From contig NZ_BLJI01000004.1 of NCBI RefSeq assembly GCF_017312365.1, positions 1 through 64,000 of the forward strand: a stretch of DNA of 64,000 bases, read 5' to 3'. Both the position numbers and the translations under genes were made by a program. Source of the stretch: Chroococcus sp. FPU101. GTDB lineage: Bacteria; Cyanobacteriota; Cyanobacteriia; Cyanobacteriales; Microcystaceae. The number at the start of each line of letters is the position of its first letter. Position 1 is the stretch's first letter. Shown here one piece after another: positions 1 through 64,000 of the stretch. The notes beneath the pieces were generated by a model that saw only the letters and a list, made by a program, of their open reading frames with translations, was not told the DNA's origin and ran no database searches.

Positions 1-89
1 AATGAATTGGTATTAAATAAATCCATTATGCTGGGACACCCGTAAAAGTTATGTTGGCGTTATAAGTTTATACCAACAAAAAGAATGAT

Positions 90-665
90 ATGAGACAACT
101 TTGGACAATCCCTATTTTAGGTGCGGTTTTGACTTCAGTGGTTGCGATCGCACCAGCACCCGCCACTGCTGCTACTTTTTTTCAGTCTAATTTAACAGGC
201 TCTCAGGAAGTTCCGCCAGTGACGACAACTGGAAATGGCTTTGCAACTCTTGAGCTTACTGGTGGCCCAGGTAGCTGGGTTCTCGACTATGAAGTGACTT
301 ACTCAGATTTATCAAGTCCTATAGCCTCGCCCTATGTTCACATTCATAATGCTCCCTTCGGTTCTAATGGCCCTATTATTCATCATGTTGATGGTGCTGA
401 AGATCCTCCAATTGCAGGTAGTACTTCTGGAACATTTACTGGAGATTGGCGATTTGATGATCCTAGTGACCCTCTCACTAATGCCTTAGCTCAACAGTTG
501 CAGAACGGTAATCTTTACTTTAACATTCACACAGCAGGTATTCCGAGTGGTGAAATTCGGGGTCAGATTACAGCCGTTCCTGAACCAGAAAACCTGATGG
601 GATTGGCCTTAGTGGGTAGTGCAGCTTTTCTCCTAAGACGGCGTAAGACCAGCCACTCAGCGTGA
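90..665 (+). CDS. CHRD-domain protein with PEP-CTERM sorting tag
   Basis: A 191-residue exported protein. Residues 1-27 form a signal peptide ending in an Ala-rich stretch (PAPATAA). Residues about 30-160 match the CHRD (chordin-like) domain pattern, with the motifs GSQEVPPV near the start, VHIHNAPFG in the middle and YFNIHTAGIPSGEIRGQI at the end. The C-terminus is a PEP-CTERM tag: VPEPE, a short hydrophobic helix, then RRRK. Such proteins are cut and anchored by exosortase, and a cyanoexosortase gene lies 2.6 kb downstream. The CHRD function is not known at molecular level. The start is the only ATG before the signal peptide. The family call is strong; the role is unknown. Confidence 0.88.
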   Translation: MRQLWTIPILGAVLTSVVAIAPAPATAATFFQSNLTGSQEVPPVTTTGNGFATLELTGGPGSWVLDYEVTYSDLSSPIASPYVHIHNAPFGSNGPIIHHVDGAEDPPIAGSTSGTFTGDWRFDDPSDPLTNALAQQLQNGNLYFNIHTAGIPSGEIRGQITAVPEPENLMGLALVGSAAFLLRRRKTSHSA

Positions 666-703
666 TTCACTCACTTTAGTCTTTGTCCTTTATTACCTCG
701 ATT

Positions 704-761
704 CTAGAAGCCAAGTTGCTGTCACATAGCAAATGTTAAAAGGTTACTTGGCTCTAGTTTT
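704..761 (+). terminator. Long-loop hairpin downstream of the CHRD gene
   Basis: CTAG plus AGCCAAGT (704-716) pairs with ACTTGGCT plus CTAG (746-757) across a 29-nt loop with one bulged A. TTTT follows at once. The hairpin lies 40 nt after the CHRD stop and fits a rho-independent terminator, although the loop is long. Confidence 0.4.
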
Positions 762-842
762 CTATGTGGCTGTGTCTGTCTTGGTACAAGTTTTAAAAAC
801 ATATTGTCTAAACACATTGTATTGTAGATCTAGGAATTTTTT

Positions 843-1169
843 ATGGCGCGTCGAGAATCTACATTTCGTAAACATCACCGTAAATTAGCGGTTATTGTAT
901 CTTTTCCTTTGATGATGATGGCTATAACTGGGCTGATTTCACCAGCATTAGAAGCGTTGAATTATCAGGGTGCAGCCGAATTAGTCCGTCAAATTCATAG
1001 TGGTAAGATTATTTTGGGTTCAGCATACTTAATCTATACAGGGCTAACTGCTTTAGGATTGCTGTGGCTATTATTTACAGGGTTAAATATGCTGAGGTTG
1101 TTCGGTTCAAATGCCAAGCTTAAGCAGCAGACAGCCGAGCAACTGAGTGTAGGTAATCGGAGAAAATGA
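843..1169 (+). CDS. PepSY-associated TM helix family small membrane protein
   Basis: A 108-residue protein with a basic His-rich N-terminus (RKHHRKLA) leading straight into a hydrophobic helix (about 15-35). A second hydrophobic stretch at about 52-88 could form two helices. The 'HHRKLAVIVSFPLMMMAITG' opening is typical of the first helix of PepSY-TM proteins, where the histidines may bind heme or metal. Here the extracellular PepSY domains are missing, so this is a minimal version. It stands alone between a PEP-CTERM gene and psb32. Function unknown; the family assignment is moderate. Confidence 0.6.
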   Translation: MARRESTFRKHHRKLAVIVSFPLMMMAITGLISPALEALNYQGAAELVRQIHSGKIILGSAYLIYTGLTALGLLWLLFTGLNMLRLFGSNAKLKQQTAEQLSVGNRRK

Positions 1170-1188
1170 TACTTACACTCAACTTGTT

Positions 1189-1992
1189 TTAAGTTTTAGA
1201 GGGAGTCGGTTGATTAAAATATGGCGTTAGAAAAGCAACTAAGGCACCAAGTCCAAACCCGCCGATATTACGCACCAATGGTAACCATTCTGAGGTACGG
1301 GTCACAACTGGCCCAATTCCGAAAGCAATAAACAGGATAAACCAAAGAGGCGACATGATTAAAGCCCATTGCCACGCGAAAATTTGACCAGGTTTGCGCG
1401 GGATACCTGCAAAACCAAAAACTAATCCACCAACAATTGATGTTACTAGGGTTAAAATCCACTGTTCTCTCGGTAAACCAGGAACAACGTTACAGCCACC
1501 TTGAACTAAACAGGATTTGACTGTATCTAATGCTTGGGAAATGGCTTTATTTTCACCATTGTCTCTAACAAAATACATATTGCCGAAACGGGCTTGCATT
1601 TCGATCCAAAATGTGCGGGGTAGTAATTCATATACAGCATCGCCAATGCTAAAGGCAAGTAGGTTGCCCCCTCTGCCATCTGCTACTAAAAGAATGCTTT
1701 TATCGTCTAATCCCCAAAAATTAATGACAGCACGTCCAGGGCTACGATCATATTGGGTTAATACTCTCAATTTCCAGCCTGTTTCGCTTTCAAAGTTTTC
1801 AATATCCTTAACGAGTGCGTCTTGTTGCTGTTTAGGCAAATAATTCGCTAAATCTACTACTGGGGTTACTTCTTCGGGCAATAGCTCTGGATTATTCACC
1901 GCCCTTGCTTCTGACGGGCTAATCATCCAAGACGATAGGGTAAGCAGACATATTATAAAAGATATAAAAATTCGCTTCCAACGATGCTGCAT
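1189..1992 (-). CDS. psb32: TPM-domain thylakoid protein, Psb32 homologue
   Basis: A 267-residue protein. Residues 1-31 form a cleavable signal peptide (SEARA cleavage region). Residues about 38-165 form a TPM domain, recognisable from VVDLANYLP near its start and the following TGWKLRVLTQYDRSPGRAV. The last 90 residues contain two or three membrane helices (about 178-198, 208-228, 240-258). Cyanobacterial and plant TPM proteins of this type (Psb32/TLP18.3) are thylakoid lumenal proteins linked to photosystem II repair and photoprotection. The position as a single gene facing the PepSY-TM gene gives no further clue. The symbol is assigned by domain order and length, not by a phylogeny. Confidence 0.75.
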   Translation of the reverse strand: MQHRWKRIFISFIICLLTLSSWMISPSEARAVNNPELLPEEVTPVVDLANYLPKQQQDALVKDIENFESETGWKLRVLTQYDRSPGRAVINFWGLDDKSILLVADGRGGNLLAFSIGDAVYELLPRTFWIEMQARFGNMYFVRDNGENKAISQALDTVKSCLVQGGCNVVPGLPREQWILTLVTSIVGGLVFGFAGIPRKPGQIFAWQWALIMSPLWFILFIAFGIGPVVTRTSEWLPLVRNIGGFGLGALVAFLTPYFNQPTPSKT

Positions 1993-2160
1993 AGTATTCT
2001 GCTCTATAAAACTAAGAATTATGTCAAACGGTATCAGTTTCGTTACACTTATTTACTTTATTTTAAGGTTACACGACAGTCTTGGCTAATACATCAGAAA
2101 AATTTATATATGACATCATCAAGCAACGGAGTACAGTATGGTTTTAATTGATTACGGAGA

Positions 2161-2186
2161 TAAAAAAAGCAGGTTACTCACCTGCT
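2161..2186 (-). terminator. Rho-independent terminator of the PEP-CTERM gene
   Basis: Read on the minus strand, AGCAGGT and ACCTGCT form a perfect 7-bp stem with a 5-nt loop, followed by a run of about seven T. It starts about 20 nt past the stop codon of the minus-strand PEP-CTERM gene. Confidence 0.85.
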
Positions 2187-2207
2187 GCTAAGAATTGAGT
2201 TAAAGAT

Positions 2208-2840
2208 TTAGATATCTTTGTTTTGAGCTTTCGCTAACCGTTTCTTGAAAAATGCACCAAAACCAGCCGCAGCACCTACACCAAGCATTGTTAGAGGTTC
2301 GGGAACGGCTGCACTAGGTTCAACATAGAATAAGGAAGCGTGGGATAAATTTTGAGGCCTACCTGAATTATTAGTAGAAGTTCCATTTGTATTCCAGTCT
2401 CCCAAGAGAGAGTTAGCACCTGTAATAGAACTAAAATAGTAATAGCTACGACCCTGACCAGCTTTTAGTGCTAATACAACTGGCCCAGTATAAGATGTAT
2501 TACTAAATCCCCATTGACCACTGGTTGAACCCGTAGTGGGGGTAATACTAAAGCCTAAAAAGTTAGCTCCATTCTCAACGGAACCAGGTGTATTAATTTT
2601 TCTATCATATATCCAGTCCGTAATTCCAGCAAAAAGACCACCACTATCATTTAAAAAACTAGTTTCTTGGGTTGGATTAAGGTTTCCACTAAAAGCCCCT
2701 TGACAAGAATTATAAGCAGCACCATTATAAGTTACTGAGCCAGCCGAACACGCCAGAGCATTAGCATCAGTAGCGGAAAAAGTAATCATCCCCGCCGCTA
2801 AAACGGAAGAACCTACTAAAACAGAAAAACGATTTGTCAT
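2208..2840 (-). CDS. PEP-CTERM sorting-domain protein
   Basis: A 210-residue exported protein with a signal peptide at residues 1-29 (VLAAGMITFSATDANALA) and a C-terminal PEP-CTERM tag: AVPEPLTMLG, a short Gly/Ala/Phe helix and KKRLAK. The middle is Ser/Thr/Gly/Asn-rich, with two cysteines (about 31 and 46) that could form a disulfide, and it matches no named domain I recognise. It is probably a surface or extracellular protein processed by the cyanoexosortase encoded 400 bp away in divergent orientation. A strong terminator follows it. The sorting tag is certain; the function is unknown. Confidence 0.85.
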   Translation of the reverse strand: MTNRFSVLVGSSVLAAGMITFSATDANALACSAGSVTYNGAAYNSCQGAFSGNLNPTQETSFLNDSGGLFAGITDWIYDRKINTPGSVENGANFLGFSITPTTGSTSGQWGFSNTSYTGPVVLALKAGQGRSYYYFSSITGANSLLGDWNTNGTSTNNSGRPQNLSHASLFYVEPSAAVPEPLTMLGVGAAAGFGAFFKKRLAKAQNKDI

Positions 2841-3244
2841 TTTTATAAACCCACTATTTGTATTATTAGTTAATCTTGATAAACAGGATTAACTTAAAAT
2901 CTTTGTTAGATCTAGATTGAGTGTTGTAAGATCCGCTCATATTCATCATATAGGGTTGATGTTTTAGATGAGGTTTTCCTTATGTATAACTTCGTGTATA
3001 ACTTGTGTATAACTTTAGAGAAAAAGATAGTTTTTATTAAAAATTTATAAAATCTTTAATAGTTCCTGCTTGAGCTTTATCTATTCTCAATAAATGAGGT
3101 TTAACTGAAATTATAACTATTAAGATTATTGATGAGAGTAAGTTTCATAATCTGCTAGTATATTCTCAATTAGAAAACATTAAAATATTTTCAGGTTGCA
3201 ATAAGGTCTATCAAGCTGATCTAAAGAACGCATTTTTAATAACT
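2841..3244. other. Divergent intergenic region with triple direct repeat
   Basis: This 404-bp AT-rich gap lies between the divergent PEP-CTERM and cyanoexosortase genes, so it must hold the promoters of both. No ORF of note is seen. The only marked structure is three copies of a 10-mer at 2983-3015 (separate entry). Confidence 0.7.
2983..3015 (+). repeat. Three tandem copies of TGTATAACTT
   Basis: Exact copies of TGTATAACTT lie at 2983-2992, 2995-3004 and 3006-3015, with starts 12 and 11 bp apart, about one helical turn. Direct repeats with this phase are typical of sites for response regulators that bind in tandem. They sit 143 bp upstream of the PEP-CTERM start and 230 bp upstream of the exosortase start. 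Confidence 0.5.
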
Positions 3245-4096
3245 ATGGAATGGACTCGATATTTACAAAAGCCGACTTATTGGCTACTTGCCTTGGGGGT
3301 GGCACTTGCGACACTCCATCTGACGATTCTTGATCGCGCTGGTGAACCTAACTTGATGAGCTTAAGTATACTGCTTTGGCTTGCGATCGGATCTCTACTT
3401 TGGGACAAACGTCATAATCTACACTTAGAAAGTGATCTTGTTTCTACTTTGGTCGGTTTTTCTTTAATTATGCTAATTTTGTGTAGAGGACTAGCACCAA
3501 CGGGTTATCATCTCAAGATTTCGCCTTTTGTTTCAGGTTTTGGTCTTGCGTTGATGGCATCTGGTGTCAAACGATTATTAGATTATTGGAAAGAGTTATT
3601 GATTTTAGGCTTATTAGTTCTCTATTCTCCATTAGCTAATGTTTTACAAGCCATTAATTTACCTTTAATTACTGCAAAAGCTTCTACCTTTCTGCTTTGG
3701 CTTACTGGATTTAAAGTTTATCGTGAAGGTGTTTTTATCAATTTACCTACAGGAAAAGTCGAAGTTTATGGAGCTTGTTCGGGAATTGATAGTATTCTTT
3801 TAATGTTATGTATTGCAGTTTTATTCTTTTTACTCATACCAATTAAAACGATTCAAAGAATAGTATGTATTGGATTAGCTATATTTTTAGGCTTTATTGT
3901 TAATGCTGCTAGAGTATCTTTGATGGCTATTTTAGTTGCATCAAGAGATATGGAAGCTTTTGACTATTGGCACGGTAAAGATGGTAGTTTAATCTTTTCA
4001 GTGATCGGTGTCGCGCTGTTTGGACTCTTTTGCTGGTTAGCTTATGTTCGTAATATGGCTAATTTAGCAGATTCTACAAAAGAAGAAGTAAGATGA
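3245..4096 (+). CDS. crtA: Cyanoexosortase A
   Basis: A 283-residue polytopic membrane protein with about seven or eight helices. It carries the exosortase catalytic triad: Cys178 in VYGACSGIDS, Arg223 in VNAARVSLM and His243 in YWHGKDGS. Exosortases cut proteins bearing PEP-CTERM tags at the membrane and are thought to transfer them to a surface anchor. The spacing of the triad, the length and the adjacent partner gene fit the cyanobacterial A type. It overlaps the next gene by 4 bp (ATGA). Two likely substrates are encoded upstream at 90-665 and 2208-2840. Note that the symbol crtA is also used for an unrelated carotenoid gene. Confidence 0.88.
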   Translation: MEWTRYLQKPTYWLLALGVALATLHLTILDRAGEPNLMSLSILLWLAIGSLLWDKRHNLHLESDLVSTLVGFSLIMLILCRGLAPTGYHLKISPFVSGFGLALMASGVKRLLDYWKELLILGLLVLYSPLANVLQAINLPLITAKASTFLLWLTGFKVYREGVFINLPTGKVEVYGACSGIDSILLMLCIAVLFFLLIPIKTIQRIVCIGLAIFLGFIVNAARVSLMAILVASRDMEAFDYWHGKDGSLIFSVIGVALFGLFCWLAYVRNMANLADSTKEEVR

Positions 4097-4779
4097 TGAC
4101 TTTAAAAATCAATAAATGGGATAGTTTTAGAATTGCTTTAATCGCTGTGGCAATTAGTGGAGTTGCAGTTGTTTTAGGTAATGAGTTTCTATCTAATAAA
4201 AATGAGCAAAAAACAGCAATTAGCGTAAATTTCCCTGAAACAATACCGATCGCTAATTGGCAACCAGTGTCATCATCTGCTAAGAAGGCTAAAAATGAAG
4301 ATCAATCCGATCCAGGTCAACTGTATCAATATCAGAATGGTCAAGAAAAACTAAAAATTGAGGCATGGTATCAACTATACACCGATAGTAATGCCAGTAG
4401 ACTTTTAATGGTGTATGAAGGAATACCACCTGCAACCATCCTACCAAAAACGAAATATATTAAAGACATTGGTCATTATTATCTTTTTGATTATCAAGAT
4501 CAAGCTTATTTAAGTGCTTGTCTGCCACCAAAAGGAGCAACCAGCGTTACCCAACAGCAATACGTCAATAACCGTTATCGCTATGGCTGGAGTATTCCAA
4601 GAAGCTTTTTTTGGCTAATTGGACAACAAGATTTATTTGAGAGTCGTTGTTTGTGGACAGTTATATCGATGCCTGTGGATAGTTATGCGAGTGCGGATGC
4701 GACAGATAAAGCCTTTGAGAAACTAGAAAAAGCTTGGTTTTCTTGGTTTGACTGGTGGCAAAAGAATCCTTTTCCGTAA
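4093..4779 (+). CDS. Cyanoexosortase A system-associated protein
   Basis: A 228-residue protein with one N-terminal membrane helix (about 13-30) and a soluble extracytoplasmic part. It resembles the EpsI-like proteins that accompany exosortases: 'NWQPVSSS', a central 'WYQLYT', and a CLPPKGATSVT segment. It starts inside the exosortase stop (ATGATG at 4093-4098; either ATG could be used), indicating translational coupling. The partner is thought to support exosortase function, but the exact role is not established. Recognition rests mostly on the overlap with cyanoexosortase A, the length and the single-anchor topology. Confidence 0.78.
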   Translation: MMTLKINKWDSFRIALIAVAISGVAVVLGNEFLSNKNEQKTAISVNFPETIPIANWQPVSSSAKKAKNEDQSDPGQLYQYQNGQEKLKIEAWYQLYTDSNASRLLMVYEGIPPATILPKTKYIKDIGHYYLFDYQDQAYLSACLPPKGATSVTQQQYVNNRYRYGWSIPRSFFWLIGQQDLFESRCLWTVISMPVDSYASADATDKAFEKLEKAWFSWFDWWQKNPFP

Positions 4780-4834
4780 ACCCAAAAAAATTGTTATAAC
4801 TAGAAAACAGAGAATTTGTTCAAGGTAGACGGTT

Positions 4835-5500
4835 ATGAGTTTATTAGATCGGATGGGACAAGCCATTCGCTCCCAAATTAATAGCTTGATCCGAGAAAAC
4901 GAAGATCCAGAAAAGATCCTCGAAGAAACTGTCGCAGCAATGGAACAAGAATTAATACGGATGCGACAAGGACTGGCTGAAGCGATCGCCACTCAGAAAC
5001 GTACCGAACGTCAATACAGCCAATATCAAAAAGCGGCTCAAACTTGGCACGATCGCGCTCAAATGGCGTTAGATAATAATAATGAAGTTTTAGCTAAAGA
5101 GGCATTGATCAAATGGAATCAATATCAAACCAGTGCGTCTCCTTATAAAAATCAACTAGGACAACAGCGAGAAATCATTAACCGTTTAAAAAAAGAATTA
5201 TTAAGCATAGAACAGCAATATATTGAAGCGAAAACCAAAAAAAGTTTATATATGGCAAGATTGCGTACAGCATCGGCTTCTGTGAAAATGCAGGAATTAT
5301 CAGGTAATCTCAATTCTAAAAATATTTTTGAACGAGTGGAAACAAAACTTATTGAATTAGAAGCGCAAGTAGAGATCTCAGAAGCTTACTCAGATCCCCT
5401 AGAACGGAAATTTATATCCTTAGAGGATGGGAATGGTGTAGAAGCCGAGCTTGCTAAAATGAAATCTTTTCAATCAAATCATTCTTCTCAAGAATCATAG
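4835..5500 (+). CDS. PspA/IM30 (Vipp1-like) family protein
   Basis: A 221-residue almost wholly helical protein. It has the PspA/Vipp1 signature: a short amphipathic N-terminal helix, then NEDPEKILEETVAAMEQEL and the conserved 'MRQGLAEAIATQKRTERQY', followed by long coiled-coil helices to about residue 175. Family members assemble into rings or rods that bind and repair membranes, and in cyanobacteria Vipp1 is needed for thylakoids. This copy is shorter than typical Vipp1 (about 260 residues) because the C-terminal extension is lacking, so it is better seen as a PspA-type paralogue. It lies 55 bp downstream of the exosortase operon on the same strand and may be co-transcribed. No terminator is visible before it. 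Confidence 0.85.
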   Translation: MSLLDRMGQAIRSQINSLIRENEDPEKILEETVAAMEQELIRMRQGLAEAIATQKRTERQYSQYQKAAQTWHDRAQMALDNNNEVLAKEALIKWNQYQTSASPYKNQLGQQREIINRLKKELLSIEQQYIEAKTKKSLYMARLRTASASVKMQELSGNLNSKNIFERVETKLIELEAQVEISEAYSDPLERKFISLEDGNGVEAELAKMKSFQSNHSSQES

Positions 5501-5518
5501 TTACAGCATCGATCAGCC

Positions 5519-5690
5519 TGTGGAAAACTTGTGGAAAACTTTAGTGATTTTTCATAGCTTGTTCATGGTCAAAACCTTAAATAAGTAAGCATTTGACCCA
5601 CCTAGAGATTAACTAAATTTTTGAATCAACCTTGGGGAAAAATCAATTTTTTCTATCATGTTAATCAATAGGTTATCAATAGATTAATTT
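5519..5690. other. Candidate origin / DnaA-binding region
   Basis: Two exact copies of TGTGGAAAA (complement TTTTCCACA, the cyanobacterial DnaA-box consensus) lie at 5519-5527 and 5530-5538, in the same direction with starts 11 bp apart. About 100 bp further on, positions 5640-5695 are very AT-rich and could unwind. The region lies between the 3' ends of two convergent genes, the PspA-like gene and dnaA, so it is not a promoter. It could be oriC or a DnaA-titration site. Only two strong boxes are seen, fewer than in most proven origins. Confidence 0.5.
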
Positions 5691-7057
5691 TTTACCATCG
5701 ACTGTTTGATGCGATCATTGAGTTGATTTAGAGTCTGCCTTAGATGAAAATCTTGTTGTTGAAGTTGATTAATTTTGTCACAACTATACATTACTGTGGT
5801 GTGATCCTTGCCGCCAAATTCTTCACCAATACGCGGTAAACTCAGATCGGTATGTTGTCGCATCAAATACATTCCCACTTGTCTAGCTAAACTAATTTCT
5901 CGACGACGTGAGTTCCCCTTGAGATCTTCAACTGACACTTTAAACACTTCAGAAACAAGATTAATAATAACTTCTGGAGAGGTTACCACGCGATCAACGG
6001 GAGGGTTTAAGACAGGTGCGAGGTTTTCGACTGTCATGGGTAGTCCTGAAATTGAAATATAAGTAATCGCCCGCAATAATGCCCCTTCGAGTTCTCGTAT
6101 ATTAGAGGTATAATTGGTCGCTAGATATTCAATCACATTACGCGGTAATCGCATATTTTCGTATTCCGCTTTTTTTTGTAAGATGGCGATGCGTGTTTCT
6201 AAGTCGGGTACTTGAATATCTGCAATTAAACCCATCGAAAAGCGCGAAATCAGCCTATCTTGTAAGCTAGGAATATATTTCGGTGGACGATCTGAGGCTA
6301 TAACGACCTGTTTTCCTGCTTCGTGTAGCGTGTTAAAAGTGTGAAAAAATTCTTCTTGAGTGTATTCTTTTCCTTCAATAAACTGAATATCATCAACAAG
6401 GAGTACATCTGCTGTACGATAATGCTCACGAAACTTGTCTAGACTATCTTGACGAATGGCGGCTATTAAATCGTTGGTAAATTGTTCGGTCGAAACATAA
6501 AAGATTTTAGCGTTGATTTGACATTCTAATCGATAGTGTGCGATCGCTTGCATCAGATGAGTTTTCCCCAAACCTACACCCCCACAGAGAAACAAGGGAT
6601 TAAAATCACGACCTGGGGACTCTGCCACCGCTAAAGATGCCGCGTGTGCCATCCGATTCGTAGGCCCGACTACAAAACGAGAAAAGGTGTATCTTGGATT
6701 AAGCTTCGATTGTTTGGGATGATCGGTGTTATCAGTCGGCGAAACCACTGAATTGAGGTCAATTGGCTCATATTCTTCTAAAATCACCATATTTTCCCCA
6801 GTAGTTAAATAAATTTCAATGGGATAGCCTAAAATGTCTTGTACCGTTTCAGCAATGATTTTGACATAATTTTTTTGTAAATGATTCAGAATAAAGGGAT
6901 TAGCCGCCTCAATAACTAAACAGTGATCCTGCCAGTCTTTGAGTTTTGCCGTTTGAATCCATGTTTCAAACGTAGGACGACTTAACTGAGACTGAAGGCG
7001 TTCAAGTACTTGATTCCAAAAAGTTTGAGAAGAAATAGACACAGTTATATAAGGCAA
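5684..7057 (-). CDS. dnaA: Chromosomal replication initiator DnaA
   Basis: A 457-residue protein of normal length. Domain I covers residues 1-90 (FWNQVLERLQSQLSRPTFETW) and a short linker follows. AAA+ domain III has Walker A GGVGLGKT at 159-166, Walker B VLLVDDIQF at 218-226 and a sensor region ending in DRLISRFSMG. Domain IV has the DNA-binding signature GGKDHTTVMYSCDKI. It binds DnaA boxes and melts the origin, although some cyanobacteria can live without it. The first ATG gives MPYITVSISS; a GTG five codons in (VSISSQTFW) is an equally good start by family length. Tandem DnaA boxes lie just past its 3' end. Confidence 0.97.
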   Translation of the reverse strand: MPYITVSISSQTFWNQVLERLQSQLSRPTFETWIQTAKLKDWQDHCLVIEAANPFILNHLQKNYVKIIAETVQDILGYPIEIYLTTGENMVILEEYEPIDLNSVVSPTDNTDHPKQSKLNPRYTFSRFVVGPTNRMAHAASLAVAESPGRDFNPLFLCGGVGLGKTHLMQAIAHYRLECQINAKIFYVSTEQFTNDLIAAIRQDSLDKFREHYRTADVLLVDDIQFIEGKEYTQEEFFHTFNTLHEAGKQVVIASDRPPKYIPSLQDRLISRFSMGLIADIQVPDLETRIAILQKKAEYENMRLPRNVIEYLATNYTSNIRELEGALLRAITYISISGLPMTVENLAPVLNPPVDRVVTSPEVIINLVSEVFKVSVEDLKGNSRRREISLARQVGMYLMRQHTDLSLPRIGEEFGGKDHTTVMYSCDKINQLQQQDFHLRQTLNQLNDRIKQSMVKN

Positions 7058-7409
7058 AAAACAATACGATCAAGGCGGGTCATTACATTATATCCATGAC
7101 TTCAGAAAGTGAAAAAGACACGGCTCTAAAAACGATCGATTAATCTTGAAAAATTTAACTTTTTTTAAGAGTTTTTTTTGCCACTTTGAGCTAGTGATTT
7201 TTCAACTAGATATTATCTAGTAATTGCATTACATTTTTCTTGTTACAAAATTGAAATATCCGATCGCTATTATTTAAGATTTGTTTTACAAGCAATTCCA
7301 GTCTACTATAGACTAGACTTTGTTTTTTAGACCCAACTGTAGGATGTTCGGGGATCAAAAGACAAGCTAAGATAAACTTAAATTACACGGAAAAAGGAGA
7401 CAATTCTCT
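7058..7409. other. Gap between divergent dnaA and secreted repeat protein
   Basis: This stretch of about 350 bp must carry the dnaA promoter and the promoter of the downstream plus-strand gene. It is AT-rich with several T-runs. I see no DnaA box matching TTTTCCACA here and no RNA gene. A good ribosome site (AAAAAGGAGA, 7391-7400) precedes the plus-strand ATG at 7410. Confidence 0.6.
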
Positions 7410-7883
7410 ATGAAGCTCAAAATTGTTTCAATCTTGACAGCTATCCTCGTTTTATTCAATCTTTTTGTCGTTGGTACGGCTCAAGCTCAAACGTTGGCTC
7501 AGGTTGCGGTTGATAAACCTGATTTCACCACACTATCACCTGAAGAAAAAACTGATTTCTTCTCGAAGATTAAAAATATGTTTAAACCTTCTCCAGATGA
7601 AATCGCTGACAAAATCAAAATGAAAGATAAATTTAAGCCTTCTCCAGATGAAATTTCAGAGAAAATTAAAACTGGAATGAAGATGAAAGAAAAATTCAAA
7701 CCTGCAACAACCGATCTCTCAGAAGCGGCTGAGGGAGCAAAAGCAAAACTTTCTCCAGATGAAATCGCTGACAAAATTAAAACAGGGATGAAAATGAAAG
7801 ATAAATATAAACCGACTGCTGATGATATTGCTGAAAAAATTAAAGCAAGTATCAAAGAAAAAGCGGAAGCAGTAGCGGAATAA
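7410..7883 (+). CDS. Small secreted Lys-rich repeat protein
   Basis: A 157-residue protein with a clear signal peptide (residues 1-27, ending GTAQAQ). The rest is highly charged and probably helical, built from about five imperfect 18-21 residue units around K(F/Y)KPSPDEI(A/S)(D/E)KIK, for example at residues 55-70, 72-88, 114-130 and 134-150. The units alternate an acidic DEI patch with KIKxGMKMK patches. The repeat is also visible in the DNA as recurring CTCCAGATGAAAT, so it probably grew by duplication. No named domain is recognised. It has a strong ribosome site and a strong terminator, so it may be well expressed as a single gene. Confidence 0.75.
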   Translation: MKLKIVSILTAILVLFNLFVVGTAQAQTLAQVAVDKPDFTTLSPEEKTDFFSKIKNMFKPSPDEIADKIKMKDKFKPSPDEISEKIKTGMKMKEKFKPATTDLSEAAEGAKAKLSPDEIADKIKTGMKMKDKYKPTADDIAEKIKASIKEKAEAVAE

Positions 7884-7910
7884 TTATTGAGTTTCAAAGG
7901 ATTGAGTTAG

Positions 7911-7941
7911 ACGGTCTTGTTAGTTAATAAGACCGTTTTTT
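7911..7941 (+). terminator. Rho-independent terminator
   Basis: ACGGTCTT (7911-7918) pairs perfectly with AAGACCGT (7929-7936) across a 10-nt loop, and the T-run starting with the last stem base extends to 7941. It begins 28 nt after the stop of the secreted repeat protein. Confidence 0.85.
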
Positions 7942-7976
7942 AGTAAAGATGCCAGACAAGACATCCTAGACACAGT

Positions 7977-8136
7977 TTAGGCAATAACGTTATTCTCACT
8001 CAATTGAGCCGATAATACGTTTTCTAAAGTTGCCAACGTTTGATAATAGACTTCTTGCAAAAGTCAGTGATTCTTGTGCTTCACTTAAAAGATTATTAAA
8101 ACTTAATGGGAATAAATTGATTTGATTATCAGACAT
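7977..8136 (-). pseudogene. Possible frameshifted small protein gene
   Basis: On the minus strand an ATG at 8136 follows a plausible ribosome site (AGAGGTAA). It reads MSDNQINLFPLSFNNLLSEAQESLT, then drifts to a stop at 7996. A one-base shift near residue 25 opens a second frame, LLQEVYYQTLATLENVLS, that runs to a TAA at 7977. Both halves look protein-like (amphipathic helices), which suggests one small protein of about 52 residues broken by a single indel. No family recognised. It could instead be an intact 46-residue ORF or noncoding DNA. Confidence 0.3.
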
Positions 8137-8142
8137 GATTTA

Positions 8143-8353
8143 TTACCTCTTTTTAACCAAATTATTTGACCAATTACATAGAAAATTGGCTGTTGAATGA
8201 CGTGTAAAACGCTGACTCCAAAACTGATGAAGCTGCTCTATACTGATCTGATAAGGGTTATTTAAGAACAATCATATGCTTCTCATTACTTGCTAGTTCA
8301 AGTAGATAAGAGCGAATTAGGCTAGGATTCAATGCAAAATTTATCCTATAATT
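8143..8353 (-). pseudogene. Possible remnant of a small gene
   Basis: The open minus-strand frame from 8353 encodes ALNPSLIRSYLLELASNEKHMIVLK and stops. Shifting by one base near 8265 continues as NNPYQISIEQLHQFWSQRF and runs to a TAA at 8143, six bases before the ATG of the next small ORF. There is no good start codon. The composition looks like decayed coding sequence, but no family is recognised and the call rests only on frame continuity. Confidence 0.25.
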
Positions 8354-8685
8354 TATACAGTTTTAACAAGAATTATGGACATTGCTACATAGATGATCAG
8401 TTTTTACAAAAATACAATAATATTGCGTTTTACAATTATCTAAAAAAATGAAATTTTATATATTTTTTAGTTCATGAAAATAGAATTTATATAAAAATTA
8501 AAGATTTATTGATATAATTAATTAAATTTTATAAAAAATAAATAATTGTGCTGATTCTACTTTTTTCTCTAAGTAGTAATTTTGTATTAGTTTAGTTTCC
8601 CTTAATTTCTATGTTGTTTGGGACTGACATGAACAGAGGAAAAAATTACTCTGAAAGTATAGAGAGTTTAGTCAAGGAAGACACA
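8354..8685. other. AT-rich gap upstream of the glycine-zipper protein
   Basis: About 330 bp of very AT-rich sequence with many A and T runs. An open frame enters it at 8611 (from an upstream ATG) but is better explained as 5' leader. I see no RNA gene, repeat or terminator in it. Confidence 0.5.
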
Positions 8686-9399
8686 ATGTTAAACATCAAC
8701 AATAAAAAAACCGCTACTGCACTTACCTTATTACTCAGTACGCTAACAATTACGCCCATCCTACCGATAGAACCCGTTGCCGCTAAACCTGTACAAGCAC
8801 AACGTAATAACTATTATCAACAAGCAATTGTCCCTTCTGGAACATCCATTCCAGTTCAATATGAAGACGGCAAAAGAATTTTGATGTCTAAAGACGAAAC
8901 CATCCCATTAACCCTCGAAGTAGCCAGAGATATTCGCTCTCGTAATGGCAGAGTCGTTATTCCTGCTGGTAGCCAAATCTCAGGACAATTACAACCCGCA
9001 GGTCGTGGCGCACGCTTTGTCGCTAAAAAGCTTATTCTCAATAATGGTGATGAAATCTCACTGAATGCCACCTCAAATGTCATTACGCGCACTGAAACCA
9101 TCAAAAAAGGCGCGAACCCTAAAGAAATTTTAGGTGGAACCGTTGCGGGTGCAGGTGCGGCGGCTGTTATTGCAGGACTAACAGGCGATCGTAATATCAA
9201 CGCTCTAGAAGTGATTGCAGGTGCCGCTATTGGGACAATTGCGGGATGGGCCTTACCCGAAACAGGTGTTATCGGTGGCGGTTCTCGTGATCTGATTTCC
9301 ATCGAGCCTGATCGAGACCTAACCCTGACACTAAGATCTGATTTATCTGTCGGTCGTAATGATTATCGTAACGACGATCGCAATGGCTATCGATATTAG
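8686..9399 (+). CDS. Secreted protein with glycine-zipper segment
   Basis: From the ATG at 8686 this gives 237 residues. That start is preferred over the upstream ATG at 8611 because it has a ribosome site (AAGGAAG) and opens directly on a signal peptide (KKTATALTLLLSTLTITPIL, then a VAAK/VQAQ cleavage region). The mature part has a beta-rich domain ('SIPVQYEDGKRILMSKDETI', 'GRVVIPAGSQISGQLQP') that looks like the barrel seen in cyanobacterial proteins often labelled TrbI-like. After it comes a Gly/Ala-rich hydrophobic zipper (about residues 150-200). The C-terminus is rich in Arg, Asn, Asp and Tyr. It is probably an envelope protein of unknown function. A GC-rich hairpin at 9407-9429 follows. 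Confidence 0.65.
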   Translation: MLNINNKKTATALTLLLSTLTITPILPIEPVAAKPVQAQRNNYYQQAIVPSGTSIPVQYEDGKRILMSKDETIPLTLEVARDIRSRNGRVVIPAGSQISGQLQPAGRGARFVAKKLILNNGDEISLNATSNVITRTETIKKGANPKEILGGTVAGAGAAAVIAGLTGDRNINALEVIAGAAIGTIAGWALPETGVIGGGSRDLISIEPDRDLTLTLRSDLSVGRNDYRNDDRNGYRY

Positions 9400-9406
9400 G
9401 GTAAAT

Positions 9407-9429
9407 AGATGCGCTTCTATAGCGCGTCT
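9407..9429 (+). terminator. Hairpin between glycine-zipper gene and cynS
   Basis: AGATGCGC (9407-9414) and GCGCGTCT (9422-9429) form an 8-bp stem with one G-U pair and a 7-nt loop. No T-run follows, so it is either a weak terminator or a processing or stability element. Confidence 0.35.
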
Positions 9430-9492
9430 GTTCCCAAAAAACGGTTTTGACGGTAAATTATAGAGAAATATCGCGCTTTGAGGTTTTAGCTC

Positions 9493-9942
9493 ATGTCACT
9501 TCCCGAAATTCCCGCTATTACAGAAAAACTGTTAGCCGCAAAAAAAGCTAAAGGATTAAGTTTTGCTGATTTAGAAAAAAAGGTAGGACGCGATGAAGTG
9601 TGGTTAGCTGCTGTATTTTACCGTCAAGCCAGTGCTAGTGAAGAAGAAGCGAGCAAAATCGTTACAGCATTAGGTTTAGATGCTTCTGTAGTCGCAGAAT
9701 TAACCAGTTATCCCTCGAAAGGTTTGGGCGATGTTGTTCCGACTGATCCTTTAATTTACCGCTTTTATGAAATTATGCAGGTCTACGGAATGCCAATTAA
9801 AGAAATCATTCACGAAAAATTTGGTGATGGGATCATGAGTGCGATCGATTTCACACTTGATATCGAAAAAGAGGAAGACCCTAAAGGCGATCGGGTTAAG
9901 GTAATTATGAATGGAAAGTTTTTATCCTATAAAAAGTGGTAA
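9493..9942 (+). CDS. cynS: Cyanate hydratase (cyanase)
   Basis: A 149-residue enzyme that converts cyanate and bicarbonate to carbamate and CO2, from which ammonia is released. The N-terminal half is a helix-turn-helix-like dimerisation domain (residues 8-75). The C-terminal domain carries the catalytic residues Arg90 and Glu93 (IYRFYEIMQ) and Ser116 (GIMSAIDF), in the same spacing as Arg96, Glu99 and Ser122 of the E. coli enzyme. Length is typical. It stands alone, with no cynA/B/D transporter genes next to it, which are found beside cynS in some cyanobacteria. An AT-rich toxin-antitoxin locus follows. Confidence 0.95.
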
Positions 9943-10013
9943 AGGACTACACGCTCGACTTGACAATTAACTTCGCAATTTGCTAACTTAAAGAAGTGGG
10001 ATTCATAGCCATT

Positions 10014-10027
10014 AACTAAAGGAGGTA
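10014..10027 (+). repeat. Left arm of 14-bp inverted repeat around higB
   Basis: AACTAAAGGAGGTA is the exact reverse complement of 10431-10444. It contains AAAGGAGGT, a near-perfect complement of the 3' end of 16S rRNA, and so is also a very strong ribosome site for the ATG at 10033. Confidence 0.7.
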
Positions 10028-10032
10028 TAAAT

Positions 10033-10095
10033 ATGACTATTCATTTTCATAAAAGGATTAATAATTTATGCACATTATTTCAAAATCCGCCTTGA
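10033..10095 (+). CDS. Possible 20-residue leader ORF overlapping higB
   Basis: An ATG at 10033 sits 8 bases past the ideal Shine-Dalgarno AAAGGAGGT and reads 20 codons to a TGA ending at 10095. The ORF overlaps the first nine codons of higB in another frame. Ribosomes terminating here could couple translation into higB, whose own start has a weaker, more distant site (AAAGG at 10048-10055). The peptide (starts MTIHFHKRIN) resembles nothing I know. It may be purely a translational device. Confidence 0.4.
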   Translation: MTIHFHKRINNLCTLFQNPP

Positions 10096-10373
10096 ATAAA
10101 TTTTGGAAAATTCATCCAGAGTCACAAGCTGGATTACGATACTGGTACAAACTATCTAGCCAACATAAGTGGAAAAATTTTGAAGACGTTCGTCAGGTTT
10201 TCCCGTCGGCTGATCAAGTCGGTAACTTCATCATTTTCAATATTTGTGGAAACAATTACAGATTGATTACTCTTATTGATTTTCACAATGGAAAAGTTTT
10301 TATCAGAAAGGCATTAACCCACGCTGAATATGATAAAGATAATTGGAAAAAAGATGAATGGTACGATAAATAA
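10068..10373 (+). CDS. higB: HigB-family mRNA-interferase toxin
   Basis: A 101-residue toxin of the HigB/RelE fold. It shows the characteristic run of the HigB_toxin family: ISKSALNKFWKIHP at the start, WKNFEDVRQVFPSADQVGN in the middle, then IFNICGNNYRLI, FIRKALTHAEYDK and a short acidic/Lys tail. Such toxins cut mRNA on the ribosome. The toxin gene precedes the antitoxin, as usual for higBA. It is bracketed by a perfect 14-bp inverted repeat and preceded by an overlapping leader ORF. The gap of 100 bp to higA is larger than usual, so higA may have its own promoter. Confidence 0.9.
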   Translation: MHIISKSALNKFWKIHPESQAGLRYWYKLSSQHKWKNFEDVRQVFPSADQVGNFIIFNICGNNYRLITLIDFHNGKVFIRKALTHAEYDKDNWKKDEWYDK

Positions 10374-10430
10374 TATTAAATTTTGCAAAAATATAAATTT
10401 TATAAAAATTACTTAAAATTTTATTTGATC

Positions 10431-10444
10431 TACCTCCTTTAGTT
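10431..10444 (-). repeat. Right arm of 14-bp inverted repeat around higB
   Basis: TACCTCCTTTAGTT lies between higB and higA and is the exact reverse complement of 10014-10027. In the mRNA it could pair with the Shine-Dalgarno sequence upstream of higB. Confidence 0.7.
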
Positions 10445-10473
10445 TTTATTTTTTAATAATGGTAACTTAATTT

Positions 10474-10875
10474 ATGATTACTGACAGATACCTTGAATTA
10501 CTTCATCACTTTCCACCACGTCCCATTGATTCTGATGAAAAATTAGAAGCAATGCAAAAAGTTGTTAATTCTTTACTGGATAAACCAGAATTAACTTTAG
10601 AAGAACGAGACTATCTTAATGTCTTAGGTACCTTAATTTATGAATATGAACAAACTCAAGAACCAATACCTGATATTTATGGTGTTGAACTTTTGAAAGT
10701 ATTATTAGAAGAACGAAACCTACGACAAAAAGATCTTGTTTCAATTTTTAAAACTGAATCAATTATTTCAGATATTCTAAATGGAAAACGGGAATTAACG
10801 GCTAGACATATTCAAGAGTTAGCAGAATTTTTTAATTTATCTCCTGCTGTATTTTTTCCTACCATATCAACTTAA
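10474..10875 (+). CDS. higA: HigA-family antitoxin
   Basis: A 133-residue protein with an N-terminal helical region (residues 1-65, acidic, likely toxin-binding) and a C-terminal helix-turn-helix at about 68-130 (GVELLKVLLEERNLRQKDL, SIISDILNGKRELT, HIQELAEFFNLSPAVFF). This is the layout of the larger HigA antitoxins that neutralise HigB and repress the operon. It lies 100 bp after higB, with the right arm of the inverted repeat between them. Its stop overlaps by 4 bp the stop of the convergent DUF2499 gene. Confidence 0.88.
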   Translation: MITDRYLELLHHFPPRPIDSDEKLEAMQKVVNSLLDKPELTLEERDYLNVLGTLIYEYEQTQEPIPDIYGVELLKVLLEERNLRQKDLVSIFKTESIISDILNGKRELTARHIQELAEFFNLSPAVFFPTIST

Positions 10876-11177
10876 ACACTTTTTTGACGAGACGATCGCC
10901 AAATCCACCAGCCCGCCGCACACATGGTACAATTTCCCACGACGGTCATCGCAGCTTGAACTGTAACCAACCAGGATAAACTAAGAGCATTGTCGAAAAA
11001 ATGCCAGGTACAAGCACACATGGCACTCACCAACGCGGGTAACATTCCATAGGATAAAGTCCGCCAAGTGCGATCGCCTGTCACCTCTCCATAAGTCCAG
11101 ATCAACCAGATAGCTGCCATCCATTCGATGACACTAGAAACATGAACCATCCAAGTCGGAATTGAGAGTGCATTCAT
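10872..11177 (-). CDS. Ycf49-like DUF2499 membrane protein
   Basis: A 101-residue protein with three likely membrane helices (about 8-28, 43-62, 70-96), rich in Trp and Cys (WMVHVSSVIEWMAAIWLIW, CACTWHFFDN). These features match the Ycf49-like/DUF2499 family of cyanobacteria and plastids, whose function is unknown. The ATG at 11177 overlaps the gshB stop as ATGA and is preferred to the in-frame ATG 15 bases upstream. This suggests a grxC-gshB-DUF2499 operon. It ends tail to tail with higA, overlapping by 4 bp. Confidence 0.75.
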   Translation of the reverse strand: MNALSIPTWMVHVSSVIEWMAAIWLIWTYGEVTGDRTWRTLSYGMLPALVSAMCACTWHFFDNALSLSWLVTVQAAMTVVGNCTMCAAGWWIWRSSRQKSV

Positions 11178-12133
11178 CGTTTCTCGATCCATTCCATCAC
11201 TTGTTTACCCAAATTTACCCCATTTAAACGATCAATTTCTCTGACTCCAGTAGGACTTGTGACATTCACTTCAGTCAGATAACCACCAATGACATCTAAA
11301 CCGACAAAATATAAACCATCTTGTTTTAATTTTGGGGCAACTACTTGACAAATTTCTCGTTCTCTGTCTGTAATTTCAACTTTGGCGACACGTCCACCCA
11401 CTGCCATATTACCGCGAAATTCTTTACCTGTTGGAATCCGATTTACTGCCCCAATAGGTTCGCCATCTAACACTATAATCCGTTTATCGCCGTCTTTGGC
11501 AGCACTTAAATAGGATTGGATCATGACGGGTTCTTGTCCCCATTTGGTGCTAATTTCGACTAAAGAATTAAAATTACGATCGCTTGGGTCTAAAAATAAA
11601 ATGCCTTCTCCTGCTTTTCCCCCCAATGGTTTCATCACTGCTGCTTGTTGTTCATCAAGGAATTTGCGGATAATGGCTTTTTCTTGAGTGACGATCGTTT
11701 CTGGCATCACCGAAGTAAACTGAAGGGTATACATTTTCTCATTGGCTTCTCTTAAACCTTGAGGAGAATTCAGAACTAAAGTAGAAGCAGGATTAATCAA
11801 ATCTAAAATATAGGTGGCATAGAGATAAGGAATGTTGACGGGTGGATCTTTTCGCATCCAAACCACATCCATTTCATCAAGACAGGTCAAAACCTCTTCA
11901 CCCAAAGTATACCAATTCGGAACCGCTATCCAATGATCGCTATTCTTAGTAACAGGGGTTAAGTAAACGGGTTTAAGAGTTGCCCACGCTTTTCCAGCAA
12001 TCACACTAAGATTTTGTATTTGCGTGATCCAGACTTCATGACCCATTGCTTGGGCTGATTCCATCAACGCTACACTGGTATCATGTCCTGGATCTAACTT
12101 GGCGATCGGATCGATAATAAATGCTAGTTTCAT
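11174..12133 (-). CDS. gshB: Glutathione synthetase
   Basis: A 319-residue ATP-grasp ligase joining gamma-glutamylcysteine and glycine, the last step of glutathione synthesis. The N-terminal domain begins MKLAFIIDPIAKLDPGHDTS and carries VVWMRKDPPVN, both typical of bacterial GshB. The ATP-grasp part has MKPLGGKAGEGILF, RIIVLDGEPIGAVNRIP, and a C-terminal GLDVIGGYLTEVNVTSPTGV that supplies Mg-binding Glu and Asn. Length is normal. It lies 14 bp downstream of a glutaredoxin gene, which uses its product, and overlaps the next gene by 4 bp. Confidence 0.96.
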   Translation of the reverse strand: MKLAFIIDPIAKLDPGHDTSVALMESAQAMGHEVWITQIQNLSVIAGKAWATLKPVYLTPVTKNSDHWIAVPNWYTLGEEVLTCLDEMDVVWMRKDPPVNIPYLYATYILDLINPASTLVLNSPQGLREANEKMYTLQFTSVMPETIVTQEKAIIRKFLDEQQAAVMKPLGGKAGEGILFLDPSDRNFNSLVEISTKWGQEPVMIQSYLSAAKDGDKRIIVLDGEPIGAVNRIPTGKEFRGNMAVGGRVAKVEITDREREICQVVAPKLKQDGLYFVGLDVIGGYLTEVNVTSPTGVREIDRLNGVNLGKQVMEWIEKR

Positions 12134-12147
12134 GACTAAATTACTGT

Positions 12148-12405
12148 TTAAGCTAAAAGCGGATCTAATTCACCTTGTCGATCTAAAGCATATAGATCAT
12201 CACAACCACCGATATGTTGATCATCGATAAAAATTTGGGGAACACTTTTACGTCCATTTGCTCTTTTTGCCATCAAAGCGCGGGCTTTTTCATCTCCATC
12301 GATCGCATATTCGGTATACTCTACCCCTTTTTTATTCAATAAGGCTTTAGCCCGAATACAAAAAGGACAGGAACTCCATGTATAAATTTCAATGTTAGTC
12401 GCCAT
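12148..12405 (-). CDS. grxC: Glutaredoxin 3
   Basis: An 85-residue thiol-disulfide oxidoreductase. From the ATG at 12405 the active site is CPFC (Cys13-Cys16), followed by the glutathione-binding SVPQIFID and GGCDDLYAL motifs of class I glutaredoxins. An in-frame TTG four codons upstream is a less likely start. It reduces disulfides and glutathionylated proteins using glutathione made by the enzyme encoded just downstream, and the short 14-bp gap indicates one operon. Confidence 0.95.
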   Translation of the reverse strand: MATNIEIYTWSSCPFCIRAKALLNKKGVEYTEYAIDGDEKARALMAKRANGRKSVPQIFIDDQHIGGCDDLYALDRQGELDPLLA

Positions 12406-12452
12406 TGTTTTTCCCAAGCGAATGTTAAGTTCTATTTACAATTCTAAACGAT

Positions 12453-13253
12453 ATGGAAATCTCATCACCCTCAGAAAACGCTAAATTTCCTTTAATTCGT
12501 CTTTCTCAAGCACAGCTTAACCTTTTAGAAGTTTGTCCACCGCAATTTCAGCGTATTTATCTTGAACAACTTAGCACACCAACGAGTCCAGAACAGCAAG
12601 AAAAACTAATTTGGGGTAGTCAGTTTCACTTGTTGATGCAGCAACGAGAATTAGGGTTACCGATCGAAGAACTTCTGAGCGATGATGATCAATTAAACCA
12701 TTCTCTGAAGGCACTTTTGCAAGCCGCCCCCGAACTGCAACTGAATCATCATTGGCGGGCGGCGGAGCATTGCCGTACACTTGAGATGCAAGGTTATCTG
12801 TTTACGGTTATTTATGATCTACTGATTGCTGATTCAACACACGCTCAGATTTTGGACTGGAAAACTTATTTACAGCCAGAAAAACCAAATAAACTGGCGA
12901 AAAACTGGCAAACACGGCTTTATCTGTATGTACTCGCTGAAACGTCTTCTTATTTACCTGAACAGATCTCAATGACTTACTGGTTTGTTAAGTTGCCCAA
13001 AGAACCGCAAAAGATTACTTTTAATTACGATCGCCAACAACATGAACAAACTCAACGAGATTTAATCCGTCTGTTGACTCAACTGGATCAATGGTTTAAA
13101 AATTACTTAGAACACGAAGTATTTTTCCCTCATCGTTCTGACTGTCTAGAAAAATGTCCTTATGCTGACTCTTTTGAGCGTTTAGAGTATGGAGATGATC
13201 CGAGTAAAATGTTGTCTATTGATGAGATTGAAGAGATTAACCCGTTTGTTTAA
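12453..13253 (+). CDS. PD-(D/E)XK nuclease family protein
   Basis: A 266-residue protein resembling the stand-alone RecB-like nucleases of the PD-(D/E)XK (Cas4/PDDEXK_1) family. It opens with 'RLSQAQLNLLEVCPPQFQRIY', the fold's usual entry helix. A histidine helix follows (WGSQFHLLMQQ), then the metal site VIYDLLIAD...QILDWKTY, which supplies the Asp and the D-x-K. QTRLYLYVLA matches the conserved Q-x3-Y helix. The C-terminal CLEKCPYAD keeps two cysteines of the iron-sulfur cluster seen in Cas4-like members. No cas genes or recombination genes are nearby, so the role is probably DNA repair, but this is inference. Confidence 0.72.
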   Translation: MEISSPSENAKFPLIRLSQAQLNLLEVCPPQFQRIYLEQLSTPTSPEQQEKLIWGSQFHLLMQQRELGLPIEELLSDDDQLNHSLKALLQAAPELQLNHHWRAAEHCRTLEMQGYLFTVIYDLLIADSTHAQILDWKTYLQPEKPNKLAKNWQTRLYLYVLAETSSYLPEQISMTYWFVKLPKEPQKITFNYDRQQHEQTQRDLIRLLTQLDQWFKNYLEHEVFFPHRSDCLEKCPYADSFERLEYGDDPSKMLSIDEIEEINPFV

Positions 13254-13283
13254 GTTACATTAAAAAGAAGGTAGCGTATATTG

Positions 13284-14495
13284 ATGGCTCAAATGTCTTT
13301 CCTCAAAGATGAACTCGAACAGAATGGGATTGCTAGTTTTATTCCAGAAATTATTGAACACGAAGCTGTTTTAGCTGAACTCGAATATGCGTTGCGTCCA
13401 GTGGTTCATGAAGGCAAAATTCAACCCTATGGATTTATTGTTTGTAGTTGTACAGATTCATTAATTTATCGTAAATTTGCTCATCAAACGGGGTTTGAAC
13501 TCAATATTGCCCGTCGGATCGCTGATGGTTGTCATAGTTTTCTCATTTTTACGGAAGGAGAATTTAAGGGTGTTTTTCCTTTAGCTGAAAGTGCCGATGA
13601 TGAATATTCTCTCGTTCAGTTACAACAATCCTCTAAAGCGGTGATTTGTATTACAGATAATACAGGAACGACAAAAATCTTCTGTGATGAAGGGGTTTTT
13701 ATTCATCAATATCGTCAATGGCAGCATAAACCCTCAATTAAACAGGCGTTGAGTAATATTCGTCGTTGTGTTTCTCCCATTGATTGCGAGATTTTGGATA
13801 GTATTTTAGGATTTTGTTTCTATGAACTTAGTCCGAATAAAATTGGGGCTACCTTGGTTTGGTGTTTAAAAAGTCTTCCTGCTAAAGAGATGGAACGCTT
13901 TTTACCGAGTACGATGCCGCAGGCACGCTACGCGCCCGCTCGCAATCTCCAGAAACGAATTACACTAGATATGCGGGATGATGTGAATCGGGCGATCCTC
14001 CGTCATATGTTGACTTATGCAGATGGGGCGGTGTTTCTTGATGCTGAGGGTCTAGTCATTGGGGGCGGCGCACATCTAAAATATTCAGAAGATAGCCGAC
14101 GTTTGATTAATGCCTATCGGGGAACTCGGCATACTTCAGCAAAACGATTTTCTTATGATTTTCCCGAAACCCTATTGTTTGTGGTTTCTAGCGATGGTTT
14201 AGTGACGGTTTTCTCAGATGGTATGAATTTGGTTAATCTCAAAACCTATGCAGTCGATAGCGTGATTACTGATTTTTCCCTCCCGATCGAATCTAGGGAA
14301 AATGCCACCAGTTTTTATGTAAAAGAAAAATTAATTGAATGCAGTAATTGCAAAAAAGCATTCAAAATTCAAACAATGAGTTGGGCTGAGTCGGAAGAAC
14401 ACAAGATTTCTTGTCCAGTTTGTAACCATTTTCTGTACTCAACTAAATGTTATGTGATGAGTGTCTACATTGTTAAAAATTTGTTGCCGCAATAA
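13284..14495 (+). CDS. Soluble diadenylate-cyclase-domain (DisA_N) protein with C-terminal zinc ribbon
   Basis: A 403-residue cytosolic protein (positions below count from the TTG one codon before the ATG at 13284). Residues about 225-335 carry the diadenylate cyclase signature: DGA at 248-250 (YADGAVFLDAEG) and the RHT-type motif at 280-287 (RGTRHTSA), where the family norm is RHR or RHT. Such domains make c-di-AMP from two ATP. The N-terminal 200 residues are not a domain I recognise. The C-terminus has a four-cysteine zinc ribbon (C354, C357, C378, C381). This is unlike the usual cyanobacterial CdaA, which has three membrane helices. A GC-rich in-frame insert lies at 13914-13947. Activity is inferred from the motifs. 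Confidence 0.75.
   Translation: MAQMSFLKDELEQNGIASFIPEIIEHEAVLAELEYALRPVVHEGKIQPYGFIVCSCTDSLIYRKFAHQTGFELNIARRIADGCHSFLIFTEGEFKGVFPLAESADDEYSLVQLQQSSKAVICITDNTGTTKIFCDEGVFIHQYRQWQHKPSIKQALSNIRRCVSPIDCEILDSILGFCFYELSPNKIGATLVWCLKSLPAKEMERFLPSTMPQARYAPARNLQKRITLDMRDDVNRAILRHMLTYADGAVFLDAEGLVIGGGAHLKYSEDSRRLINAYRGTRHTSAKRFSYDFPETLLFVVSSDGLVTVFSDGMNLVNLKTYAVDSVITDFSLPIESRENATSFYVKEKLIECSNCKKAFKIQTMSWAESEEHKISCPVCNHFLYSTKCYVMSVYIVKNLLPQ
13914..13947 (+). repeat. GC-rich in-frame insert in the cyclase gene
   Basis: About 30 bases of very GC-rich sequence (GCCGCAGGCACGCTACGCGC and on) interrupt an AT-rich gene and encode about ten extra residues (PQARYAPARN) between the N-terminal region and the cyclase core. 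The word GCAGGCACGCTACGC is like short dispersed repeats known in cyanobacterial genomes. Confidence 0.5.
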
Positions 14496-14615
14496 TTTGG
14501 ATAGAACGATGAGTCAAAAAAATACTACTTCTACTCAGAGGGCTAGAAAAAGTCATGAAAAATACTCATTAAAATAATGGTTTAATTAGCATTCAGCTTA
14601 AAAATTATGGGAATT

Positions 14616-14642
14616 TGTGATCAAATCACACCGTTTTTTTTT
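14616..14642 (+). terminator. Hairpin with T-run downstream of the cyclase gene
   Basis: TGTGAT (14616-14621) pairs with ATCACA (14625-14630) across a CAA loop, then CCG and about nine T. It lies 120 nt past the stop. It fits a rho-independent terminator, although the stem is AT-biased and short. Confidence 0.5.
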
Positions 14643-14744
14643 AAAATCGGTAGAATTATGGTAGCAGAAGCATCTATCTTAATAACTGCTAAAACAATAG
14701 TTTACTAGGGAAGATAATTAATTACTTTGAACTCCGACAACACC

Positions 14745-15020
14745 ATGATTGAACCATCTACCAATATCCTCGATGAAGTCCAACTTCCTCGTGAAGAGCG
14801 CGTTATTCAGCTACAAAATCTCATTGAAACCCTTCGGATCGCGGAGGAAATTGCTGGCAAAGGCTATTTAATCAGTAGCTCTGAACTAGCTGATCTTATG
14901 GATATCAATGCTAGTGCTGTCACCAGTCGCGGTGACCATTGGTCTTGGCGTAACTGGGTTGTCTCACGAGTTAGACGTGAAGGAAATCAAATTCTTTGGC
15001 AACTTGAACGTATTGATTAA
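14745..15020 (+). CDS. Conserved-looking small protein, possible winged-helix fold
   Basis: A 91-residue protein from the ATG at 14745; an in-frame TTG at 14727 would add six residues. It has an acidic amphipathic helix (EERVIQLQNLIETLRIAEEI) followed by a segment like a helix-turn-helix, 'YLISSSELADLMDINASAVT', and then a basic, Trp-rich end (WSWRNWVVSRVRREGNQILWQLERI). The pattern suggests a DNA-binding winged helix, but no named family is recognised. It stands alone between a terminator and the convergent cruG gene. Confidence 0.55.
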   Translation: MIEPSTNILDEVQLPREERVIQLQNLIETLRIAEEIAGKGYLISSSELADLMDINASAVTSRGDHWSWRNWVVSRVRREGNQILWQLERID

Positions 15021-15029
15021 TGCAAGCTG

Positions 15030-15113
15030 AAAGTTAAAAAAGGGTTAAGTGAAGTCATCAGCATGACAACTTGTCATTAGTTAATTGTGACTAACCCTTA
15101 AACTTTCTGTGTT
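15030..15113. terminator. Inverted-repeat region between convergent genes
   Basis: AAAGTT...GGGTTA (about 15030-15047) pairs with TAACCC...AACTTT (about 15095-15113) with an internal loop. Inside it lies a perfect 15-nt palindrome, ATGACAA-C-TTGTCAT at 15063-15077. Both flanking genes end here, so a bidirectional terminator is likely, but neither hairpin has a strong T-run. Confidence 0.35.
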
Positions 15114-15128
15114 TGTTTTATTTATGAA

Positions 15129-16307
15129 TTAATATTCCCTGCCACGCCAAGAAGTCGGTTTTTGTAGTGTAGATAACACAATTCTAAGAACTGCTAAAGG
15201 ATCGGCTAATGGCGATAACCAAAATAACCACGAACTTGCTTGTTTCGTCTGATCTCGGTAATAAGATGGAGTGATCGCAAATAATAAACCGAACCGAATC
15301 AATAGTAGCAATAGATTTAAGCCTAAAGCAATAATTAGTGTAAGAAAATGATAGCCTTGAAGAAAAAATAGAACTAAAGCGATCGCTAAAAATAGAGGTA
15401 ATCCTTGAGTCAATAACAATAATGCTAGATCACCCGCCATTTGTGCAGAAGTGGCTGCATCTTTAAGATCAAGCGATCGTCCCCATTCTTTCCATGTTTC
15501 CTGTAGTCCTTCATACATTCGCACCCGTAGGACTTTTGCCCCATCCATAAACCCGACTTTGTACCCAGAACACGCAGCATAACGGGCTAATGTCACATCA
15601 TCACAAAACGATTTTGCTGCACATTGATAGCCCCCTAACGCTTCTAAAACCGCTCGACGAATCAGAAAACATTGACCATTGGCCATAACTCTTTCGGGTA
15701 CATGATCTCTAACACCTGCTGAGTCAAAACGATACAGGAGGGTCATTAGTAAAGCAGGTTGTAGCCACCATTCGCCAGGGTATTTAAGGATAAATTGGGG
15801 TGAGAGGGATAACAGATCATAACCTTCTTCTATTGCGGTTTTAACGATACTAGCCACTAAACCCCGTTGCGGTTGGGTATCAGCATCAATTCCTAAGATC
15901 CACTCACTCTGAGGAGAACTCATCAGAAAACCATTATGCAACGCCCAGGGACGACCCACCCAATTAGCGGGTAAAGGATCATCGGTCTTTAGGCGAAAAC
16001 GTGGATCAAGGGCGGCGATATCTTTGACTTTTTCTCTAGTGCCATCGCTGGACTGACTATCGACTACTAATATCTCGCGCACTTCATAACCTTGTTGACT
16101 CAAACCCAATAAGCAGGGATCGATTCGTTCTACTTCATTTAAAGTAGGTACAATTATACTCACTTTTCCTAAAAGATCGCCTGTCGTTTGAAGCGGTAGT
16201 AGGGGAGGACGACGACTCGGCCCTTTAAGCAAGCGAGACAACAAAATGAGAGTAGCGGGAATTTGAAAGAATAAAAGTCCTAGACAAAATACGGCAACAA
16301 AGGTCAT
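15129..16307 (-). CDS. cruG: Family 2 glycosyltransferase, probable carotenoid 2'-O-glycosyltransferase CruG
   Basis: A 392-residue membrane-anchored GT-A enzyme. An N-terminal helix (1-22) leads to the catalytic domain: VSIIVPTLNEVERID near residue 50, then GIDADTQP carrying the metal-binding DxD, and later SFCDDVTLARYA. Two or three C-terminal helices cover about 290-350. The overall layout and the ending (PTSWRGREY) resemble cyanobacterial CruG, which adds the sugar to 2'-hydroxy carotenoids such as myxoxanthophyll. Other membrane GT2 enzymes share this layout, so the substrate is inferred. It lies directly upstream of secA in the reading of the plus strand, but both are on the minus strand, and a GC hairpin separates them. 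Confidence 0.68.
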   Translation of the reverse strand: MTFVAVFCLGLLFFQIPATLILLSRLLKGPSRRPPLLPLQTTGDLLGKVSIIVPTLNEVERIDPCLLGLSQQGYEVREILVVDSQSSDGTREKVKDIAALDPRFRLKTDDPLPANWVGRPWALHNGFLMSSPQSEWILGIDADTQPQRGLVASIVKTAIEEGYDLLSLSPQFILKYPGEWWLQPALLMTLLYRFDSAGVRDHVPERVMANGQCFLIRRAVLEALGGYQCAAKSFCDDVTLARYAACSGYKVGFMDGAKVLRVRMYEGLQETWKEWGRSLDLKDAATSAQMAGDLALLLLTQGLPLFLAIALVLFFLQGYHFLTLIIALGLNLLLLLIRFGLLFAITPSYYRDQTKQASSWLFWLSPLADPLAVLRIVLSTLQKPTSWRGREY

Positions 16308-16346
16308 GGTTATTTTTATTTAAGATACATGAACCTTATTATGTCA

Positions 16347-16368
16347 TTGGGGGCATTTCCACCCCCAA
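16347..16368 (-). terminator. GC-rich hairpin between secA and cruG
   Basis: TTGGGGG (16347-16353) pairs perfectly with CCCCCAA (16362-16368) across an 8-nt loop. It lies just past the secA stop on the minus strand. No T-run follows, so it may be a weak terminator or an mRNA 3'-end stabiliser. Confidence 0.4.
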
Positions 16369-16379
16369 CAACATTTATA

Positions 16380-19196
16380 TTAGACGGTCTGAGGTTGGGC
16401 TTGCTGTTGCATTTGGAATAGAGAATAAACGACATTGCGACGAATATCGATCATCATTTCCAAGAACATTTCATAACCTTCTTGTTTGTATTCAATGAGT
16501 GGATCTTTTTGACCATAACTCCGTAAACCAACAGACTCCCGTAAGGCTTCCATCGCTTGAAGATGTTCGCGCCACCGTGCGTCAATTTGTTGCAAGATAA
16601 AGTATCGTTCAGCATCACGCATCAAACCGGGGCGGGTTTGATCAACTTGCTGTTCTTTAATTTCATAGGCTTTTCTGACTTCTTCATGAAGATAGTTTTT
16701 CATCTCAATAACGGTCATCTCTTCGAGTTCTTTGGGATCAAAATCAGGAAGCAGATAGACAAATTCTTTGGATTTTTTGATTAGACCTTCGAGGTTCCAT
16801 TCTTCGGCGGGTAGTTCTGGATCGACGTAATAATCTATAATCTCATCCATCGTTTTTTCGGCATATTGTAGAACCTGTTCTCTAAGATCAAGTCCTTCTA
16901 AGACGCGACGACGTTCGGCATAGATGGCACGACGTTGATTATTCATCACTTCGTCATACTCAAATACCTGTTTTCTGGAATCATAATAAAAGGTTTCGAC
17001 TTTCTTTTGTGCGCCTTCTAGAGAACGGGTTAACATTCCAGACTCAATGGGCATATCTTCCTCGACGCGGAAAGCATTCATCAATCCCTCAACGCGATCG
17101 CCACCAAAGATCCGCAATAGGTTATCTTGTAGACTGAGGAAAAAGCGGGTAGAACCGGGGTCGCCTTGTCGTCCTGCGCGTCCTCTTAGCTGGTTATCGA
17201 TGCGTCGTGACTCGTGGCGTTCAGTTCCGATGACATGGAGTCCACCTCTGGAGACGACTTCATCATGTTCGGTGGTGGTAAAGTTTTCGTATTCGGAACG
17301 GATGAGTTTATAGACTTTCCGTAGTTCTTGAATTACGGGATCATCAATGGGAGCTTTTTCCGATGCGATCGCTATTTTCTCTTCGACTTCGAGTTCGCTT
17401 ATGCTTTGTTCGCCATATTGGTCAATCGAGTACTGTACCGCATTTTTGAGAGCTTTTTCCGTTTCTTTAGAAAGTTCGGTAGGAAAAATTTCAGGCGAAG
17501 CTTTCCAAGTTTTCTTTTTCTTCTTGCCGTTACTATTGCCAAAACCTTCGGGGCGGTTGCGTCCATTATTTACCGCAGCCACACTGTACATCAGTTCATC
17601 ATCATCGGGTCGAACTAATCTCGGCATTAAATATTCCCGAATTTTCAGACGCGCCATATAGTCGGCGTTTCCACCCAGGATAATATCGGTTCCACGTCCT
17701 GCCATGTTAGTAGCAATGGTTACCGCGCCTTTTCGTCCTGCTTGGGCGACAATTTCTGATTCCCGTTCTACGTTTTCGGGGCGGGCGTTTAAGAGGTTAT
17801 GGGGGATTTTACGTTCAGCGAGTAAAGAGGAAAGTAATTCTGATTTTTCGACGCTGGTGGTACCGACTAGAATGGGACGACCGATGTTATGAAGTTCTTC
17901 GCATTCGTTGGCGATCGCTTTCCACTTGGCGGCCTCATTTTTGTAGACGACATCGGCGAGGTCATCGCGTTTAGAAGTGCGGTTTGTCGGAACGATGGTT
18001 ACTTGTAGGTTATAAACTTTTTCGAGTTCTGTTTCTTCAGTTTTCGCGGTTCCTGTCATCCCTGCGAGTTTGGGATACAGTAAAAAGAAGTTTTGATAAG
18101 TGATCGTGGCAAGGGTTTGAGTTTCTTGTTGAATTTCTACGCCTTCTTTAGCTTCGATGGCTTGGTGAAGTCCATCACTCCAACGTCTGCCTATCATCAC
18201 CCGTCCAGTGAACTCATCGACGATAACAACTTCTCCATTGCGAACGATGTAGTTAACGTCTTTAAGGAATAATTCTTTGGCTTTAACGGCATTTAGAATA
18301 TAATGCGCCCAAGGGTTTTCTTGATCATACAGATCATCAACACCTAGAAGTTGTTCTGCTTTTTTATAGCCTTCATCGGTCATCAAGATGTTTCGGGCTT
18401 TTTCATCAACTTCGTAGTCACCTGGCCCGTCTTCTTCTTGTTGTTTAACTAATTCCCAGGCAATTTGGGCCGCTTCGTAATATTTCTCAATAGGACGGTC
18501 TACCGCACCAGAGATAATTAAGGGGGTTCTTGCTTCGTCAATGAGAATGGAGTCTACTTCGTCAATTACACAATAGTTAAAAGGACGTTGAACGACTTCA
18601 CCCATCGTAGTCGCCATGTTATCCCGCAGATAGTCGAATCCTAATTCGCTGTTGGTGGTATAGGTGATATCACAACCATAGTTTTTTTTGCGTTCTTCAG
18701 GGGACATTCCCTGTTGAATGAGTCCAACACTTAAACCTAAAAAACGGTGAACTTGTCCCATCCATTCCGCGTCTCTACGGGCTAGATAGTCGTTAACGGT
18801 GACGACATGAACGCCTCTACCCGTTACTCCGTTTAGATATGAGGGAAGAGTCGCAACAAGGGTTTTTCCTTCCCCTGTTTTCATTTCGGCAATTTGTCCT
18901 TTATGGAGAACGATCCCGCCTAATAGTTGTACATCAAAGTGGCGCATTCCTAATACTCGAATTCCAGCCTCTCGGACGACGGCAAAGGCTTCGGGTAAAA
19001 TATCATCTAATACGTCTGCTCGTTCTTGATCACTGCGAGTTTTTTCGATAATTTGTCTAAATTCTGCTGTTTTCCGTTTTAAGTCATCATCAGACAGCTT
19101 TTTGATGTCTTCTTCGAGGAGATTGATGTCTGTGACGAGTGGTTGAAATTTTTTAATTTTACGAGCGTTTGGATCTCCCAGTAAGGCTTTAAACAT
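16380..19196 (-). CDS. secA: Preprotein translocase ATPase SecA
   Basis: A 938-residue motor of the Sec export pathway, used at the plasma and thylakoid membranes. NBD1 has Walker A MKTGEGKT (105-112) and the DEAD-like [17 protein letters not shown]. The preprotein-binding domain follows, then NBD2 with [18 protein letters not shown], and the helical scaffold and wing domains with [21 protein letters not shown] Lys-rich insert ([14 protein letters not shown]) in NBD2 adds to the length. The C-terminus (QQQAQPQTV) lacks the zinc-binding CXCX8C(H/C) tail of E. coli SecA, as is usual in cyanobacteria and plastids. Single gene with a spaced upstream region. Confidence 0.98.
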
Positions 19197-19344
19197 AGCA
19201 GTTTTTTATCTTTTAGGTACGGGTGGCTGGCTTGATTCGGTTTATTGATGTGTTTTTATTAAAAATTCTATCATTTTTCGGTTAATGATTGTATGGTTTT
19301 GGTCTTAGTGAGGGCTGGAAAACCAATACTTTAGTAATTAATGC

Positions 19345-20727
19345 TTAAACTAAACTTTTTGAAAATTGGTTAACAGCTTGTCTAAACTCTTGTAGTTTGT
19401 CTTGATATTGGGGAAGATGGGCTAAATTATTTTCTTCTAATGGATCTTGTTTTAAATTAAAGAGCATCTCGTAATTTTGATTGGGAATGAGATAACTTAA
19501 ATATTTATAGTCTGCGGTGCGAATACCTTCAGTTTTTGGAATTTTAGGAATATTGAGCAGATGTTCATAAAACCAGATATCTCTAAGCGATTCGGTTTTT
19601 TCTTGTATGAGTGGAACAAGGCTTTTTCCTTGCATTGACTCAGAGAGATCAATCCCTGCTAAATTAAGGATAGTTGGGGCGATATCAATATTCAAGGTCA
19701 TGGCTGGAATCAATTGTTTATATGGATTCCCAGGTGAACGAATAATTAAAGGAGTGCGAATTGATTCTTCATAGCCAAACCATTTATCAGATAGTCCTCG
19801 TTCTCCTAGGAAAAAGCCGTTATCTGAGGTAAAAATAATATAAGTTTGATCATAGACATTAAGTTGTTTTAATTTCTCAACGATTTGTCTAACTGAATCA
19901 TCGACACCTGTAATAAGTCGATAGTATTGTTTAATTGACTCTTCAAATTCAGGTTGATTAAATCTACCTTGCCAACGGATTCGACCTTCAGATTCTTGTA
20001 AAAATAACGGAAGATTTTTAAAATTAGCTGCTGTATTAGTTGAAATCTCAGCAATTGTTACATCTTGATAAAGATTAGCAAACTTTGGATCGATTTGAAA
20101 CGGTTCGGGACTATTATCTTGTGCATGAGGTGCTTTATAGCTAAGCGATAAACAAAAGGGTTTTGTACCTGAATATTGATTGAAGTAATCTAAGGCTTGA
20201 TTAGTTAATAATTGGGTTGAGTGGATTTTTTGCCCTGGTTCAAAATAATAACCTTGTCCTTCAAAACCTTTCCAATAATCAAATTCTGTTACAGCTAATT
20301 CTCCACCAAGTCCCCATTTACCAATAAAAGCAGTTTCATAGCCAGCAGAACGCAATAAATAAGGATACGATAAACGAAATTGTTCTGGAGTTAAAGCAGT
20401 ATCAAAATCCCAAATTTTATGTCTTCTTGCATAGTCTCCAGTAAAAATACTAGCGCGACTACTCGGACAAATTGATGTGGTAACAAAATGATTTAAAAAT
20501 AAGGTTCCATCGTAGGCTAAAGCGTCCAGATTTGGCGTTTGAATGACTCGATTTCCCGCTACTCCTAAACAGTCCCATCGCATATCATCTGTTACTAAAA
20601 TCACAAAATTAGGTCGTTTATTATTTTCTGTTGCAGCACTAAAATACTTATTTGTCAAGCTTCCTGCAATTCCTAAAGTAGCCCCAAAAATGGTACCTTG
20701 TACAAACTTTCTTCTAGCGATTTTCAT
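19345..20727 (-). CDS. Tat-exported sulfatase
   Basis: A 460-residue sulfatase-family hydrolase. The N-terminus is a twin-arginine signal (ARRKFVQG, then a hydrophobic stretch to about 30), so the folded enzyme should be exported. The catalytic domain starts RPNFVILVTDDMRWD, with metal-binding Asp residues. Cys87 in CPSSRASIFTG is the position converted to formylglycine. The second position after Cys is Ser rather than the canonical Pro, a variation seen in this family. YIIFTSDNGFFLGERG provides the other metal ligands. It acts on sulfate esters, but the substrate is unknown. A formylglycine-generating enzyme is not seen in the window. Confidence 0.88.
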   Translation of the reverse strand: MKIARRKFVQGTIFGATLGIAGSLTNKYFSAATENNKRPNFVILVTDDMRWDCLGVAGNRVIQTPNLDALAYDGTLFLNHFVTTSICPSSRASIFTGDYARRHKIWDFDTALTPEQFRLSYPYLLRSAGYETAFIGKWGLGGELAVTEFDYWKGFEGQGYYFEPGQKIHSTQLLTNQALDYFNQYSGTKPFCLSLSYKAPHAQDNSPEPFQIDPKFANLYQDVTIAEISTNTAANFKNLPLFLQESEGRIRWQGRFNQPEFEESIKQYYRLITGVDDSVRQIVEKLKQLNVYDQTYIIFTSDNGFFLGERGLSDKWFGYEESIRTPLIIRSPGNPYKQLIPAMTLNIDIAPTILNLAGIDLSESMQGKSLVPLIQEKTESLRDIWFYEHLLNIPKIPKTEGIRTADYKYLSYLIPNQNYEMLFNLKQDPLEENNLAHLPQYQDKLQEFRQAVNQFSKSLV

Positions 20728-20753
20728 ATTTAGCTCCTAATTACTCCAGCCTT

Positions 20754-22067
20754 TTATTTTAAAAAAGAATTGACTAACTTTTGGATTTGTTCTTGACTAA
20801 TTTTTCCTTGTAAATTACGAGGAATCTGTGTGACTTTAATCCAGTGTTTCGGATGTTTGTATTTACTGATTCGATGCTCAAGTTCTATTTTAAGCATTTC
20901 TTCTACTCTATCTGATCTGTTAGAAACATACAAAGCTACAATAATTTGACCCCATTGTAAATCGGAAATACCAATGACTGCCACATCTTGTACAAGTTGA
21001 GTTGATAAAATAGCTTCTTCGACTTCTTTGGGATAAACATTTTCACCCCCAGTAATTATCTTTTGGCTATCTCGTCCTAAAATAAATAAATTATTTTTAT
21101 CATCTAAATATCCCACGTCATCAGTAATAAGCTCTTTTTGCGGATGAAAATTTGGATAATAACCTAAAAACATGGATTTGGATTCAATAATAATATTATC
21201 TTCAGGACTAATTTTCAGATTAGCATGAGGTAATACTTGACCGTTACTGTTGTTTCCTTGTAAAAATTCTTCTGGTTTTAAAGCAACAACTTGTGAGGCT
21301 GTTTCTGTCATGCCATAAGTTAAAGCTAAATTAAATTTTTCTTGTCTAGCTTGTTCTAAAAGTGATCTCCAAGCGGGCGCACCACCCAATAAAATAGTAG
21401 AAAATTCCTTTAACCAATTTGCATAATTTTCTAATAAAAATTGTAGTTGAGTAGGCACAAGTGAAATAAAAAAATCTGGTAGCTCATATTTAGGTAAAAT
21501 ACCTTGCTTAATCTGGCGATAAAAGACAAATAAAAACTGTCCTTCAGTAAACCAAGAACGTAAAAACTGCATTAATCCACTAACATGATAAAGAGGGAGA
21601 ATACAACAAGAATTAACTTGATTAACTGCAAAATATTCCTGAAAACCTCTAACAGAAGCTTCTAGGGTTTCCCATGTGTGAATTACAAATTTAATTTGAC
21701 CTGATGTACCACCAGTCGGAATCATAATCTTATTTAATAAATTAGATTTATCAGCAATATTTTTAGGAATATTTTTCGGAGATACACCAACAACAAGATC
21801 AGGTGATACTAATTGATAGACTTGTTGCCATTCTTGTTCCTTCCAGTCTGGATTACATAAAAATAGAGAACTTTCTGAAGCAACAGCCGCGACAAAAGCA
21901 GTTAAAAAAAGATATGAATTTGATTCGGCTAAAAAAATAGTTGGTTGATGGTATTGATTAAATTGATGATAAAAAATGAGTGTATCTCGATAAAAATCTA
22001 AACTATTCCAATTCACTAACCAGTTAGTTTGACTTTTTTGTTTTAAGACTTCTAAAATTTCTTTCAT
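20754..22067 (-). CDS. menE: 2-succinylbenzoate-CoA ligase
   Basis: A 437-residue adenylate-forming enzyme that activates o-succinylbenzoate with CoA in phylloquinone (or menaquinone) synthesis. Visible motifs are the P-loop MIPTGGTSGQIKFV, LTYGMTETASQV, LFILGRDSQKIITGGENVYPKEVEE, and the C-terminal Lys in PRNLQGKIS. It is somewhat shorter than many family members at the N-terminus. It starts inside the menC stop (4-bp overlap), which fixes its pathway better than sequence alone. In cyanobacteria the product leads to the photosystem I quinone. Confidence 0.93.
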   Translation of the reverse strand: MKEILEVLKQKSQTNWLVNWNSLDFYRDTLIFYHQFNQYHQPTIFLAESNSYLFLTAFVAAVASESSLFLCNPDWKEQEWQQVYQLVSPDLVVGVSPKNIPKNIADKSNLLNKIMIPTGGTSGQIKFVIHTWETLEASVRGFQEYFAVNQVNSCCILPLYHVSGLMQFLRSWFTEGQFLFVFYRQIKQGILPKYELPDFFISLVPTQLQFLLENYANWLKEFSTILLGGAPAWRSLLEQARQEKFNLALTYGMTETASQVVALKPEEFLQGNNSNGQVLPHANLKISPEDNIIIESKSMFLGYYPNFHPQKELITDDVGYLDDKNNLFILGRDSQKIITGGENVYPKEVEEAILSTQLVQDVAVIGISDLQWGQIIVALYVSNRSDRVEEMLKIELEHRISKYKHPKHWIKVTQIPRNLQGKISQEQIQKLVNSFLK

Positions 22068-22990
22068 TCAATAAACCAGTGATTTAAACCAAAACCAACA
22101 GCGCGAGTACAATTCGATAATTCTGCGGCTAATTGTATCGCTTTTTGTCGTCCGATATCCGTTTCAAAAACCGATGAAAAAACAGAATCTACTGAATAGT
22201 CTTTCAAAAACTGACGAAGTTGTAAAATAGAACCAACTATAGCAGGTTTAATCACAAAAATACTACGCCAGCCTTGATGATAACAGTCTTTTAATTGTTG
22301 AATGGTGGCTACCGATTCATCTAAGGCTAAAGGTGTAGAATAAGCTTGACTCAACTGTAACATTGTTTTAAACTGTTCGGGTGGTAAAGGTTGTTCTAAA
22401 AATTCTACTATTTTAGTTTGATCAGTAACAGATAACCAAATTTTAGCCTCATCTAAATTTAATCCACCATTGGCATCTAGACGTAATTTTATATTGCTTG
22501 GTAACGCTTGACATAATTGATTAAAAAGTGGAACTTCTTCAGTAATCGATTTTACTCCGATTTTCCATTTAAAAGTTATATCTGTTTGAACTTCTCTAGC
22601 TTGTTGATAGATTTCGTGCCACTGAGTTAAAGATTTTTCTCCTGTTGGTAGTAAGTAACTATAATGAATGAATTTAGAGAGAGACGGAGGAAATAATAGA
22701 TTTTCCAATGCTGTCTCAAAGCCAAATTGACAAGCGGGTAAATGAGTCGGAATATGATAAATCGTTTCTTGAGTAATGGTTTGTCCCAACTGTTGACAAA
22801 AGTCTAATGCTTGTTGGTGAGATTCTGAACCAAACCAAGATAAGGTAGCTATTTCACCTACCCTTTTTTTTCCTTCATTGTTGGTTAAATTAATAATAAT
22901 TCCTTCTCGAATTTCCCATTTTCCATGATGGGTTAATAAAGGTTGACGGAATTTTTTTTGATAGGGAGAAAAAGTAAATTGATACACCAT
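22064..22990 (-). CDS. menC: o-Succinylbenzoate synthase
   Basis: A 308-residue enolase-superfamily dehydratase making o-succinylbenzoate from SHCHC. The N-terminal capping domain (1-100) has SPYQKKFRQPLLTHHG. The barrel has TFKWKIGV (catalytic Lys), LRLDANGGL (first Mg ligand), EFLEQPLPPE (second) and ALDESVATI (third), then the distal Lys in IFVIKPAIVG. It is coupled to menE by a 4-bp overlap. An ankyrin-repeat gene ends 17 bp... its 3' end lies just beyond the menC start region on the same strand, so these may form a longer transcript. Confidence 0.94.
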   Translation of the reverse strand: MVYQFTFSPYQKKFRQPLLTHHGKWEIREGIIINLTNNEGKKRVGEIATLSWFGSESHQQALDFCQQLGQTITQETIYHIPTHLPACQFGFETALENLLFPPSLSKFIHYSYLLPTGEKSLTQWHEIYQQAREVQTDITFKWKIGVKSITEEVPLFNQLCQALPSNIKLRLDANGGLNLDEAKIWLSVTDQTKIVEFLEQPLPPEQFKTMLQLSQAYSTPLALDESVATIQQLKDCYHQGWRSIFVIKPAIVGSILQLRQFLKDYSVDSVFSSVFETDIGRQKAIQLAAELSNCTRAVGFGLNHWFIE

Positions 22991-23006
22991 CTACCAAACC
23001 CCTATC

Positions 23007-24293
23007 TTATTCTCTTGCCCCTGCTTTTTGGAGTAAACTAACAATCTCATGCTGTTGTTGAAGTTGAGCTAAAATAAGAGCAGTCAAACCACCCGGATTA
23101 CGATCATCTAAACTAATATTGGCGGATTGTAAGAGAAGTTGTACAGCTTCTAGACTACCGCGATAACTTGCCCACATGATAGCGGTTCCTCCATTTTTAT
23201 CTTTTTGGTTGATGTCGGCACCTGCACTTAATAAATATTGAATTAATACCACGTTATTTAATTCGGCTGCTTTCATCAAAACCGTTTTACCATCTAAATA
23301 AAATTGGTTGGGATTAGCCCCACTATCAAGTAAAATTTTGACAATGTTTAAATGTTCTTGAGCAATAGCTAAAGTTAAGGGTGTTTCTCTTTGATTTTCT
23401 ACATTTGGATTGGCTTGATATTTTAAAAGTTCTTTAACAATTTCCTCATAACCTTGTAATGCTGAAATAATCAGAGGTGTATCGCCTAATTGATTGCGTT
23501 GTGTTGCTTTAATACCTGCTTGTAATAAAATTTGAACAATTGCTAAATGTCCTTCGATGGTTGCTAAATGTAATGCAGTTTCTCCCTCATGATTTTGGTG
23601 ATGGATATTCACCCCTGATGCTAATAAAAGTCTGACTGCTTCGGTATGTCCTTCAGTCGCAGCAATCAGTAAAGCGGTGTCCCCTGTTGTTGTAGCATGA
23701 TTAACATCTGAACCTGCTTTGAGTAGAGAAGAAATCAGATCAAAATTTCCTTTTTCGGCAGCTAGGGTTAAAGCCGTTTCATCATCAGGGTAAAGTTGAT
23801 GAATATTGATTCCTGTTTGAATTAATTGAATTGCGATTCCAATATAATTTTGTTGAATTGCTAAACTTAAAGCCGTATCCCCGTCGTTATCTTGTAAATT
23901 AACATCCGCGCCCGCATCAAGGAGGCGTTGTACGATATCTGTATAACCTTTATAGACGGCAATCATTAACGCGGGACTACCGTCACTATTAACTTGATTA
24001 ACATCCGCACCTGCTTGAATTAAAGCGTCTAAAATAGCAAGATGATTTCCAGATGCCGCTAACATTAATGCGCTAACACCTTGGGGTTGTTTTTGGTGGT
24101 TGACATTTGCGCCAGATTGTAGCAGCAATTCGACAATCTTGAGATCACCCCGTTGCACCGCATAGATCAAGGCTGTTGTATGATGAGGATCAGTTGTATT
24201 AACATTAACCCCTTCTTTTAGAATAGTTTCAACCTGTTGAATATTCTCTTTACGAACCGCTTGAATTAAATTAAGTTCTTGTTGCGCCACCAT
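23007..24293 (-). CDS. Ankyrin-repeat protein
   Basis: A 428-residue protein made almost wholly of about twelve 33-residue ankyrin repeats with the usual DGxTALxxAxxxGHxxIVxxLLxAGAxVN pattern. Examples are 'GDTALSLAIQ', 'GETALHLATIEGHLAIVQIL' and 'GGTAIMWASYRGSLEAVQLL'. No signal peptide or membrane helix. The ATG at 24293 is preferred to the GTG four codons upstream. Ankyrin stacks bind other proteins; the partner is unknown. It lies 16 bp upstream of menC on the same strand, so co-transcription is likely, but a link to quinone synthesis is not evident. Confidence 0.88.
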   Translation of the reverse strand: MVAQQELNLIQAVRKENIQQVETILKEGVNVNTTDPHHTTALIYAVQRGDLKIVELLLQSGANVNHQKQPQGVSALMLAASGNHLAILDALIQAGADVNQVNSDGSPALMIAVYKGYTDIVQRLLDAGADVNLQDNDGDTALSLAIQQNYIGIAIQLIQTGINIHQLYPDDETALTLAAEKGNFDLISSLLKAGSDVNHATTTGDTALLIAATEGHTEAVRLLLASGVNIHHQNHEGETALHLATIEGHLAIVQILLQAGIKATQRNQLGDTPLIISALQGYEEIVKELLKYQANPNVENQRETPLTLAIAQEHLNIVKILLDSGANPNQFYLDGKTVLMKAAELNNVVLIQYLLSAGADINQKDKNGGTAIMWASYRGSLEAVQLLLQSANISLDDRNPGGLTALILAQLQQQHEIVSLLQKAGARE

Positions 24294-24407
24294 ATCAACT
24301 ACCACCGAAATGAGTAAGTCACTATCTCCAGATTAGAGGTTTTAGGACACCGATGTTTAAGGAATTTACCTGTGATTGAAATCACAGCTATTTAGGATTA
24401 AAAGACT

Positions 24408-25541
24408 ATGATGGTACTACCTTCACCCATCATAAGGCTTGCAGTCAGCGTGAGAACCATTTCTTCTTTATCCAATTCGACACAAACTCATACAAAAGAT
24501 CCTTGGTTAGCCGTCAATCTGTCGATGTTTTTCCCTGGTTTGGGTCAATTCTATGGAGAAAAATGGCTCAAAGGAATGATTTGGGTGATTAGCCAAATAT
24601 CATGTCTTATTGCTGCAATTTGGTCATTTTTAAGCGCGAATGGCCAAACAACAACAGGATTAATTCTGCTTGGCATCACGATTATTATTTATTTAGCTAA
24701 TATTTTAGATGCTCATCGGACGGTTTATCTCGCTAAAAACGACAAAAGCTTAGAAAAAATTCCAAGAAAACACAAAAATCCTTGGTTTGCTGTTAGTGTC
24801 TCTCGCGTTTTACCTGGTTTGGGTCAATTGTATGGCAATTACTCAATTTTGGGACTGATTTTTTTAACCGCTTCGATTATTTTTCTCAAAATCGATGATC
24901 TTTACCCCAGTTTATTAATTGTATCGCCAACTTTAGCCGCGATCGCAACTTATCACGCCTATCTTGCTTTCCCTAATAAATCTTCATTTCGTTCCCTCGA
25001 ATATCGGTCTATCGTTGCGGTGATGGTGGGAATTATTTTTGCTTGGGGACTGGTTTGGAATTATTTACCCAATTGGGTTGACCAACGTTGGCAACTGTTT
25101 AATATTCCCAGTGAATCGATGCAACCGACTTTACAAATTGGGGATTTTGTGCTAATCGAAAAAACATCTGACTATGAACCGAAACCAGGGGATGTCGTCG
25201 TATTTAGAACCCCTGATATTGTTAAGGAAATCAGTTCAGATGCGGGAGATTATTTTATTAAGCGTATTATTGGTCAACCAAGTGATCAAGTACAAATTAA
25301 GAATGGAATCGTTTCTATTAACAATGCACCCCTGACGGAACCCTACATCGCACAACCACCCGATTATCAATGGGGGCCAGAAATCGTACCCAGTCAGTCC
25401 TATTTTGTTCTAGGCGATAACCGTAATGCAAGTGTCGATTCTCATGTTTGGGGATTTTTACCAAAAGAGCATTTAGTGGGGCGAGCATACAAAATTTCTT
25501 GGCCGTTGGGTCGGGTGCAATCCCTAATTCTCAAGAAATAA
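24408..25541 (+). CDS. lepB: Signal peptidase I with duplicated N-terminal membrane domain
   Basis: A 377-residue protein. The C-terminal half (about 200-377) is signal peptidase I: catalytic Ser237 in IPSESMQPTL, Lys285 in YFIKRIIG, the GDVVVFR strand and the GDNRNASVDSH box. It cleaves signal peptides after Sec or Tat export. The N-terminal 190 residues are unusual and consist of two copies of a membrane unit that each begin with (D/N)PW(L/F)AV...PGLGQ(F/L)YG, at 31-50 and 124-143, followed by hydrophobic helices. Typical SPase I has about 200 residues and one or two helices. The window also encodes SecA and many exported proteins, but not beside it. Confidence 0.92.
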   Translation: MMVLPSPIIRLAVSVRTISSLSNSTQTHTKDPWLAVNLSMFFPGLGQFYGEKWLKGMIWVISQISCLIAAIWSFLSANGQTTTGLILLGITIIIYLANILDAHRTVYLAKNDKSLEKIPRKHKNPWFAVSVSRVLPGLGQLYGNYSILGLIFLTASIIFLKIDDLYPSLLIVSPTLAAIATYHAYLAFPNKSSFRSLEYRSIVAVMVGIIFAWGLVWNYLPNWVDQRWQLFNIPSESMQPTLQIGDFVLIEKTSDYEPKPGDVVVFRTPDIVKEISSDAGDYFIKRIIGQPSDQVQIKNGIVSINNAPLTEPYIAQPPDYQWGPEIVPSQSYFVLGDNRNASVDSHVWGFLPKEHLVGRAYKISWPLGRVQSLILKK

Positions 25542-25646
25542 GATAGAAATATTTACTTACAAAAAAATAGTATATAGTTACTATTAAGTTACAACCATTA
25601 TCTAATCTTTCGATAAAATCTTTTGTCTCATAGGAGTTTAGCAAAA

Positions 25647-25970
25647 ATGTCCACAGTTACAGAAGGCGATTTAAAACGATTAGAAGATTTAATCACGGGT
25701 CTGGCACAAAGAATAGAGCAAAGGTTTGATGCAGTTGAGTCGCGACTTGACCGACTAGAGACAAAGGTACAGGACTTAGCCATCTCAGTAGTCAAGATTG
25801 AATCTAAGGTTGATGGACTAGAAAAGCGTATTGATGACACAATTAAACCCATTGATAGCGTTGATGCGCGTCTCAATACTTTTACAATAGGTTTCTTTAG
25901 TATTTTCGGGGTATTCGTTACAGGTGTTCTAACTGTTATCGGTAAGATTGTCTTTTTCCCAAACCCATAA
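25647..25970 (+). CDS. Coiled-coil protein with C-terminal membrane helix
   Basis: A 107-residue protein from the ATG at 25647, which has a good ribosome site (TAGGAG). Residues 1-80 are a heptad-repeat coiled coil (RFDAVESRLDRLETKVQDLA, KIESKVDGLEKRID) and the last 30 residues contain one membrane helix (FTIGFFSIFGVFVTGVLTVIG). It resembles the many small tail-anchored coiled-coil proteins of unknown function in cyanobacteria. It may oligomerise at the membrane. It lies alone between lepB and larB. Confidence 0.65.
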   Translation: MSTVTEGDLKRLEDLITGLAQRIEQRFDAVESRLDRLETKVQDLAISVVKIESKVDGLEKRIDDTIKPIDSVDARLNTFTIGFFSIFGVFVTGVLTVIGKIVFFPNP

Positions 25971-26095
25971 CAGTAGTAAAATCAATTAGTACAGTAGACA
26001 TAAATAGAAAATAGATAGAAGTGTTTATTAGCTCAATACCTCTACTGCTTACAGGGTAAAGATTAGACAGAAAGAGAAAGCATTCTCAAGCAATA

Positions 26096-26875
26096 ATGAC
26101 ACAACCAGAAGCCTTACATAATCTGCTTCAAGCGGTAGCTACAGGACAAATCAACCCTGATGATGCACTTCTTAAACTCAAACATCTAAGTTTTGAACCC
26201 GTCGAAGACTTTGCTAAAATTGACCATCATCGTCATCTGAGAACAGGTTTTCCTGAAGTGATTTGGGGCCCAGGTAAAACTCCAGAACAGATTATTTCAA
26301 TCATCCACAGCTTGCGCCAATCTTCTCCAATTGTAATGGCAACGCGCATCGAATCTGATGTCGCACAACAGTTATTAGAACAGGTTTCGGGTTTAATTTA
26401 TTATCCGATAGCGCGTATCTGTGCCTTAAAATCATCTGAATTACCCATTAAAGCGGGACTCATTTCGATTCTAACTGCGGGAACAGCCGATATTCCAGTC
26501 GCCGAAGAAGCAGCCATTACCGCCGAATTATGTGGGTTTAGGGTACAACGTCTTTGGGATGTGGGAGTAGCAGGTATCCATCGTCTATTGAGTCATCGTG
26601 ACTTATTAATTGATTCAGATGTATTAATTGTGGTGGCGGGTATGGAGGGTGCTTTACCGAGTGTGGTTGCGGGTATGGTTGAATGTCCTGTAATTGCAGT
26701 TCCGACGAGTATCGGTTATGGGGTTAGTTTTGGTGGGGTGGCACCTTTGTTAACGATGCTGAATTCTTGTGCAACAGGTATCGCCGTTGTTAACATTGAT
26801 AATGGCTTTGGTGCAGCGATGTTAGCGGGTAAAATTCTTCGTACCGCCGCTAAACTGCAAGAAAAAATAAAATAA
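26096..26875 (+). CDS. larB: Nickel-pincer cofactor biosynthesis protein LarB
   Basis: A 259-residue protein of the LarB family. It has an N-terminal helical segment ('VATGQINPDDALLKLKHL') and FAKIDHHRHLRTGFPEVIWG, then a PurE (AIR carboxylase)-like domain from about 120 with LTAGTADIPVAEEAAITAELCG and VVAGMEGALPSVVAGMVECPVIAVPTS. LarB carboxylates and hydrolyses nicotinic acid adenine dinucleotide in the first step of nickel-pincer cofactor synthesis. No larC or larE, nor lactate racemase larA, lies in the window, so the pathway partners must be elsewhere, or LarB serves another role here. Confidence 0.92.
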   Translation: MTQPEALHNLLQAVATGQINPDDALLKLKHLSFEPVEDFAKIDHHRHLRTGFPEVIWGPGKTPEQIISIIHSLRQSSPIVMATRIESDVAQQLLEQVSGLIYYPIARICALKSSELPIKAGLISILTAGTADIPVAEEAAITAELCGFRVQRLWDVGVAGIHRLLSHRDLLIDSDVLIVVAGMEGALPSVVAGMVECPVIAVPTSIGYGVSFGGVAPLLTMLNSCATGIAVVNIDNGFGAAMLAGKILRTAAKLQEKIK

Positions 26876-26897
26876 TTTTAGTACACTTGTTCGATTT

Positions 26898-27194
26898 ATG
26901 CCAACTCCTAAACAAACACAAGACCAAAAACACCCATTAGAAAAGCAAGATCGAGAAATTGTTAACCGTCTCTTGCAAGAAGAACCCACAGATTATAATT
27001 TAGCTGAATTTGCTCGGCTTAGGATTCGTTATCAGAATTTTCCTGGTGCCAGAGAAACCCAAAAAGATTTAGACAGACTCCTGAACCTATGGCAATTAAC
27101 AGAAGCGGCACTTTTTGAAAAAACTCGTCAGATTCATCTCAAAGCACAAGTTTACAAAAAACGCGGTGATGAATCCCAACAAGATTGGAGTTAA
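26898..27194 (+). CDS. DUF3288 family protein
   Basis: A 98-residue soluble, charged protein. The sequence around 'EPTDYNLAEFARLRIRYQNFPGA' and 'KTRQIHLKAQVYKKRG' matches the pattern of a cyanobacteria-specific family of about 95 residues (DUF3288) whose function is unknown. It starts 22 bp after larB on the same strand and is followed by a clear terminator, so larB and this gene form a likely two-gene transcript. Confidence 0.72.
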   Translation: MPTPKQTQDQKHPLEKQDREIVNRLLQEEPTDYNLAEFARLRIRYQNFPGARETQKDLDRLLNLWQLTEAALFEKTRQIHLKAQVYKKRGDESQQDWS

Positions 27195-27234
27195 TTTTTA
27201 AAACCTTAACTTTTCTAAACCTAATTTATGAATT

Positions 27235-27260
27235 TCCTGAATTTTTCAGGATTTTTTTTT
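27235..27260 (+). terminator. Rho-independent terminator
   Basis: TCCTGA (27235-27240) pairs with TCAGGA (27246-27251) across a 5-nt loop, followed by nine or ten T. It ends the larB-DUF3288 transcript. Confidence 0.8.
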
Positions 27261-27318
27261 TGGCGTGTGTAGTAGAAACTAAAAGAAGCATCAACAACAC
27301 CGCTCAAGGAGAATCAAA

Positions 27319-27510
27319 ATGAATCTTTGCTATCGCCATATCAATTATCAAACACATTCTCTTATTCTGACCCCCGCTGATTTTGGTAAAACCATTAAGT
27401 ATCGCGGTATCAGCTATCAAAGGCATTTATCAATCGCTCAACTAGATAGTTATAGAACTGAACTTAAATATCGAGGTCGTTCTTACAATAAGCAAAATTT
27501 TAACGATTAA
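27319..27510 (+). CDS. DUF4278-like small protein
   Basis: A 63-residue protein with a good ribosome site (AAGGAGA). It contains two or three copies of a short (K)YRG(I/R)SY motif ('KYRGISYQRH', 'KYRGRSYNK', and a divergent CYRHINYQ at the start), the hallmark of DUF4278 proteins, which are common and of unknown function in cyanobacteria. The basic, aromatic composition suggests nucleic-acid or membrane surface binding, but this is a guess. Single gene. Confidence 0.7.
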   Translation: MNLCYRHINYQTHSLILTPADFGKTIKYRGISYQRHLSIAQLDSYRTELKYRGRSYNKQNFND

Positions 27511-27718
27511 TTAAAAACCCGAATACTATCAGTATTAAAAACTAAGAAACTTATTTATTTCAGCTAATCTTTTGAATATCATTCCAAAATCCAACATCTA
27601 TTTCCCAGACAACAGGCAATGAACTAGCGTTGGCTACCTCCTGTGTGAAATTCTCTAATTTTTGCGATCGTTGCTAGGCTTGCGGTATGTTAAAAGAAGG
27701 GACAATTTTTAATGTATT

Positions 27719-29050
27719 ATGAGTGTAGCAACGATTCAACCAGCAAAGATTAGTAAAATATTACCCGATTCGATTGCCGAAGACATGGGATTTGAAGCAG
27801 GAGATAGCATTTTATCGATTAATGGCATTCGTCCCAGAGATTTGATAGATTATCAGTTTTTGTGTACCGATGAATTCTTAGAACTCGAAGTTATTGATAC
27901 AAAAGGCAAAACCCATCACGTCGAAATCGAAAAAGAATATGATGAAAATCTGGGCTTAGAATTTGAAACGGCTTTGTTTGATGGTTTAATCCAGTGTAAT
28001 AATAAGTGTCCTTTTTGTTTTATTGACCAACAACCACCAGGCAAAAGAGATAGTTTATATTTAAAAGATGATGATTATCGTCTAAGTTTTTTGTATGGTA
28101 GTTATCTGACACTGACCAATTTAACGGCTAAAGAATGGGAACGAATTGAACAAATGCGCCTTTCTCCACTATATGTTTCTGTTCATGCGACTGAGCCTGA
28201 TTTAAGAATCCGTTTACTGAAAAATCCTCGCGCTGGACAATTATTAGATCATCTGAAATGGTTTCAAGAAAGACGTTTACAAATTCATGCTCAAGTGGTC
28301 GTTTGTCCAGAGATTAATGACGGAATACATTTAGAAAAAACTCTGTTAGATTTAGCAAATTTTTATGACGAAGATATCCCCACTGTTGCATCAGCAGCAG
28401 TTGTTCCAGTGGGTTTAACTCGGTTTCGTCCCACAGAAGATAAACTGATTCCCGTCACTCAAGAAAAAGCTAAAGAAGTCATTAACCAAGTTCAGGAATT
28501 ACAGAAACAATTTAAGAAAAAATTTGGAAGTTGTTTTGCTTGGTTAGCGGATGAATGGTTTTTAATTGCGCGTCAAGAATTACCACTAGAATCTGAGTAT
28601 GAAGATTATCCCCAAATTGGGAACGGTGTCGGTTCAATTCGTCAGTTTATTAAACAGTTTCAGAATATAGGTAAAGCAATCTTGCCGAAGAAAATTAATC
28701 AACCTAAAACTTTAACTTGGGTCGTTGGAAATGCGGTAGAATTGGCTTTTCAACCGTTGATCAATCAATTAAATCAAGTGGAAAATTTAACGGTAAACAT
28801 AGTGGCTTTAAATAGTGACTACTGGGGGCAAGAAATTACAGTGACAGGTTTACTCACTGGACAAGATTTGATGATAAAACTACAAGAAAAAAATTTAGGT
28901 GATGGAATACTATTACCTTCAGTAATGCTGAAATATGGTGAAGAAAAGTTTTTGGATGATACAACTGTTAGTGAAGTTTCGGAAGCTTTAAATATCCCAA
29001 TTTATACCGTTAATGGAGTTGAAGAATTAATGCAAACTTGTATTCAATAA
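27719..29050 (+). CDS. Radical SAM protein with PDZ and DUF512 domains (TIGR03279-type)
   Basis: A 443-residue protein. Residues 5-75 form a PDZ-like domain (KILPDSIAEDMGFEAGDSIL). Then comes a radical-SAM-type cysteine motif, C93-x3-C97-x2-C100 (CNNKCPFC), followed by a barrel region with LYVSVHATEP. The C-terminal 200 residues are a DUF512-type domain (GVGSIRQFI, VVGNAVELAF, DGILLPSVMLK). This architecture is conserved in cyanobacteria as a putative FeS oxidoreductase with no established reaction. folP starts 5 bp after the stop, so the two are probably co-transcribed, although no functional link is known. Confidence 0.85.
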   Translation: MSVATIQPAKISKILPDSIAEDMGFEAGDSILSINGIRPRDLIDYQFLCTDEFLELEVIDTKGKTHHVEIEKEYDENLGLEFETALFDGLIQCNNKCPFCFIDQQPPGKRDSLYLKDDDYRLSFLYGSYLTLTNLTAKEWERIEQMRLSPLYVSVHATEPDLRIRLLKNPRAGQLLDHLKWFQERRLQIHAQVVVCPEINDGIHLEKTLLDLANFYDEDIPTVASAAVVPVGLTRFRPTEDKLIPVTQEKAKEVINQVQELQKQFKKKFGSCFAWLADEWFLIARQELPLESEYEDYPQIGNGVGSIRQFIKQFQNIGKAILPKKINQPKTLTWVVGNAVELAFQPLINQLNQVENLTVNIVALNSDYWGQEITVTGLLTGQDLMIKLQEKNLGDGILLPSVMLKYGEEKFLDDTTVSEVSEALNIPIYTVNGVEELMQTCIQ

Positions 29051-29055
29051 GAACA

Positions 29056-29895
29056 ATGGAAAATCTACTGATTAGAAATCATGCTTTTAACTGGGGCAAA
29101 CAAACCTATTTAATGGGAATTCTAAATGTAACCCCCGATAGTTTTAGTGATGGTGGAGATTTTAATACAACTGAGAATGCTGTACAACAAGGAATTAAAT
29201 TAGTTGAAGAAGGCGCGAATATTATCGATATTGGTGGACAATCGACGCGACCGGGGGCCGAACAAATTACACTAGAAGAAGAATTAAATAGAGTCATTCC
29301 TGTAATCAAAGCTTTAAGAGTAGCGATATCTCATCCCATTTCAATTGATACGACTCGTTCTGAAGTTGCACAAGCAGCCATCGCAGCAGGTGCAGATATG
29401 ATTAATGATATCTCTGGTGCTACTTTTGACCCCGAAATGTTATCAATTACAGCAAAGTTAGATGTTCCAATTATTTTGATGCACATTCGCGGAACCCCGA
29501 AAACGATGCAAAAATTGACTGCATATCAAGATTTAGTCGGCGAAATTAAGCAATTTCTAGAAAAACAAATTCAGCAAGCATTAGAACTCGGTATAAAGCA
29601 CTCTAATCTCATTATCGATCCGGGGATTGGCTTTGCGAAAAATGCTGAACAAAATCTTGAATTAATCCGACGCTTAAATGAATTTCGTTCCCTTGATGTA
29701 CCGATTTTAGCAGGTGTATCGCGTAAGAGTTTTATCGGGCATATTATTCATCAAACTGAACCTAAACAACGGGTTTGGGGAACGGCTGCAGCTTGTTGTG
29801 GCACGATCGCATCCCGTGTTGATATCCTAAGAGTACATGATGTGGCCCCGATGTATGATGTATGCAGAGTGGCTGATGCAATATGGCGAACCTAA
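29056..29895 (+). CDS. folP: Dihydropteroate synthase
   Basis: A 279-residue folate enzyme that joins p-aminobenzoate to 6-hydroxymethyl-dihydropterin pyrophosphate. The TIM barrel shows the standard motifs: GILNVTPDSFSDGG, IIDIGGQSTRPGA, SIDTTRSEVA, MINDISGATFDPEM, LMHIRGTPKTMQ, LIIDPGIGFAK and AGVSRKSFIG. The ATG at 29056 is preferred to an in-frame TTG six codons upstream. It lies 5 bp after the radical SAM gene and overlaps the cupin gene by 13 bp, making a three-gene operon. Confidence 0.97.
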   Translation: MENLLIRNHAFNWGKQTYLMGILNVTPDSFSDGGDFNTTENAVQQGIKLVEEGANIIDIGGQSTRPGAEQITLEEELNRVIPVIKALRVAISHPISIDTTRSEVAQAAIAAGADMINDISGATFDPEMLSITAKLDVPIILMHIRGTPKTMQKLTAYQDLVGEIKQFLEKQIQQALELGIKHSNLIIDPGIGFAKNAEQNLELIRRLNEFRSLDVPILAGVSRKSFIGHIIHQTEPKQRVWGTAAACCGTIASRVDILRVHDVAPMYDVCRVADAIWRT

Positions 29896-30362
29896 AAAAA
29901 ACGATGACTACTTCTTCTGAACTAACTACCGATCATTGCATGATTCCAGTGATTAAGTCACCGAAAGACTATCAGGTTTTTCGCATTAGTCCACAGGATA
30001 CCAATCGTTTAGCGATCGTTTTTGATTCTACCACCGCCGATGATTCTTTAACCGTTTGTGTCGAGATTTTTGATCCTTGTGGCAGTACACCCACTCACCG
30101 ACATCATTTTGCAGTCGAAATGTTCTATATCCTCAAAGGAGAGGGTGAGGCGATTTGTGATGGGAAAAGTATTCCGTTACGTCCAGGGGATAGCTTATTA
30201 GTTCGTCCTACGGGAATACATGAGATTAGAAATACGGGTGTTGGTCGTCTTTATGCAATTTGTTTTATGGTTCCTAATGAGGATTTTTCAGAACTAATTC
30301 GCAGTGGAGTTCCAGAAGTGTTGGACGAAGAGGATTTAAAGGTTTTAAAGGGCGTTAATTAA
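29883..30362 (+). CDS. Cupin-domain protein
   Basis: A 159-residue single-domain cupin. Both cupin motifs are visible: GSTPTHRHHFAVEMFYILKGEG (metal-ligand His and Glu) and PGDSLLVRPTGIHEIRNTG (third His). Substrate and role are unknown; small cupins include dioxygenases, isomerases and sensors. The ATG at 29883 lies inside folP (13-bp overlap). An internal ATG at 29904 is an alternative start that would leave an 8-bp gap. Either way it seems to be translated with folP. Confidence 0.82.
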   Translation: MANLKKTMTTSSELTTDHCMIPVIKSPKDYQVFRISPQDTNRLAIVFDSTTADDSLTVCVEIFDPCGSTPTHRHHFAVEMFYILKGEGEAICDGKSIPLRPGDSLLVRPTGIHEIRNTGVGRLYAICFMVPNEDFSELIRSGVPEVLDEEDLKVLKGVN

Positions 30363-30477
30363 TCCATTTAAACTTAAATATTTTTCCAAAAAATTTGAGT
30401 TTTTCTCTTTACACACAACACTTGACATGATAGTATATAAATAATGGAGAAGGCTTGCGCCTACGAACAGTATTTAA

Positions 30478-32100
30478 ATGTATTCAGTCCGTAAAGAAAC
30501 AGCATCGATCTATACTCGTGATGGAATAAGACTAGATGCTGATATTTATTTTCCTGAGAGTAGCGAGTATTTTCCAGTTCTATTAATGAGACAACCCTAC
30601 GGACGTGCGATCGCATCGACTGTTGTTTATGCACATCCTGTCTGGTATGCGTCACAGGGTTATATTGTCGTGATTCAAGATGTCCGAGGACGGGGAACCT
30701 CTGAAGGTGAATTTAAACTGTTTGAATATGAAATAGAAGATGGACTAGACACAATAAACTGGGTTTCTCAGTTAGCGGGGACTACGGGAAAAGTCGGAAT
30801 GTATGGATTTTCTTATCAAGGAATGACCCAACTTTATACCGCCATTCATCAACATCCAGCCTTAAAAACCATTTGTCCTTCAATGATTGCCTATGATTTA
30901 TATAGCGATTGGGGCTACGAAAATGGGGCGTTTTGTTTACAAGCTAATTTAGGATGGGCTATTCAACTCGCAGCAGAAACCAGTCGTTTAAAAGGAGATG
31001 AGATAGCCTTCCAAAAACTCTATCAAGCATCTCGAAATTTGCCTTTATCTGATCTCATTCCCGCTTATCCAGATGTCTTAAAAGAATTAGCCCCTGATTC
31101 GTTTTACCATGATTGGATCACACGTACTAAATCTGATGAATACTGGAAAAAGCTTTCACCTAAATATTTAATCCAAGATGTAGATTTACCGATGTTACAT
31201 ATCGGGGGTTGGTTTGACCCCTATCTCAGAGGAACGATGAATCTATATCAAGAGATGGCGAATCGTTCTAATTATCCCCAATATCTAATTATCGGGCCTT
31301 GGACACATTTACCTTGGGGTCGTAAAGTGGGTGTCATGGACTATGGGAACAATGCAATTAGTCCAGTTGATCTAATCCAAGTACAATGGTTTGATTATTT
31401 TCTCAAAGACCAAGACAATAAGCTTCTAGAACAATCACCTATTCAACTGTTTGAACTAGGGAGTCATCAGTGGATATATTTGGAACGTTTATTCCAAAAA
31501 GAAAAAACCTATTATTTATCGAGTCACGGATTAGCGAATATTCGAGAAGATGGGGGAAAACTAACGGAAATTCCTTCAGATTCCGAGATAGAAGATATTA
31601 TAGTTCATGATCCTTGGCGACCCGTTCCCGCTTTAGGAGGTCATAATACATACCCCGGGGGAAGTTTTGAACGAACTCATCTCGATAGTAGAAGTGATGT
31701 CTTAACCTATACATCCGAACCCCTAGAAACCGATTTACAAATCCTCGGACAAATTTTTGTAGATTGTTATTGTGTAGCTGATACACCGAGTTTTGATCTC
31801 TGCGCTGTTTTATCTGAAGTTACTCCCAACGGCAAAGTGTATAACTTCACTCAAGGTTATATCCGAGTCAATACCCCATTACCGATTAGAATCCCACTTC
31901 AATACACTTGTATTAAAATTCTGCAAGGTCATTGTCTTAGACTTAGTTTAAGTGCAGCGTGTTTTCCCGCATATCCCGTTAATAGCGGAACGGGTAAACC
32001 ACCTCATGAAGAAAGATTAATCGAAGCCAAAATTATTACCCTAAAGACAAGTGTTCACGGTGAAACAGCTTCTAAGATAGTCTTACCGCTTCAAACTTAG
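30478..32100 (+). CDS. CocE/NonD-family alpha/beta hydrolase
   Basis: A 540-residue hydrolase of the X-Pro dipeptidyl-peptidase/cocaine-esterase superfamily (CocE/NonD). The N-terminal alpha/beta domain has QDVRGRGTSEGEF, nucleophile Ser112 in GMYGFSYQGMTQ, and the acid loop HIGGWFDPYLRG. The C-terminal jelly-roll domain (from about 395) has the typical LTYTSEPLETDLQILGQI and a final LRLSLSAACFPAY. No signal peptide is seen, so it is probably cytoplasmic. It acts on acyl or peptidyl esters or amides, but the substrate is unknown. Its last 18 bp overlap the end of the convergent CoaBC-like gene. Confidence 0.88.
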   Translation: MYSVRKETASIYTRDGIRLDADIYFPESSEYFPVLLMRQPYGRAIASTVVYAHPVWYASQGYIVVIQDVRGRGTSEGEFKLFEYEIEDGLDTINWVSQLAGTTGKVGMYGFSYQGMTQLYTAIHQHPALKTICPSMIAYDLYSDWGYENGAFCLQANLGWAIQLAAETSRLKGDEIAFQKLYQASRNLPLSDLIPAYPDVLKELAPDSFYHDWITRTKSDEYWKKLSPKYLIQDVDLPMLHIGGWFDPYLRGTMNLYQEMANRSNYPQYLIIGPWTHLPWGRKVGVMDYGNNAISPVDLIQVQWFDYFLKDQDNKLLEQSPIQLFELGSHQWIYLERLFQKEKTYYLSSHGLANIREDGGKLTEIPSDSEIEDIIVHDPWRPVPALGGHNTYPGGSFERTHLDSRSDVLTYTSEPLETDLQILGQIFVDCYCVADTPSFDLCAVLSEVTPNGKVYNFTQGYIRVNTPLPIRIPLQYTCIKILQGHCLRLSLSAACFPAYPVNSGTGKPPHEERLIEAKIITLKTSVHGETASKIVLPLQT

Positions 32101-33338
32101 TATTTGCTCTAAATAATCGGCGATTTTGACAGCAATTGTTTTTTTTCCAATCATTCTTTCAGGAATCTGGTTAGCCGTCACTAAATAAGCGATTTGCTCA
32201 CCCTGATTGCCTTTTTCTTCGCCACGATTAGCGACAACCGCCGAATAGCCTCTTTTTAACCGTTCTTGAGCAATTTCGATTAATTTATCGTGACTTACAT
32301 TTTCTTGATATTTAAAAGTAATCATCGATAAATTAGGAAACTTATCCTTAACCAGTTCAATTACTTTCTGAGTTGGCACTAAATTAATTGATTTTAATAA
32401 ACCTCCACTGGGAGTTTTACCCACTAAAATTTCTTCGGGTTTATAGTCAGCGACGGCGGCGGTAAAAATCCCCGCCTGATAGGGTTTCTCACTCAGATTT
32501 TTAACAACTTGTGTTAAATATTCGTCATAAGTTTCAATGATGTGATGCGGTAAATAAGAGGGGGGTTGATAATTACCTTGTCCATGAATTAAATGTACAT
32601 CCGCACCTCTTAGATATAACTCCTCAGTAATTTCTACACCCAATTGTCCACTAAAACGATAGTAATGCGACGAATACTATCTACTAAAACAGGAGTCGGC
32701 CCACCCGTCACTAAAATATTCATACCACGCAGCAGAGAACGACTCACCAAACGGCAAACCTCAACCGTAATATCTTGTTCAGATGGCAAATTATGTTTAC
32801 CATAGTCTTCTCTAGGTGGCATAATTGCGACACTCATTTGATGTAGTGTTTTTAAAGATTCCGTCAAAATCGAATTATGTAGACTACCGTGCATCGTGGG
32901 AACAATCATAATTTTTGTTTTGCCCTGTTCCATACGCCCCAATGCTGAGGCTAAAGTCGTAGTAATTACACCATCAGCTATCCCATAGCGCATCTTATTA
33001 ATGGTGTTGTAGGTTGCAGGTGCCACCAAATAGAGATCAAACGGTGCCTGATCGCTCAGATGTTCCGCCGCAGGGGTAAGATGAGTAATGACAAGGTTAT
33101 TGGTACTCCATGCTAAAGTATCGATCGTCGTATAACGTAACGCTTCATCTGAAAGAAAAGCCACCACCTGGGCCCCCTGTCGCCGTAAAGCCCTTGCAAT
33201 TAGAGGGGCTTTCATCGCTGCAATACCCCCTGTAACAAGCATTGCAACCCGTAATCCCACTAAATGATCACCTAAGAGAGGAACATCATGATCCCCTAAA
33301 TCAGACTCAGGCGGTGGCGTAAAATTCCAGATTTTCAT
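32083..33338 (-). pseudogene. CoaBC-like flavoprotein, broken by one frameshift
   Basis: From the ATG at 33338, a flavoprotein (CoaC-like) domain reads LVTGGIAAMKAPLIARALR, LYLVAPATYNTINKMRYG and MIVPTMHGSLHNS. It continues into the CoaB-like domain at MNILVTGGPTPVLVDSIRRIT, then hits a stop at 32634. A one-base change near 32660 would restore RFSGQLGVEITEELYLRGA and run on through 'GIFTAAVADYKPEE' and 'VVANRGEEKG' to 32083. A base appears lost from an Asn codon in the expected T-N-R. In intact form it would resemble phosphopantothenoylcysteine decarboxylase/ligase, but it is a divergent paralogue. It may be a real pseudogene or a sequencing error. Confidence 0.8.
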
Positions 33339-33352
33339 CAATTAAAACTCAT

Positions 33353-34114
33353 TTAGTATCTATCGTTACAGACAAAATCGACTACTTGCCCTGGGCTACG
33401 ATTGCGACTGCTACGGGCTGTGGAATAGTCGAAATCATTCCCTTGTCCCATCACCCCACTACGACAATTAACCCACCATCTTTCCTGATAATCATTCACC
33501 AGAGCATCAAATTCTCTCACCTGACCATTATTATGATAGCTAGAGCGATCAACAACAAAACTACCAATTCCGCTAATGTCACCAAAATCACGATAGCGTC
33601 TATTGCCACCGCCGTTATCACCGCCACCACCGCGACGCGCTTCAAAAACACCGCGACAGCCATTTCTCACCGTTACATAACCACCATCTGCCCGCCAATT
33701 ATTGCGACAAGACGCGCCAGAAAGTTCCTCGACTAAACGCACACCTCCACGAGTATTAATCGGACAAGTTTTCGTTCTGCCATTAATACTTTCACAGGTG
33801 ACTCGTTGTCGATTTCCAGTATTGCCACCACCATTCCAATCATCATCATTGTTAGAACCCCGACGAATCGCCTCAAAATCGCCTCGACAGCCATTCCTAA
33901 CCGTGATATAGCCATCTCGATAAGACCAGTTGCCATTACAAGGCGTTTGGGAACGTTCTCGGACTAAGCGCACACCATTTCTCGCATCAATGCGACAGCG
34001 CGTCGTTTTTCCCCTCTCACTCTCACAGCTTACATATTGGGCAGAAGCAGGTTCAGGAGCCAAAGGAATCGAAGCAAAAATTAAAACTGAAATTAATAAA
34101 GTTTGACGAATCAT
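33353..34114 (-). CDS. Secreted DUF3011 double-repeat protein
   Basis: A 253-residue exported protein with a signal peptide at 1-26 (ending PASAQ). Two DUF3011 units follow, each with a (V)xCES...G(R/K)T(T/K)xC, GVRLV(R/E)E, CxxNW and G(Y)(I/V)TVRNGCRG pattern, at about 27-86 and 105-165. They are separated by Asn/Gly/Asp-rich linkers. Six cysteines could form disulfides. The C-terminal 80 residues are a separate region with Trp and Cys (RWWVNCRSGVMGQGN, VVDFVCNDRY). The ATG at 34114 is chosen over the preceding GTG. It starts 9 bp after the giant membrane hydrolase and is probably in its operon. Function unknown. Confidence 0.82.
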   Translation of the reverse strand: MIRQTLLISVLIFASIPLAPEPASAQYVSCESERGKTTRCRIDARNGVRLVRERSQTPCNGNWSYRDGYITVRNGCRGDFEAIRRGSNNDDDWNGGGNTGNRQRVTCESINGRTKTCPINTRGGVRLVEELSGASCRNNWRADGGYVTVRNGCRGVFEARRGGGGDNGGGNRRYRDFGDISGIGSFVVDRSSYHNNGQVREFDALVNDYQERWWVNCRSGVMGQGNDFDYSTARSSRNRSPGQVVDFVCNDRY

Positions 34115-34123
34115 CACAAAATC

Positions 34124-37100
34124 CTAAATCGTAATTGGACTAATCGGTTCAATATCGGGGTCATCTCCACCAATTTGATTAGTACGAAGTACCCAGACAG
34201 AGGCACCCTGTTTTAAGAATACCTGAACAATGCGATCGCTGGCTAGACGAGGTAAGAGGGTTTTCCAACTGCCTATTCCCGTCAAAAGATTTCGCAGAGG
34301 TGCATCTTCTAATGTACTACCGAGATTGTATTCATGTTTTTCCCAGTCGGTACGCGGTGCGCCTAAGGGTTGTAATTCTTTTTGCAAAGATCGACCCAGT
34401 TGAACCAGTTGTTGATATCGACTGGCTTGAATAGGATTTCGTTCAAGCCAATTGTCAAAAGCGCGACTCGAATTAACCATCTGTTGAATATGACGAATAC
34501 TCGCAAATAAAGCCTGATTTGAGTCCTGAGAACAATTATTAGCAGGGCCAACATAAGTACCCCCAGTACCATCTCCTATCCGATAACGAGCCGTCATCGC
34601 TTCTAAATGAAGTAACATCATGCTGAGGGCTGATTCTTTAATCCCATCAAAATCAAAATCATATTCTTTTGTAATCGGAGGGTGTTTAATAATAATGTCG
34701 CACACAGGACGAACCCCCAGCCAACCAAACTGACGATCGCCCATATAACGTGACCAATGTAAAGTTCCTGCCACCAGGCCATCGGTGTTGTGAGTGTACA
34801 CCTGATAGTATTCAATATTGAATTGTAATTCCCCTGTGATCGGTTCTCGAATTACTTTCGCTACACCATAAGCAAAATGACCAAAAAAGATCGGTGATGC
34901 TGCGGCAGGTTCTTTCTTTTTCCCACCAATTCCGCCATAAACGTGTAAAACTAAGCCCTGCTCGCCTTCATGCCATGTATCAATCGCTTTTTGGATTTCT
35001 CCTGTTTTTTCTTCATGTTTTCCACCACCTAAAAGAACTGAAGAAATTTTACTTTTTTGTGTTATAATATCGGCCCAAGCTTCTTGACGGATATATTGAT
35101 AAGCGGCTCTCGTTCCGAAAAGCACTTGATTCGGTTGAAGACGGAACAACGATCGCGGGGCTAATGACTGCACAACAAAACGATCTTGATGATCTTTAGC
35201 ACCATAAATATACCATCCCGTTTCATTGAGATATGATCGTTCAATTTTGTCGGATGTTGAGGGAAAACAACCGTTTTGATCCGCCACAACAGCAGGCATT
35301 CGCACCACTTCAGTAACACCGTTAAACTGTTGGCTATTGGGATTAAAATGAATAACTTGAAATTGATCGGTACCGACAACTGGGGCAATAAATTTAACTA
35401 AAGCATAGTAACGTCCCGTGATTTGTATCGGCTGTTCATAAATATAAATGTTATAACGTTGGGTTTTTTCCGATTGAATGACCCTAACTTTGTCCGATAG
35501 CATCACTATCTGATCATCATTAGGACGTGAACCTGCTAACGATTCTAGCGGATCGACCTGTTGCCAGTGATCCAGACGTTCAGGATGAATTAGACCTCCA
35601 TATTTACTGGTATATTCTGCATCCGCGCTAAAGTGGACATCTCGCTTAACTGCCCGTAGCATATATCGAATATAGGGATCATTGCCCCATCGCAGATTAA
35701 CCGTTTGACCGATTAAATGTTCAAAACCTTGTTCTGTATGGTGAACTTCAAATAATGCCCCTCTGACTTCGTGTCGCTGATCAGGTTTCGGTAAAATTAG
35801 CCGTCCCATCCATTTTCCTATCGGTCGATATAACGTTAAATCAATGGTTTGAGCAATGGGATAATAACTCGGATGATTAAAAATAGCTTGGCGATATAGT
35901 TCGTAATTACTGATTTTTTTGGGGATACGCTGTTCTTGGCGTAGTAACAGATAACCCCGTAAAATATTAAGAATGTAGTCGATCGTTTGCTCTAGATGCG
36001 ATCGTCCATCGGGTAAATAAGCATCAGGATCGAGTAATCCCCCAGGCACTTGATGACCAACAGGGCCTAGAGAAATAAGACTAATCTTACCGCGTCGTTT
36101 GGCGCGATTCCAGTAAGATAAGGGAATGATTTTCCAACGACTGGGAAACATAATTGGGCCAAGACGTTCGACTTGATCCTTGTCTCCCACTAATTGATAC
36201 AAATGTTCTAAATTTAAGAGATTACAATTACCACTGATTACCCCACCTAATGAAATAACATCAATTGGTGCGCCAGTTGCTCGTCGTAGAAAGGGTGCAG
36301 ATGCAGCCGACATTTGACCCCCACCACTGTAACCGATTAAAGTAATTGGAATATTGCTACCGAGTTGATAACCATTTTTAATCAAAGCATTGTAGATAAT
36401 CTGAGCAATACCTTGATTGTAAATCGGCCCATATCGTTGATCGGCAGAGACAGCAACAATTAGAACATTGCGAATATTAACAATCAGCCCTAAGATACTA
36501 GCGGGATTAGCAAACCGCAATCGATCCGCAAGTCGCCAGAAAAAAGCTAAAGGACGATTTTGATCTAGAGAATTATTGAGTACAGAATAGGTCATCAAAC
36601 CGCGAATTAAGGCAATATTCTCAGGTAATGCGGGGGCTAAGGCATCTAGAAAAGCCTCAACATCGGGTAGATAGGTTGAACTCGATTGACTAATTCCATC
36701 TAAATAAATAACATAGCGAGTAATTGACTGATTTTCGGTGAGGGGTTCTGCTAGTTGACCGACATTCTCAGTCGTATCCACCTCATCACTGTACCATCCT
36801 GCCCACCATCCCAAGGTTTCTAGCGGGGCCAATAAGCCAGCAACTGCGATCGCAATGACACCAATCCAAATAAAATCTAAACCGACTTGAAACACTCTGG
36901 GGATACTGCCATGATACCAACCAAATAAATCATGTCGAATCGGTTCTAGTACAATGGCAATGACGAATCCTAAAATAATCATACCCACGACCGTGAGAAT
37001 GACCCAGATCAGTTTAATATTATTGGGTGATTCTTGGTTTAAAACAGCCGTCGTTCCTAGTCCAGAAATTTCCGCAGTAATGGGGAATTCCGTCGTAATG

Positions 37101-37777
37101 GGTTGATTGGAGACTTGAATCACTTTACGAGGAGAATTAGCCCCAGATGTTACGTTTTCGGTTACTATTGCCGCCAGATCTCGACGACGGGTCTTCAGTT
37201 GAACTCCTGCGACACTATCAGCTACCCAACGCCCCAAATTAGCGATCGGTTGTCCGATGGTTTGTTGTAAAATTTGTAGTACAATCCATCCCAACGCCAC
37301 ATAGCCAAATGCTTCTCCTAGATGTAAATTTGTAATCGCACTAAAGCCGACGACCATCGACAGTAAATGCCACACGGATAAAATGGAGAGAATGGGTACA
37401 CCTAAATAAGGAATTGCACCTAAAAAACTCAGAATTAAAGGTGCATAGCTAAGGCTTAGAACTTCGACTAAACTTGAAAAAGAGACATTGACCGACCAGG
37501 GAACAAGACAGATTAACCACGTACTAACAACGAGAAACAAAAAACCAAAGGTAAATAAAACCGCATTAATTAATAGGCTGAAAAGAAAGCGAATCGGTTG
37601 TACACGGTTAATAAAAAGAATAATACTTTGACCAAAGCCTACTGAGAAACCGACCATCAGAACAATCAGTAATGATAGAAACAGTCCATAATTGAGCGAT
37701 TCAACTTCTCGGAAGGCATCAAAGTTTAAACTAAGTGCGCCAGAGATCAGTTCCCAAAGTTTATGTAGATAAGGCAT
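34124..37777 (-). CDS. Giant membrane protein with alpha/beta-hydrolase-like domain
   Basis: A 1217-residue protein from the ATG at 37777 (a GTG ten codons upstream is also possible; residue numbers here count from that GTG). The N-terminal 335 residues hold about seven membrane helices (about 42-65, 75-105, 120-150, 165-185, 265-290, 308-330). Next comes an alpha/beta hydrolase-like part: VIYLDGISQSSS (366-377) and the nucleophile elbow IGYSGGG (491-497), then VISLGGVISG. The last 500 residues have no recognised domain but contain HVYGGIGGKKKEPA and a long Trp/Tyr-rich stretch. It could be a membrane-bound lipase or esterase; the substrate is unknown. The DUF3011 gene follows after 9 bp. Confidence 0.7.
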   Translation of the reverse strand: MPYLHKLWELISGALSLNFDAFREVESLNYGLFLSLLIVLMVGFSVGFGQSIILFINRVQPIRFLFSLLINAVLFTFGFLFLVVSTWLICLVPWSVNVSFSSLVEVLSLSYAPLILSFLGAIPYLGVPILSILSVWHLLSMVVGFSAITNLHLGEAFGYVALGWIVLQILQQTIGQPIANLGRWVADSVAGVQLKTRRRDLAAIVTENVTSGANSPRKVIQVSNQPITTEFPITAEISGLGTTAVLNQESPNNIKLIWVILTVVGMIILGFVIAIVLEPIRHDLFGWYHGSIPRVFQVGLDFIWIGVIAIAVAGLLAPLETLGWWAGWYSDEVDTTENVGQLAEPLTENQSITRYVIYLDGISQSSSTYLPDVEAFLDALAPALPENIALIRGLMTYSVLNNSLDQNRPLAFFWRLADRLRFANPASILGLIVNIRNVLIVAVSADQRYGPIYNQGIAQIIYNALIKNGYQLGSNIPITLIGYSGGGQMSAASAPFLRRATGAPIDVISLGGVISGNCNLLNLEHLYQLVGDKDQVERLGPIMFPSRWKIIPLSYWNRAKRRGKISLISLGPVGHQVPGGLLDPDAYLPDGRSHLEQTIDYILNILRGYLLLRQEQRIPKKISNYELYRQAIFNHPSYYPIAQTIDLTLYRPIGKWMGRLILPKPDQRHEVRGALFEVHHTEQGFEHLIGQTVNLRWGNDPYIRYMLRAVKRDVHFSADAEYTSKYGGLIHPERLDHWQQVDPLESLAGSRPNDDQIVMLSDKVRVIQSEKTQRYNIYIYEQPIQITGRYYALVKFIAPVVGTDQFQVIHFNPNSQQFNGVTEVVRMPAVVADQNGCFPSTSDKIERSYLNETGWYIYGAKDHQDRFVVQSLAPRSLFRLQPNQVLFGTRAAYQYIRQEAWADIITQKSKISSVLLGGGKHEEKTGEIQKAIDTWHEGEQGLVLHVYGGIGGKKKEPAAASPIFFGHFAYGVAKVIREPITGELQFNIEYYQVYTHNTDGLVAGTLHWSRYMGDRQFGWLGVRPVCDIIIKHPPITKEYDFDFDGIKESALSMMLLHLEAMTARYRIGDGTGGTYVGPANNCSQDSNQALFASIRHIQQMVNSSRAFDNWLERNPIQASRYQQLVQLGRSLQKELQPLGAPRTDWEKHEYNLGSTLEDAPLRNLLTGIGSWKTLLPRLASDRIVQVFLKQGASVWVLRTNQIGGDDPDIEPISPITI

Positions 37778-37885
37778 GGCTAAAGAATAAACAAACAAAA
37801 CGATCACAAAAAAATTATCAACGATGGATCTGATTCTGATAAAATCAGCAACAGTTTAGTTACAAAACTTTAGAGTTAGTCGTTT

Positions 37886-38095
37886 ATGTATTTTTTATTA
37901 GAAACCGCTACAGGTAAATTTCCGACCTATTTTGTCGCTGTCTATGTTGTTGGATTTATGGCAGCAGTGACGATCGGATCGATTGCTTGGTACAATTCTA
38001 AAAGACCTGCGGGTTGGGAAAATGCAGACCGTCCCGATTTTGTGCCAAAAGTAGATGTAGACGCTGAACAATCTTCCGAGACACCCAAAAAATAA
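37886..38095 (+). CDS. Small thylakoid-type membrane protein, possibly Psb35
   Basis: A 69-residue protein with one membrane helix (about 14-35, YFVAVYVVGFMAAVTIGSIAWY), then a short basic-acidic tail (NSKRPAGWENADRPDFVPK). The sequence and size resemble the small cyanobacterial protein named Psb35, an assembly factor of photosystem II. I recall the pattern but cannot check it. It is divergent from the giant membrane hydrolase, with an 80-bp shared promoter region. Confidence 0.5.
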   Translation: MYFLLETATGKFPTYFVAVYVVGFMAAVTIGSIAWYNSKRPAGWENADRPDFVPKVDVDAEQSSETPKK

Positions 38096-38175
38096 TACAT
38101 TTAATCTTAAACTCAACATTTACCTTTGAAATGAATTAAAACTTTCTTCCACGTATTTGAGGTAAATCTAAAACC

Positions 38176-38646
38176 GTGAATCACCCAGAACTAGGACAAT
38201 TATTAGATTCTCTAAAACAGGAAAATGAATCCCTTAGAGACGCAGCAACGAGTAAACTATGGCGGCTTTGGTTTGAACAAAAAGGGGAATTAGGTCTAGA
38301 AATCCTTAAAAGAGCGCAATTACTGATGGAATCAGGCGATATGGCTAAAGCTGAAGAAATGCTGACTCAAACCATTGAAACTTATCCCGATTTTGCCGAA
38401 GCATGGAACAGACGAGCCGTTTTATACTATATGCAGGGAGACTACCATCAATCAAAAGAAGACTGTCTGAAAGTGGTTGTCTTAAATCCCTATCATTTTG
38501 GAGCGTGGCATGGTTTAGGATTGTGTGAGGCGAATTTAGGTCATTATCCTGAAGCAATTCGCGCATTTCGAGAAGCATTAGACATTCAACCTCACGCTTT
38601 AGTCAATCAACGATTAATTCTTGAATGTACAGCTTTGCTAGATTAA
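38176..38646 (+). CDS. TPR protein
   Basis: A 156-residue protein starting at a GTG, with GAGGT placed 13 bases upstream. After an N-terminal helical segment it has about three tetratricopeptide units (about 53-155; 'GDMAKAEEMLTQTIETYPDFAEAWNRRAVLYYMQGDYHQS', 'GAWHGLGLCEANLGHYPEA'). It is a typical small TPR adaptor of cyanobacteria and plastids, with no catalytic residues. Its TAA overlaps the ATG of the next gene (TAATG), so translation is coupled. Partner unknown. Confidence 0.82.
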   Translation: MNHPELGQLLDSLKQENESLRDAATSKLWRLWFEQKGELGLEILKRAQLLMESGDMAKAEEMLTQTIETYPDFAEAWNRRAVLYYMQGDYHQSKEDCLKVVVLNPYHFGAWHGLGLCEANLGHYPEAIRAFREALDIQPHALVNQRLILECTALLD

Positions 38647-39053
38647 TGGCTGATTTAAGCGGGACTTGGTTAGGAACCTTTGAACAAGATAATCAACCGA
38701 CTCGTTTTGAGTTGATTTTAGTTCAAGGTGGCAATACGTTAAGTGGGAGTGTTTTAGATGATGGTTATATGGGAGAAGCTACTTTAGTTGGACAAATTAT
38801 CGGGAGACGAATTAGCTTTACTAAACGTTATCTAAATCGCTCTTATTATACGGTTGAATATACTGGAATTGTTTCAGAAGATGAGAATGCAATGCAGGGA
38901 AACTGGAATATTCTAAACCGTCATTTTGGAACGTGGGAAGCGCATCGAGGCGGTGATAATTTAAGTTTAGAATTATCCAAAGTAATTAGCCAAAAAGTTC
39001 CAATGGGAGTCAGTTCAATTGTTAATCTACACCAAGGCACCACCGCAACTTGA
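38646..39053 (+). CDS. Small beta-rich protein of unknown function
   Basis: A 135-residue soluble protein starting at the TAATG overlap with the TPR gene (an upstream in-frame TTG is less likely). The sequence alternates short beta strands and turns: DLSGTWLGTFEQDNQP, ELILVQGGNTLSGSVLDDG, GEATLVGQIIGRRISFTKRY, YTVEYTGIVS, GNWNI. This is like a lipocalin-like or small-barrel fold (GTW...G motif). No signal peptide is present. Coupled to the TPR gene, so the pair may work together. Its last 27 bp overlap the end of the convergent arsS gene. Confidence 0.65.
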   Translation: MADLSGTWLGTFEQDNQPTRFELILVQGGNTLSGSVLDDGYMGEATLVGQIIGRRISFTKRYLNRSYYTVEYTGIVSEDENAMQGNWNILNRHFGTWEAHRGGDNLSLELSKVISQKVPMGVSSIVNLHQGTTAT

Positions 39054-40010
39054 ACCACTTCCTGCGGTACAACCATAACAATAGGCTGCTGTTTTAATTT
39101 CTGAAATTACATCTAAGCTATTGAGTTCTAAAAGTTTGGATACGGTTAAGATTTCTCCATTTGCCGTAGTTGCGGGTATGTTTTCCATTTGATTAAAATC
39201 GCAATCATACACTTGACCTAAATAATCGATTGAAAGTTGATTTAAACACATTAATCCCGAAAGTGTTTGCTTATTATAATTTGATTCTAGAAATTTTAGA
39301 TAAGGGAGATAGATTTCTTGATTTTTTAACTGATTTTTCGTTCGTCCAATGGGTAAGTTAGTAATTGTAAATAGATGATTAAAAACAATTCCGAAGTTTT
39401 CGAGTAAATATTTTTTATAATCTAGTTCTAATTTAACTTGGTTAGGCGTTAAAGAGAATTTTTCTGTTTTAGGAATTTGTGGATTGTAGACTAGATCTAA
39501 AATCAAATTCGGCTCTTTTCCATATCCTAATTCATTTAATTTTTGAATTGCCTGAATCGATTTTTGATAAACTCCAGTTCCCCTTTGTTGATTTACATTA
39601 TCTTCTAAATAACAGGGCATTGAAGCAACGACTCTTAATTGATGATGAGCAAAATATTCTGGTAAATCTGTAAATTCTTTTTCAAAAAATATCGTTAAAT
39701 TTGAACGAACAATCACTTCTTTTTCTAAATCTCTAGCTGCTTCGACTATGGGTTTAAATCCATAATTCATTTCAGGTGCGCCACCCGTGAGATCAACTGT
39801 TTGAATTTGTGGAAAGCGTAGGATTAATTCAATTAATTCTTGACCTACTTGGGGGGATAATTCTTCGGTTCGTTTTGGACTTGCTTCGACATGACAATGA
39901 TGACAAGCTAAATTACATTTGCGTCCGAGATTAATTTGTAAAATCGTTATTTTATGTTTGGTTAATGGAGTTTTAATTTTATCTTGAAAAGGGGTGATAG
40001 ATTGAATCAT
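39027..40010 (-). CDS. arsS: Arsenosugar biosynthesis radical SAM protein ArsS
   Basis: A 327-residue radical SAM enzyme. The cluster motif is C32-x3-C36-x2-C39 (GRKCNLACHHCHVEASP), followed by DLTGGAPEMNYGF. The C-terminal domain (DUF3641) has LSIDYLGQVYDCDFNQ and ends AAYCYGCTAGSGSSCGGALV with several conserved cysteines. ArsS attaches the adenosyl part of SAM to dimethylarsenite on the way to oxo-arsenosugars. It lies 116 bp downstream of arsM on the same strand, which supports the call. Its 3' end overlaps a convergent gene. Confidence 0.93.
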   Translation of the reverse strand: MIQSITPFQDKIKTPLTKHKITILQINLGRKCNLACHHCHVEASPKRTEELSPQVGQELIELILRFPQIQTVDLTGGAPEMNYGFKPIVEAARDLEKEVIVRSNLTIFFEKEFTDLPEYFAHHQLRVVASMPCYLEDNVNQQRGTGVYQKSIQAIQKLNELGYGKEPNLILDLVYNPQIPKTEKFSLTPNQVKLELDYKKYLLENFGIVFNHLFTITNLPIGRTKNQLKNQEIYLPYLKFLESNYNKQTLSGLMCLNQLSIDYLGQVYDCDFNQMENIPATTANGEILTVSKLLELNSLDVISEIKTAAYCYGCTAGSGSSCGGALV

Positions 40011-40039
40011 AAATTATTCAGATAATTTTTATTAATTTT

Positions 40040-40124
40040 GGGTTTGGATACACTACCCGTTACAGTCATCAGTATGAGGTTAATTTTACTGTTTTACGAC
40101 TGTTTACTGAACCAAACCCCTACA
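40040..40124. repeat. Dispersed GGGTTTGG/CCAAACCCCTAC repeat (interrupted copy)
   Basis: GGGTTTGG at 40040-40047 and CCAAACCCCTAC at 40113-40124 are complementary arms separated by 65 bp, in the gap between arsM and arsS. The same words make tight hairpins at 44370-44415 and 63659-63681, so this is a dispersed intergenic repeat. Confidence 0.5.
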
Positions 40125-40126
40125 AT

Positions 40127-41314
40127 TTAACAACATTCACCTGGGACACAACAAGCAGAATCATCGTTAGTTACTGTGATGTTATAGTCTTGTCCTTTGG
40201 TTTCTTTGGTGTGACGAATGGCTTTACCTTTACAGCTAAATGGTGTCGCTTTTTCTAAAGGTATATCTTCATAGGAAGGAACGGAAATAATATCTTTTGA
40301 ATAGGGGCTATTTGAATTGGTTAAGATATTATATGTTTTATCACAAACTGCCATTCTTTCCCCTCTACATAAAGTATGACCGTCGTCATCTTGAACTTGT
40401 TTCCAAGGGCCTTTATAAATAACTGCTTGCTTGCGTTCTAAACAAGGGCCATCTTTTCCTTTATAAGCACGAACCGTCATCGAACGGAATTCAATTCCAT
40501 CAATGGTTTGCCAGGGTGTGGTTTCTCGTTTGAGGATTTCTACACCATAAAATCCTGCTTCCTCAAACATCTTTAAAAATGTATCTTCTCGAAAAGCACC
40601 TGCAATACAGCCACTCCACAAATCAGGATTATTCAATATTTCTGGTGTTGGATCTTCATCACAAACAATATCAGAAATAACCGCCCTTCCACCTCGTTTC
40701 AGAACTCGATAAATTTCTTGAAAAAGTTGTTGCTTATCTTGGGGACGCACTAAATTTAAAACACAGTTAGAAATCACGACATCAATACTATTGTCTGCGA
40801 TTAATGGAGTTTCAGAACGTAAGCGATCGCATTCTAACTCAAAATCTTTCCATTGTTCTAACGAGGTAATTGGATTATTTTTCAACCAAGTTTCGACTTG
40901 AGCTAAATCTAAAATTAAATCTTGGATTTTACCCTTGACAAATTTTGTGTTATGGTATCCAATTTTATCGGCGATTTCCTGTTGATAATGACGGGAAAGA
41001 TTAAGCATTACGTCATTAAAATCGACACCAATCACTTGTCCCGACACGCCAACTTTTTGCGCGATAATATAACAATTTTTCCCTGCGCCAGAACCTAGAT
41101 CTAAAACCGTTTCCCCTGTCTGAACATAACGAGTCGGATCACCACAGCCGTAATCTTTTTCGATAATTTCTTGAGGAAGAATTGCTAAATAGTTTCCCTC
41201 GTAGCTAGTAGGACAACATAAACTATCTTCTTTTTGTTTAGCACCTGCTTGATAGCGTTCTAAAACCGCGTCCTCGACATTATAAGTAACAGAAGAAAAA
41301 TCTGAAGCCACCAT
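40127..41314 (-). CDS. arsM: Arsenite S-adenosylmethyltransferase ArsM (long form)
   Basis: A 395-residue methyltransferase. The Rossmann domain has motif I LDLGSGAGKN (71-80) and NCVLNLV in the fourth strand. Conserved cysteines include Cys33-Cys34 (SLCCPTSYEG), Cys57 and the one in SGCIAGAF. The C-terminal 110 residues form an extra Cys-rich part (GPCLERKQAVIYKG, LCRGERMAVCDKTYNIL) and the protein ends DSACCVPGECC, which could bind As(III). It methylates arsenite to dimethylarsenite for volatilisation or arsenosugar synthesis. The long C-terminal form and the arsS gene next door point to the arsenosugar route. No arsR or arsB is visible in the window. Confidence 0.9.
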   Translation of the reverse strand: MVASDFSSVTYNVEDAVLERYQAGAKQKEDSLCCPTSYEGNYLAILPQEIIEKDYGCGDPTRYVQTGETVLDLGSGAGKNCYIIAQKVGVSGQVIGVDFNDVMLNLSRHYQQEIADKIGYHNTKFVKGKIQDLILDLAQVETWLKNNPITSLEQWKDFELECDRLRSETPLIADNSIDVVISNCVLNLVRPQDKQQLFQEIYRVLKRGGRAVISDIVCDEDPTPEILNNPDLWSGCIAGAFREDTFLKMFEEAGFYGVEILKRETTPWQTIDGIEFRSMTVRAYKGKDGPCLERKQAVIYKGPWKQVQDDDGHTLCRGERMAVCDKTYNILTNSNSPYSKDIISVPSYEDIPLEKATPFSCKGKAIRHTKETKGQDYNITVTNDDSACCVPGECC

Positions 41315-41414
41315 ATTATTGATCCGTGTAGATATTGAGCGTCAATTTACTCAGGATAAAATCAATCGAGTTATTAACTAAGGCTCTTTAGATTAATTTA
41401 ACGTACTTATTAAG

Positions 41415-42596
41415 CTAAGGACAAACAGGCAACGTAAAATTAAAGCAACTGCCTTCACCTAACACACTATCCACCCACAAGTGTCCATGATGGGAGCGAA
41501 TTACTTTGCAACACAGAGATAACCCCAAACCGTAACCCTCTTTAGCCTTGTCACGTTCAAGACGAAATCGCGCTTCAAAAATCGAGTCTTGTTTATCTTC
41601 TGGAATACCTGGGCCTGTATCACAAACGCTCAGTTGTACTTTTTGATTAGTACGATGAATCACAGAAACGCAGATTTTTCCGCCTTCTGGTGTGTACTTA
41701 ATTGCATTATCAAGTAAATTAATAATGGTTTGGCGAATTAATTCTGGATCAGCATAAACAGGTGGTAAATCTTGAGGTAAATCAACTTCTAAAACTTGGG
41801 ATTTTTCCTGAAAGCGTTTGCAAAACTGTTCTAGAACCTCCTCACACAGAGATTGTAAAAACAAGCGGGTATGATTAACCGTAAACTGAGATTGATTGTG
41901 TCGGGAAGCCTCCAATAAATCGGTAATCAATCGATTCATGATGCGAAACTGATTTTTGGCTTGTTTGTATAATTGTTCTTTAAGCTGTCGATTCCGTTCT
42001 GTTTCGGGTTGATTATTTGCCAATTCTAATGTTTCGAGTGCGATCGATGCAGCAGTTAGAGGACTTCTGAGATCATGGGCTAACAAAGCCAACACTTGAT
42101 CTTTAAACTTTAATTGCGCTTGTAGTTCCTCTTTTTCTTTTTTGAGACGGAACACATCATCAGAAAGTCGAATCAGTTCTGCGGAATATTCAACTGAGGC
42201 CACCGCTTTAGATTTAGACTGACCATTAAGCCTTTCTTTGTCTTGTTCCTCCTCAAAAGTTTTTAGCCAACGTCCCCACCATTTCTTCAACTGTTCTAGT
42301 AAATTACTGCCTGCTAACACATGACGAGGCCCTGGGGAGATTTTGATCAATGCAGGAGTAGCTACAAGGCGAAAATGCTCGACTAAGTGCGGTTTTTCCT
42401 TGATTTCGATGACTTGCAGTTCACTGATTTGATCGCCTTGATTGCTTTTGAGATACGCTTTAATCTGACGGATAATCTCTTGAGAATTAGGACGCTCATC
42501 GACAAATAATAAAAGCTGAAGCACCTGCGACGTAGCAGGCGTATTTCCATTAGAGATCTGGGAGTCGTTAGGCTGTGGCACAGAAATAGAACTCAA
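41415..42596 (-). CDS. sasA: Circadian output histidine kinase SasA
   Basis: A 393-residue sensor kinase. Residues 26-115 form a KaiB-like thioredoxin fold (LQLLLFVDERPNSQEIIRQI), the part that binds KaiC. A coiled-coil linker follows (130-165), then the dimerisation domain with phosphoacceptor His174 (LLAHDLRSPLTAAS) and an ATPase domain with NLLDNAIKYTPEGG, VCDTGPGIP and GYGLGLSLC. SasA senses KaiC and phosphorylates RpaA. No kai genes or rpaA are in the window. No ATG starts the frame; the start is a TTG at 42596 or a GTG at 42581. A GC-rich palindromic stretch (about 42522-42542) sits at the N-terminus. Confidence 0.93.
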   Translation of the reverse strand: MSSISVPQPNDSQISNGNTPATSQVLQLLLFVDERPNSQEIIRQIKAYLKSNQGDQISELQVIEIKEKPHLVEHFRLVATPALIKISPGPRHVLAGSNLLEQLKKWWGRWLKTFEEEQDKERLNGQSKSKAVASVEYSAELIRLSDDVFRLKKEKEELQAQLKFKDQVLALLAHDLRSPLTAASIALETLELANNQPETERNRQLKEQLYKQAKNQFRIMNRLITDLLEASRHNQSQFTVNHTRLFLQSLCEEVLEQFCKRFQEKSQVLEVDLPQDLPPVYADPELIRQTIINLLDNAIKYTPEGGKICVSVIHRTNQKVQLSVCDTGPGIPEDKQDSIFEARFRLERDKAKEGYGLGLSLCCKVIRSHHGHLWVDSVLGEGSCFNFTLPVCP

Positions 42597-42734
42597 TCGG
42601 CTAAAAAAATAACAATCTAGAAAAGAAAATTTAGCATTTTACTACTTCTATCATTTTAGAAGCTTAAGATAGTATAAAATCTACTCAACATAAACGTAAA
42701 ATTTTATTCACATAAAAGTAATAGTGGAATTGTT

Positions 42735-44324
42735 ATGGCTTTTGGCTATGTTGCCCTTGTACTCCATGCTCACCTGCCGTTTGTACGCCATCCAGAGAGC
42801 GACTATGTTTTAGAGGAAGAATGGTTATTTGAGGCAATTACAGAGACTTATATCCCTCTGCTGCACGTGTTTGAGGGATTAAAACGAGATGGCATCGATT
42901 TCAAGATGACAATGAGTATGACACCCCCTCTAGTGTCAATGTTGCGCGATCCTTTGCTGCAAGATCGTTTTGAAGCTCATTTAGCCCTACTCGAAGAACT
43001 GGCTAAAAAAGAGATTGATCACAATAAAGACAATGGTCACATCCGTTATCTAGCTGAACACTATGTCGAATCGTTTGCTCAAATTCGGGCGACTTGGGAA
43101 CGCTACGATCGTGATTTAGTCACTGCATTTAAGCAATTTCTCGATAGCAATAATCTTGAAATCATTACTTGTGGTGCCACACACGGTTATTTTCCCTTGA
43201 TGAAAATGTATCCTCAAGCGGTTTGGGCGCAAATTAAAGTCGCCTGTGAACACTATGAGGAAACATTTGGCCGTCCCCCTAAAGGAATTTGGTTACCTGA
43301 ATGCGCCTATTTTGAGGGTGTAGAACGGATGTTAGCAGATGCAGGACTCCGTTACTTTTTAGTCGATGGTCACGGAATTTTATACGCTCGTCCCCGTCCC
43401 CGCTATGGTTCATATGCACCCATTTATACAGAAACAGGGGTTGCTGCGTTTGGGCGAGATCACGAATCATCTCAGCAAGTTTGGTCTTCTCAAGTGGGTT
43501 ATCCTGGTGATCCAGTTTATCGGGAATTTTATAAGGATCTCGGTTGGGAAGCCGAATACGAGTACATTAAGCCTTATATTATGCCCAACGGTCAACGGAA
43601 AAATACAGGGATTAAGTACCACCGTATTACCAGTAGACAAGCAGGTTTATCGGATAAAGCTCTTTATGATCCCTATTGGGCAAAAGAAAAAGCCGCCGAA
43701 CACGCTGCTAACTTTATGTACAATCGTGAACAGCAAGTTGGCAATTTAGCTAATTTGATGCAACGTGCGCCAATTGTTGTTTCTCCCTATGATGCCGAGT
43801 TATTTGGTCACTGGTGGTATGAGGGGCCTTGGTTTATCGATTTTCTGTTCCGTAAGTCTTGGTACGACCAAAATGTTTATGAAATGACCCATCTAGCAGA
43901 TTATTTACTCTACAATCCTACTCAACAGGTTTGTCGTCCGTCTCAGTCGAGTTGGGGTTACAAAGGTTTTCATGAATATTGGCTTAATGAGACAAATGCT
44001 TGGATTTATCCCCATTTACACAAAGCAGCCGAACGCATGATCGAACTTGGTAAAAGAGAACCCGCAGACGAACTTGAATGGCGTGCTTTAAACCAAGCAG
44101 CTAGGGAATTACTGTTAGCACAATCTTCGGACTGGGCGTTTATTATGCGTACTGGAACAATGGTTCCTTATGCAGTCCGTCGTACTCGTTCTCATTTGTT
44201 GCGTCTGAATAAACTGTATGAAGAGATTAATGCAGGTAAAATTGATTCAGGTTGGTTAGAAAAAGTGGAAAAAATTGACAATATTTTCCCAAGTATCAAT
44301 TATCGAGTTTATCGTCCTTTGTGA
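42735..44324 (+). CDS. GH57 glycogen branching enzyme
   Basis: A 529-residue glycoside hydrolase family 57 enzyme. It begins GYVALVLHAHLPFVRHPE, with the conserved HAHLP motif. Nucleophile Glu189 is in WLPECAYFEG and acid/base Asp353 in SPYDAELFGHWWYEGP. GATHGYFPL is another family motif. C-terminal helical domain from about 420. It transfers alpha-1,4-glucan chains to make alpha-1,6 branches, as in the archaeal and Thermus enzymes; the length and motif spacing match that group rather than GH57 amylases. It is divergent from sasA, and glgA lies 2.6 kb downstream on the same strand. Confidence 0.88.
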   Translation: MAFGYVALVLHAHLPFVRHPESDYVLEEEWLFEAITETYIPLLHVFEGLKRDGIDFKMTMSMTPPLVSMLRDPLLQDRFEAHLALLEELAKKEIDHNKDNGHIRYLAEHYVESFAQIRATWERYDRDLVTAFKQFLDSNNLEIITCGATHGYFPLMKMYPQAVWAQIKVACEHYEETFGRPPKGIWLPECAYFEGVERMLADAGLRYFLVDGHGILYARPRPRYGSYAPIYTETGVAAFGRDHESSQQVWSSQVGYPGDPVYREFYKDLGWEAEYEYIKPYIMPNGQRKNTGIKYHRITSRQAGLSDKALYDPYWAKEKAAEHAANFMYNREQQVGNLANLMQRAPIVVSPYDAELFGHWWYEGPWFIDFLFRKSWYDQNVYEMTHLADYLLYNPTQQVCRPSQSSWGYKGFHEYWLNETNAWIYPHLHKAAERMIELGKREPADELEWRALNQAARELLLAQSSDWAFIMRTGTMVPYAVRRTRSHLLRLNKLYEEINAGKIDSGWLEKVEKIDNIFPSINYRVYRPL

Positions 44325-44369
44325 TGAGCCAAGGCAAACGTTTGTATTAATCATACAACCGAAATGTTT

Positions 44370-44415
44370 GGTAGGGGTTTTGTAATTCAACTGGGTTTGG
44401 AGACCAAACCTCTAC
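44370..44415. repeat. Nested inverted repeat, dispersed family
   Basis: GGTAGGGGTTT (44370-44380) pairs with AAACCTCTAC (44406-44415), with one G-U pair, and inside the second arm lies the perfect hairpin GGTTTGG-AGA-CCAAACC (44394-44410). Related copies occur at 40040-40124 and 63659-63681. It may help end the GH57 transcript, but no T-run follows. Confidence 0.6.
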
Positions 44416-44538
44416 ATTTTGGTTGACATATTTTGAATTTTATGTTAGCTGTGAATATCCGTAAAATTTTTAAACTTGATCGCGCTATATTGGTTTACCC
44501 TTAAAATTAAAGCAAACTTAAAAAAGGAGTTTTTAAAA

Positions 44539-44916
44539 ATGGATATTATCAGCTTGCTAATTTCTCTCGTGGTAACTGCCATCAGTTTTATCATTATTTC
44601 CAAGCTTCCCATCGGTGTAGAAATTGATAATTTTAAAAAAGCGTTAATTTCTGCGCTCGTTTTTGGGTTACTGAATGCCTTTGTCAGACCGATTATCAGC
44701 TTTTTCGCTTTTCCTTTTACTTTGATTACCTTTGGTTTATTTGCCTTTGTCATTAATGCGATTATTTTTGGACTCGCGGCGGCTTTGGTACAAGGGTTCA
44801 GATTGCGGAATGGGATTATTAGTGCTTTACTTGGTGCGATCGCTTTAGCATTTGTTAACTCAATTCTAAATCAGATTTTAACTTCAGTTTTGGGGACTCC
44901 TGGTGTAGCTAGATAA
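44539..44916 (+). CDS. Phage-holin-family small membrane protein
   Basis: A 125-residue protein with four membrane helices (about 4-24, 32-54, 58-78, 92-112). The pattern, with conserved ALISALVFGLLNAFVRPI and PFTLITFGLFAFVINA, fits the Phage_holin_4_2 (DUF1111-type membrane) family, which is widespread in bacterial chromosomes and not tied to prophages. Start chosen at the ATG with an AAAGGAG site, 21 codons into a longer open frame. Its TAA overlaps the next gene's ATG (TAATG). There is no phage gene nearby. Function unknown. Confidence 0.8.
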   Translation: MDIISLLISLVVTAISFIIISKLPIGVEIDNFKKALISALVFGLLNAFVRPIISFFAFPFTLITFGLFAFVINAIIFGLAAALVQGFRLRNGIISALLGAIALAFVNSILNQILTSVLGTPGVAR

Positions 44917-45830
44917 TGAGTCCACCGATCGTTTACCATCCTAATTATGTCGCGCCTTTACCGGATGGTCATCGATTTCCGATGCCTAAATTTAGTCTTC
45001 TTTACGAACTCCTCCTAAAAGATGGCATCATTCAAGAAAAAAATTTATATACTCCAGAGCTTCCCCCACAAGAATTAATCGAGTTTGTTCATACCCCCGA
45101 ATACGTCAATGCTTATTGTACTGGGACACTCGACCCAAAAGCACAAAGACGCATCGGTTTACCTTGGACTCTTGAACTCGCAAATAGAACTTGTGTTGCG
45201 GTTGGGGGAACTATTTTAACTGCAAAACTGGCTTTAGAATATGGTTTAGCTTGCAATACTGCAGGGGGAACTCATCATGCTTTTCCCCATTATGGCTCAG
45301 GGTTTTGTATTTTTAATGATTTAGCGATCGCGGCAAAAGTAGTACAAAAATACAAACTTGCTCAAAAGATTTTAATTGTTGATCTCGATGTACATCAAGG
45401 GGATGGCACCGCAAGTATTTTTCAAAATGATCAGAGTGTTTTTACTTTTTCGATGCACTGTGAGGCGAATTTCCCTGGAACAAAGCAAAAAAGTGATTTA
45501 GATGTTCCTTTACCCATTGGTTTAGACGATGACGGATATTTACAAACTCTAGCGCAATATTTACCTGATTTACTCACCCAAATCAAACCCGATCTAATTT
45601 TATACGATGCAGGGGTCGATCCTCATGTTTACGATCGTTTAGGAAAATTGGCTTTAACTGATACTGGACTATATCGCCGCGAAATGCAAGTATTAACGAC
45701 CTGTCTCGCTGCTGGTTATCCCGTTGCTGCTGTTATTGGGGGTGGTTATGCAGATGATTTAAAAGCGTTAGTTTATCGTCATTCTATCCTACATCGTGCA
45801 GCAAATGAGGTTTATCGCACTTTAATCTAA
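44916..45830 (+). CDS. Histone-deacetylase-family (class II-like) deacetylase
   Basis: A 304-residue zinc hydrolase of the arginase/deacetylase fold. Catalytic His120-His121 are in GGTHHAFPHYGSGFCIFND, zinc ligands Asp158 and His160 in IVDLDVHQGDGTA, and a later Asp in YDAGVDPH. GGGYADD closes the site. Bacterial members deacetylate acetylated lysines, polyamines or small molecules (AcuC-like); the substrate here is unknown. The start overlaps the holin-like gene (TAATG), so the two are translationally coupled, and thiL follows 34 bp later. Confidence 0.92.
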   Translation: MSPPIVYHPNYVAPLPDGHRFPMPKFSLLYELLLKDGIIQEKNLYTPELPPQELIEFVHTPEYVNAYCTGTLDPKAQRRIGLPWTLELANRTCVAVGGTILTAKLALEYGLACNTAGGTHHAFPHYGSGFCIFNDLAIAAKVVQKYKLAQKILIVDLDVHQGDGTASIFQNDQSVFTFSMHCEANFPGTKQKSDLDVPLPIGLDDDGYLQTLAQYLPDLLTQIKPDLILYDAGVDPHVYDRLGKLALTDTGLYRREMQVLTTCLAAGYPVAAVIGGGYADDLKALVYRHSILHRAANEVYRTLI

Positions 45831-45864
45831 ATGACATTTCTCAAAAAAGCAGATACATCTAACA

Positions 45865-46884
45865 GTGGAAAGTAGTATTAAAAATATTGGTGAACAAGGA
45901 TTGCTAAAAATCCTACAGCAGTTTTGTCCACCTGAAATTATTGGCGATGATGCGGCTATTCTAGAAGTTCCAGACGGACATTCGCTGGTCGTGACAACAG
46001 ATGTACTAATTGATGGCGTACATTTTAGCGATCGCACTACCTCACCCGAAGATGTTGGATGGCGTTCTGTTGCGGCAAATTTATCGGATATAGCGGCGAT
46101 GGGGGCAAAACCGTTAGGAATTACAGTCGGTTTAGCATTACCTCCCGATACTTCCCAAGATTGGGTTACACGTCTCTATGAGGGAATGACAGACTGTTTA
46201 AAGCAATATCAAACCGTCATTGTCGGGGGTGATATTTGTCGGTCTTCTGTAATTAGTGTCAGTATTACTGCGCTAGGATCAGTATTACCGAATCGTATCA
46301 TTAGCCGTTTTTTGGCTAAAGTTGGGGATGCTATTGTTATCACTGGATGTCATGGCTTATCCCGCGCTGGACTAGAATTATTGTTACATCCCGAAACAGG
46401 ACAAAATTTAAACATAAATTCCAAAAATATCTTAATTCAAGCCCATCAACGCCCAAAACCGAGATTAGATGTTTTAGACTCATTATGGAATTTGATTCCT
46501 AAACGGACATCTCAAGGTGAGTCGTGCGACGGCTCACTCGTGTCCTCTTCTATTGCGGGGATGGATAGCAGTGACGGGTTAGCGGATGCAGTCGTACAGA
46601 TTTGTCGTTGTAGTCAAGTTGGGGCGAAAATAGATCAAAATGCCATACCCCTAAATTCTGCCTTGTGTGATTTTGTTTCAGATGAACAAGCCCTAGAATG
46701 GACATTGTATGGAGGGGAAGATTTTGAATTAGTATTGTGTTTACCCTTAGAAATAGCCGAAGCATTTGTGGAAACAATTGGACAAGATGCCGCGATTATT
46801 GGTCATATTACAACAGAAAAAGAAGTCAAGCTAAACGAACGATTATTAAACCTAGCCCAAGGATACCAGCATTTTAGCGATTAA
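45865..46884 (+). CDS. thiL: Thiamine-monophosphate kinase
   Basis: A 339-residue ATP-dependent kinase making thiamine pyrophosphate from thiamine phosphate. It starts at a GTG. Motifs are IGDDAAILEVPDG, TTDVLIDGVHF, NLSDIAAMGAKP and VIVGGDICRS, then MDSSDGLADA and TLYGGEDFELVL. Between about residues 211 and 231 there is an insert (KRTSQGESCDGSLVSSS) encoded by a 21-nt palindrome (46517-46537) and its flanks, just before the conserved MDSSDGLAD. The insert lies in a loop and keeps the frame. It is downstream of the deacetylase and upstream of glgA on the same strand. Confidence 0.93.
   Translation: MESSIKNIGEQGLLKILQQFCPPEIIGDDAAILEVPDGHSLVVTTDVLIDGVHFSDRTTSPEDVGWRSVAANLSDIAAMGAKPLGITVGLALPPDTSQDWVTRLYEGMTDCLKQYQTVIVGGDICRSSVISVSITALGSVLPNRIISRFLAKVGDAIVITGCHGLSRAGLELLLHPETGQNLNINSKNILIQAHQRPKPRLDVLDSLWNLIPKRTSQGESCDGSLVSSSIAGMDSSDGLADAVVQICRCSQVGAKIDQNAIPLNSALCDFVSDEQALEWTLYGGEDFELVLCLPLEIAEAFVETIGQDAAIIGHITTEKEVKLNERLLNLAQGYQHFSD
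46517..46537. repeat. In-frame palindrome inside thiL
   Basis: GTGAGTCGT and ACGGCTCAC form 9-bp arms with one G-U pair around a GCG loop. It is GC-rich in an AT-rich gene, and it encodes part of an extra loop in ThiL. It looks like a small mobile repeat tolerated in frame. Confidence 0.6.
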
Positions 46885-46967
46885 AATCCGAAAAAGATCT
46901 TCATTGTCTACCGTGAACCCCTATAATCGTTGGCAATGCAAACCAAAAAAGGGAACGCTTTGCGTAT

Positions 46968-48392
46968 ATGCGAATTTTATTTGTTTCTGCTGAGGCGGCA
47001 CCAGTTGCTAAAGCGGGGGGTATGGGTGATGTTGTTGGGGCTTTACCAAAAATATTAAGACAGCTAGGGCATGATGTAAGAATTTTTCTGCCCTATTATG
47101 GTTTTCTGCCCGATAAAATGGAAATTCCAAAAGATCCCATTTGGAAAAGTTTTGTGATGTTTCAAGACATTTCAGTCTATGAAGCGACACTCCCAGGTTC
47201 AGATATTCCTTTATATTTATTTGGTCATTCTGCTTTTTCACCGCGTCGGATTTATAGTGGAGAAGATGAAGACTGGCGGTTTACCCTTTTTGCGAATGGG
47301 GCTGCGGAATTTTCTTGGAATTATTGGAAACCCGATGTAATTCATTGTCACGACTGGCATACGGGGATGATTCCAGTATGGATGCACCAATCACCCGATA
47401 TTGCAACTGTTTTCACCATTCATAATCTAGCTTATCAAGGCCCTTGGCGTTGGTTTCTAGATAGAATTACGTGGTGTCCTTGGTATATGCAAGGACATAA
47501 TACCATGGCGGCGGCGGTTCAGTATGCCGATCGTGTGACAACTGTTTCGCCAACCTATGCCCAACAAATTCAAACTCCCGCATATGGAGAAACCTTAGAA
47601 GGGTTATTATCGTTTATTAGCGGTAATTTAGTTGGTATTCTCAATGGTATCGATACCGAAAGTTATGACCCCGCAAACGATAAATTCTTACAAAAAACGT
47701 TTACGGCTGATACGATAGATAATCGTCAAGCGAATAAGATAGCTTTACAAGAAGAACTAGGATTAGAAGTGAACCGTCAAGCGTTTTTAGTGGGGATGGT
47801 AACTCGCTTGGTTGAACAAAAAGGAATTGATTTGGTTATCCAGATTTTAGAACGATTTTTGTCTTATACCAATGCTCAGTTAATTATACTCGGAACAGGC
47901 GATCGTTATTATGAAACGCAACTTTGGCAGATGGCTTCTCGTTTCCCTGGTCGAATGTCGGTTCAATTACTCTACAATGATGCACTATCACGGCGTATTT
48001 ATAGCGGTACCGATGCGTTTCTCATGCCGTCTCGTTTTGAACCCTGTGGCATCAGTCAACTCTTAGCGATGCGCTATGGTTCCATTCCGATTGTACGTCG
48101 AACGGGTGGTTTAGTGGATACTGTTTCTTTTCATGACCCAGTGGAAGAAACAGGAACAGGATTTGCTTTCGATCGTTATGAACCCCTAGACCTTTATACT
48201 TGTCTTGTTAGGGCGTGGGAAAGTTTCCGCTATAAAAATGATTGGCGCAAATTACAACAACGGGGAATGCAACAAGATTTTAGCTGGACTAAATCTGCTC
48301 TAGAATACTTGAAAATTTACAAGCAAATTAAAGGACAGTCTGACGCATTAACCGAAGATGAACAAAGTAAGTTAGCCCTAGTTACGGGTTAA
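46968..48392 (+). CDS. glgA: Glycogen synthase (ADP-glucose type)
   Basis: A 474-residue GT5 glycosyltransferase that extends alpha-1,4-glucan from ADP-glucose. The N-terminal [10 protein letters not shown] (15-24) is the substrate-binding K-x-G-G motif, here with Met in the usual Leu position. Other features are [25 protein letters not shown] and GILNGID, the C-terminal Rossmann domain with [10 protein letters not shown], and the catalytic-region [16 protein letters not shown]-like stretch [14 protein letters not shown] and GGLVDTV. Length is normal. In the same stretch as a GH57 branching enzyme, so chain elongation and branching genes sit together, but with five genes between them. Confidence 0.95.
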
Positions 48393-48436
48393 CTTAATTT
48401 TACCGTTCAACTCCTCCTAAACAAAAACTATTCTTT

Positions 48437-48529
48437 ATAGTTCCCTCTCTAATATACAAACGTCTTCCTAATAGTTCCCTCTCCTTGTAGGAGAGGGTTA
48501 GGGTGAGGTGGGGAGGGTTAGGGTGAGGT
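48437..48529 (+). repeat. Cluster of short direct and inverted repeats
   Basis: The stretch holds ATAGTTCCCTCTC twice (48437 and 48471), a hairpin CCCTCTCC-TTGTA-GGAGAGGG (48477-48497), and GAGGGTTAGGGTGAGGT twice in tandem (48493-48509 and 48513-48529, 20-bp period). It lies between glgA and ccdA and resembles dispersed repeats common in cyanobacterial intergenic DNA. Confidence 0.7.
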
Positions 48530-48598
48530 CACATTTAGAATTCTGTCAAATTGTATACAAATAAGCTAGAATGCAACAGGATCTAGCTTTTACTGTTT

Positions 48599-49345
48599 AT
48601 GTGGGAAACCATTCAAACCCAACTCTATCACTTAGAACAATTCGCCAACTCTAGCGTAACCTCACAACTGACTCATCTGAGTGGAGTTAGTATTGGTGTG
48701 ATTTTTCTCGCAGGTTTAGTTACCAGTCTAACCCCTTGTATGTTGTCCATGTTACCGATTACAGTTGCTTATATCGGTGGCTACGAAAATCAGGGACGAT
48801 TTCACGCTACGATTCAATCTATCTGGTTTTCTTTGGGACTGGCAACAACTTTAGCAGCTTTAGGAATTTTTGCGGCAGGGTTGGGAAAAGTTTATGGACA
48901 AGTCGGGCTTGGTTTACCCATTTTAGTCAGCCTGATTGCAATTATAATGGGCTTAAACCTGCTTGAAATCATTACTATCCCTCTACCGTCAATTGGTGCA
49001 ACAGATTGGATTAAAAGCGATTTTCCTGCCAGTTTACGGTCTTATTTATTGGGTTTAACCTTTGGTTTAGTCGCATCTCCTTGTAGTACACCCGTTCTGG
49101 CTAGTTTGTTGGCGTGGGTTGCCAGTACCCAAGATTTAGAACTTGGTGCAGTGTTGTTATTGTCTTATACTGCAGGTTATGTTCTGCCTTTAATTCTAGT
49201 AGGCTCGTTTACAGCGTCTTTGAAGAATATATTATCATTACGACGTTGGTCAGCTTGGATTAATCCTGTTAGTGGTTTTTTACTAATTGGTTTTGGTGTT
49301 TTCTCGTTGTTATCTCGTTTACCTCAAGGAATGTTTTTAAATTAA
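48599..49345 (+). CDS. ccdA: Cytochrome c biogenesis protein CcdA
   Basis: A 248-residue membrane protein with six helices. The two redox cysteines are Cys47 in SLTPCMLSMLP and Cys162 in VASPCSTPVLAS, positioned in helices 1 and 4 as in CcdA. It carries reducing power across the thylakoid membrane to keep apocytochrome c cysteines reduced. It belongs to system II of cytochrome c maturation. The partner Ccs1 is encoded 106 bp downstream on the same strand. The heme-handling ccsA is not in the window. Confidence 0.95.
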   Translation: MWETIQTQLYHLEQFANSSVTSQLTHLSGVSIGVIFLAGLVTSLTPCMLSMLPITVAYIGGYENQGRFHATIQSIWFSLGLATTLAALGIFAAGLGKVYGQVGLGLPILVSLIAIIMGLNLLEIITIPLPSIGATDWIKSDFPASLRSYLLGLTFGLVASPCSTPVLASLLAWVASTQDLELGAVLLLSYTAGYVLPLILVGSFTASLKNILSLRRWSAWINPVSGFLLIGFGVFSLLSRLPQGMFLN

Positions 49346-49451
49346 GTTTTTTCCTTGAATCCAATAAATTTGGAGAGGTTTGTCTAAAGCCCATTAATAA
49401 CTGAATTTGGAGATATAATCAAAATAAAGTAAATTTATAATTGATTAACCA

Positions 49452-50801
49452 ATGGCTGTTTCTGACTCTTTAGAATCTCATATCTTCTCAAATCCTAAAT
49501 ATTTATGGCGGCGTTTAATACAAATTGTAGCTGATCTTCGTTTAGCGATTATTCTATTGTTAGTGATTGCTGTATTTAGCATGAGTGGAACGGTCATCGA
49601 ACAAGGCGAAACTTTACCGTTTTATCAACAAAATTACCCTGAAGATCCTGCATTATTTGGTTTTTTAAGTTGGAAAGTCATTTTAGCTCTGGGTTTAAAT
49701 CATGTTTATAGTACATGGTGGTATTTATCTTTATTAATTTTATTCGGTACAAGTTTAATTGCTTGTACTTTTACTCGACAATTTCCTGCACTAAAAGCGG
49801 CGAGAAGTTGGAAATTTTATAACAAAGAAAGGCAATTTGAGAAATTAGCCTTAAGCGCGGAATTAAAATCAGGTTCTTTACTTAGTTTCAAAGAATTATT
49901 ATCCAAGAAAGGCTATAAAATTTTTGAAGAAAATAATAGTTTATATGCCCGAAAAGGAATCGCTGGAAAAATCGGCCCGATTCTTGTTCATGCAGCAATG
50001 ATTATTATCTTACTTGGATCAATTATTGGTGTGATGTCAGGTTTCTTTGCTCAAGAAATGGTAGCGAGTGGCGAGACTTTCCAAATCAGAAATATTATTG
50101 AAGCGGGGCCTTTTTCGGCTGCTTGGATACCTAAAGATTGGGGTGTGAAAGTTAATCGATTTTGGATAGATTATACACCTAATGGTAATGTGGATCAGTT
50201 TTATTCAGATTTATCAATTGTTGATACTAATGGAAAAGAATTAGATCATAAAATTATTCATGTCAATGAACCCTTGCGTTATAAAGGAGTAACTTTCTAT
50301 CAAACGAATTGGGGAATTTCATATGTCAAAGTACAGATTAATAATAGTCCCATTTTTAAACTGCCAATGGCACAGATAAACACCAATGGAAACGGACAAA
50401 TCTGGGGAACTTGGATACCCACCAAACCTGATTTAAGTCAAGGAATTTCTTTACTTGCAAGAGATTTACAAGGAACAATGATGGTTTATGATCAAACAGG
50501 TAAATTGTATAGTGCAGTACGCTCTGGAATGGATTTAGAAATCAATGGAGTGACGTTAAAAGTTAAAGAATTACTCGGAAGTACGGGACTACAAATTAAA
50601 GCTGATCCTGGTATTCCTTTTGTTTATACAGGTTTTGGTTTATTGATGATAGGGGTCATGATGAGTTATGTTTCTCATTCACAAATTTGGGCTTTGCAAG
50701 AAGGCGATCGCTTTTATATTGGTGGGAAAACCAATCGAGCGCAAGTCAGTTTTGAACGAGAAATAATTGAGATGATGGAATCAATGGAAAAGACGGTATA
50801 A
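49452..50801 (+). CDS. ccs1: Cytochrome c biogenesis protein Ccs1/ResB
   Basis: A 449-residue system-II protein that delivers heme and reducing power for c-type cytochrome assembly at the thylakoid lumen side. It has three N-terminal membrane helices (about 30-52, 82-104 and 180-198), a large lumenal domain rich in beta strands ('[19 protein letters not shown]', typical of ResB) and a C-terminal helix at about 390-412 ([20 protein letters not shown]). The early [10 protein letters not shown] is characteristic. Together with ccdA it forms the usual cyanobacterial pair. Confidence 0.93.
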
Positions 50802-50817
50802 AAATTAACTGAAAAAT

Positions 50818-50855
50818 AACTGACCAAATTCTCATCTTAAAAAACTTGGTCAGTT
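50818..50855. terminator. Bidirectional terminator hairpin
   Basis: AACTGACCAA (50818-50827) pairs perfectly with TTGGTCAGTT (50846-50855). On the minus strand the hairpin is followed by ATTTTTC; on the plus strand only TTT follows. It lies between the convergent ccs1 and methyltransferase genes. Confidence 0.65.
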
Positions 50856-50863
50856 TACAGCAC

Positions 50864-51967
50864 TTAAACAACTTTCATTAAATATTGAGCATTGCCTAAA
50901 ACTTTTCCCTTGCACGCTTCAAAATACGCAATGCACCACAGCAAATAAAGCCGCCACATCCGACGGAATTTTTGATATTCTATGCCGTAATCTAAGTTTT
51001 TTAATTCCTCTTGATGAGCATCAAAGTTTTTTAGCCAGCATCGCAGAGTTTGAGCATAATTATAGCCGTCTAAAAACCAGCGATCAATTACTTTAAAATG
51101 TTGCTCATGCGCTGGTACTGCATCATAATGCCAAACCCGCATCCGAGGAAAAATATATTTATCAATGAAAGGAGCCATCCCATTATGGGGTAACTGAAAC
51201 GAGATAATATGTAGAAAAACTTGACCGTCTTTCTTTAAAAAATTAGCCATTTTAGCAAAAGATTTTGTCAAATTGCCCACGTGTTCAAAAAAACCGATCG
51301 TAATAATGCGATCAAATTGATTAGCTAAATAAACAGTATTAAAATCCTCCTCAATTAAAGTAAATCGATGAGAACTTAGATAACTATCTGGTTCTTGCAT
51401 TTTTTGACGCATATAGGCGCATTGAGTCTGACTAAGATTAATCGCTGTGATTCGCACATTAGGGAATTTAGAGAGAATATAATTAGACGCTGAACCCCAA
51501 CCACATCCTATATCTAAAATTTCATCTCCGTCGGTTATTCCTGCTTTTTCGATTAAATCATCAAGCATGGTTTTTTGAGCTTCTTCTAAAGTCGTTGCCT
51601 CTTTTTCCCACAATCCCACACTATACTTAGGATAAATCTGATAACTCTCACCAAGCATCAGCCGAAAAAGCTCGGTTGGTAAGTTATATTGAAGTCGCAT
51701 CAGATGGCGTGAATCTTCGGCTAAATCATCACTTTCTTGAATCACCCAATCATCCATAATGAGTAAAGTCGAGAAATATTGATAAACTAAAGATAAAAGC
51801 GGTTTAAGCGTGTTTAAAACCAAAAAATCAGGAATTTCTAAACCATTAATATAAGCTTCAGAAAACCACATTTGAACCGCGTTAGAGACTGCGATTGCTT
51901 GCTGAGGAAGTCTAAAGCTAGTCGAGGATTCTACATAGTCATGAGAAAGAGGTAATCGTAAATTCAT
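50864..51967 (-). CDS. CFA-synthase-like SAM methyltransferase
   Basis: A 367-residue protein of the cyclopropane-fatty-acid synthase group. The SAM site is EILDIGCGWGS (149-159), then AINLSQTQCAYM, FDRIITIGFFEHVG and FLHIISFQLPHN. The end (FRRMWRLYLLWCIAYFEACKGKVLGNAQYLMKV) is the typical CFAS C-terminus. The N-terminal 110 residues are not the usual CFAS lipid-binding domain, and the whole resembles the plant/cyanobacterial CFAS-like branch that includes coclaurine N-methyltransferases. The substrate could be a lipid or an amine. Single gene with a terminator behind it. Confidence 0.8.
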   Translation of the reverse strand: MNLRLPLSHDYVESSTSFRLPQQAIAVSNAVQMWFSEAYINGLEIPDFLVLNTLKPLLSLVYQYFSTLLIMDDWVIQESDDLAEDSRHLMRLQYNLPTELFRLMLGESYQIYPKYSVGLWEKEATTLEEAQKTMLDDLIEKAGITDGDEILDIGCGWGSASNYILSKFPNVRITAINLSQTQCAYMRQKMQEPDSYLSSHRFTLIEEDFNTVYLANQFDRIITIGFFEHVGNLTKSFAKMANFLKKDGQVFLHIISFQLPHNGMAPFIDKYIFPRMRVWHYDAVPAHEQHFKVIDRWFLDGYNYAQTLRCWLKNFDAHQEELKNLDYGIEYQKFRRMWRLYLLWCIAYFEACKGKVLGNAQYLMKVV

Positions 51968-52201
51968 TGATATTCCTCCTAAGTTTTTCGTATTACTAGA
52001 AACCTCAATATTGACCTACGCTTTTCCTCAATACTGTTGCAAATCTTTATAAAAATCATCCATTAGATGAATGTTTGATCTCTCTTAGGGTCAGTGTCTT
52101 AGCCAAAAAAGGTTATTTATAGTTAAAAACAATATTAGATTAGAATTTCGCACTAAATAGCGAATAGATTAAAGAAAAACTGATTATTTACGGAATTTTA
52201 T

Positions 52202-53920
52202 ATGCGTTATTTAGCCCTAGCCACCGATTATGATGGAACCCTCGCAACTCATGGACAAGTATCAGAAGAGATCTTAGAATCCGTCAAACGATTTAAAGAA
52301 TCGGGGCGTAAAATTATTTTAGTGACAGGGCGAGAATTAAACGAACTCCGTAGAGATTTTTCACAAATAGAGGTATTTGATTGTATTGTGGCTGAAAATG
52401 GAGCATTAATTTATGATCCTGCCACTAAAGAAGAATTTTTATTAGGTGCCAGTCCTCCAGAAGTTTTTGTAGAAAGATTAAAAAGCCAAAATATTGAACC
52501 CCTTTCAGTAGGTCGTGTGATTGTTGCAACTTGGGAACCGAATGAGACAAAGGTTTTAGAAGCCATTAAAGATTTAGGGCTAGAATTACAGGTTATCTTT
52601 AATAAAGGTGCTGTCATGGTTTTGCCTTCGGGAATTAATAAAGCCGCAGGACTTAAGGCAGCTTTAGATAAAATGGGGTTTTCACCACATAATGTCATTG
52701 GGGTTGGTGATGCAGAAAATGACCATGCGTTTTTAGATTTGTGTGAATTGTCTGTAGCCGTCGCTAATGCCTTACCAATGGTCAAAGAACGGGTTGACTG
52801 GGTGACCGAGAATAGTCGGGGTGAAGGGGTTGCCGAATTAATCGATCATTTACTAGAGTCAGATTTAGCTGAATTATCGACTCAAATTAAGCGTCATGAC
52901 TTGACTTTGGGAACAAAAGATGACCAAAGCCCCGTTCAAATTCATCCATATGGTACAAGTATTCTACTTGCGGGAATGTCGGGCGGTGGTAAATCTACTC
53001 TCGCCAGCGCAATACTAGAAAGTCTAACAGAGCAAGGATATCAGTTCTGTATTATTGATCCTGAAGGAGACTATGAAAATTTTGAAGGCGCATTTATATT
53101 AGGGAATACCCAACAAGCACCTAATATTGATGAAGTCATCAGTCTATTAAAACAGCAGCCTGAGCAAAATGTGGTCGTCAATCTTTTGGCTGTTAAATTA
53201 GAAGATCGACCAGCCTTTTTTATGAAATTATGGCCCCTACTATTAGAAATGCGTTCTAGTTTGGGTCGTCCTCATTGGATAGTGATTGATGAAGCACACC
53301 ATCTTTTACCCACCTCTTGGGAACCGTCTTCGATGACCCTTCCTAAGTCTTTAGATGGCGTGATGTTAATTACAGTACATCCAGATCATGTCGCGTTACC
53401 AGCCTTATCACTGATTGATACCCTTCTCGTGGTTGGTAAAGAACCCAGACGAACCCTTGACGCTTTTTGTCAGACTGTCGGATACTGCCCACCTGAATCA
53501 ACCATACCAGAAACTTTAGAGCAGGGTAATAGTTTAGCATGGTTCCGCAAAACCGAAGAAGAACCTTTTTGCTTTAAGATTAATCCCCCTCGTTTTGAAA
53601 AAGTTCGCCATCGACGGAAGTATGCTAAGGGAGAATTGGGTGATGATAAATGCTTCTTTTTCCGAGGTGCTGAAAATAAACTCAATTTAAAGGCGCAAAA
53701 TCTGATTATGTTTACTCAAATAGCCGAGGGAGTTGATGATGATACTTGGTTATACCATCTTCAACAACAAGATTACTCGCGCTGGTTCCGAGAAGCGATT
53801 AAAGATGAAGATTTAGCCACAGAAACATCCGAGATTGAGGATAATTCTGATTTATCAGCCAACCAAAGCCGCGATCGCATTAAAGACTTGATCGAGGAAC
53901 GCTATACCCTACCTGCTTAG
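52202..53920 (+). CDS. Fusion of HAD-IIB phosphatase and HerA-like ATPase
   Basis: A 572-residue two-domain protein. Residues 1-225 are a Cof/SPP-type HAD hydrolase: nucleophile and acid Asp9/Asp11 in DYDGTLA, VTGRE (41-45), Lys147 in GINKAAGL and GDAENDH (169-175). Residues 245-480 are a P-loop ATPase: Walker A GMSGGGKST (258-266), DPEGDYENF (286-294) as in HerA/FtsK-type enzymes, and Walker B WIVIDEAHH (359-367). An acidic tail of about 30 residues follows. HAD-IIB enzymes remove phosphate from sugar phosphates or nucleotides, while HerA enzymes move along DNA. The combination has no function I know. Its stop overlaps the convergent TPR gene by 4 bp. Confidence 0.85.
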   Translation: MRYLALATDYDGTLATHGQVSEEILESVKRFKESGRKIILVTGRELNELRRDFSQIEVFDCIVAENGALIYDPATKEEFLLGASPPEVFVERLKSQNIEPLSVGRVIVATWEPNETKVLEAIKDLGLELQVIFNKGAVMVLPSGINKAAGLKAALDKMGFSPHNVIGVGDAENDHAFLDLCELSVAVANALPMVKERVDWVTENSRGEGVAELIDHLLESDLAELSTQIKRHDLTLGTKDDQSPVQIHPYGTSILLAGMSGGGKSTLASAILESLTEQGYQFCIIDPEGDYENFEGAFILGNTQQAPNIDEVISLLKQQPEQNVVVNLLAVKLEDRPAFFMKLWPLLLEMRSSLGRPHWIVIDEAHHLLPTSWEPSSMTLPKSLDGVMLITVHPDHVALPALSLIDTLLVVGKEPRRTLDAFCQTVGYCPPESTIPETLEQGNSLAWFRKTEEEPFCFKINPPRFEKVRHRRKYAKGELGDDKCFFFRGAENKLNLKAQNLIMFTQIAEGVDDDTWLYHLQQQDYSRWFREAIKDEDLATETSEIEDNSDLSANQSRDRIKDLIEERYTLPA

Positions 53921-55389
53921 GGAGAGTTTATCAGATTTTGAAATCGCTGATCCGAGCGAATATCGTCAAAATCTGAATCTGTTTTTGCCATTACTTGGTA
54001 TTGTTGATCGAGAGCGATCGCTTGTTGTAAATTGGATAAAGCTTGATCGATATTTTCTTGCAAAGCATAACAACAGGCTTTGTTATAGTAAGTGTTTGCA
54101 TCTTCTGATTTAAATTTGAGGACTTTGTCGTAAGATTGTATAGCTTCTTCAAATTGTCCTAAGTTAGAAAGTGTAATACCTCGAAAATACCAAACTGCAT
54201 AGTCATCAGGTTTGAGAGCCAAAGCTGTGTCAAAAGATTGTATAGCTTCTTCTAATCTTCCTAAATTAGAGAGTGAATAGCCTAAAAAGAACCAAGAATC
54301 ATGGTTATCAGGTTTGAGTGTCAAAGCTGTGTCAAAAGATTTTGCTGCTTCTGCAAATTGTCCTAAGTCAAGTAGTGCATAGCCTAGAAAGAACCAAGAA
54401 TTATGGTCATCAGCTTTAAGTGCCAAAGCGTGTTTATAGGATTGTATAGATTCGTCAAATCTTCCTAACTTATGTAGTACAATACCTTTGTTATTCCAAG
54501 CAACAGAATCATTAGATTGGATTTCGATAGCTTGGTCAAAGGATACTATCGCTTCTTCTAATCTTCCTAACTCTCGTAGTGCAATACCTCGAAGGTTCAA
54601 AGCATTATAGTTATCAGGTTGAAGTTCGATGGCTTTGTCATAGGATTGTATCGCTTCTTCCCAATTTTGTTCTGCTGCATAAATCCTACCAACTTCAAAC
54701 CATAACGCTGCTTTATTTTCTAAAGTTTGATATCGCTCTGAGATTAAATCTTCAATTTCTAAAATTTTTTCTCGTCGTTGTTGAGGAGTCCACAAAAGAT
54801 ATTGCTCATAATCTCCTTCTCTAAGATAACGTAAAGATTCTTCTTTTACTCTCTCTTGAGTGGAGGCAAACTCAAATACACCCGAACGCCAATCATAAAA
54901 ATCAGGTGAACGTCTCAAAATATATTTCAGAGCAAATAAAGGTACAAAAAACACAAAGCAAGTCTTAAAATCGTCTCTAAATCGCTCTCGTTGTAGATTG
55001 AGATGTGATAGAATTGGAGGGACGGTATCAAGTCTATAATAATCTCCTTGTCCTCCGATACCACTTGATTTAATATAGTCTACTAAAGTTTTTTCGATTC
55101 CTGTAATAAATAATATATCAATCTTTTTTTGATTATTTTTTTGAGCAATCAAATTATATAAATTATTAATATTATTTTCTAAATTTAGAGTTTCAACGCT
55201 TTTATCAGGTAAATCTTTTTGAACAGAATCAATAATTTCTACTCTCTGTGCAGGAGAACAAAGAACAAATAAAATCCCGAATCCTTCTCGTCTTTTTAAA
55301 TTACGAAGTAAAGCTTGATAGGTTTCTCGATATTCAGTTTTAAGCGAGAAATCTCGTAAAAGTTGCTCTTTAGTAAAATTCGTTACCAT
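53917..55389 (-). CDS. TPR protein with degenerate ATPase-like N-domain
   Basis: A 490-residue protein. Residues 1-200 resemble a nucleotide-binding domain that has lost its P-loop: FGILFVLCSPAQRVEIIDSV in place of Walker A, IDILFITGIEK near the Walker B position, then PPILSHLNLQRERFRD, LFALKYILRR and SPDFYDWRSGVFEF, a signature seen in bacterial NACHT-like/TPR proteins. Residues 225-450 are about six tandem 34-residue TPRs ('NWEEAIQSYDKAIELQPDNY' and like units), with a further helix pair to the end. The TPRs give a 102-bp repeat in the DNA. It starts 2 bp after the ATPase gene and is surely its partner. Function unknown. Confidence 0.82.
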   Translation of the reverse strand: MVTNFTKEQLLRDFSLKTEYRETYQALLRNLKRREGFGILFVLCSPAQRVEIIDSVQKDLPDKSVETLNLENNINNLYNLIAQKNNQKKIDILFITGIEKTLVDYIKSSGIGGQGDYYRLDTVPPILSHLNLQRERFRDDFKTCFVFFVPLFALKYILRRSPDFYDWRSGVFEFASTQERVKEESLRYLREGDYEQYLLWTPQQRREKILEIEDLISERYQTLENKAALWFEVGRIYAAEQNWEEAIQSYDKAIELQPDNYNALNLRGIALRELGRLEEAIVSFDQAIEIQSNDSVAWNNKGIVLHKLGRFDESIQSYKHALALKADDHNSWFFLGYALLDLGQFAEAAKSFDTALTLKPDNHDSWFFLGYSLSNLGRLEEAIQSFDTALALKPDDYAVWYFRGITLSNLGQFEEAIQSYDKVLKFKSEDANTYYNKACCYALQENIDQALSNLQQAIALDQQYQVMAKTDSDFDDIRSDQRFQNLINSP

Positions 55390-55391
55390 AA

Positions 55392-56723
55392 TTATTTTAA
55401 GTTATCTCTAGCTGTTTTGAATTCATCAATATCTTCTATTAAAGGATGAACATCATACCATCTCTTGGGATTATCTTTTTCATCTATTTCCCAATACTCT
55501 AAAACACAGCGACGAAACAGTAAACTTCGATATTCTATTTCATTTGGGATTATTTTGTCACGTGCAATGATTGCTAATTTATTCCACTCATCTTGATTGA
55601 TTCCAATTCTATAAGTTTTCTCTCTCGCATCATTCAATGCTCGATTAATTGATTTCTCAGTAATTGGAAAATCGTCAATATAATCCATTGCTGTTTGCAT
55701 AAAAAGCATTAATTCTCTGACATACCCTCCTGTCATCTGACAAAGTTTAACTCTAGTTTCTTCAGTATCAAAAATTCCTAAATTAGGTTGATTATATTTA
55801 ATTGGATAGTTTTGGATTCTACGACAAAGAATTTCTGTCATTTTATCAATTCCCTTTTTATAAAGATTATACTGCTTATCTTTCACCATAATCATGGGCA
55901 AAACTTCAGGAGAATCATATAAGTTACGAAGCTCCAAAGCTCGATCAGAATAAACTAATAAGAGCGGTGCTGTATAGACAATATGGCATTGCAATGATGT
56001 TAGCTGGGTATGATAATCTAAGAAAATTTCATCATAGTTAGTTCTGCCGTTTTCTCTCAGTAGAAAAGCAATTCGATCTAAATTGTCTGCGATCACCACT
56101 AATTTAGAAAACTTCTCATTAAATTTTGTATTCTGCATAGCCTCTTGAATAAATATATTTAAGGCTTTAATCAAAGACACGCCATACAAATCAACTTTTT
56201 TTCTAATTTCTTCTCGCTTACTTGGAGCTTTTCTAATACTGGCAGTTAGTTTAGCAAAAAAATCAATATTAGGTTCTATTTCTATTGATTCTAGCTCTAG
56301 TTCAGATGACGCTAAATCCTGAATATCTGTCCAGCGATCTTTTAACCAATTGACAACGGGAGCATCATTAGCATAGTCCCGAAGTTGTTGTAGGATATGA
56401 CGAGTACAAGCTAAAAGAATATCTGTATAGTGAACGTCTTGTTCGTCGATATCTTCAGTTGCACCAAAATAAACAACAAAACAGTCTTTACTTTCTAAAT
56501 CTTGTTTTAAACGTAATAGTTCTGTTGACTTACCAACACCTCTATGTCCTGTATAAAGTTGGTAAGTGCATTTCTGTGAACGTATAATTTTTTTTCCGAT
56601 TTCCCTAAAGATATCTTCATCACCTCGGACTTTACTACAGTCTACATATTTCGGATCGCCTGGATTTAATGGCTCAAAGGGATTAAAACTATTGTAAATG
56701 CTGATAATTAAGTCTTCGGACAT
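55392..56723 (-). CDS. P-loop ATPase (STAND/ORC-like) partner of the TPR gene
   Basis: A 443-residue P-loop NTPase. Walker A is GHRGVGKST (59-67). The Walker B-like strand KLVVIADNLDRIAF (about 207-220) has Asp-Asn-Leu-Asp-Arg, a pattern of STAND and AAA+ ATPases. A sensor segment lies near YTAPLLLVYS. The C-terminal 150 residues are helical, with a winged-helix-like end. There is no signal peptide or membrane helix. The gene runs directly (2-bp gap) into the TPR gene. ATPase/TPR pairs of this build appear in signalling or defence modules, but no effector domain is visible in either gene. Confidence 0.78.
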   Translation of the reverse strand: MSEDLIISIYNSFNPFEPLNPGDPKYVDCSKVRGDEDIFREIGKKIIRSQKCTYQLYTGHRGVGKSTELLRLKQDLESKDCFVVYFGATEDIDEQDVHYTDILLACTRHILQQLRDYANDAPVVNWLKDRWTDIQDLASSELELESIEIEPNIDFFAKLTASIRKAPSKREEIRKKVDLYGVSLIKALNIFIQEAMQNTKFNEKFSKLVVIADNLDRIAFLLRENGRTNYDEIFLDYHTQLTSLQCHIVYTAPLLLVYSDRALELRNLYDSPEVLPMIMVKDKQYNLYKKGIDKMTEILCRRIQNYPIKYNQPNLGIFDTEETRVKLCQMTGGYVRELMLFMQTAMDYIDDFPITEKSINRALNDAREKTYRIGINQDEWNKLAIIARDKIIPNEIEYRSLLFRRCVLEYWEIDEKDNPKRWYDVHPLIEDIDEFKTARDNLK

Positions 56724-56816
56724 ATATATTTAGAATTGCTCTAATCCATGTTGTATGAGCCGTGCAACAGCCTAAAACTATTCTAGCAATGCGATCGCAT
56801 TTCGAGTAAAAATCAA

Positions 56817-58142
56817 TTATCCTCGCAGTCGTCGATAAACCGTTGCTAACCCCCCTGCATCCCCCACATTACCTGGAAACAAAACGACTGGTAAATTCGG
56901 GAAACGGGGGTGATTGTCGGCAGTACGAACCATCGAACAACCTGCTAAAATTTGTCCAACAAGACGGGCTGATCGTAAATTTAATCCCGTACTTAAAACA
57001 TCATTTGACGTGATGCCACCTTTACTGATTAAAAAACCAATATCTTTCGGTAAATTTTGCACAATATCCATCAATAAAGCAGAAACCGCCACCCCAAAAT
57101 CTAAACGCTGTTGTACCGTATCAAAGGTTAATTCTTGACGACTGGTATAAATCACAGGGGTCTGATGTGATTGATGTATTTGTTCTATTTTTATGAGGGT
57201 TTCTTGTAGGATTTCGTCTCGTTGTTCGGGATAATCTCTCAAACGAGTTACATCAATTTCAAGACCAACTGTATCAGGTTCTTTTAGGAGATTTTCAAGT
57301 TGTTCGGTGGTTTTTTTGACATGAGAACCGACAATAACGGCACCTGAAAGATCAGTTGGTTTATATTTTGCCATTTCTTCGGCGGGAATGGGTTGTGTCC
57401 CTAGTTGTGCTAAGGAAGTTAAAATACTGGCGGCGCTACGAAACAAAAAGCGTTTTCTTGATGCAGTTACTTGTAAAATATCCTGAGCAAATTGATCTAA
57501 ATCTGCTTGTACTTCTCCATCTACGACCCCACATTGATTATTTTCTAATTTCATTAATCGTTCTAAACTACAACTACTTTGACGAATGTCGTTTAATAAA
57601 AAGCGTTCTACCTCATTTGCTTTAATTCGTCCTTTTGTTTTTTCTTCCACATAATCGGGTAAATAACTGTGATGGTAGCCAAAGACCGAATCTTTAGCAA
57701 ATTCTGTCTCGTGAACAGGAATTGGAACACCATCAATATATAAATAATGAATACTATCGCGGGTAACTCTACCACCTTCAAAAAAGGCAGGAATCAGAAA
57801 ATGTGCATCAAATTTACCCAATTCTTCAGCAATGACATCGGTTTCAATTGGGTAATGTCCTCGTAATGTAGAATCGGAACGACTAACTACCAAGAAATCT
57901 TGAATATTTTCGGCTTCTAGTGCCAATTTTAGATTCTGACAAACTTCTCTTGTGACCTCGGCTGCTTTATCTGGCGTTAAAGCGCGAGTATTGGTTAAGA
58001 TAAAAAAGATATTGACCCGATCGGCTAATCCTAAACGAAGTGTCTCAACATCCCACTGCATGAGGAGTAAGCAACTGTGAACGGTTTGAGAACCCGTTGG
58101 ATCATCATCAAGAACAATAATTTTAGGTTGACTATTTGGCAT
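56817..58142 (-). CDS. Four-carbon acid sugar kinase family protein
   Basis: A 441-residue kinase of the DUF1537/OtnK family. The N-terminal substrate domain begins IIVLDDDPTGSQTVHS and contains SRSDSTLRGHYPIETD. The C-terminal ATP-binding domain has FLISKGGITSNDVLS and VVLFPGNVGDAGGL. These enzymes phosphorylate four-carbon acid sugars such as 3-oxo-tetronate or erythronate in catabolic pathways. No partner aldolase, isomerase or dehydrogenase lies beside it, so the substrate is open. It is divergent from rbcR, with a 284-bp shared upstream region. Confidence 0.86.
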   Translation of the reverse strand: MPNSQPKIIVLDDDPTGSQTVHSCLLLMQWDVETLRLGLADRVNIFFILTNTRALTPDKAAEVTREVCQNLKLALEAENIQDFLVVSRSDSTLRGHYPIETDVIAEELGKFDAHFLIPAFFEGGRVTRDSIHYLYIDGVPIPVHETEFAKDSVFGYHHSYLPDYVEEKTKGRIKANEVERFLLNDIRQSSCSLERLMKLENNQCGVVDGEVQADLDQFAQDILQVTASRKRFLFRSAASILTSLAQLGTQPIPAEEMAKYKPTDLSGAVIVGSHVKKTTEQLENLLKEPDTVGLEIDVTRLRDYPEQRDEILQETLIKIEQIHQSHQTPVIYTSRQELTFDTVQQRLDFGVAVSALLMDIVQNLPKDIGFLISKGGITSNDVLSTGLNLRSARLVGQILAGCSMVRTADNHPRFPNLPVVLFPGNVGDAGGLATVYRRLRG

Positions 58143-58426
58143 TTTTGTGCTGTCTGAATTTTGGCTAGTCGGTTCAATCAGAGTAATTATTATTTTCTCT
58201 TGATGCGGCGCGTCGTGATCCGTTTCTTTTCATTCTCTAAAAAAATGATGAGTGATTTTGCTTAAAACTTTTACTTTCTTAGCCATTTGATCCCCGTGTT
58301 ATGGTACTGTCAATGTCAGTATGAGTCGATGTAACATTTAAGTTGCTGCCCTCGTCATTTGAAAAAAGAAAGCGAAGAATTGTTGCTGCTCGTCCTACTT
58401 CCTTACACATTCCATGAGCCAAGCCT

Positions 58427-59437
58427 ATGTCAGATATTCCTTTCACTCTAGATCAACTCAGAATTCTTAAGGCGATCGCTGCTGAAGGAAGTTTTAAACG
58501 AGCCGCCGATACTCTATATGTTTCTCAACCTGCTGTTAGTTTACAAGTACAGAACCTAGAAAAGCAACTAAATGTACCCTTATTTGATCGCGGGGGACGT
58601 AAAGCACAACTCACCGAAGCAGGACATCTATTGTTGAGTTATGGGGAAAAAATTATTACTCTGTGTCAAGAAACCTGTCGTGCGATCGAAGATTTACAAA
58701 ACTTACAAGGTGGTACTTTAATTGTCGGTGCTTCCCAAACCACAGGTACCTATTTACTACCGCGCATGATTGGCTATTTTCGCAGCAAATATCCAGAAGT
58801 GAGCGTACAATTACAGGTTCACTCCACCCGTCGCACTTCTTGGGGGGTTGCTAATGGACAAGTTGATCTCGCCATTATTGGGGGTGAAGTTCCCGCCGAA
58901 CTACAAGAAACTTTACGAATTATTCCCTATGCTGATGATGAATTGGCGTTAATTTTGCCTGTTGCTCATCCTTTGGCTAAAGTTGAAATGATCCAAAAAG
59001 AAGATTTATATAGACTTAAATTTATTACCCTCGATTCACAGTCTACGATTCGTAAAGTCATTGATAAAGTCTTAAGTCGTTGCGATATTGATACTAAACG
59101 TCTTAAAGTTGAAATGGAACTCAATTCGATCGAAGCGATCAAAAATGCAGTCCAATCAGGTTTAGGGGCGGCTTTTGTTTCAGTAACAGCGATCGAAAAA
59201 GAATTACATATGAATGTACTCCATATGGCACCGATCAAAGATGTTGAAGTTAGACGCACTTTATCAGTTATTATAAATCCGAGTCGCTATCGTTCCAAAG
59301 CAGCAGAAGCGTTTGTACGAGAAATTTTACCCGAATTTTCTACCTATCCAGAATATCTTGCTCAAGCGGAATTTATTACTACTCCCACAACCCATCCCAT
59401 TCATACCGAGATTTCAACTAATGGTAATGGTTTTTAA
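58427..59437 (+). CDS. rbcR: LysR-type RuBisCO operon regulator RbcR
   Basis: A 336-residue LysR regulator. Residues 5-65 form the winged helix ([36 protein letters not shown]). The effector domain has [37 protein letters not shown] and [19 protein letters not shown]. The N-terminal 180 residues are almost the invariant sequence of the cyanobacterial/plastid RbcR (Ycf30) group, distinct from NdhR and CmpR. RbcR activates RuBisCO genes in response to carbon and redox state. The ATG at 58427 gives the usual [13 protein letters not shown] start. The rbc genes are not in the window. Confidence 0.93.
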
Positions 59438-59469
59438 GATAGTAATAAGTCGTTTTATAAATTGATCTT

Positions 59470-60438
59470 ATGCCAAGTTATCCAGGTATTTCAAGCCAAG
59501 CGTTTAAACATCCTTTAGATCAACAAGCTGAACAAGCATTAAGAAGTGTTCCTGGTTTTGATCTCTTAGCTACTCGTTTTTCAGAATATATTTATGAGCG
59601 TCCTCAACAGATTTATCTAATGGGAAATAATCTGAAAGTCGGGCCGCGACAATATTCGACACTTTATGGCATTTATCGAGAGTGTCTTCAAGCATTAGAT
59701 ATCTCTCCAGAACCAACGTTATATGTTAGTCAAGAACCTTTTGTTAATGCGTATTCATTAGGGCGAGAACATCCTTATATTGTCATCAATACAGGTTTAC
59801 TTGATTTATTAGAAGAAAATGAACTTAGAACAGTTATCGCTCATGAATTAGGTCATCTTAAATGTGACCACAGTATTTTAATCCAGATGTTTTTATGGGT
59901 CAGAAATACGGCTACATTTCTGGGCGATTTAACATTAGGTATTGGAAAAATTATGACAACGGGCTTGATTTATGCTTTTTATGAATGGCGTAGAAAAGCA
60001 GAATTATCGTCCGATCGAGCCTCATTGTTAGTGCTAGATGATGTGACTCCAATTTATAAAACAATGATGAAATTAGCGGGAGGAAGTCAGAAATATGTAC
60101 ATGAATGCAGTTTATCAGAGTTTCTCAAACAGTCGGATGACTATTATCGGATGGATGAAGATAGTTTAAATCAATTTTATAAAGTTTTAATTTATAACGG
60201 TGCCAATGATACTTTTCTAGCTCATCCTTTTACAGTAGAACGAGTTCGTTATATACAAGAATGGTCTACCTCTACACAATACAGCCAAATTCGACAAGGA
60301 AACTATCCTAAAGTCCGCAAAGAAGGCTCGATTAATGTTAATGCCACACCCCAAAAACAAGAGTCTGAAGATTTGAAGAAAAAAATTGCTGATCTACAAG
60401 CAGAAATAGATAGAATTAAGTCACAAAAAGATACTTAG
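59470..60438 (+). CDS. M48 family metallopeptidase
   Basis: A 322-residue zinc protease of the Ste24/HtpX clan. The catalytic motif is HELGH at 125-129 (VIAHELGHLKCDH), with the second zinc site in the RRKAELSSDRASLL helix (Glu/Asp). A hydrophobic stretch (about 143-170) may be a membrane helix. The last 50 residues are a charged coiled-coil tail (EDLKKKIADLQAEIDRIK). Closely related cyanobacterial/plastid proteins have this size and may act at the membrane in protein quality control. It lies 32 bp after rbcR on the same strand. Confidence 0.88.
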   Translation: MPSYPGISSQAFKHPLDQQAEQALRSVPGFDLLATRFSEYIYERPQQIYLMGNNLKVGPRQYSTLYGIYRECLQALDISPEPTLYVSQEPFVNAYSLGREHPYIVINTGLLDLLEENELRTVIAHELGHLKCDHSILIQMFLWVRNTATFLGDLTLGIGKIMTTGLIYAFYEWRRKAELSSDRASLLVLDDVTPIYKTMMKLAGGSQKYVHECSLSEFLKQSDDYYRMDEDSLNQFYKVLIYNGANDTFLAHPFTVERVRYIQEWSTSTQYSQIRQGNYPKVRKEGSINVNATPQKQESEDLKKKIADLQAEIDRIKSQKDT

Positions 60439-60519
60439 AAATCCCTTTCGTTAGATAGATGCGGTTATTATATTAATTTTTTAAACTATTAAAAACAATT
60501 TAGATGTGAATCAGTTTTT

Positions 60520-60840
60520 ATGAAAAGTTTAAAATTAATGATTTTCCGTATTAGATTAACTTTGGTACTTGTTTTAAGTATTTTATTTACTAATTTTAGC
60601 CTACCTCAACAAGCCCTAGCTTCTCCAAACTTTAAAGAAAATGTACAGAAATTAGATAAAGCGGCTAATACAATTGATAAAGAAGAGGAAAAAGAAGCAA
60701 CAAAAGATACTTATGGTCAATATGAAGAAAGTAATGAATTGATTGATAAAGCTAGAGAAACGGCAAAAGAGAACTTAGAAAATATGGCAAATCCAGAATA
60801 TGTAAATCCAGAGCGATCTTTACCAGAAAATCAAAAGTAA
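60520..60840 (+). CDS. Small secreted acidic/Lys-rich protein
   Basis: A 106-residue protein with a long signal peptide (residues 1-34: basic MKSLKLMIFRIRLTL, hydrophobic LVLVLSILF, then LPQQALAS). The mature part is helical and very charged: FKENVQKLDKAANTIDKEEEKEATKD, ESNELIDKARETAKENLENM. No domain is recognised. Its composition resembles the secreted repeat protein at 7410-7883, but no repeat is visible. It lies 80 bp after the M48 protease gene on the same strand and may be exported with it. Confidence 0.6.
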   Translation: MKSLKLMIFRIRLTLVLVLSILFTNFSLPQQALASPNFKENVQKLDKAANTIDKEEEKEATKDTYGQYEESNELIDKARETAKENLENMANPEYVNPERSLPENQK

Positions 60841-60861
60841 TTTAGATTTGAAAATTACGGC

Positions 60862-60950
60862 TTATTCTTCCCCTGCATGATAGGAACTGCGAACCAAAGG
60901 CCCCGATCGCACTTGAGAAAATCCTAAAGAACGTGCTATTTCTTCAAGAA
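60862..60950 (-). pseudogene. Relic of a lipA 3' end
   Basis: On the minus strand this encodes [29 protein letters not shown] and a stop at 60862, matching the end of the intact LipA encoded at 62725-63639 ([27 protein letters not shown]). Over 80 aligned bases (60871-60950 against 62731-62810) I count 64 identities, and the offset is exactly 1860 bp with no gap. Upstream (toward higher coordinates) the frame meets a stop and the similarity ends, so only the 3' end remains. Confidence 0.85.
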
Positions 60951-61068
60951 GCGTCTAAGATTTGTATTCCTTGATGATCTCAATAAAAGGTTTGTTCTGT
61001 ACCAAGTTTACAAACATACTTTATGATCATTAGAATACGGCGGCTTTTTTTGTGTAGGCTAAAAAATT

Positions 61069-61332
61069 ATGACACGTATTGTTTTTCAAGATATTCTTAA
61101 TCAACTTGAAGAACTTGAAGTTAATGAGTTAGAGGAATTACATCAAATTATCGAGCAATATCTGGCTACTAAAGAAGAGTATTTGAAAAAAACTACTTTT
61201 CATCAAGCATTGTTAACTTCAGGTTTAGTTAAACAGATTAAACGTCCCATTTATCGTCAAACGTCTCAGGAACAACTTATTAACCTAGAAGAAAAACCCA
61301 TCTCTGAGACAATTATCGAGGAACGACGTTAG
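61069..61332 (+). CDS. Antitoxin-like partner of a PIN-domain toxin
   Basis: An 87-residue protein with a helical Leu/Glu-rich N-terminal part (FQDILNQLEELEVNELEELHQIIEQYLA) and a basic-to-acidic C-terminal tail. The pattern and its position directly upstream of a VapC-like ORF (the toxin ATG follows the stop at once) fit a common group of cyanobacterial VapB-type antitoxins. The toxin is broken (61333-61549), so this gene may be an orphan antitoxin or under decay. Confidence 0.7.
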   Translation: MTRIVFQDILNQLEELEVNELEELHQIIEQYLATKEEYLKKTTFHQALLTSGLVKQIKRPIYRQTSQEQLINLEEKPISETIIEERR

Positions 61333-61549
61333 ATGGCAGTCTATTTTATTGATAGTAGCGCATTAGTCAAACGATATGTCAACGAGATTGGTTCAGCCTA
61401 TGTTTTAGAAATCTTTAATCCTTCACTCAATAATGAGGTTTTTATAGCTTCAATCACAGGATCTAATGTTTATCTGTGCAGACAATGAATTAAATATAGC
61501 CACATCTATTGAAGGATTAATCGTTGAAAATCCAAATAATCATCCGTAA
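61333..61549 (+). pseudogene. VapC-type PIN toxin with internal deletion
   Basis: It opens as a PIN-domain ribonuclease, MAVYFIDSSALVKRYVNEIG, with the first catalytic Asp in FIDSSAL, and continues VFIASITGS. It then goes out of frame and stops. A second frame beginning LMFICADNELNIAT and ending GLIVENPNNHP, at the stop at 61547-61549, is the C-terminus of the same family (CADNEL holds the last acidic residues). The part between, about 70-80 residues, is missing, so the toxin is inactive. Confidence 0.85.
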
Positions 61550-61692
61550 AATATGATTACAATATACATAACTTTTGGTCTATAATATACTTTAAAAATA
61601 ATAATCTAGATAACAAATTATTTTAATTAATTTTCAAATGATATGTTTCTATTTTATTTTTAATTCGTAAAGTTAGCAAACGTAATTTATCA

Positions 61693-62710
61693 ATGAACGA
61701 TTTTGGTTTTCCTAAACAGAACAAAAGTCAAGAAATAGGTCGGAAAGGTGAAGTATACTTTTCTCACTATGTAACAACAGTGCTTGGTTGGATTTATAGA
61801 ACTGTTCCTCAAGAATCTGATTTTGGTATTGATGGCTTTGTTGATATCGTAATTAATGGTAGTGTAACTGGAAAAAGCATAGCTGTTCAGATTAAATGTG
61901 GTGATTCATATATATCAAAGCTCACTGCTGGTGGCTTTAGATATGATGGCGAGAATCGCCACTTAAATTATTATATATTATATGAACCAAACTAATCCGA
62001 TAATACTTATAGTCTGCAATAATGATTTTAGTCAAGCATATTGGGTAAGGTTTGATATAGAAAAAACTAGCTCAAGTAAAAATGGCTGGTGGCAAGAAAT
62101 ACCAAAAAGTAATACACTTGATCAGAAAATTATAGTTAAGTGATTAGAAATAGTTGGTTTAGTAGAGGATTATTCAGACAAAATAAGACTTAATTGGGTT
62201 GTAGATGATGCAATAAGTGACGCGGATATTACTTATTTCACAATACCAAAGGAAGATGTTATAGCTGCCAATACAGAATACATTGAAAAAATTATTAAAA
62301 AGCTTACTAAGAATTATGAGCTTATGATTAAAAAAAGAAATACTATTGAAATATATTTTCCTGAATATCAATTAGATTATCAAGAAATGTATGAAATATC
62401 AGAAATTAGAAATCGGTTTACTACAAGTATGATTAAAGGTATTCCTTGGTTTTATTTTCTGAATTTTGAAGAACCATCAATTTCACTTAAATTGCTTTTT
62501 TCTTGTACCTGTGATGTACAACTTCTAAATGTTGAAGATGAAAAACATTTACTTGAAATAAGACAGAAAGAACAAATCTCTTATTGGTTAACAATGAATT
62601 TTCATAATTTAAATTCATTTATTGATTCAAATGATATTCCTGAAGAAATAAATAAGGAAATATCAGAGTCAATATTTGATTGGCTGAAAAAAAACTTGAT
62701 AGGATTTTAA
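61693..62710 (+). pseudogene. DUF4365 (PD-(D/E)XK-like) gene with frameshift and stop
   Basis: The first open part (61693-61995) has the DUF4365 nuclease-like start: EIGRKGEVYFSHYV, ESDFGIDGFVDIVING and AVQIKCGDSYISK (Asp-Gly and Gln-x-Lys metal site). Beyond a one-base shift near 61982 the sequence continues in another frame: IILIVCNNDFSQAYWVRFD, on to a TGA at 62141, then readable again through 'RLNWVVDDAISDADITYFTIP' and the rest to a stop at 62710. The whole would be about 335 residues, the family's length. Two lesions make it a pseudogene. The last 128 codons alone form an open frame, but no functional start is evident. Confidence 0.8.
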
Positions 62711-62724
62711 TCCATAAATAGCCA

Positions 62725-63639
62725 CTATTCTCCTGCATGATAAGAACTGCGAACTAAAGGCCCAGAACGAACCTGATAAAATCCTAATGATTGGGCAATT
62801 TCTCCAAGTTGATCAAACTCTTCGGGTGTCCAATATTTTTGTACTGGTAAATGGTCGAGAGAAGGCCGCATATATTGACCGAGTGTAAGACGATCGCATT
62901 CTATTTTTCTTAAATCTCGCATCGTTTCAATAACTTCGTCTTCTGTTTCCCCATGCCCTAACATTAAACCTGATTTAGTGGGAATAGTGGCATCAAATTC
63001 TTTGACCCATCGTAGTACATTAAGAGTGCGATCGTATTTTGCGCCACGTCTAACAGGATCTTGTAAGCGTCGGACGGTTTCGATATTGTGGTTATAACAA
63101 GCAGGTTTAGCTGTTGTTACGATTTTTACTCGTTCTTTCTGGGTTATTTCGCCTCCTTTTCCTCCCCAAAAATCAGGGGTTAAAACTTCGATCAAGGTTT
63201 CTGGGTTCATTTGACGTATTGCTTGCATAGTTTGGACAAAAACACTGGCACCCCCATCAACGAGATCATCCCTAGCAACGGAAGTTAAAACTACATATCG
63301 CAAACATAATAACTGTACTGCTTCGGCGACTTTTCGGGGTTCATCGGCATCTAACGGCATTGGGGCATGACCTTTATCTACTTGACAAAATGCACATGAT
63401 CGTGTACATACTGGCCCCATCAATAAAAATGTAGCGGTTTGATTTGAGTAACATTCGCCTCGGTTCGGACATCTGCCCTCTTCGCAAATAGTATGAATAT
63501 TACGTTGTTTGATGATACGTTGAACGGTTGAAATATCGCTTGCTTTTCCAATAGAACGTTTTAACCAAGGTGGAAGGGCTGTTATTTCATCTCGCCATTC
63601 TTGTTTTGCTGAGTTAGAAGATTTGAAGGTATCAACCAT
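62725..63639 (-). CDS. lipA: Lipoyl synthase
   Basis: A 304-residue radical SAM enzyme that inserts two sulfurs into octanoyl groups to make lipoyl cofactors. The auxiliary cluster motif is C52-x4-C57-x5-C63 ([12 protein letters not shown]) and the SAM cluster motif is C78-x3-C82-x2-C85 (CTRSCAFC). EVLTPDFWG and [13 protein letters not shown] end it. The ATG at 63639 is chosen because the upstream in-frame ATG (63669) lies within a dispersed palindrome. A relic of the same gene's 3' end lies at 60862-60950. The octanoyltransferase lipB is not in the window. Confidence 0.95.
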
Positions 63640-63658
63640 GAGAATAACTATATTTAAA

Positions 63659-63681
63659 GGGTTTGGCAACCAAACCCCTAC
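63659..63681. repeat. Hairpin copy of the dispersed GGGTTTGG/CCAAACCC repeat
   Basis: GGGTTTGG (63659-63666) pairs with CCAAACCC (63670-63677) across a CAA loop, and CTAC follows, as in the copies at 40040-40124 and 44370-44415. It lies just upstream of the chosen lipA start. Confidence 0.65.
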
Positions 63682-63703
63682 AAAGTGAGGGCTTTTTTCT
63701 AAC

Positions 63704-64000
63704 TTATGTTAGCTTAATAACGGCTACACCACGATCGTATATTTTCCGTGCGTAGTCTGTCCAGATGCCTTGTCCCCAATAACGAAAACAACTGGTTTGC
63801 AAGAGTAAATTATGTAATAACGCTTGATGATAGTCGAGATGTTGAGTAACTGAGGGATCTTGCGCGACAATATGATCGAATTTTTGATGGAATAATGCAC
63901 TAAATTGATTCATGGGCCCTAAAACATTTTCGTATCCTTTGACCCAACTGAGATCATTTGTCCATGATGCACCATCCATGTTAAAACCGTGATCATTTGC
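63704..64000 (-). CDS. GH57-family protein, C-terminal part (partial)
   Basis: The last 98 codons of a minus-strand gene that continues past the window edge; the frame is open to 64000. The C-terminal residues ([32 protein letters not shown], then [27 protein letters not shown]) match the end of large cyanobacterial GH57-type glycoside hydrolases, which act on alpha-glucans. The catalytic residues lie outside the window, so the activity cannot be judged. It is separate from the smaller GH57 branching enzyme at 42735-44324. Confidence 0.75.

Follow-up and report, generated by a model that had tools for sequence, protein, structure and literature searches.

Among the described proteins closest to the one considered here, DisA has an N-terminal DAC domain and a C-terminal helix-hairpin-helix. 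A link between CBASS and DAC proteins was reportedly noted by Galperin in 2023. The DS-2 system, a CBASS with a DAC, is described in PMC13092281 as consisting of a phospholipase, a cGAS and a DAC, in which catalytic mutation of the DAC abolishes defence, and 15 of 30 DS-2 homologues are said to adjoin a CBASS. The archaeal-type DacY and DacZ (CdaZ) proteins carry an extra domain N-terminal to the DAC, which the account in PMC6741144 calls pyruvate-kinase-C-like. As to mechanism, PMC8573169 describes the DGA and RHR motifs as required for ligand binding and two DAC domains placed head to head as needed for c-di-AMP formation. In Mycobacterium tuberculosis DacA a change of RHR to AAA is reported to abolish activity and G73A in the DGA motif is reported not to (PMC3328451), and docking to the CdaA active site has been described with the side chains of Asp171, Tyr187, Thr202 and Glu223 kept flexible (PMC10167629). 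Proteins that join a DACNK domain (PF21753) to a DAC domain (PF02457) are a class already catalogued in Pfam, and it is to this class that the protein described here belongs.

The gene lies at 13284..14495 on the forward strand of the window, by which we mean the whole 64,000-nucleotide stretch of Chroococcus sp. FPU101 DNA that was analysed, and runs from an ATG start to a TAA stop, encoding 403 aa; an alternative TTG start is found one codon upstream, at 13281. Both domains of the class are present in the product over the Pfam cut-off, an N-terminal DACNK sensor domain (13299..13733, +, residues 6-150; E 5.6e-37, 127.1 bits, cut-off 27) preceding a predicted DAC catalytic domain (13824..14222, +, residues 181-313; E 4.4e-10, 39.6 bits, cut-off 27), and on these sequence scores both matches are far above chance. 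The DAC domain contains a DGA motif (14022..14030, +, D247, G248 and A249), a GTRHT motif (14121..14135, +, residues 280-284) that reads GTRHR in CdaA, and the residues SSDG (14187..14198, +, residues 302-305) where CdaA has SEETG, with a Ser in place of the first Glu. It is followed by a four-Cys ribbon of the form CxxC-x20-CxxC (14340..14423, +, residues 353-380). A stretch of 72% GC at about 13912-13950, inside a gene of 39% GC, encodes an added loop that is missing from four other members aligned and is modelled at a pLDDT below 50 at 216-221; the 16-base core of this stretch has a single occurrence in the FPU101 genome.

We read this protein, with a probability of about 60%, as an accessory, soluble, predicted diadenylate cyclase of the DACNK class that is distinct from both CdaA and DisA. 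On this view c-di-AMP would be formed from two ATP molecules by the central DAC domain, once two DAC domains face each other head to head. The DACNK domain at the N-terminus is predicted to be a DAC that has degenerated, keeping the DG and losing the RH motif, and would bind a nucleotide-like ligand and regulate how the catalytic domains pair. For the ribbon we would expect a stabilising or docking role that the protein can do without.

Modelling gives good support for the DAC fold, which appears closest to that of DisA. A profile of 36 sequences matches solved DAC structures first (8ofo, E 1.1e-6), and in comparisons of the AlphaFold model of the full-length protein (mean pLDDT 89.0) by Foldseek and VIA, the 40 highest ranks all belong to DAC entries, with Z no lower than 11.2, and an unrelated fold first appears at Z 2.9. 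The DAC domain superposes best on DisA (3c1y/4yxm; VIA Z 13.0, 133 residues, 2.8 A), and DisA, like the window protein, is soluble. The two differ in that the DAC domain of the window protein is central, not N-terminal, that there is no helix-hairpin-helix match in Pfam, and that the NCBIfam model for DisA gives 11 bits against a cut-off of 201. With CdaA the protein shares the DAC fold, the DGA and the GTRH; it differs in having RHT for RHR and SSDG for SEETG, in giving no match to TIGR00159 at E up to 1, a model which the CdaA of FPU101 does match, and in its want of membrane helices, none being found with a top 19-residue Kyte-Doolittle mean of 1.27, against 2.23 in the CdaA of FPU101. On this hydropathy the protein is predicted to be soluble. 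It has an extra domain N-terminal to the DAC, as in DacY and DacZ, but this domain is a DACNK, modelled as DAC-like. To DS-2 it is linked by the DAC domain and by two relatives, L021 and L029, that also adjoin CD-NTase genes, but the DS2_3 model (NF053872) gives 14.3 bits against a cut-off of 630, and the window gene has no CD-NTase beside it. The original prediction of a DAC-like protein that lacks membrane helices, is unlike CdaA and carries a four-Cys ribbon (C353, C356, C377 and C380, by Cys pattern) is thus borne out, and its N-domain, put at 200 residues and called unknown, proves to be about 150 residues long and to belong to the named Pfam family DACNK.

Two DAC matches were found in the FPU101 genome (104 contigs, 98.94% complete) at E up to 0.001, the window gene and a CdaA gene; of 14 control genomes, 11 gave a DAC match, E. 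coli not being named among these. The presence of the latter had been left to be checked; it encodes 312 aa, with a Pfam DAC match at E 1.5e-39 and an NCBIfam CdaA score of 284.9 bits against a cut-off of 188.8. Because a CdaA is also present, the natural reading of the window gene is that of a second synthase. All 39 genomes searched (FPU101 and relatives) contain a DAC, and two DACs occur only in FPU101 and in one genome of the same family, G011.

The neighbours of the window gene are a glutathione synthetase, a PDDEXK-family gene, a glycosyltransferase-like gene (identified by eye) and SecA. The PDDEXK-family gene (12453-13253, +) ends 30 bp ahead of the ATG start, or 27 bp ahead of the TTG start, and was considered as a partner and rejected, being present in 5/5 relatives searched and, in G011, lying away from the DACNK gene. 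About 2.4 kb upstream of the window gene there is a HigB-like toxin with an HTH antitoxin (10068-10875, +), and the stretch 9944-10870 has no match in the corresponding stretch of G001, a species of the same genus. Downstream, a 97-aa ORF (14727-15020, +) is without a family match over cut-off and is well conserved in G001.

Relatives were gathered by scanning genome contigs; a first scan found no locus, and a second, which used the DAC fragment of five members, yielded 34 loci, of which L020, L022 and L026 are apparently genes already found in the genome search. Together with the window protein and that of G011 these make up 36 members, all with a Pfam DAC match (36/36), 34 with DACNK and one with the sister family DACNV. 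The constancy of the motifs GTRHTSA[RKQ]R and F[VT]VS[SD]DG[PL]V among them is partly by construction, since these were the patterns of the scan; no such bias applies to D247, A249 or the N-domain residues. The 34 loci come from Cyanobacteriota, Actinomycetota, Bdellovibrionota, Chloroflexota, Planctomycetota, Acidobacteriota, Spirochaetota, Riflebacteria, Myxococcota and Pseudomonadota, and DACNK was found in 2/58 genomes among relatives, 1/386 across the phylum and 5/388 across the order, FPU101 being included in each of these samples, which overlap. DACNK–DAC relatives are thus rare and sporadic over many phyla. In the tree the window copy groups with L031 (100/97), within a cyanobacterial set of eight (86/95, a fork not starred) that adjoins a second cyanobacterial set containing L020, L021 and L022 (joint fork 90/95). 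The window protein has no match in plasmids, phages or viral contigs, the Xenococcus protein has none in plasmids, and alignments A2 and A3 have none in viral contigs.

It is in the neighbourhoods of these relatives that a different use of the protein comes into view. In Nostoc linckia (L021) the order of genes is an 806-aa CHAT–DAC protein, Cap15, a CD-NTase and the DACNK–DAC, with a 1023-aa ORF further along that has a weak TIR match (E 1.9e-7). The CHAT and DAC domains are joined there in one protein (L021:5173-7593), and this CBASS-like locus has two DACs. In Xenococcus PCC 7305 the DACNK–DAC gene is placed within an Ssp (phosphorothioation) locus (L020:2347-14499), flanked by SspD and an MzaB-like ATPase; ahead of SspD come, in that order, SspB, SspC, an opposite-strand gene and an HNH protein, and beyond the ATPase lie an ORF that weakly matches ZacB/DrmC and then a DndA/SspA cysteine desulfurase. 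A Dehalococcoidia locus (L029) has the order BrxL piece, HNH, CD-NTase in two pieces, DACNK–DAC and TmtA, one of the two pieces of the CD-NTase (L029:8243-9080 for the CD-NTase as a whole) having an internal stop. In a locus from the Planctomycetota (L024) a 2124-aa ORF that matches helicases and methylases lies 102 bp upstream of the DACNK–DAC. These four are the loci with defence matches among the eight viewed protein by protein (L020, L021, L022, L024, L029, L035, L040 and L052), the loci beyond these eight having been covered by a tally. By analogy with such loci, and with DS-2, whose DAC mutants lose defence, the DACNK–DAC protein might be the nucleotide-signalling part of a phage defence, making or tuning a messenger for an immune effector, a role already suggested for DACs linked to CBASS, as its patchy distribution would also allow; for the window clade this would mean a cyclase parted from its partners, or with partners elsewhere in the genome.

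We consider this unlikely as an account of the window gene. No defence partner stands beside that gene, and the FPU101 genome has no match to SMODS, for which three control genomes were positive, nor to the CD-NTase of L021; Cap15 is also unmatched, with no control genome positive either. Membership of a CBASS is not supported at the window locus. PADLOC was also run on 123 neighbouring proteins of 120-1300 aa, taken two to each side of the gene at the window and at 32 other loci; L020, L021 and L029 were left out, as was, for its size, the 2124-aa ORF of L024. It gave 19 families at E up to 1e-10, none of them in more than three proteins. As the tally is thin in these remaining loci, defence is a recurring use of the family and not a fixed one. 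Clustering of neighbours within six genes (L036, L042, L048 and L050 left out) gave no family-wide partner except the genes common to four Bdellovibrionota loci, the other clusters being large paralogous families, and beyond such families the set of eight to which the window copy belongs has no common gene in the neighbourhoods listed.

Common to the four Bdellovibrionota loci are a divergent response-regulator gene, the DACNK–DAC, an Hpt-like gene (identified by eye) and a response regulator, which together look to us like a phosphorelay. In three of the loci there is, besides, an adjoining large membrane protein, convergent with the DACNK–DAC (L032:11204-13369, -, and likewise in L033 and L038), and we take these proteins to be the three of the 123 scanned neighbours with Na_H_Exchanger and TrkA_C domains. 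TrkA_C (RCK_C) is a c-di-AMP receptor domain, and a complex of the KtrA RCK_C with c-di-AMP is reportedly on record, according to an entry in a reference list.

The window clade itself is an orphan, and since the gene stands alone there, the output of the accessory cyclase that we favour would probably join the c-di-AMP pool of CdaA.

For the active site, the 36 members were compared with 30 cyanobacterial CdaA. D247 and A249 are kept in 36/36 members and G248 in 32/36, with R in the other four; G280, T281, R282 and H283 are likewise kept in 36/36, and because GTRH was part of the search pattern, the more independent evidence comes from D247 and A249. At the third position of RHR all 30 CdaA have R, and 34/36 members, the window protein (T284) included, have T. 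At the column corresponding to E223 of CdaA, placed by counting along the CdaA sequence from RHR at 203-205, the members have S (16), E (12), A (5), Q (2) or D (1), and the window protein has S303; the residue that follows is E in CdaA and D in 33/36 members (D304 in the window). Besides S303 and the GC-rich loop insert, the window copy differs from other members of the class in having L at 306, where 34/36 have P. From these alignments the catalytic core is present with two departures, T284 and S303, and diadenylate cyclase activity is a likely prediction. Of the features that the original prediction took from c-di-AMP cyclases, the DGA and RHT are both present, the latter not being canonical, as CdaA has RHR. 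The proposal of a second c-di-AMP synthase is upheld as far as a second DAC-domain gene beside CdaA is concerned, and qualified by the replacement of two residues, the last Arg in RHR and, in SEETG, the first Glu. As for a loss of ATP-site residues, D247, A249, T281, R282 and H283 are kept, and the two residues just named are replaced.

These departures, the T in 34/36 members and the S at the E223 position followed by D in the window protein, would also suit a DAC domain that no longer cyclises, serving as a receptor or ATP sensor in which the fold and the nucleotide pocket are kept and no c-di-AMP is made. So would the state of the gene in its close kin. G001 has synteny on both sides of a gap of 975 bp (13266 to 14240), which runs from just ahead of the gene to about residue 319, so that the core of the gene is lost; the ribbon-coding end is kept, immediately preceded by a stop and lacking a start at its beginning. 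We infer from this comparison that a DACNK–DAC gene was present in the ancestor of FPU101 and G001, and is dispensable. In the closest relative the N-domain is frameshifted and partly missing (L031:9150-9800), a sign of either a decaying gene or an assembly fault. A receptor or sensor of this kind nevertheless seems improbable to us, as a dead enzyme would not usually keep D247, A249, T281, R282 and H283 unchanged across 36 members and several phyla (the last three being constant in part through the search pattern), an E at the position of residue 303 is kept in 12/36 members, and the inactive RHR mutant of M. tuberculosis DacA described in PMC3328451 had all three residues changed.

The second element of the cyclase reading, the DACNK domain, resembles a DAC in its modelled structure. 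Modelled alone (residues 1-152, pLDDT 91.4), it consists of H27-37, E49-54, H60-65, H73-79, E85-90, E93-99, H107-117, E120-124 and E130-134, and the DAC domain of H168-182, E189-194, H200-206, H233-245, E249-252, E257-263, H281-292, E296-301 and E307-311. The elements follow the same order, except for a short extra helix at 269-274 in the DAC domain, and leading helices and two further strands in the N-domain. When the N-domain was compared with a library of 350,542 chains, ranking the best 1000 of Foldseek (994 aligned), 39 DAC entries took ranks 1-39 with Z 6.1-7.3, values below 8, at which the tool warns of a possible mere common arrangement, and the next fold stood at 2.9; 111-119 residues were aligned in each of these entries except 2fb5 (133). 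Ranks 1-3 of Foldseek itself are all DisA, with weak E values of 0.19-0.31. What makes the likeness persuasive is that the best match by Foldseek comes from the very family to which the adjoining domain belongs, and that other folds score far lower.

Comparison of the sequences of the N-domain and DAC gave no significant homology. Values of E by hhalign were 0.068, 0.064 and 0.16, and nine of 100 column shuffles reached the observed 16.0 (among the ten best listed). For residues 21-150 in local mode, 6/60 shuffles reached the score against DACNK–DACs and 1/60 that against DACs with CdaA, and in global mode 22/60 and 27/60 did so. The case for a degenerate DAC is therefore a structural one. Within the N-domain E32, H42, E43, G50, R77, G82 and W146 are invariant in 33 aligned members (all except L031, L052 and L053), and residue 81 is D in 30/36 members and N in 4/36. 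Going by the order of elements and not by coordinates, D81-G82 stands just ahead of the strand that matches the post-DGA strand of the DAC domain, and there is no RH at the position of the second motif. On the strength of the models we think it quite probable that DACNK is a DAC-like domain. The family itself is already in Pfam; its structural resemblance to DAC is the new point, a search of the literature on DACNK having found nothing on the fold of the domain.

Taken further, the models may be read to mean that DACNK–DACs are tandem DACs, in which the decayed N-terminal half has kept its hold on a nucleotide and partners the live DAC, either in its own chain or in an adjacent one. We rate this as a long shot. 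If it is true, one chain would be gated by, or would use, a second and possibly non-adenine nucleotide, and the messenger produced could differ from housekeeping c-di-AMP, a difference that would account for the recruitment of these proteins by defence loci in cyanobacteria that already have CdaA.

The least probable reading, and a very doubtful one, is the earlier proposal of a DNA- or RNA-sensing cyclase with a ribbon that reports the ligand: the CxxC...CxxC pattern does occur in 23/36 members, but it is missing from 13/36, including G011 of the same family as the window source and a branch made up of short forms from actinobacteria, Pfam found no DNA- or RNA-binding domain in the window protein, and matches to archaeal ribosomal proteins at about residues 332-397 reach only Z 2.2-2.6, below a useful level. 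With its two CxxC knuckles the window ribbon is a putative zinc ribbon by Cys pattern only, the profile Zn_ribbon_4 falling below cut-off at 13.3 bits against 30.3, and its absence from 13/36 members means that it is not part of the core. In one of these 13, L043, the end of the frame looks shifted by eye, and a ribbon may be hidden there.

For the accessory DACNK-class cyclase that we favour, the biological setting is one in which CdaA, the housekeeping cyclase for c-di-AMP, is present in 39/39 genomes searched, and a second, soluble and sensor-fitted cyclase, sporadic among species, should for this reason answer a special signal. Should the N-domain be a copy of the enzyme domain that has degenerated, an origin would be given for the DACNK sensor, along with a testable class of ligands, the nucleotides, and the relatives of the window protein in CBASS, Ssp and other defence loci bear on why diadenylate cyclases appear in phage defence.
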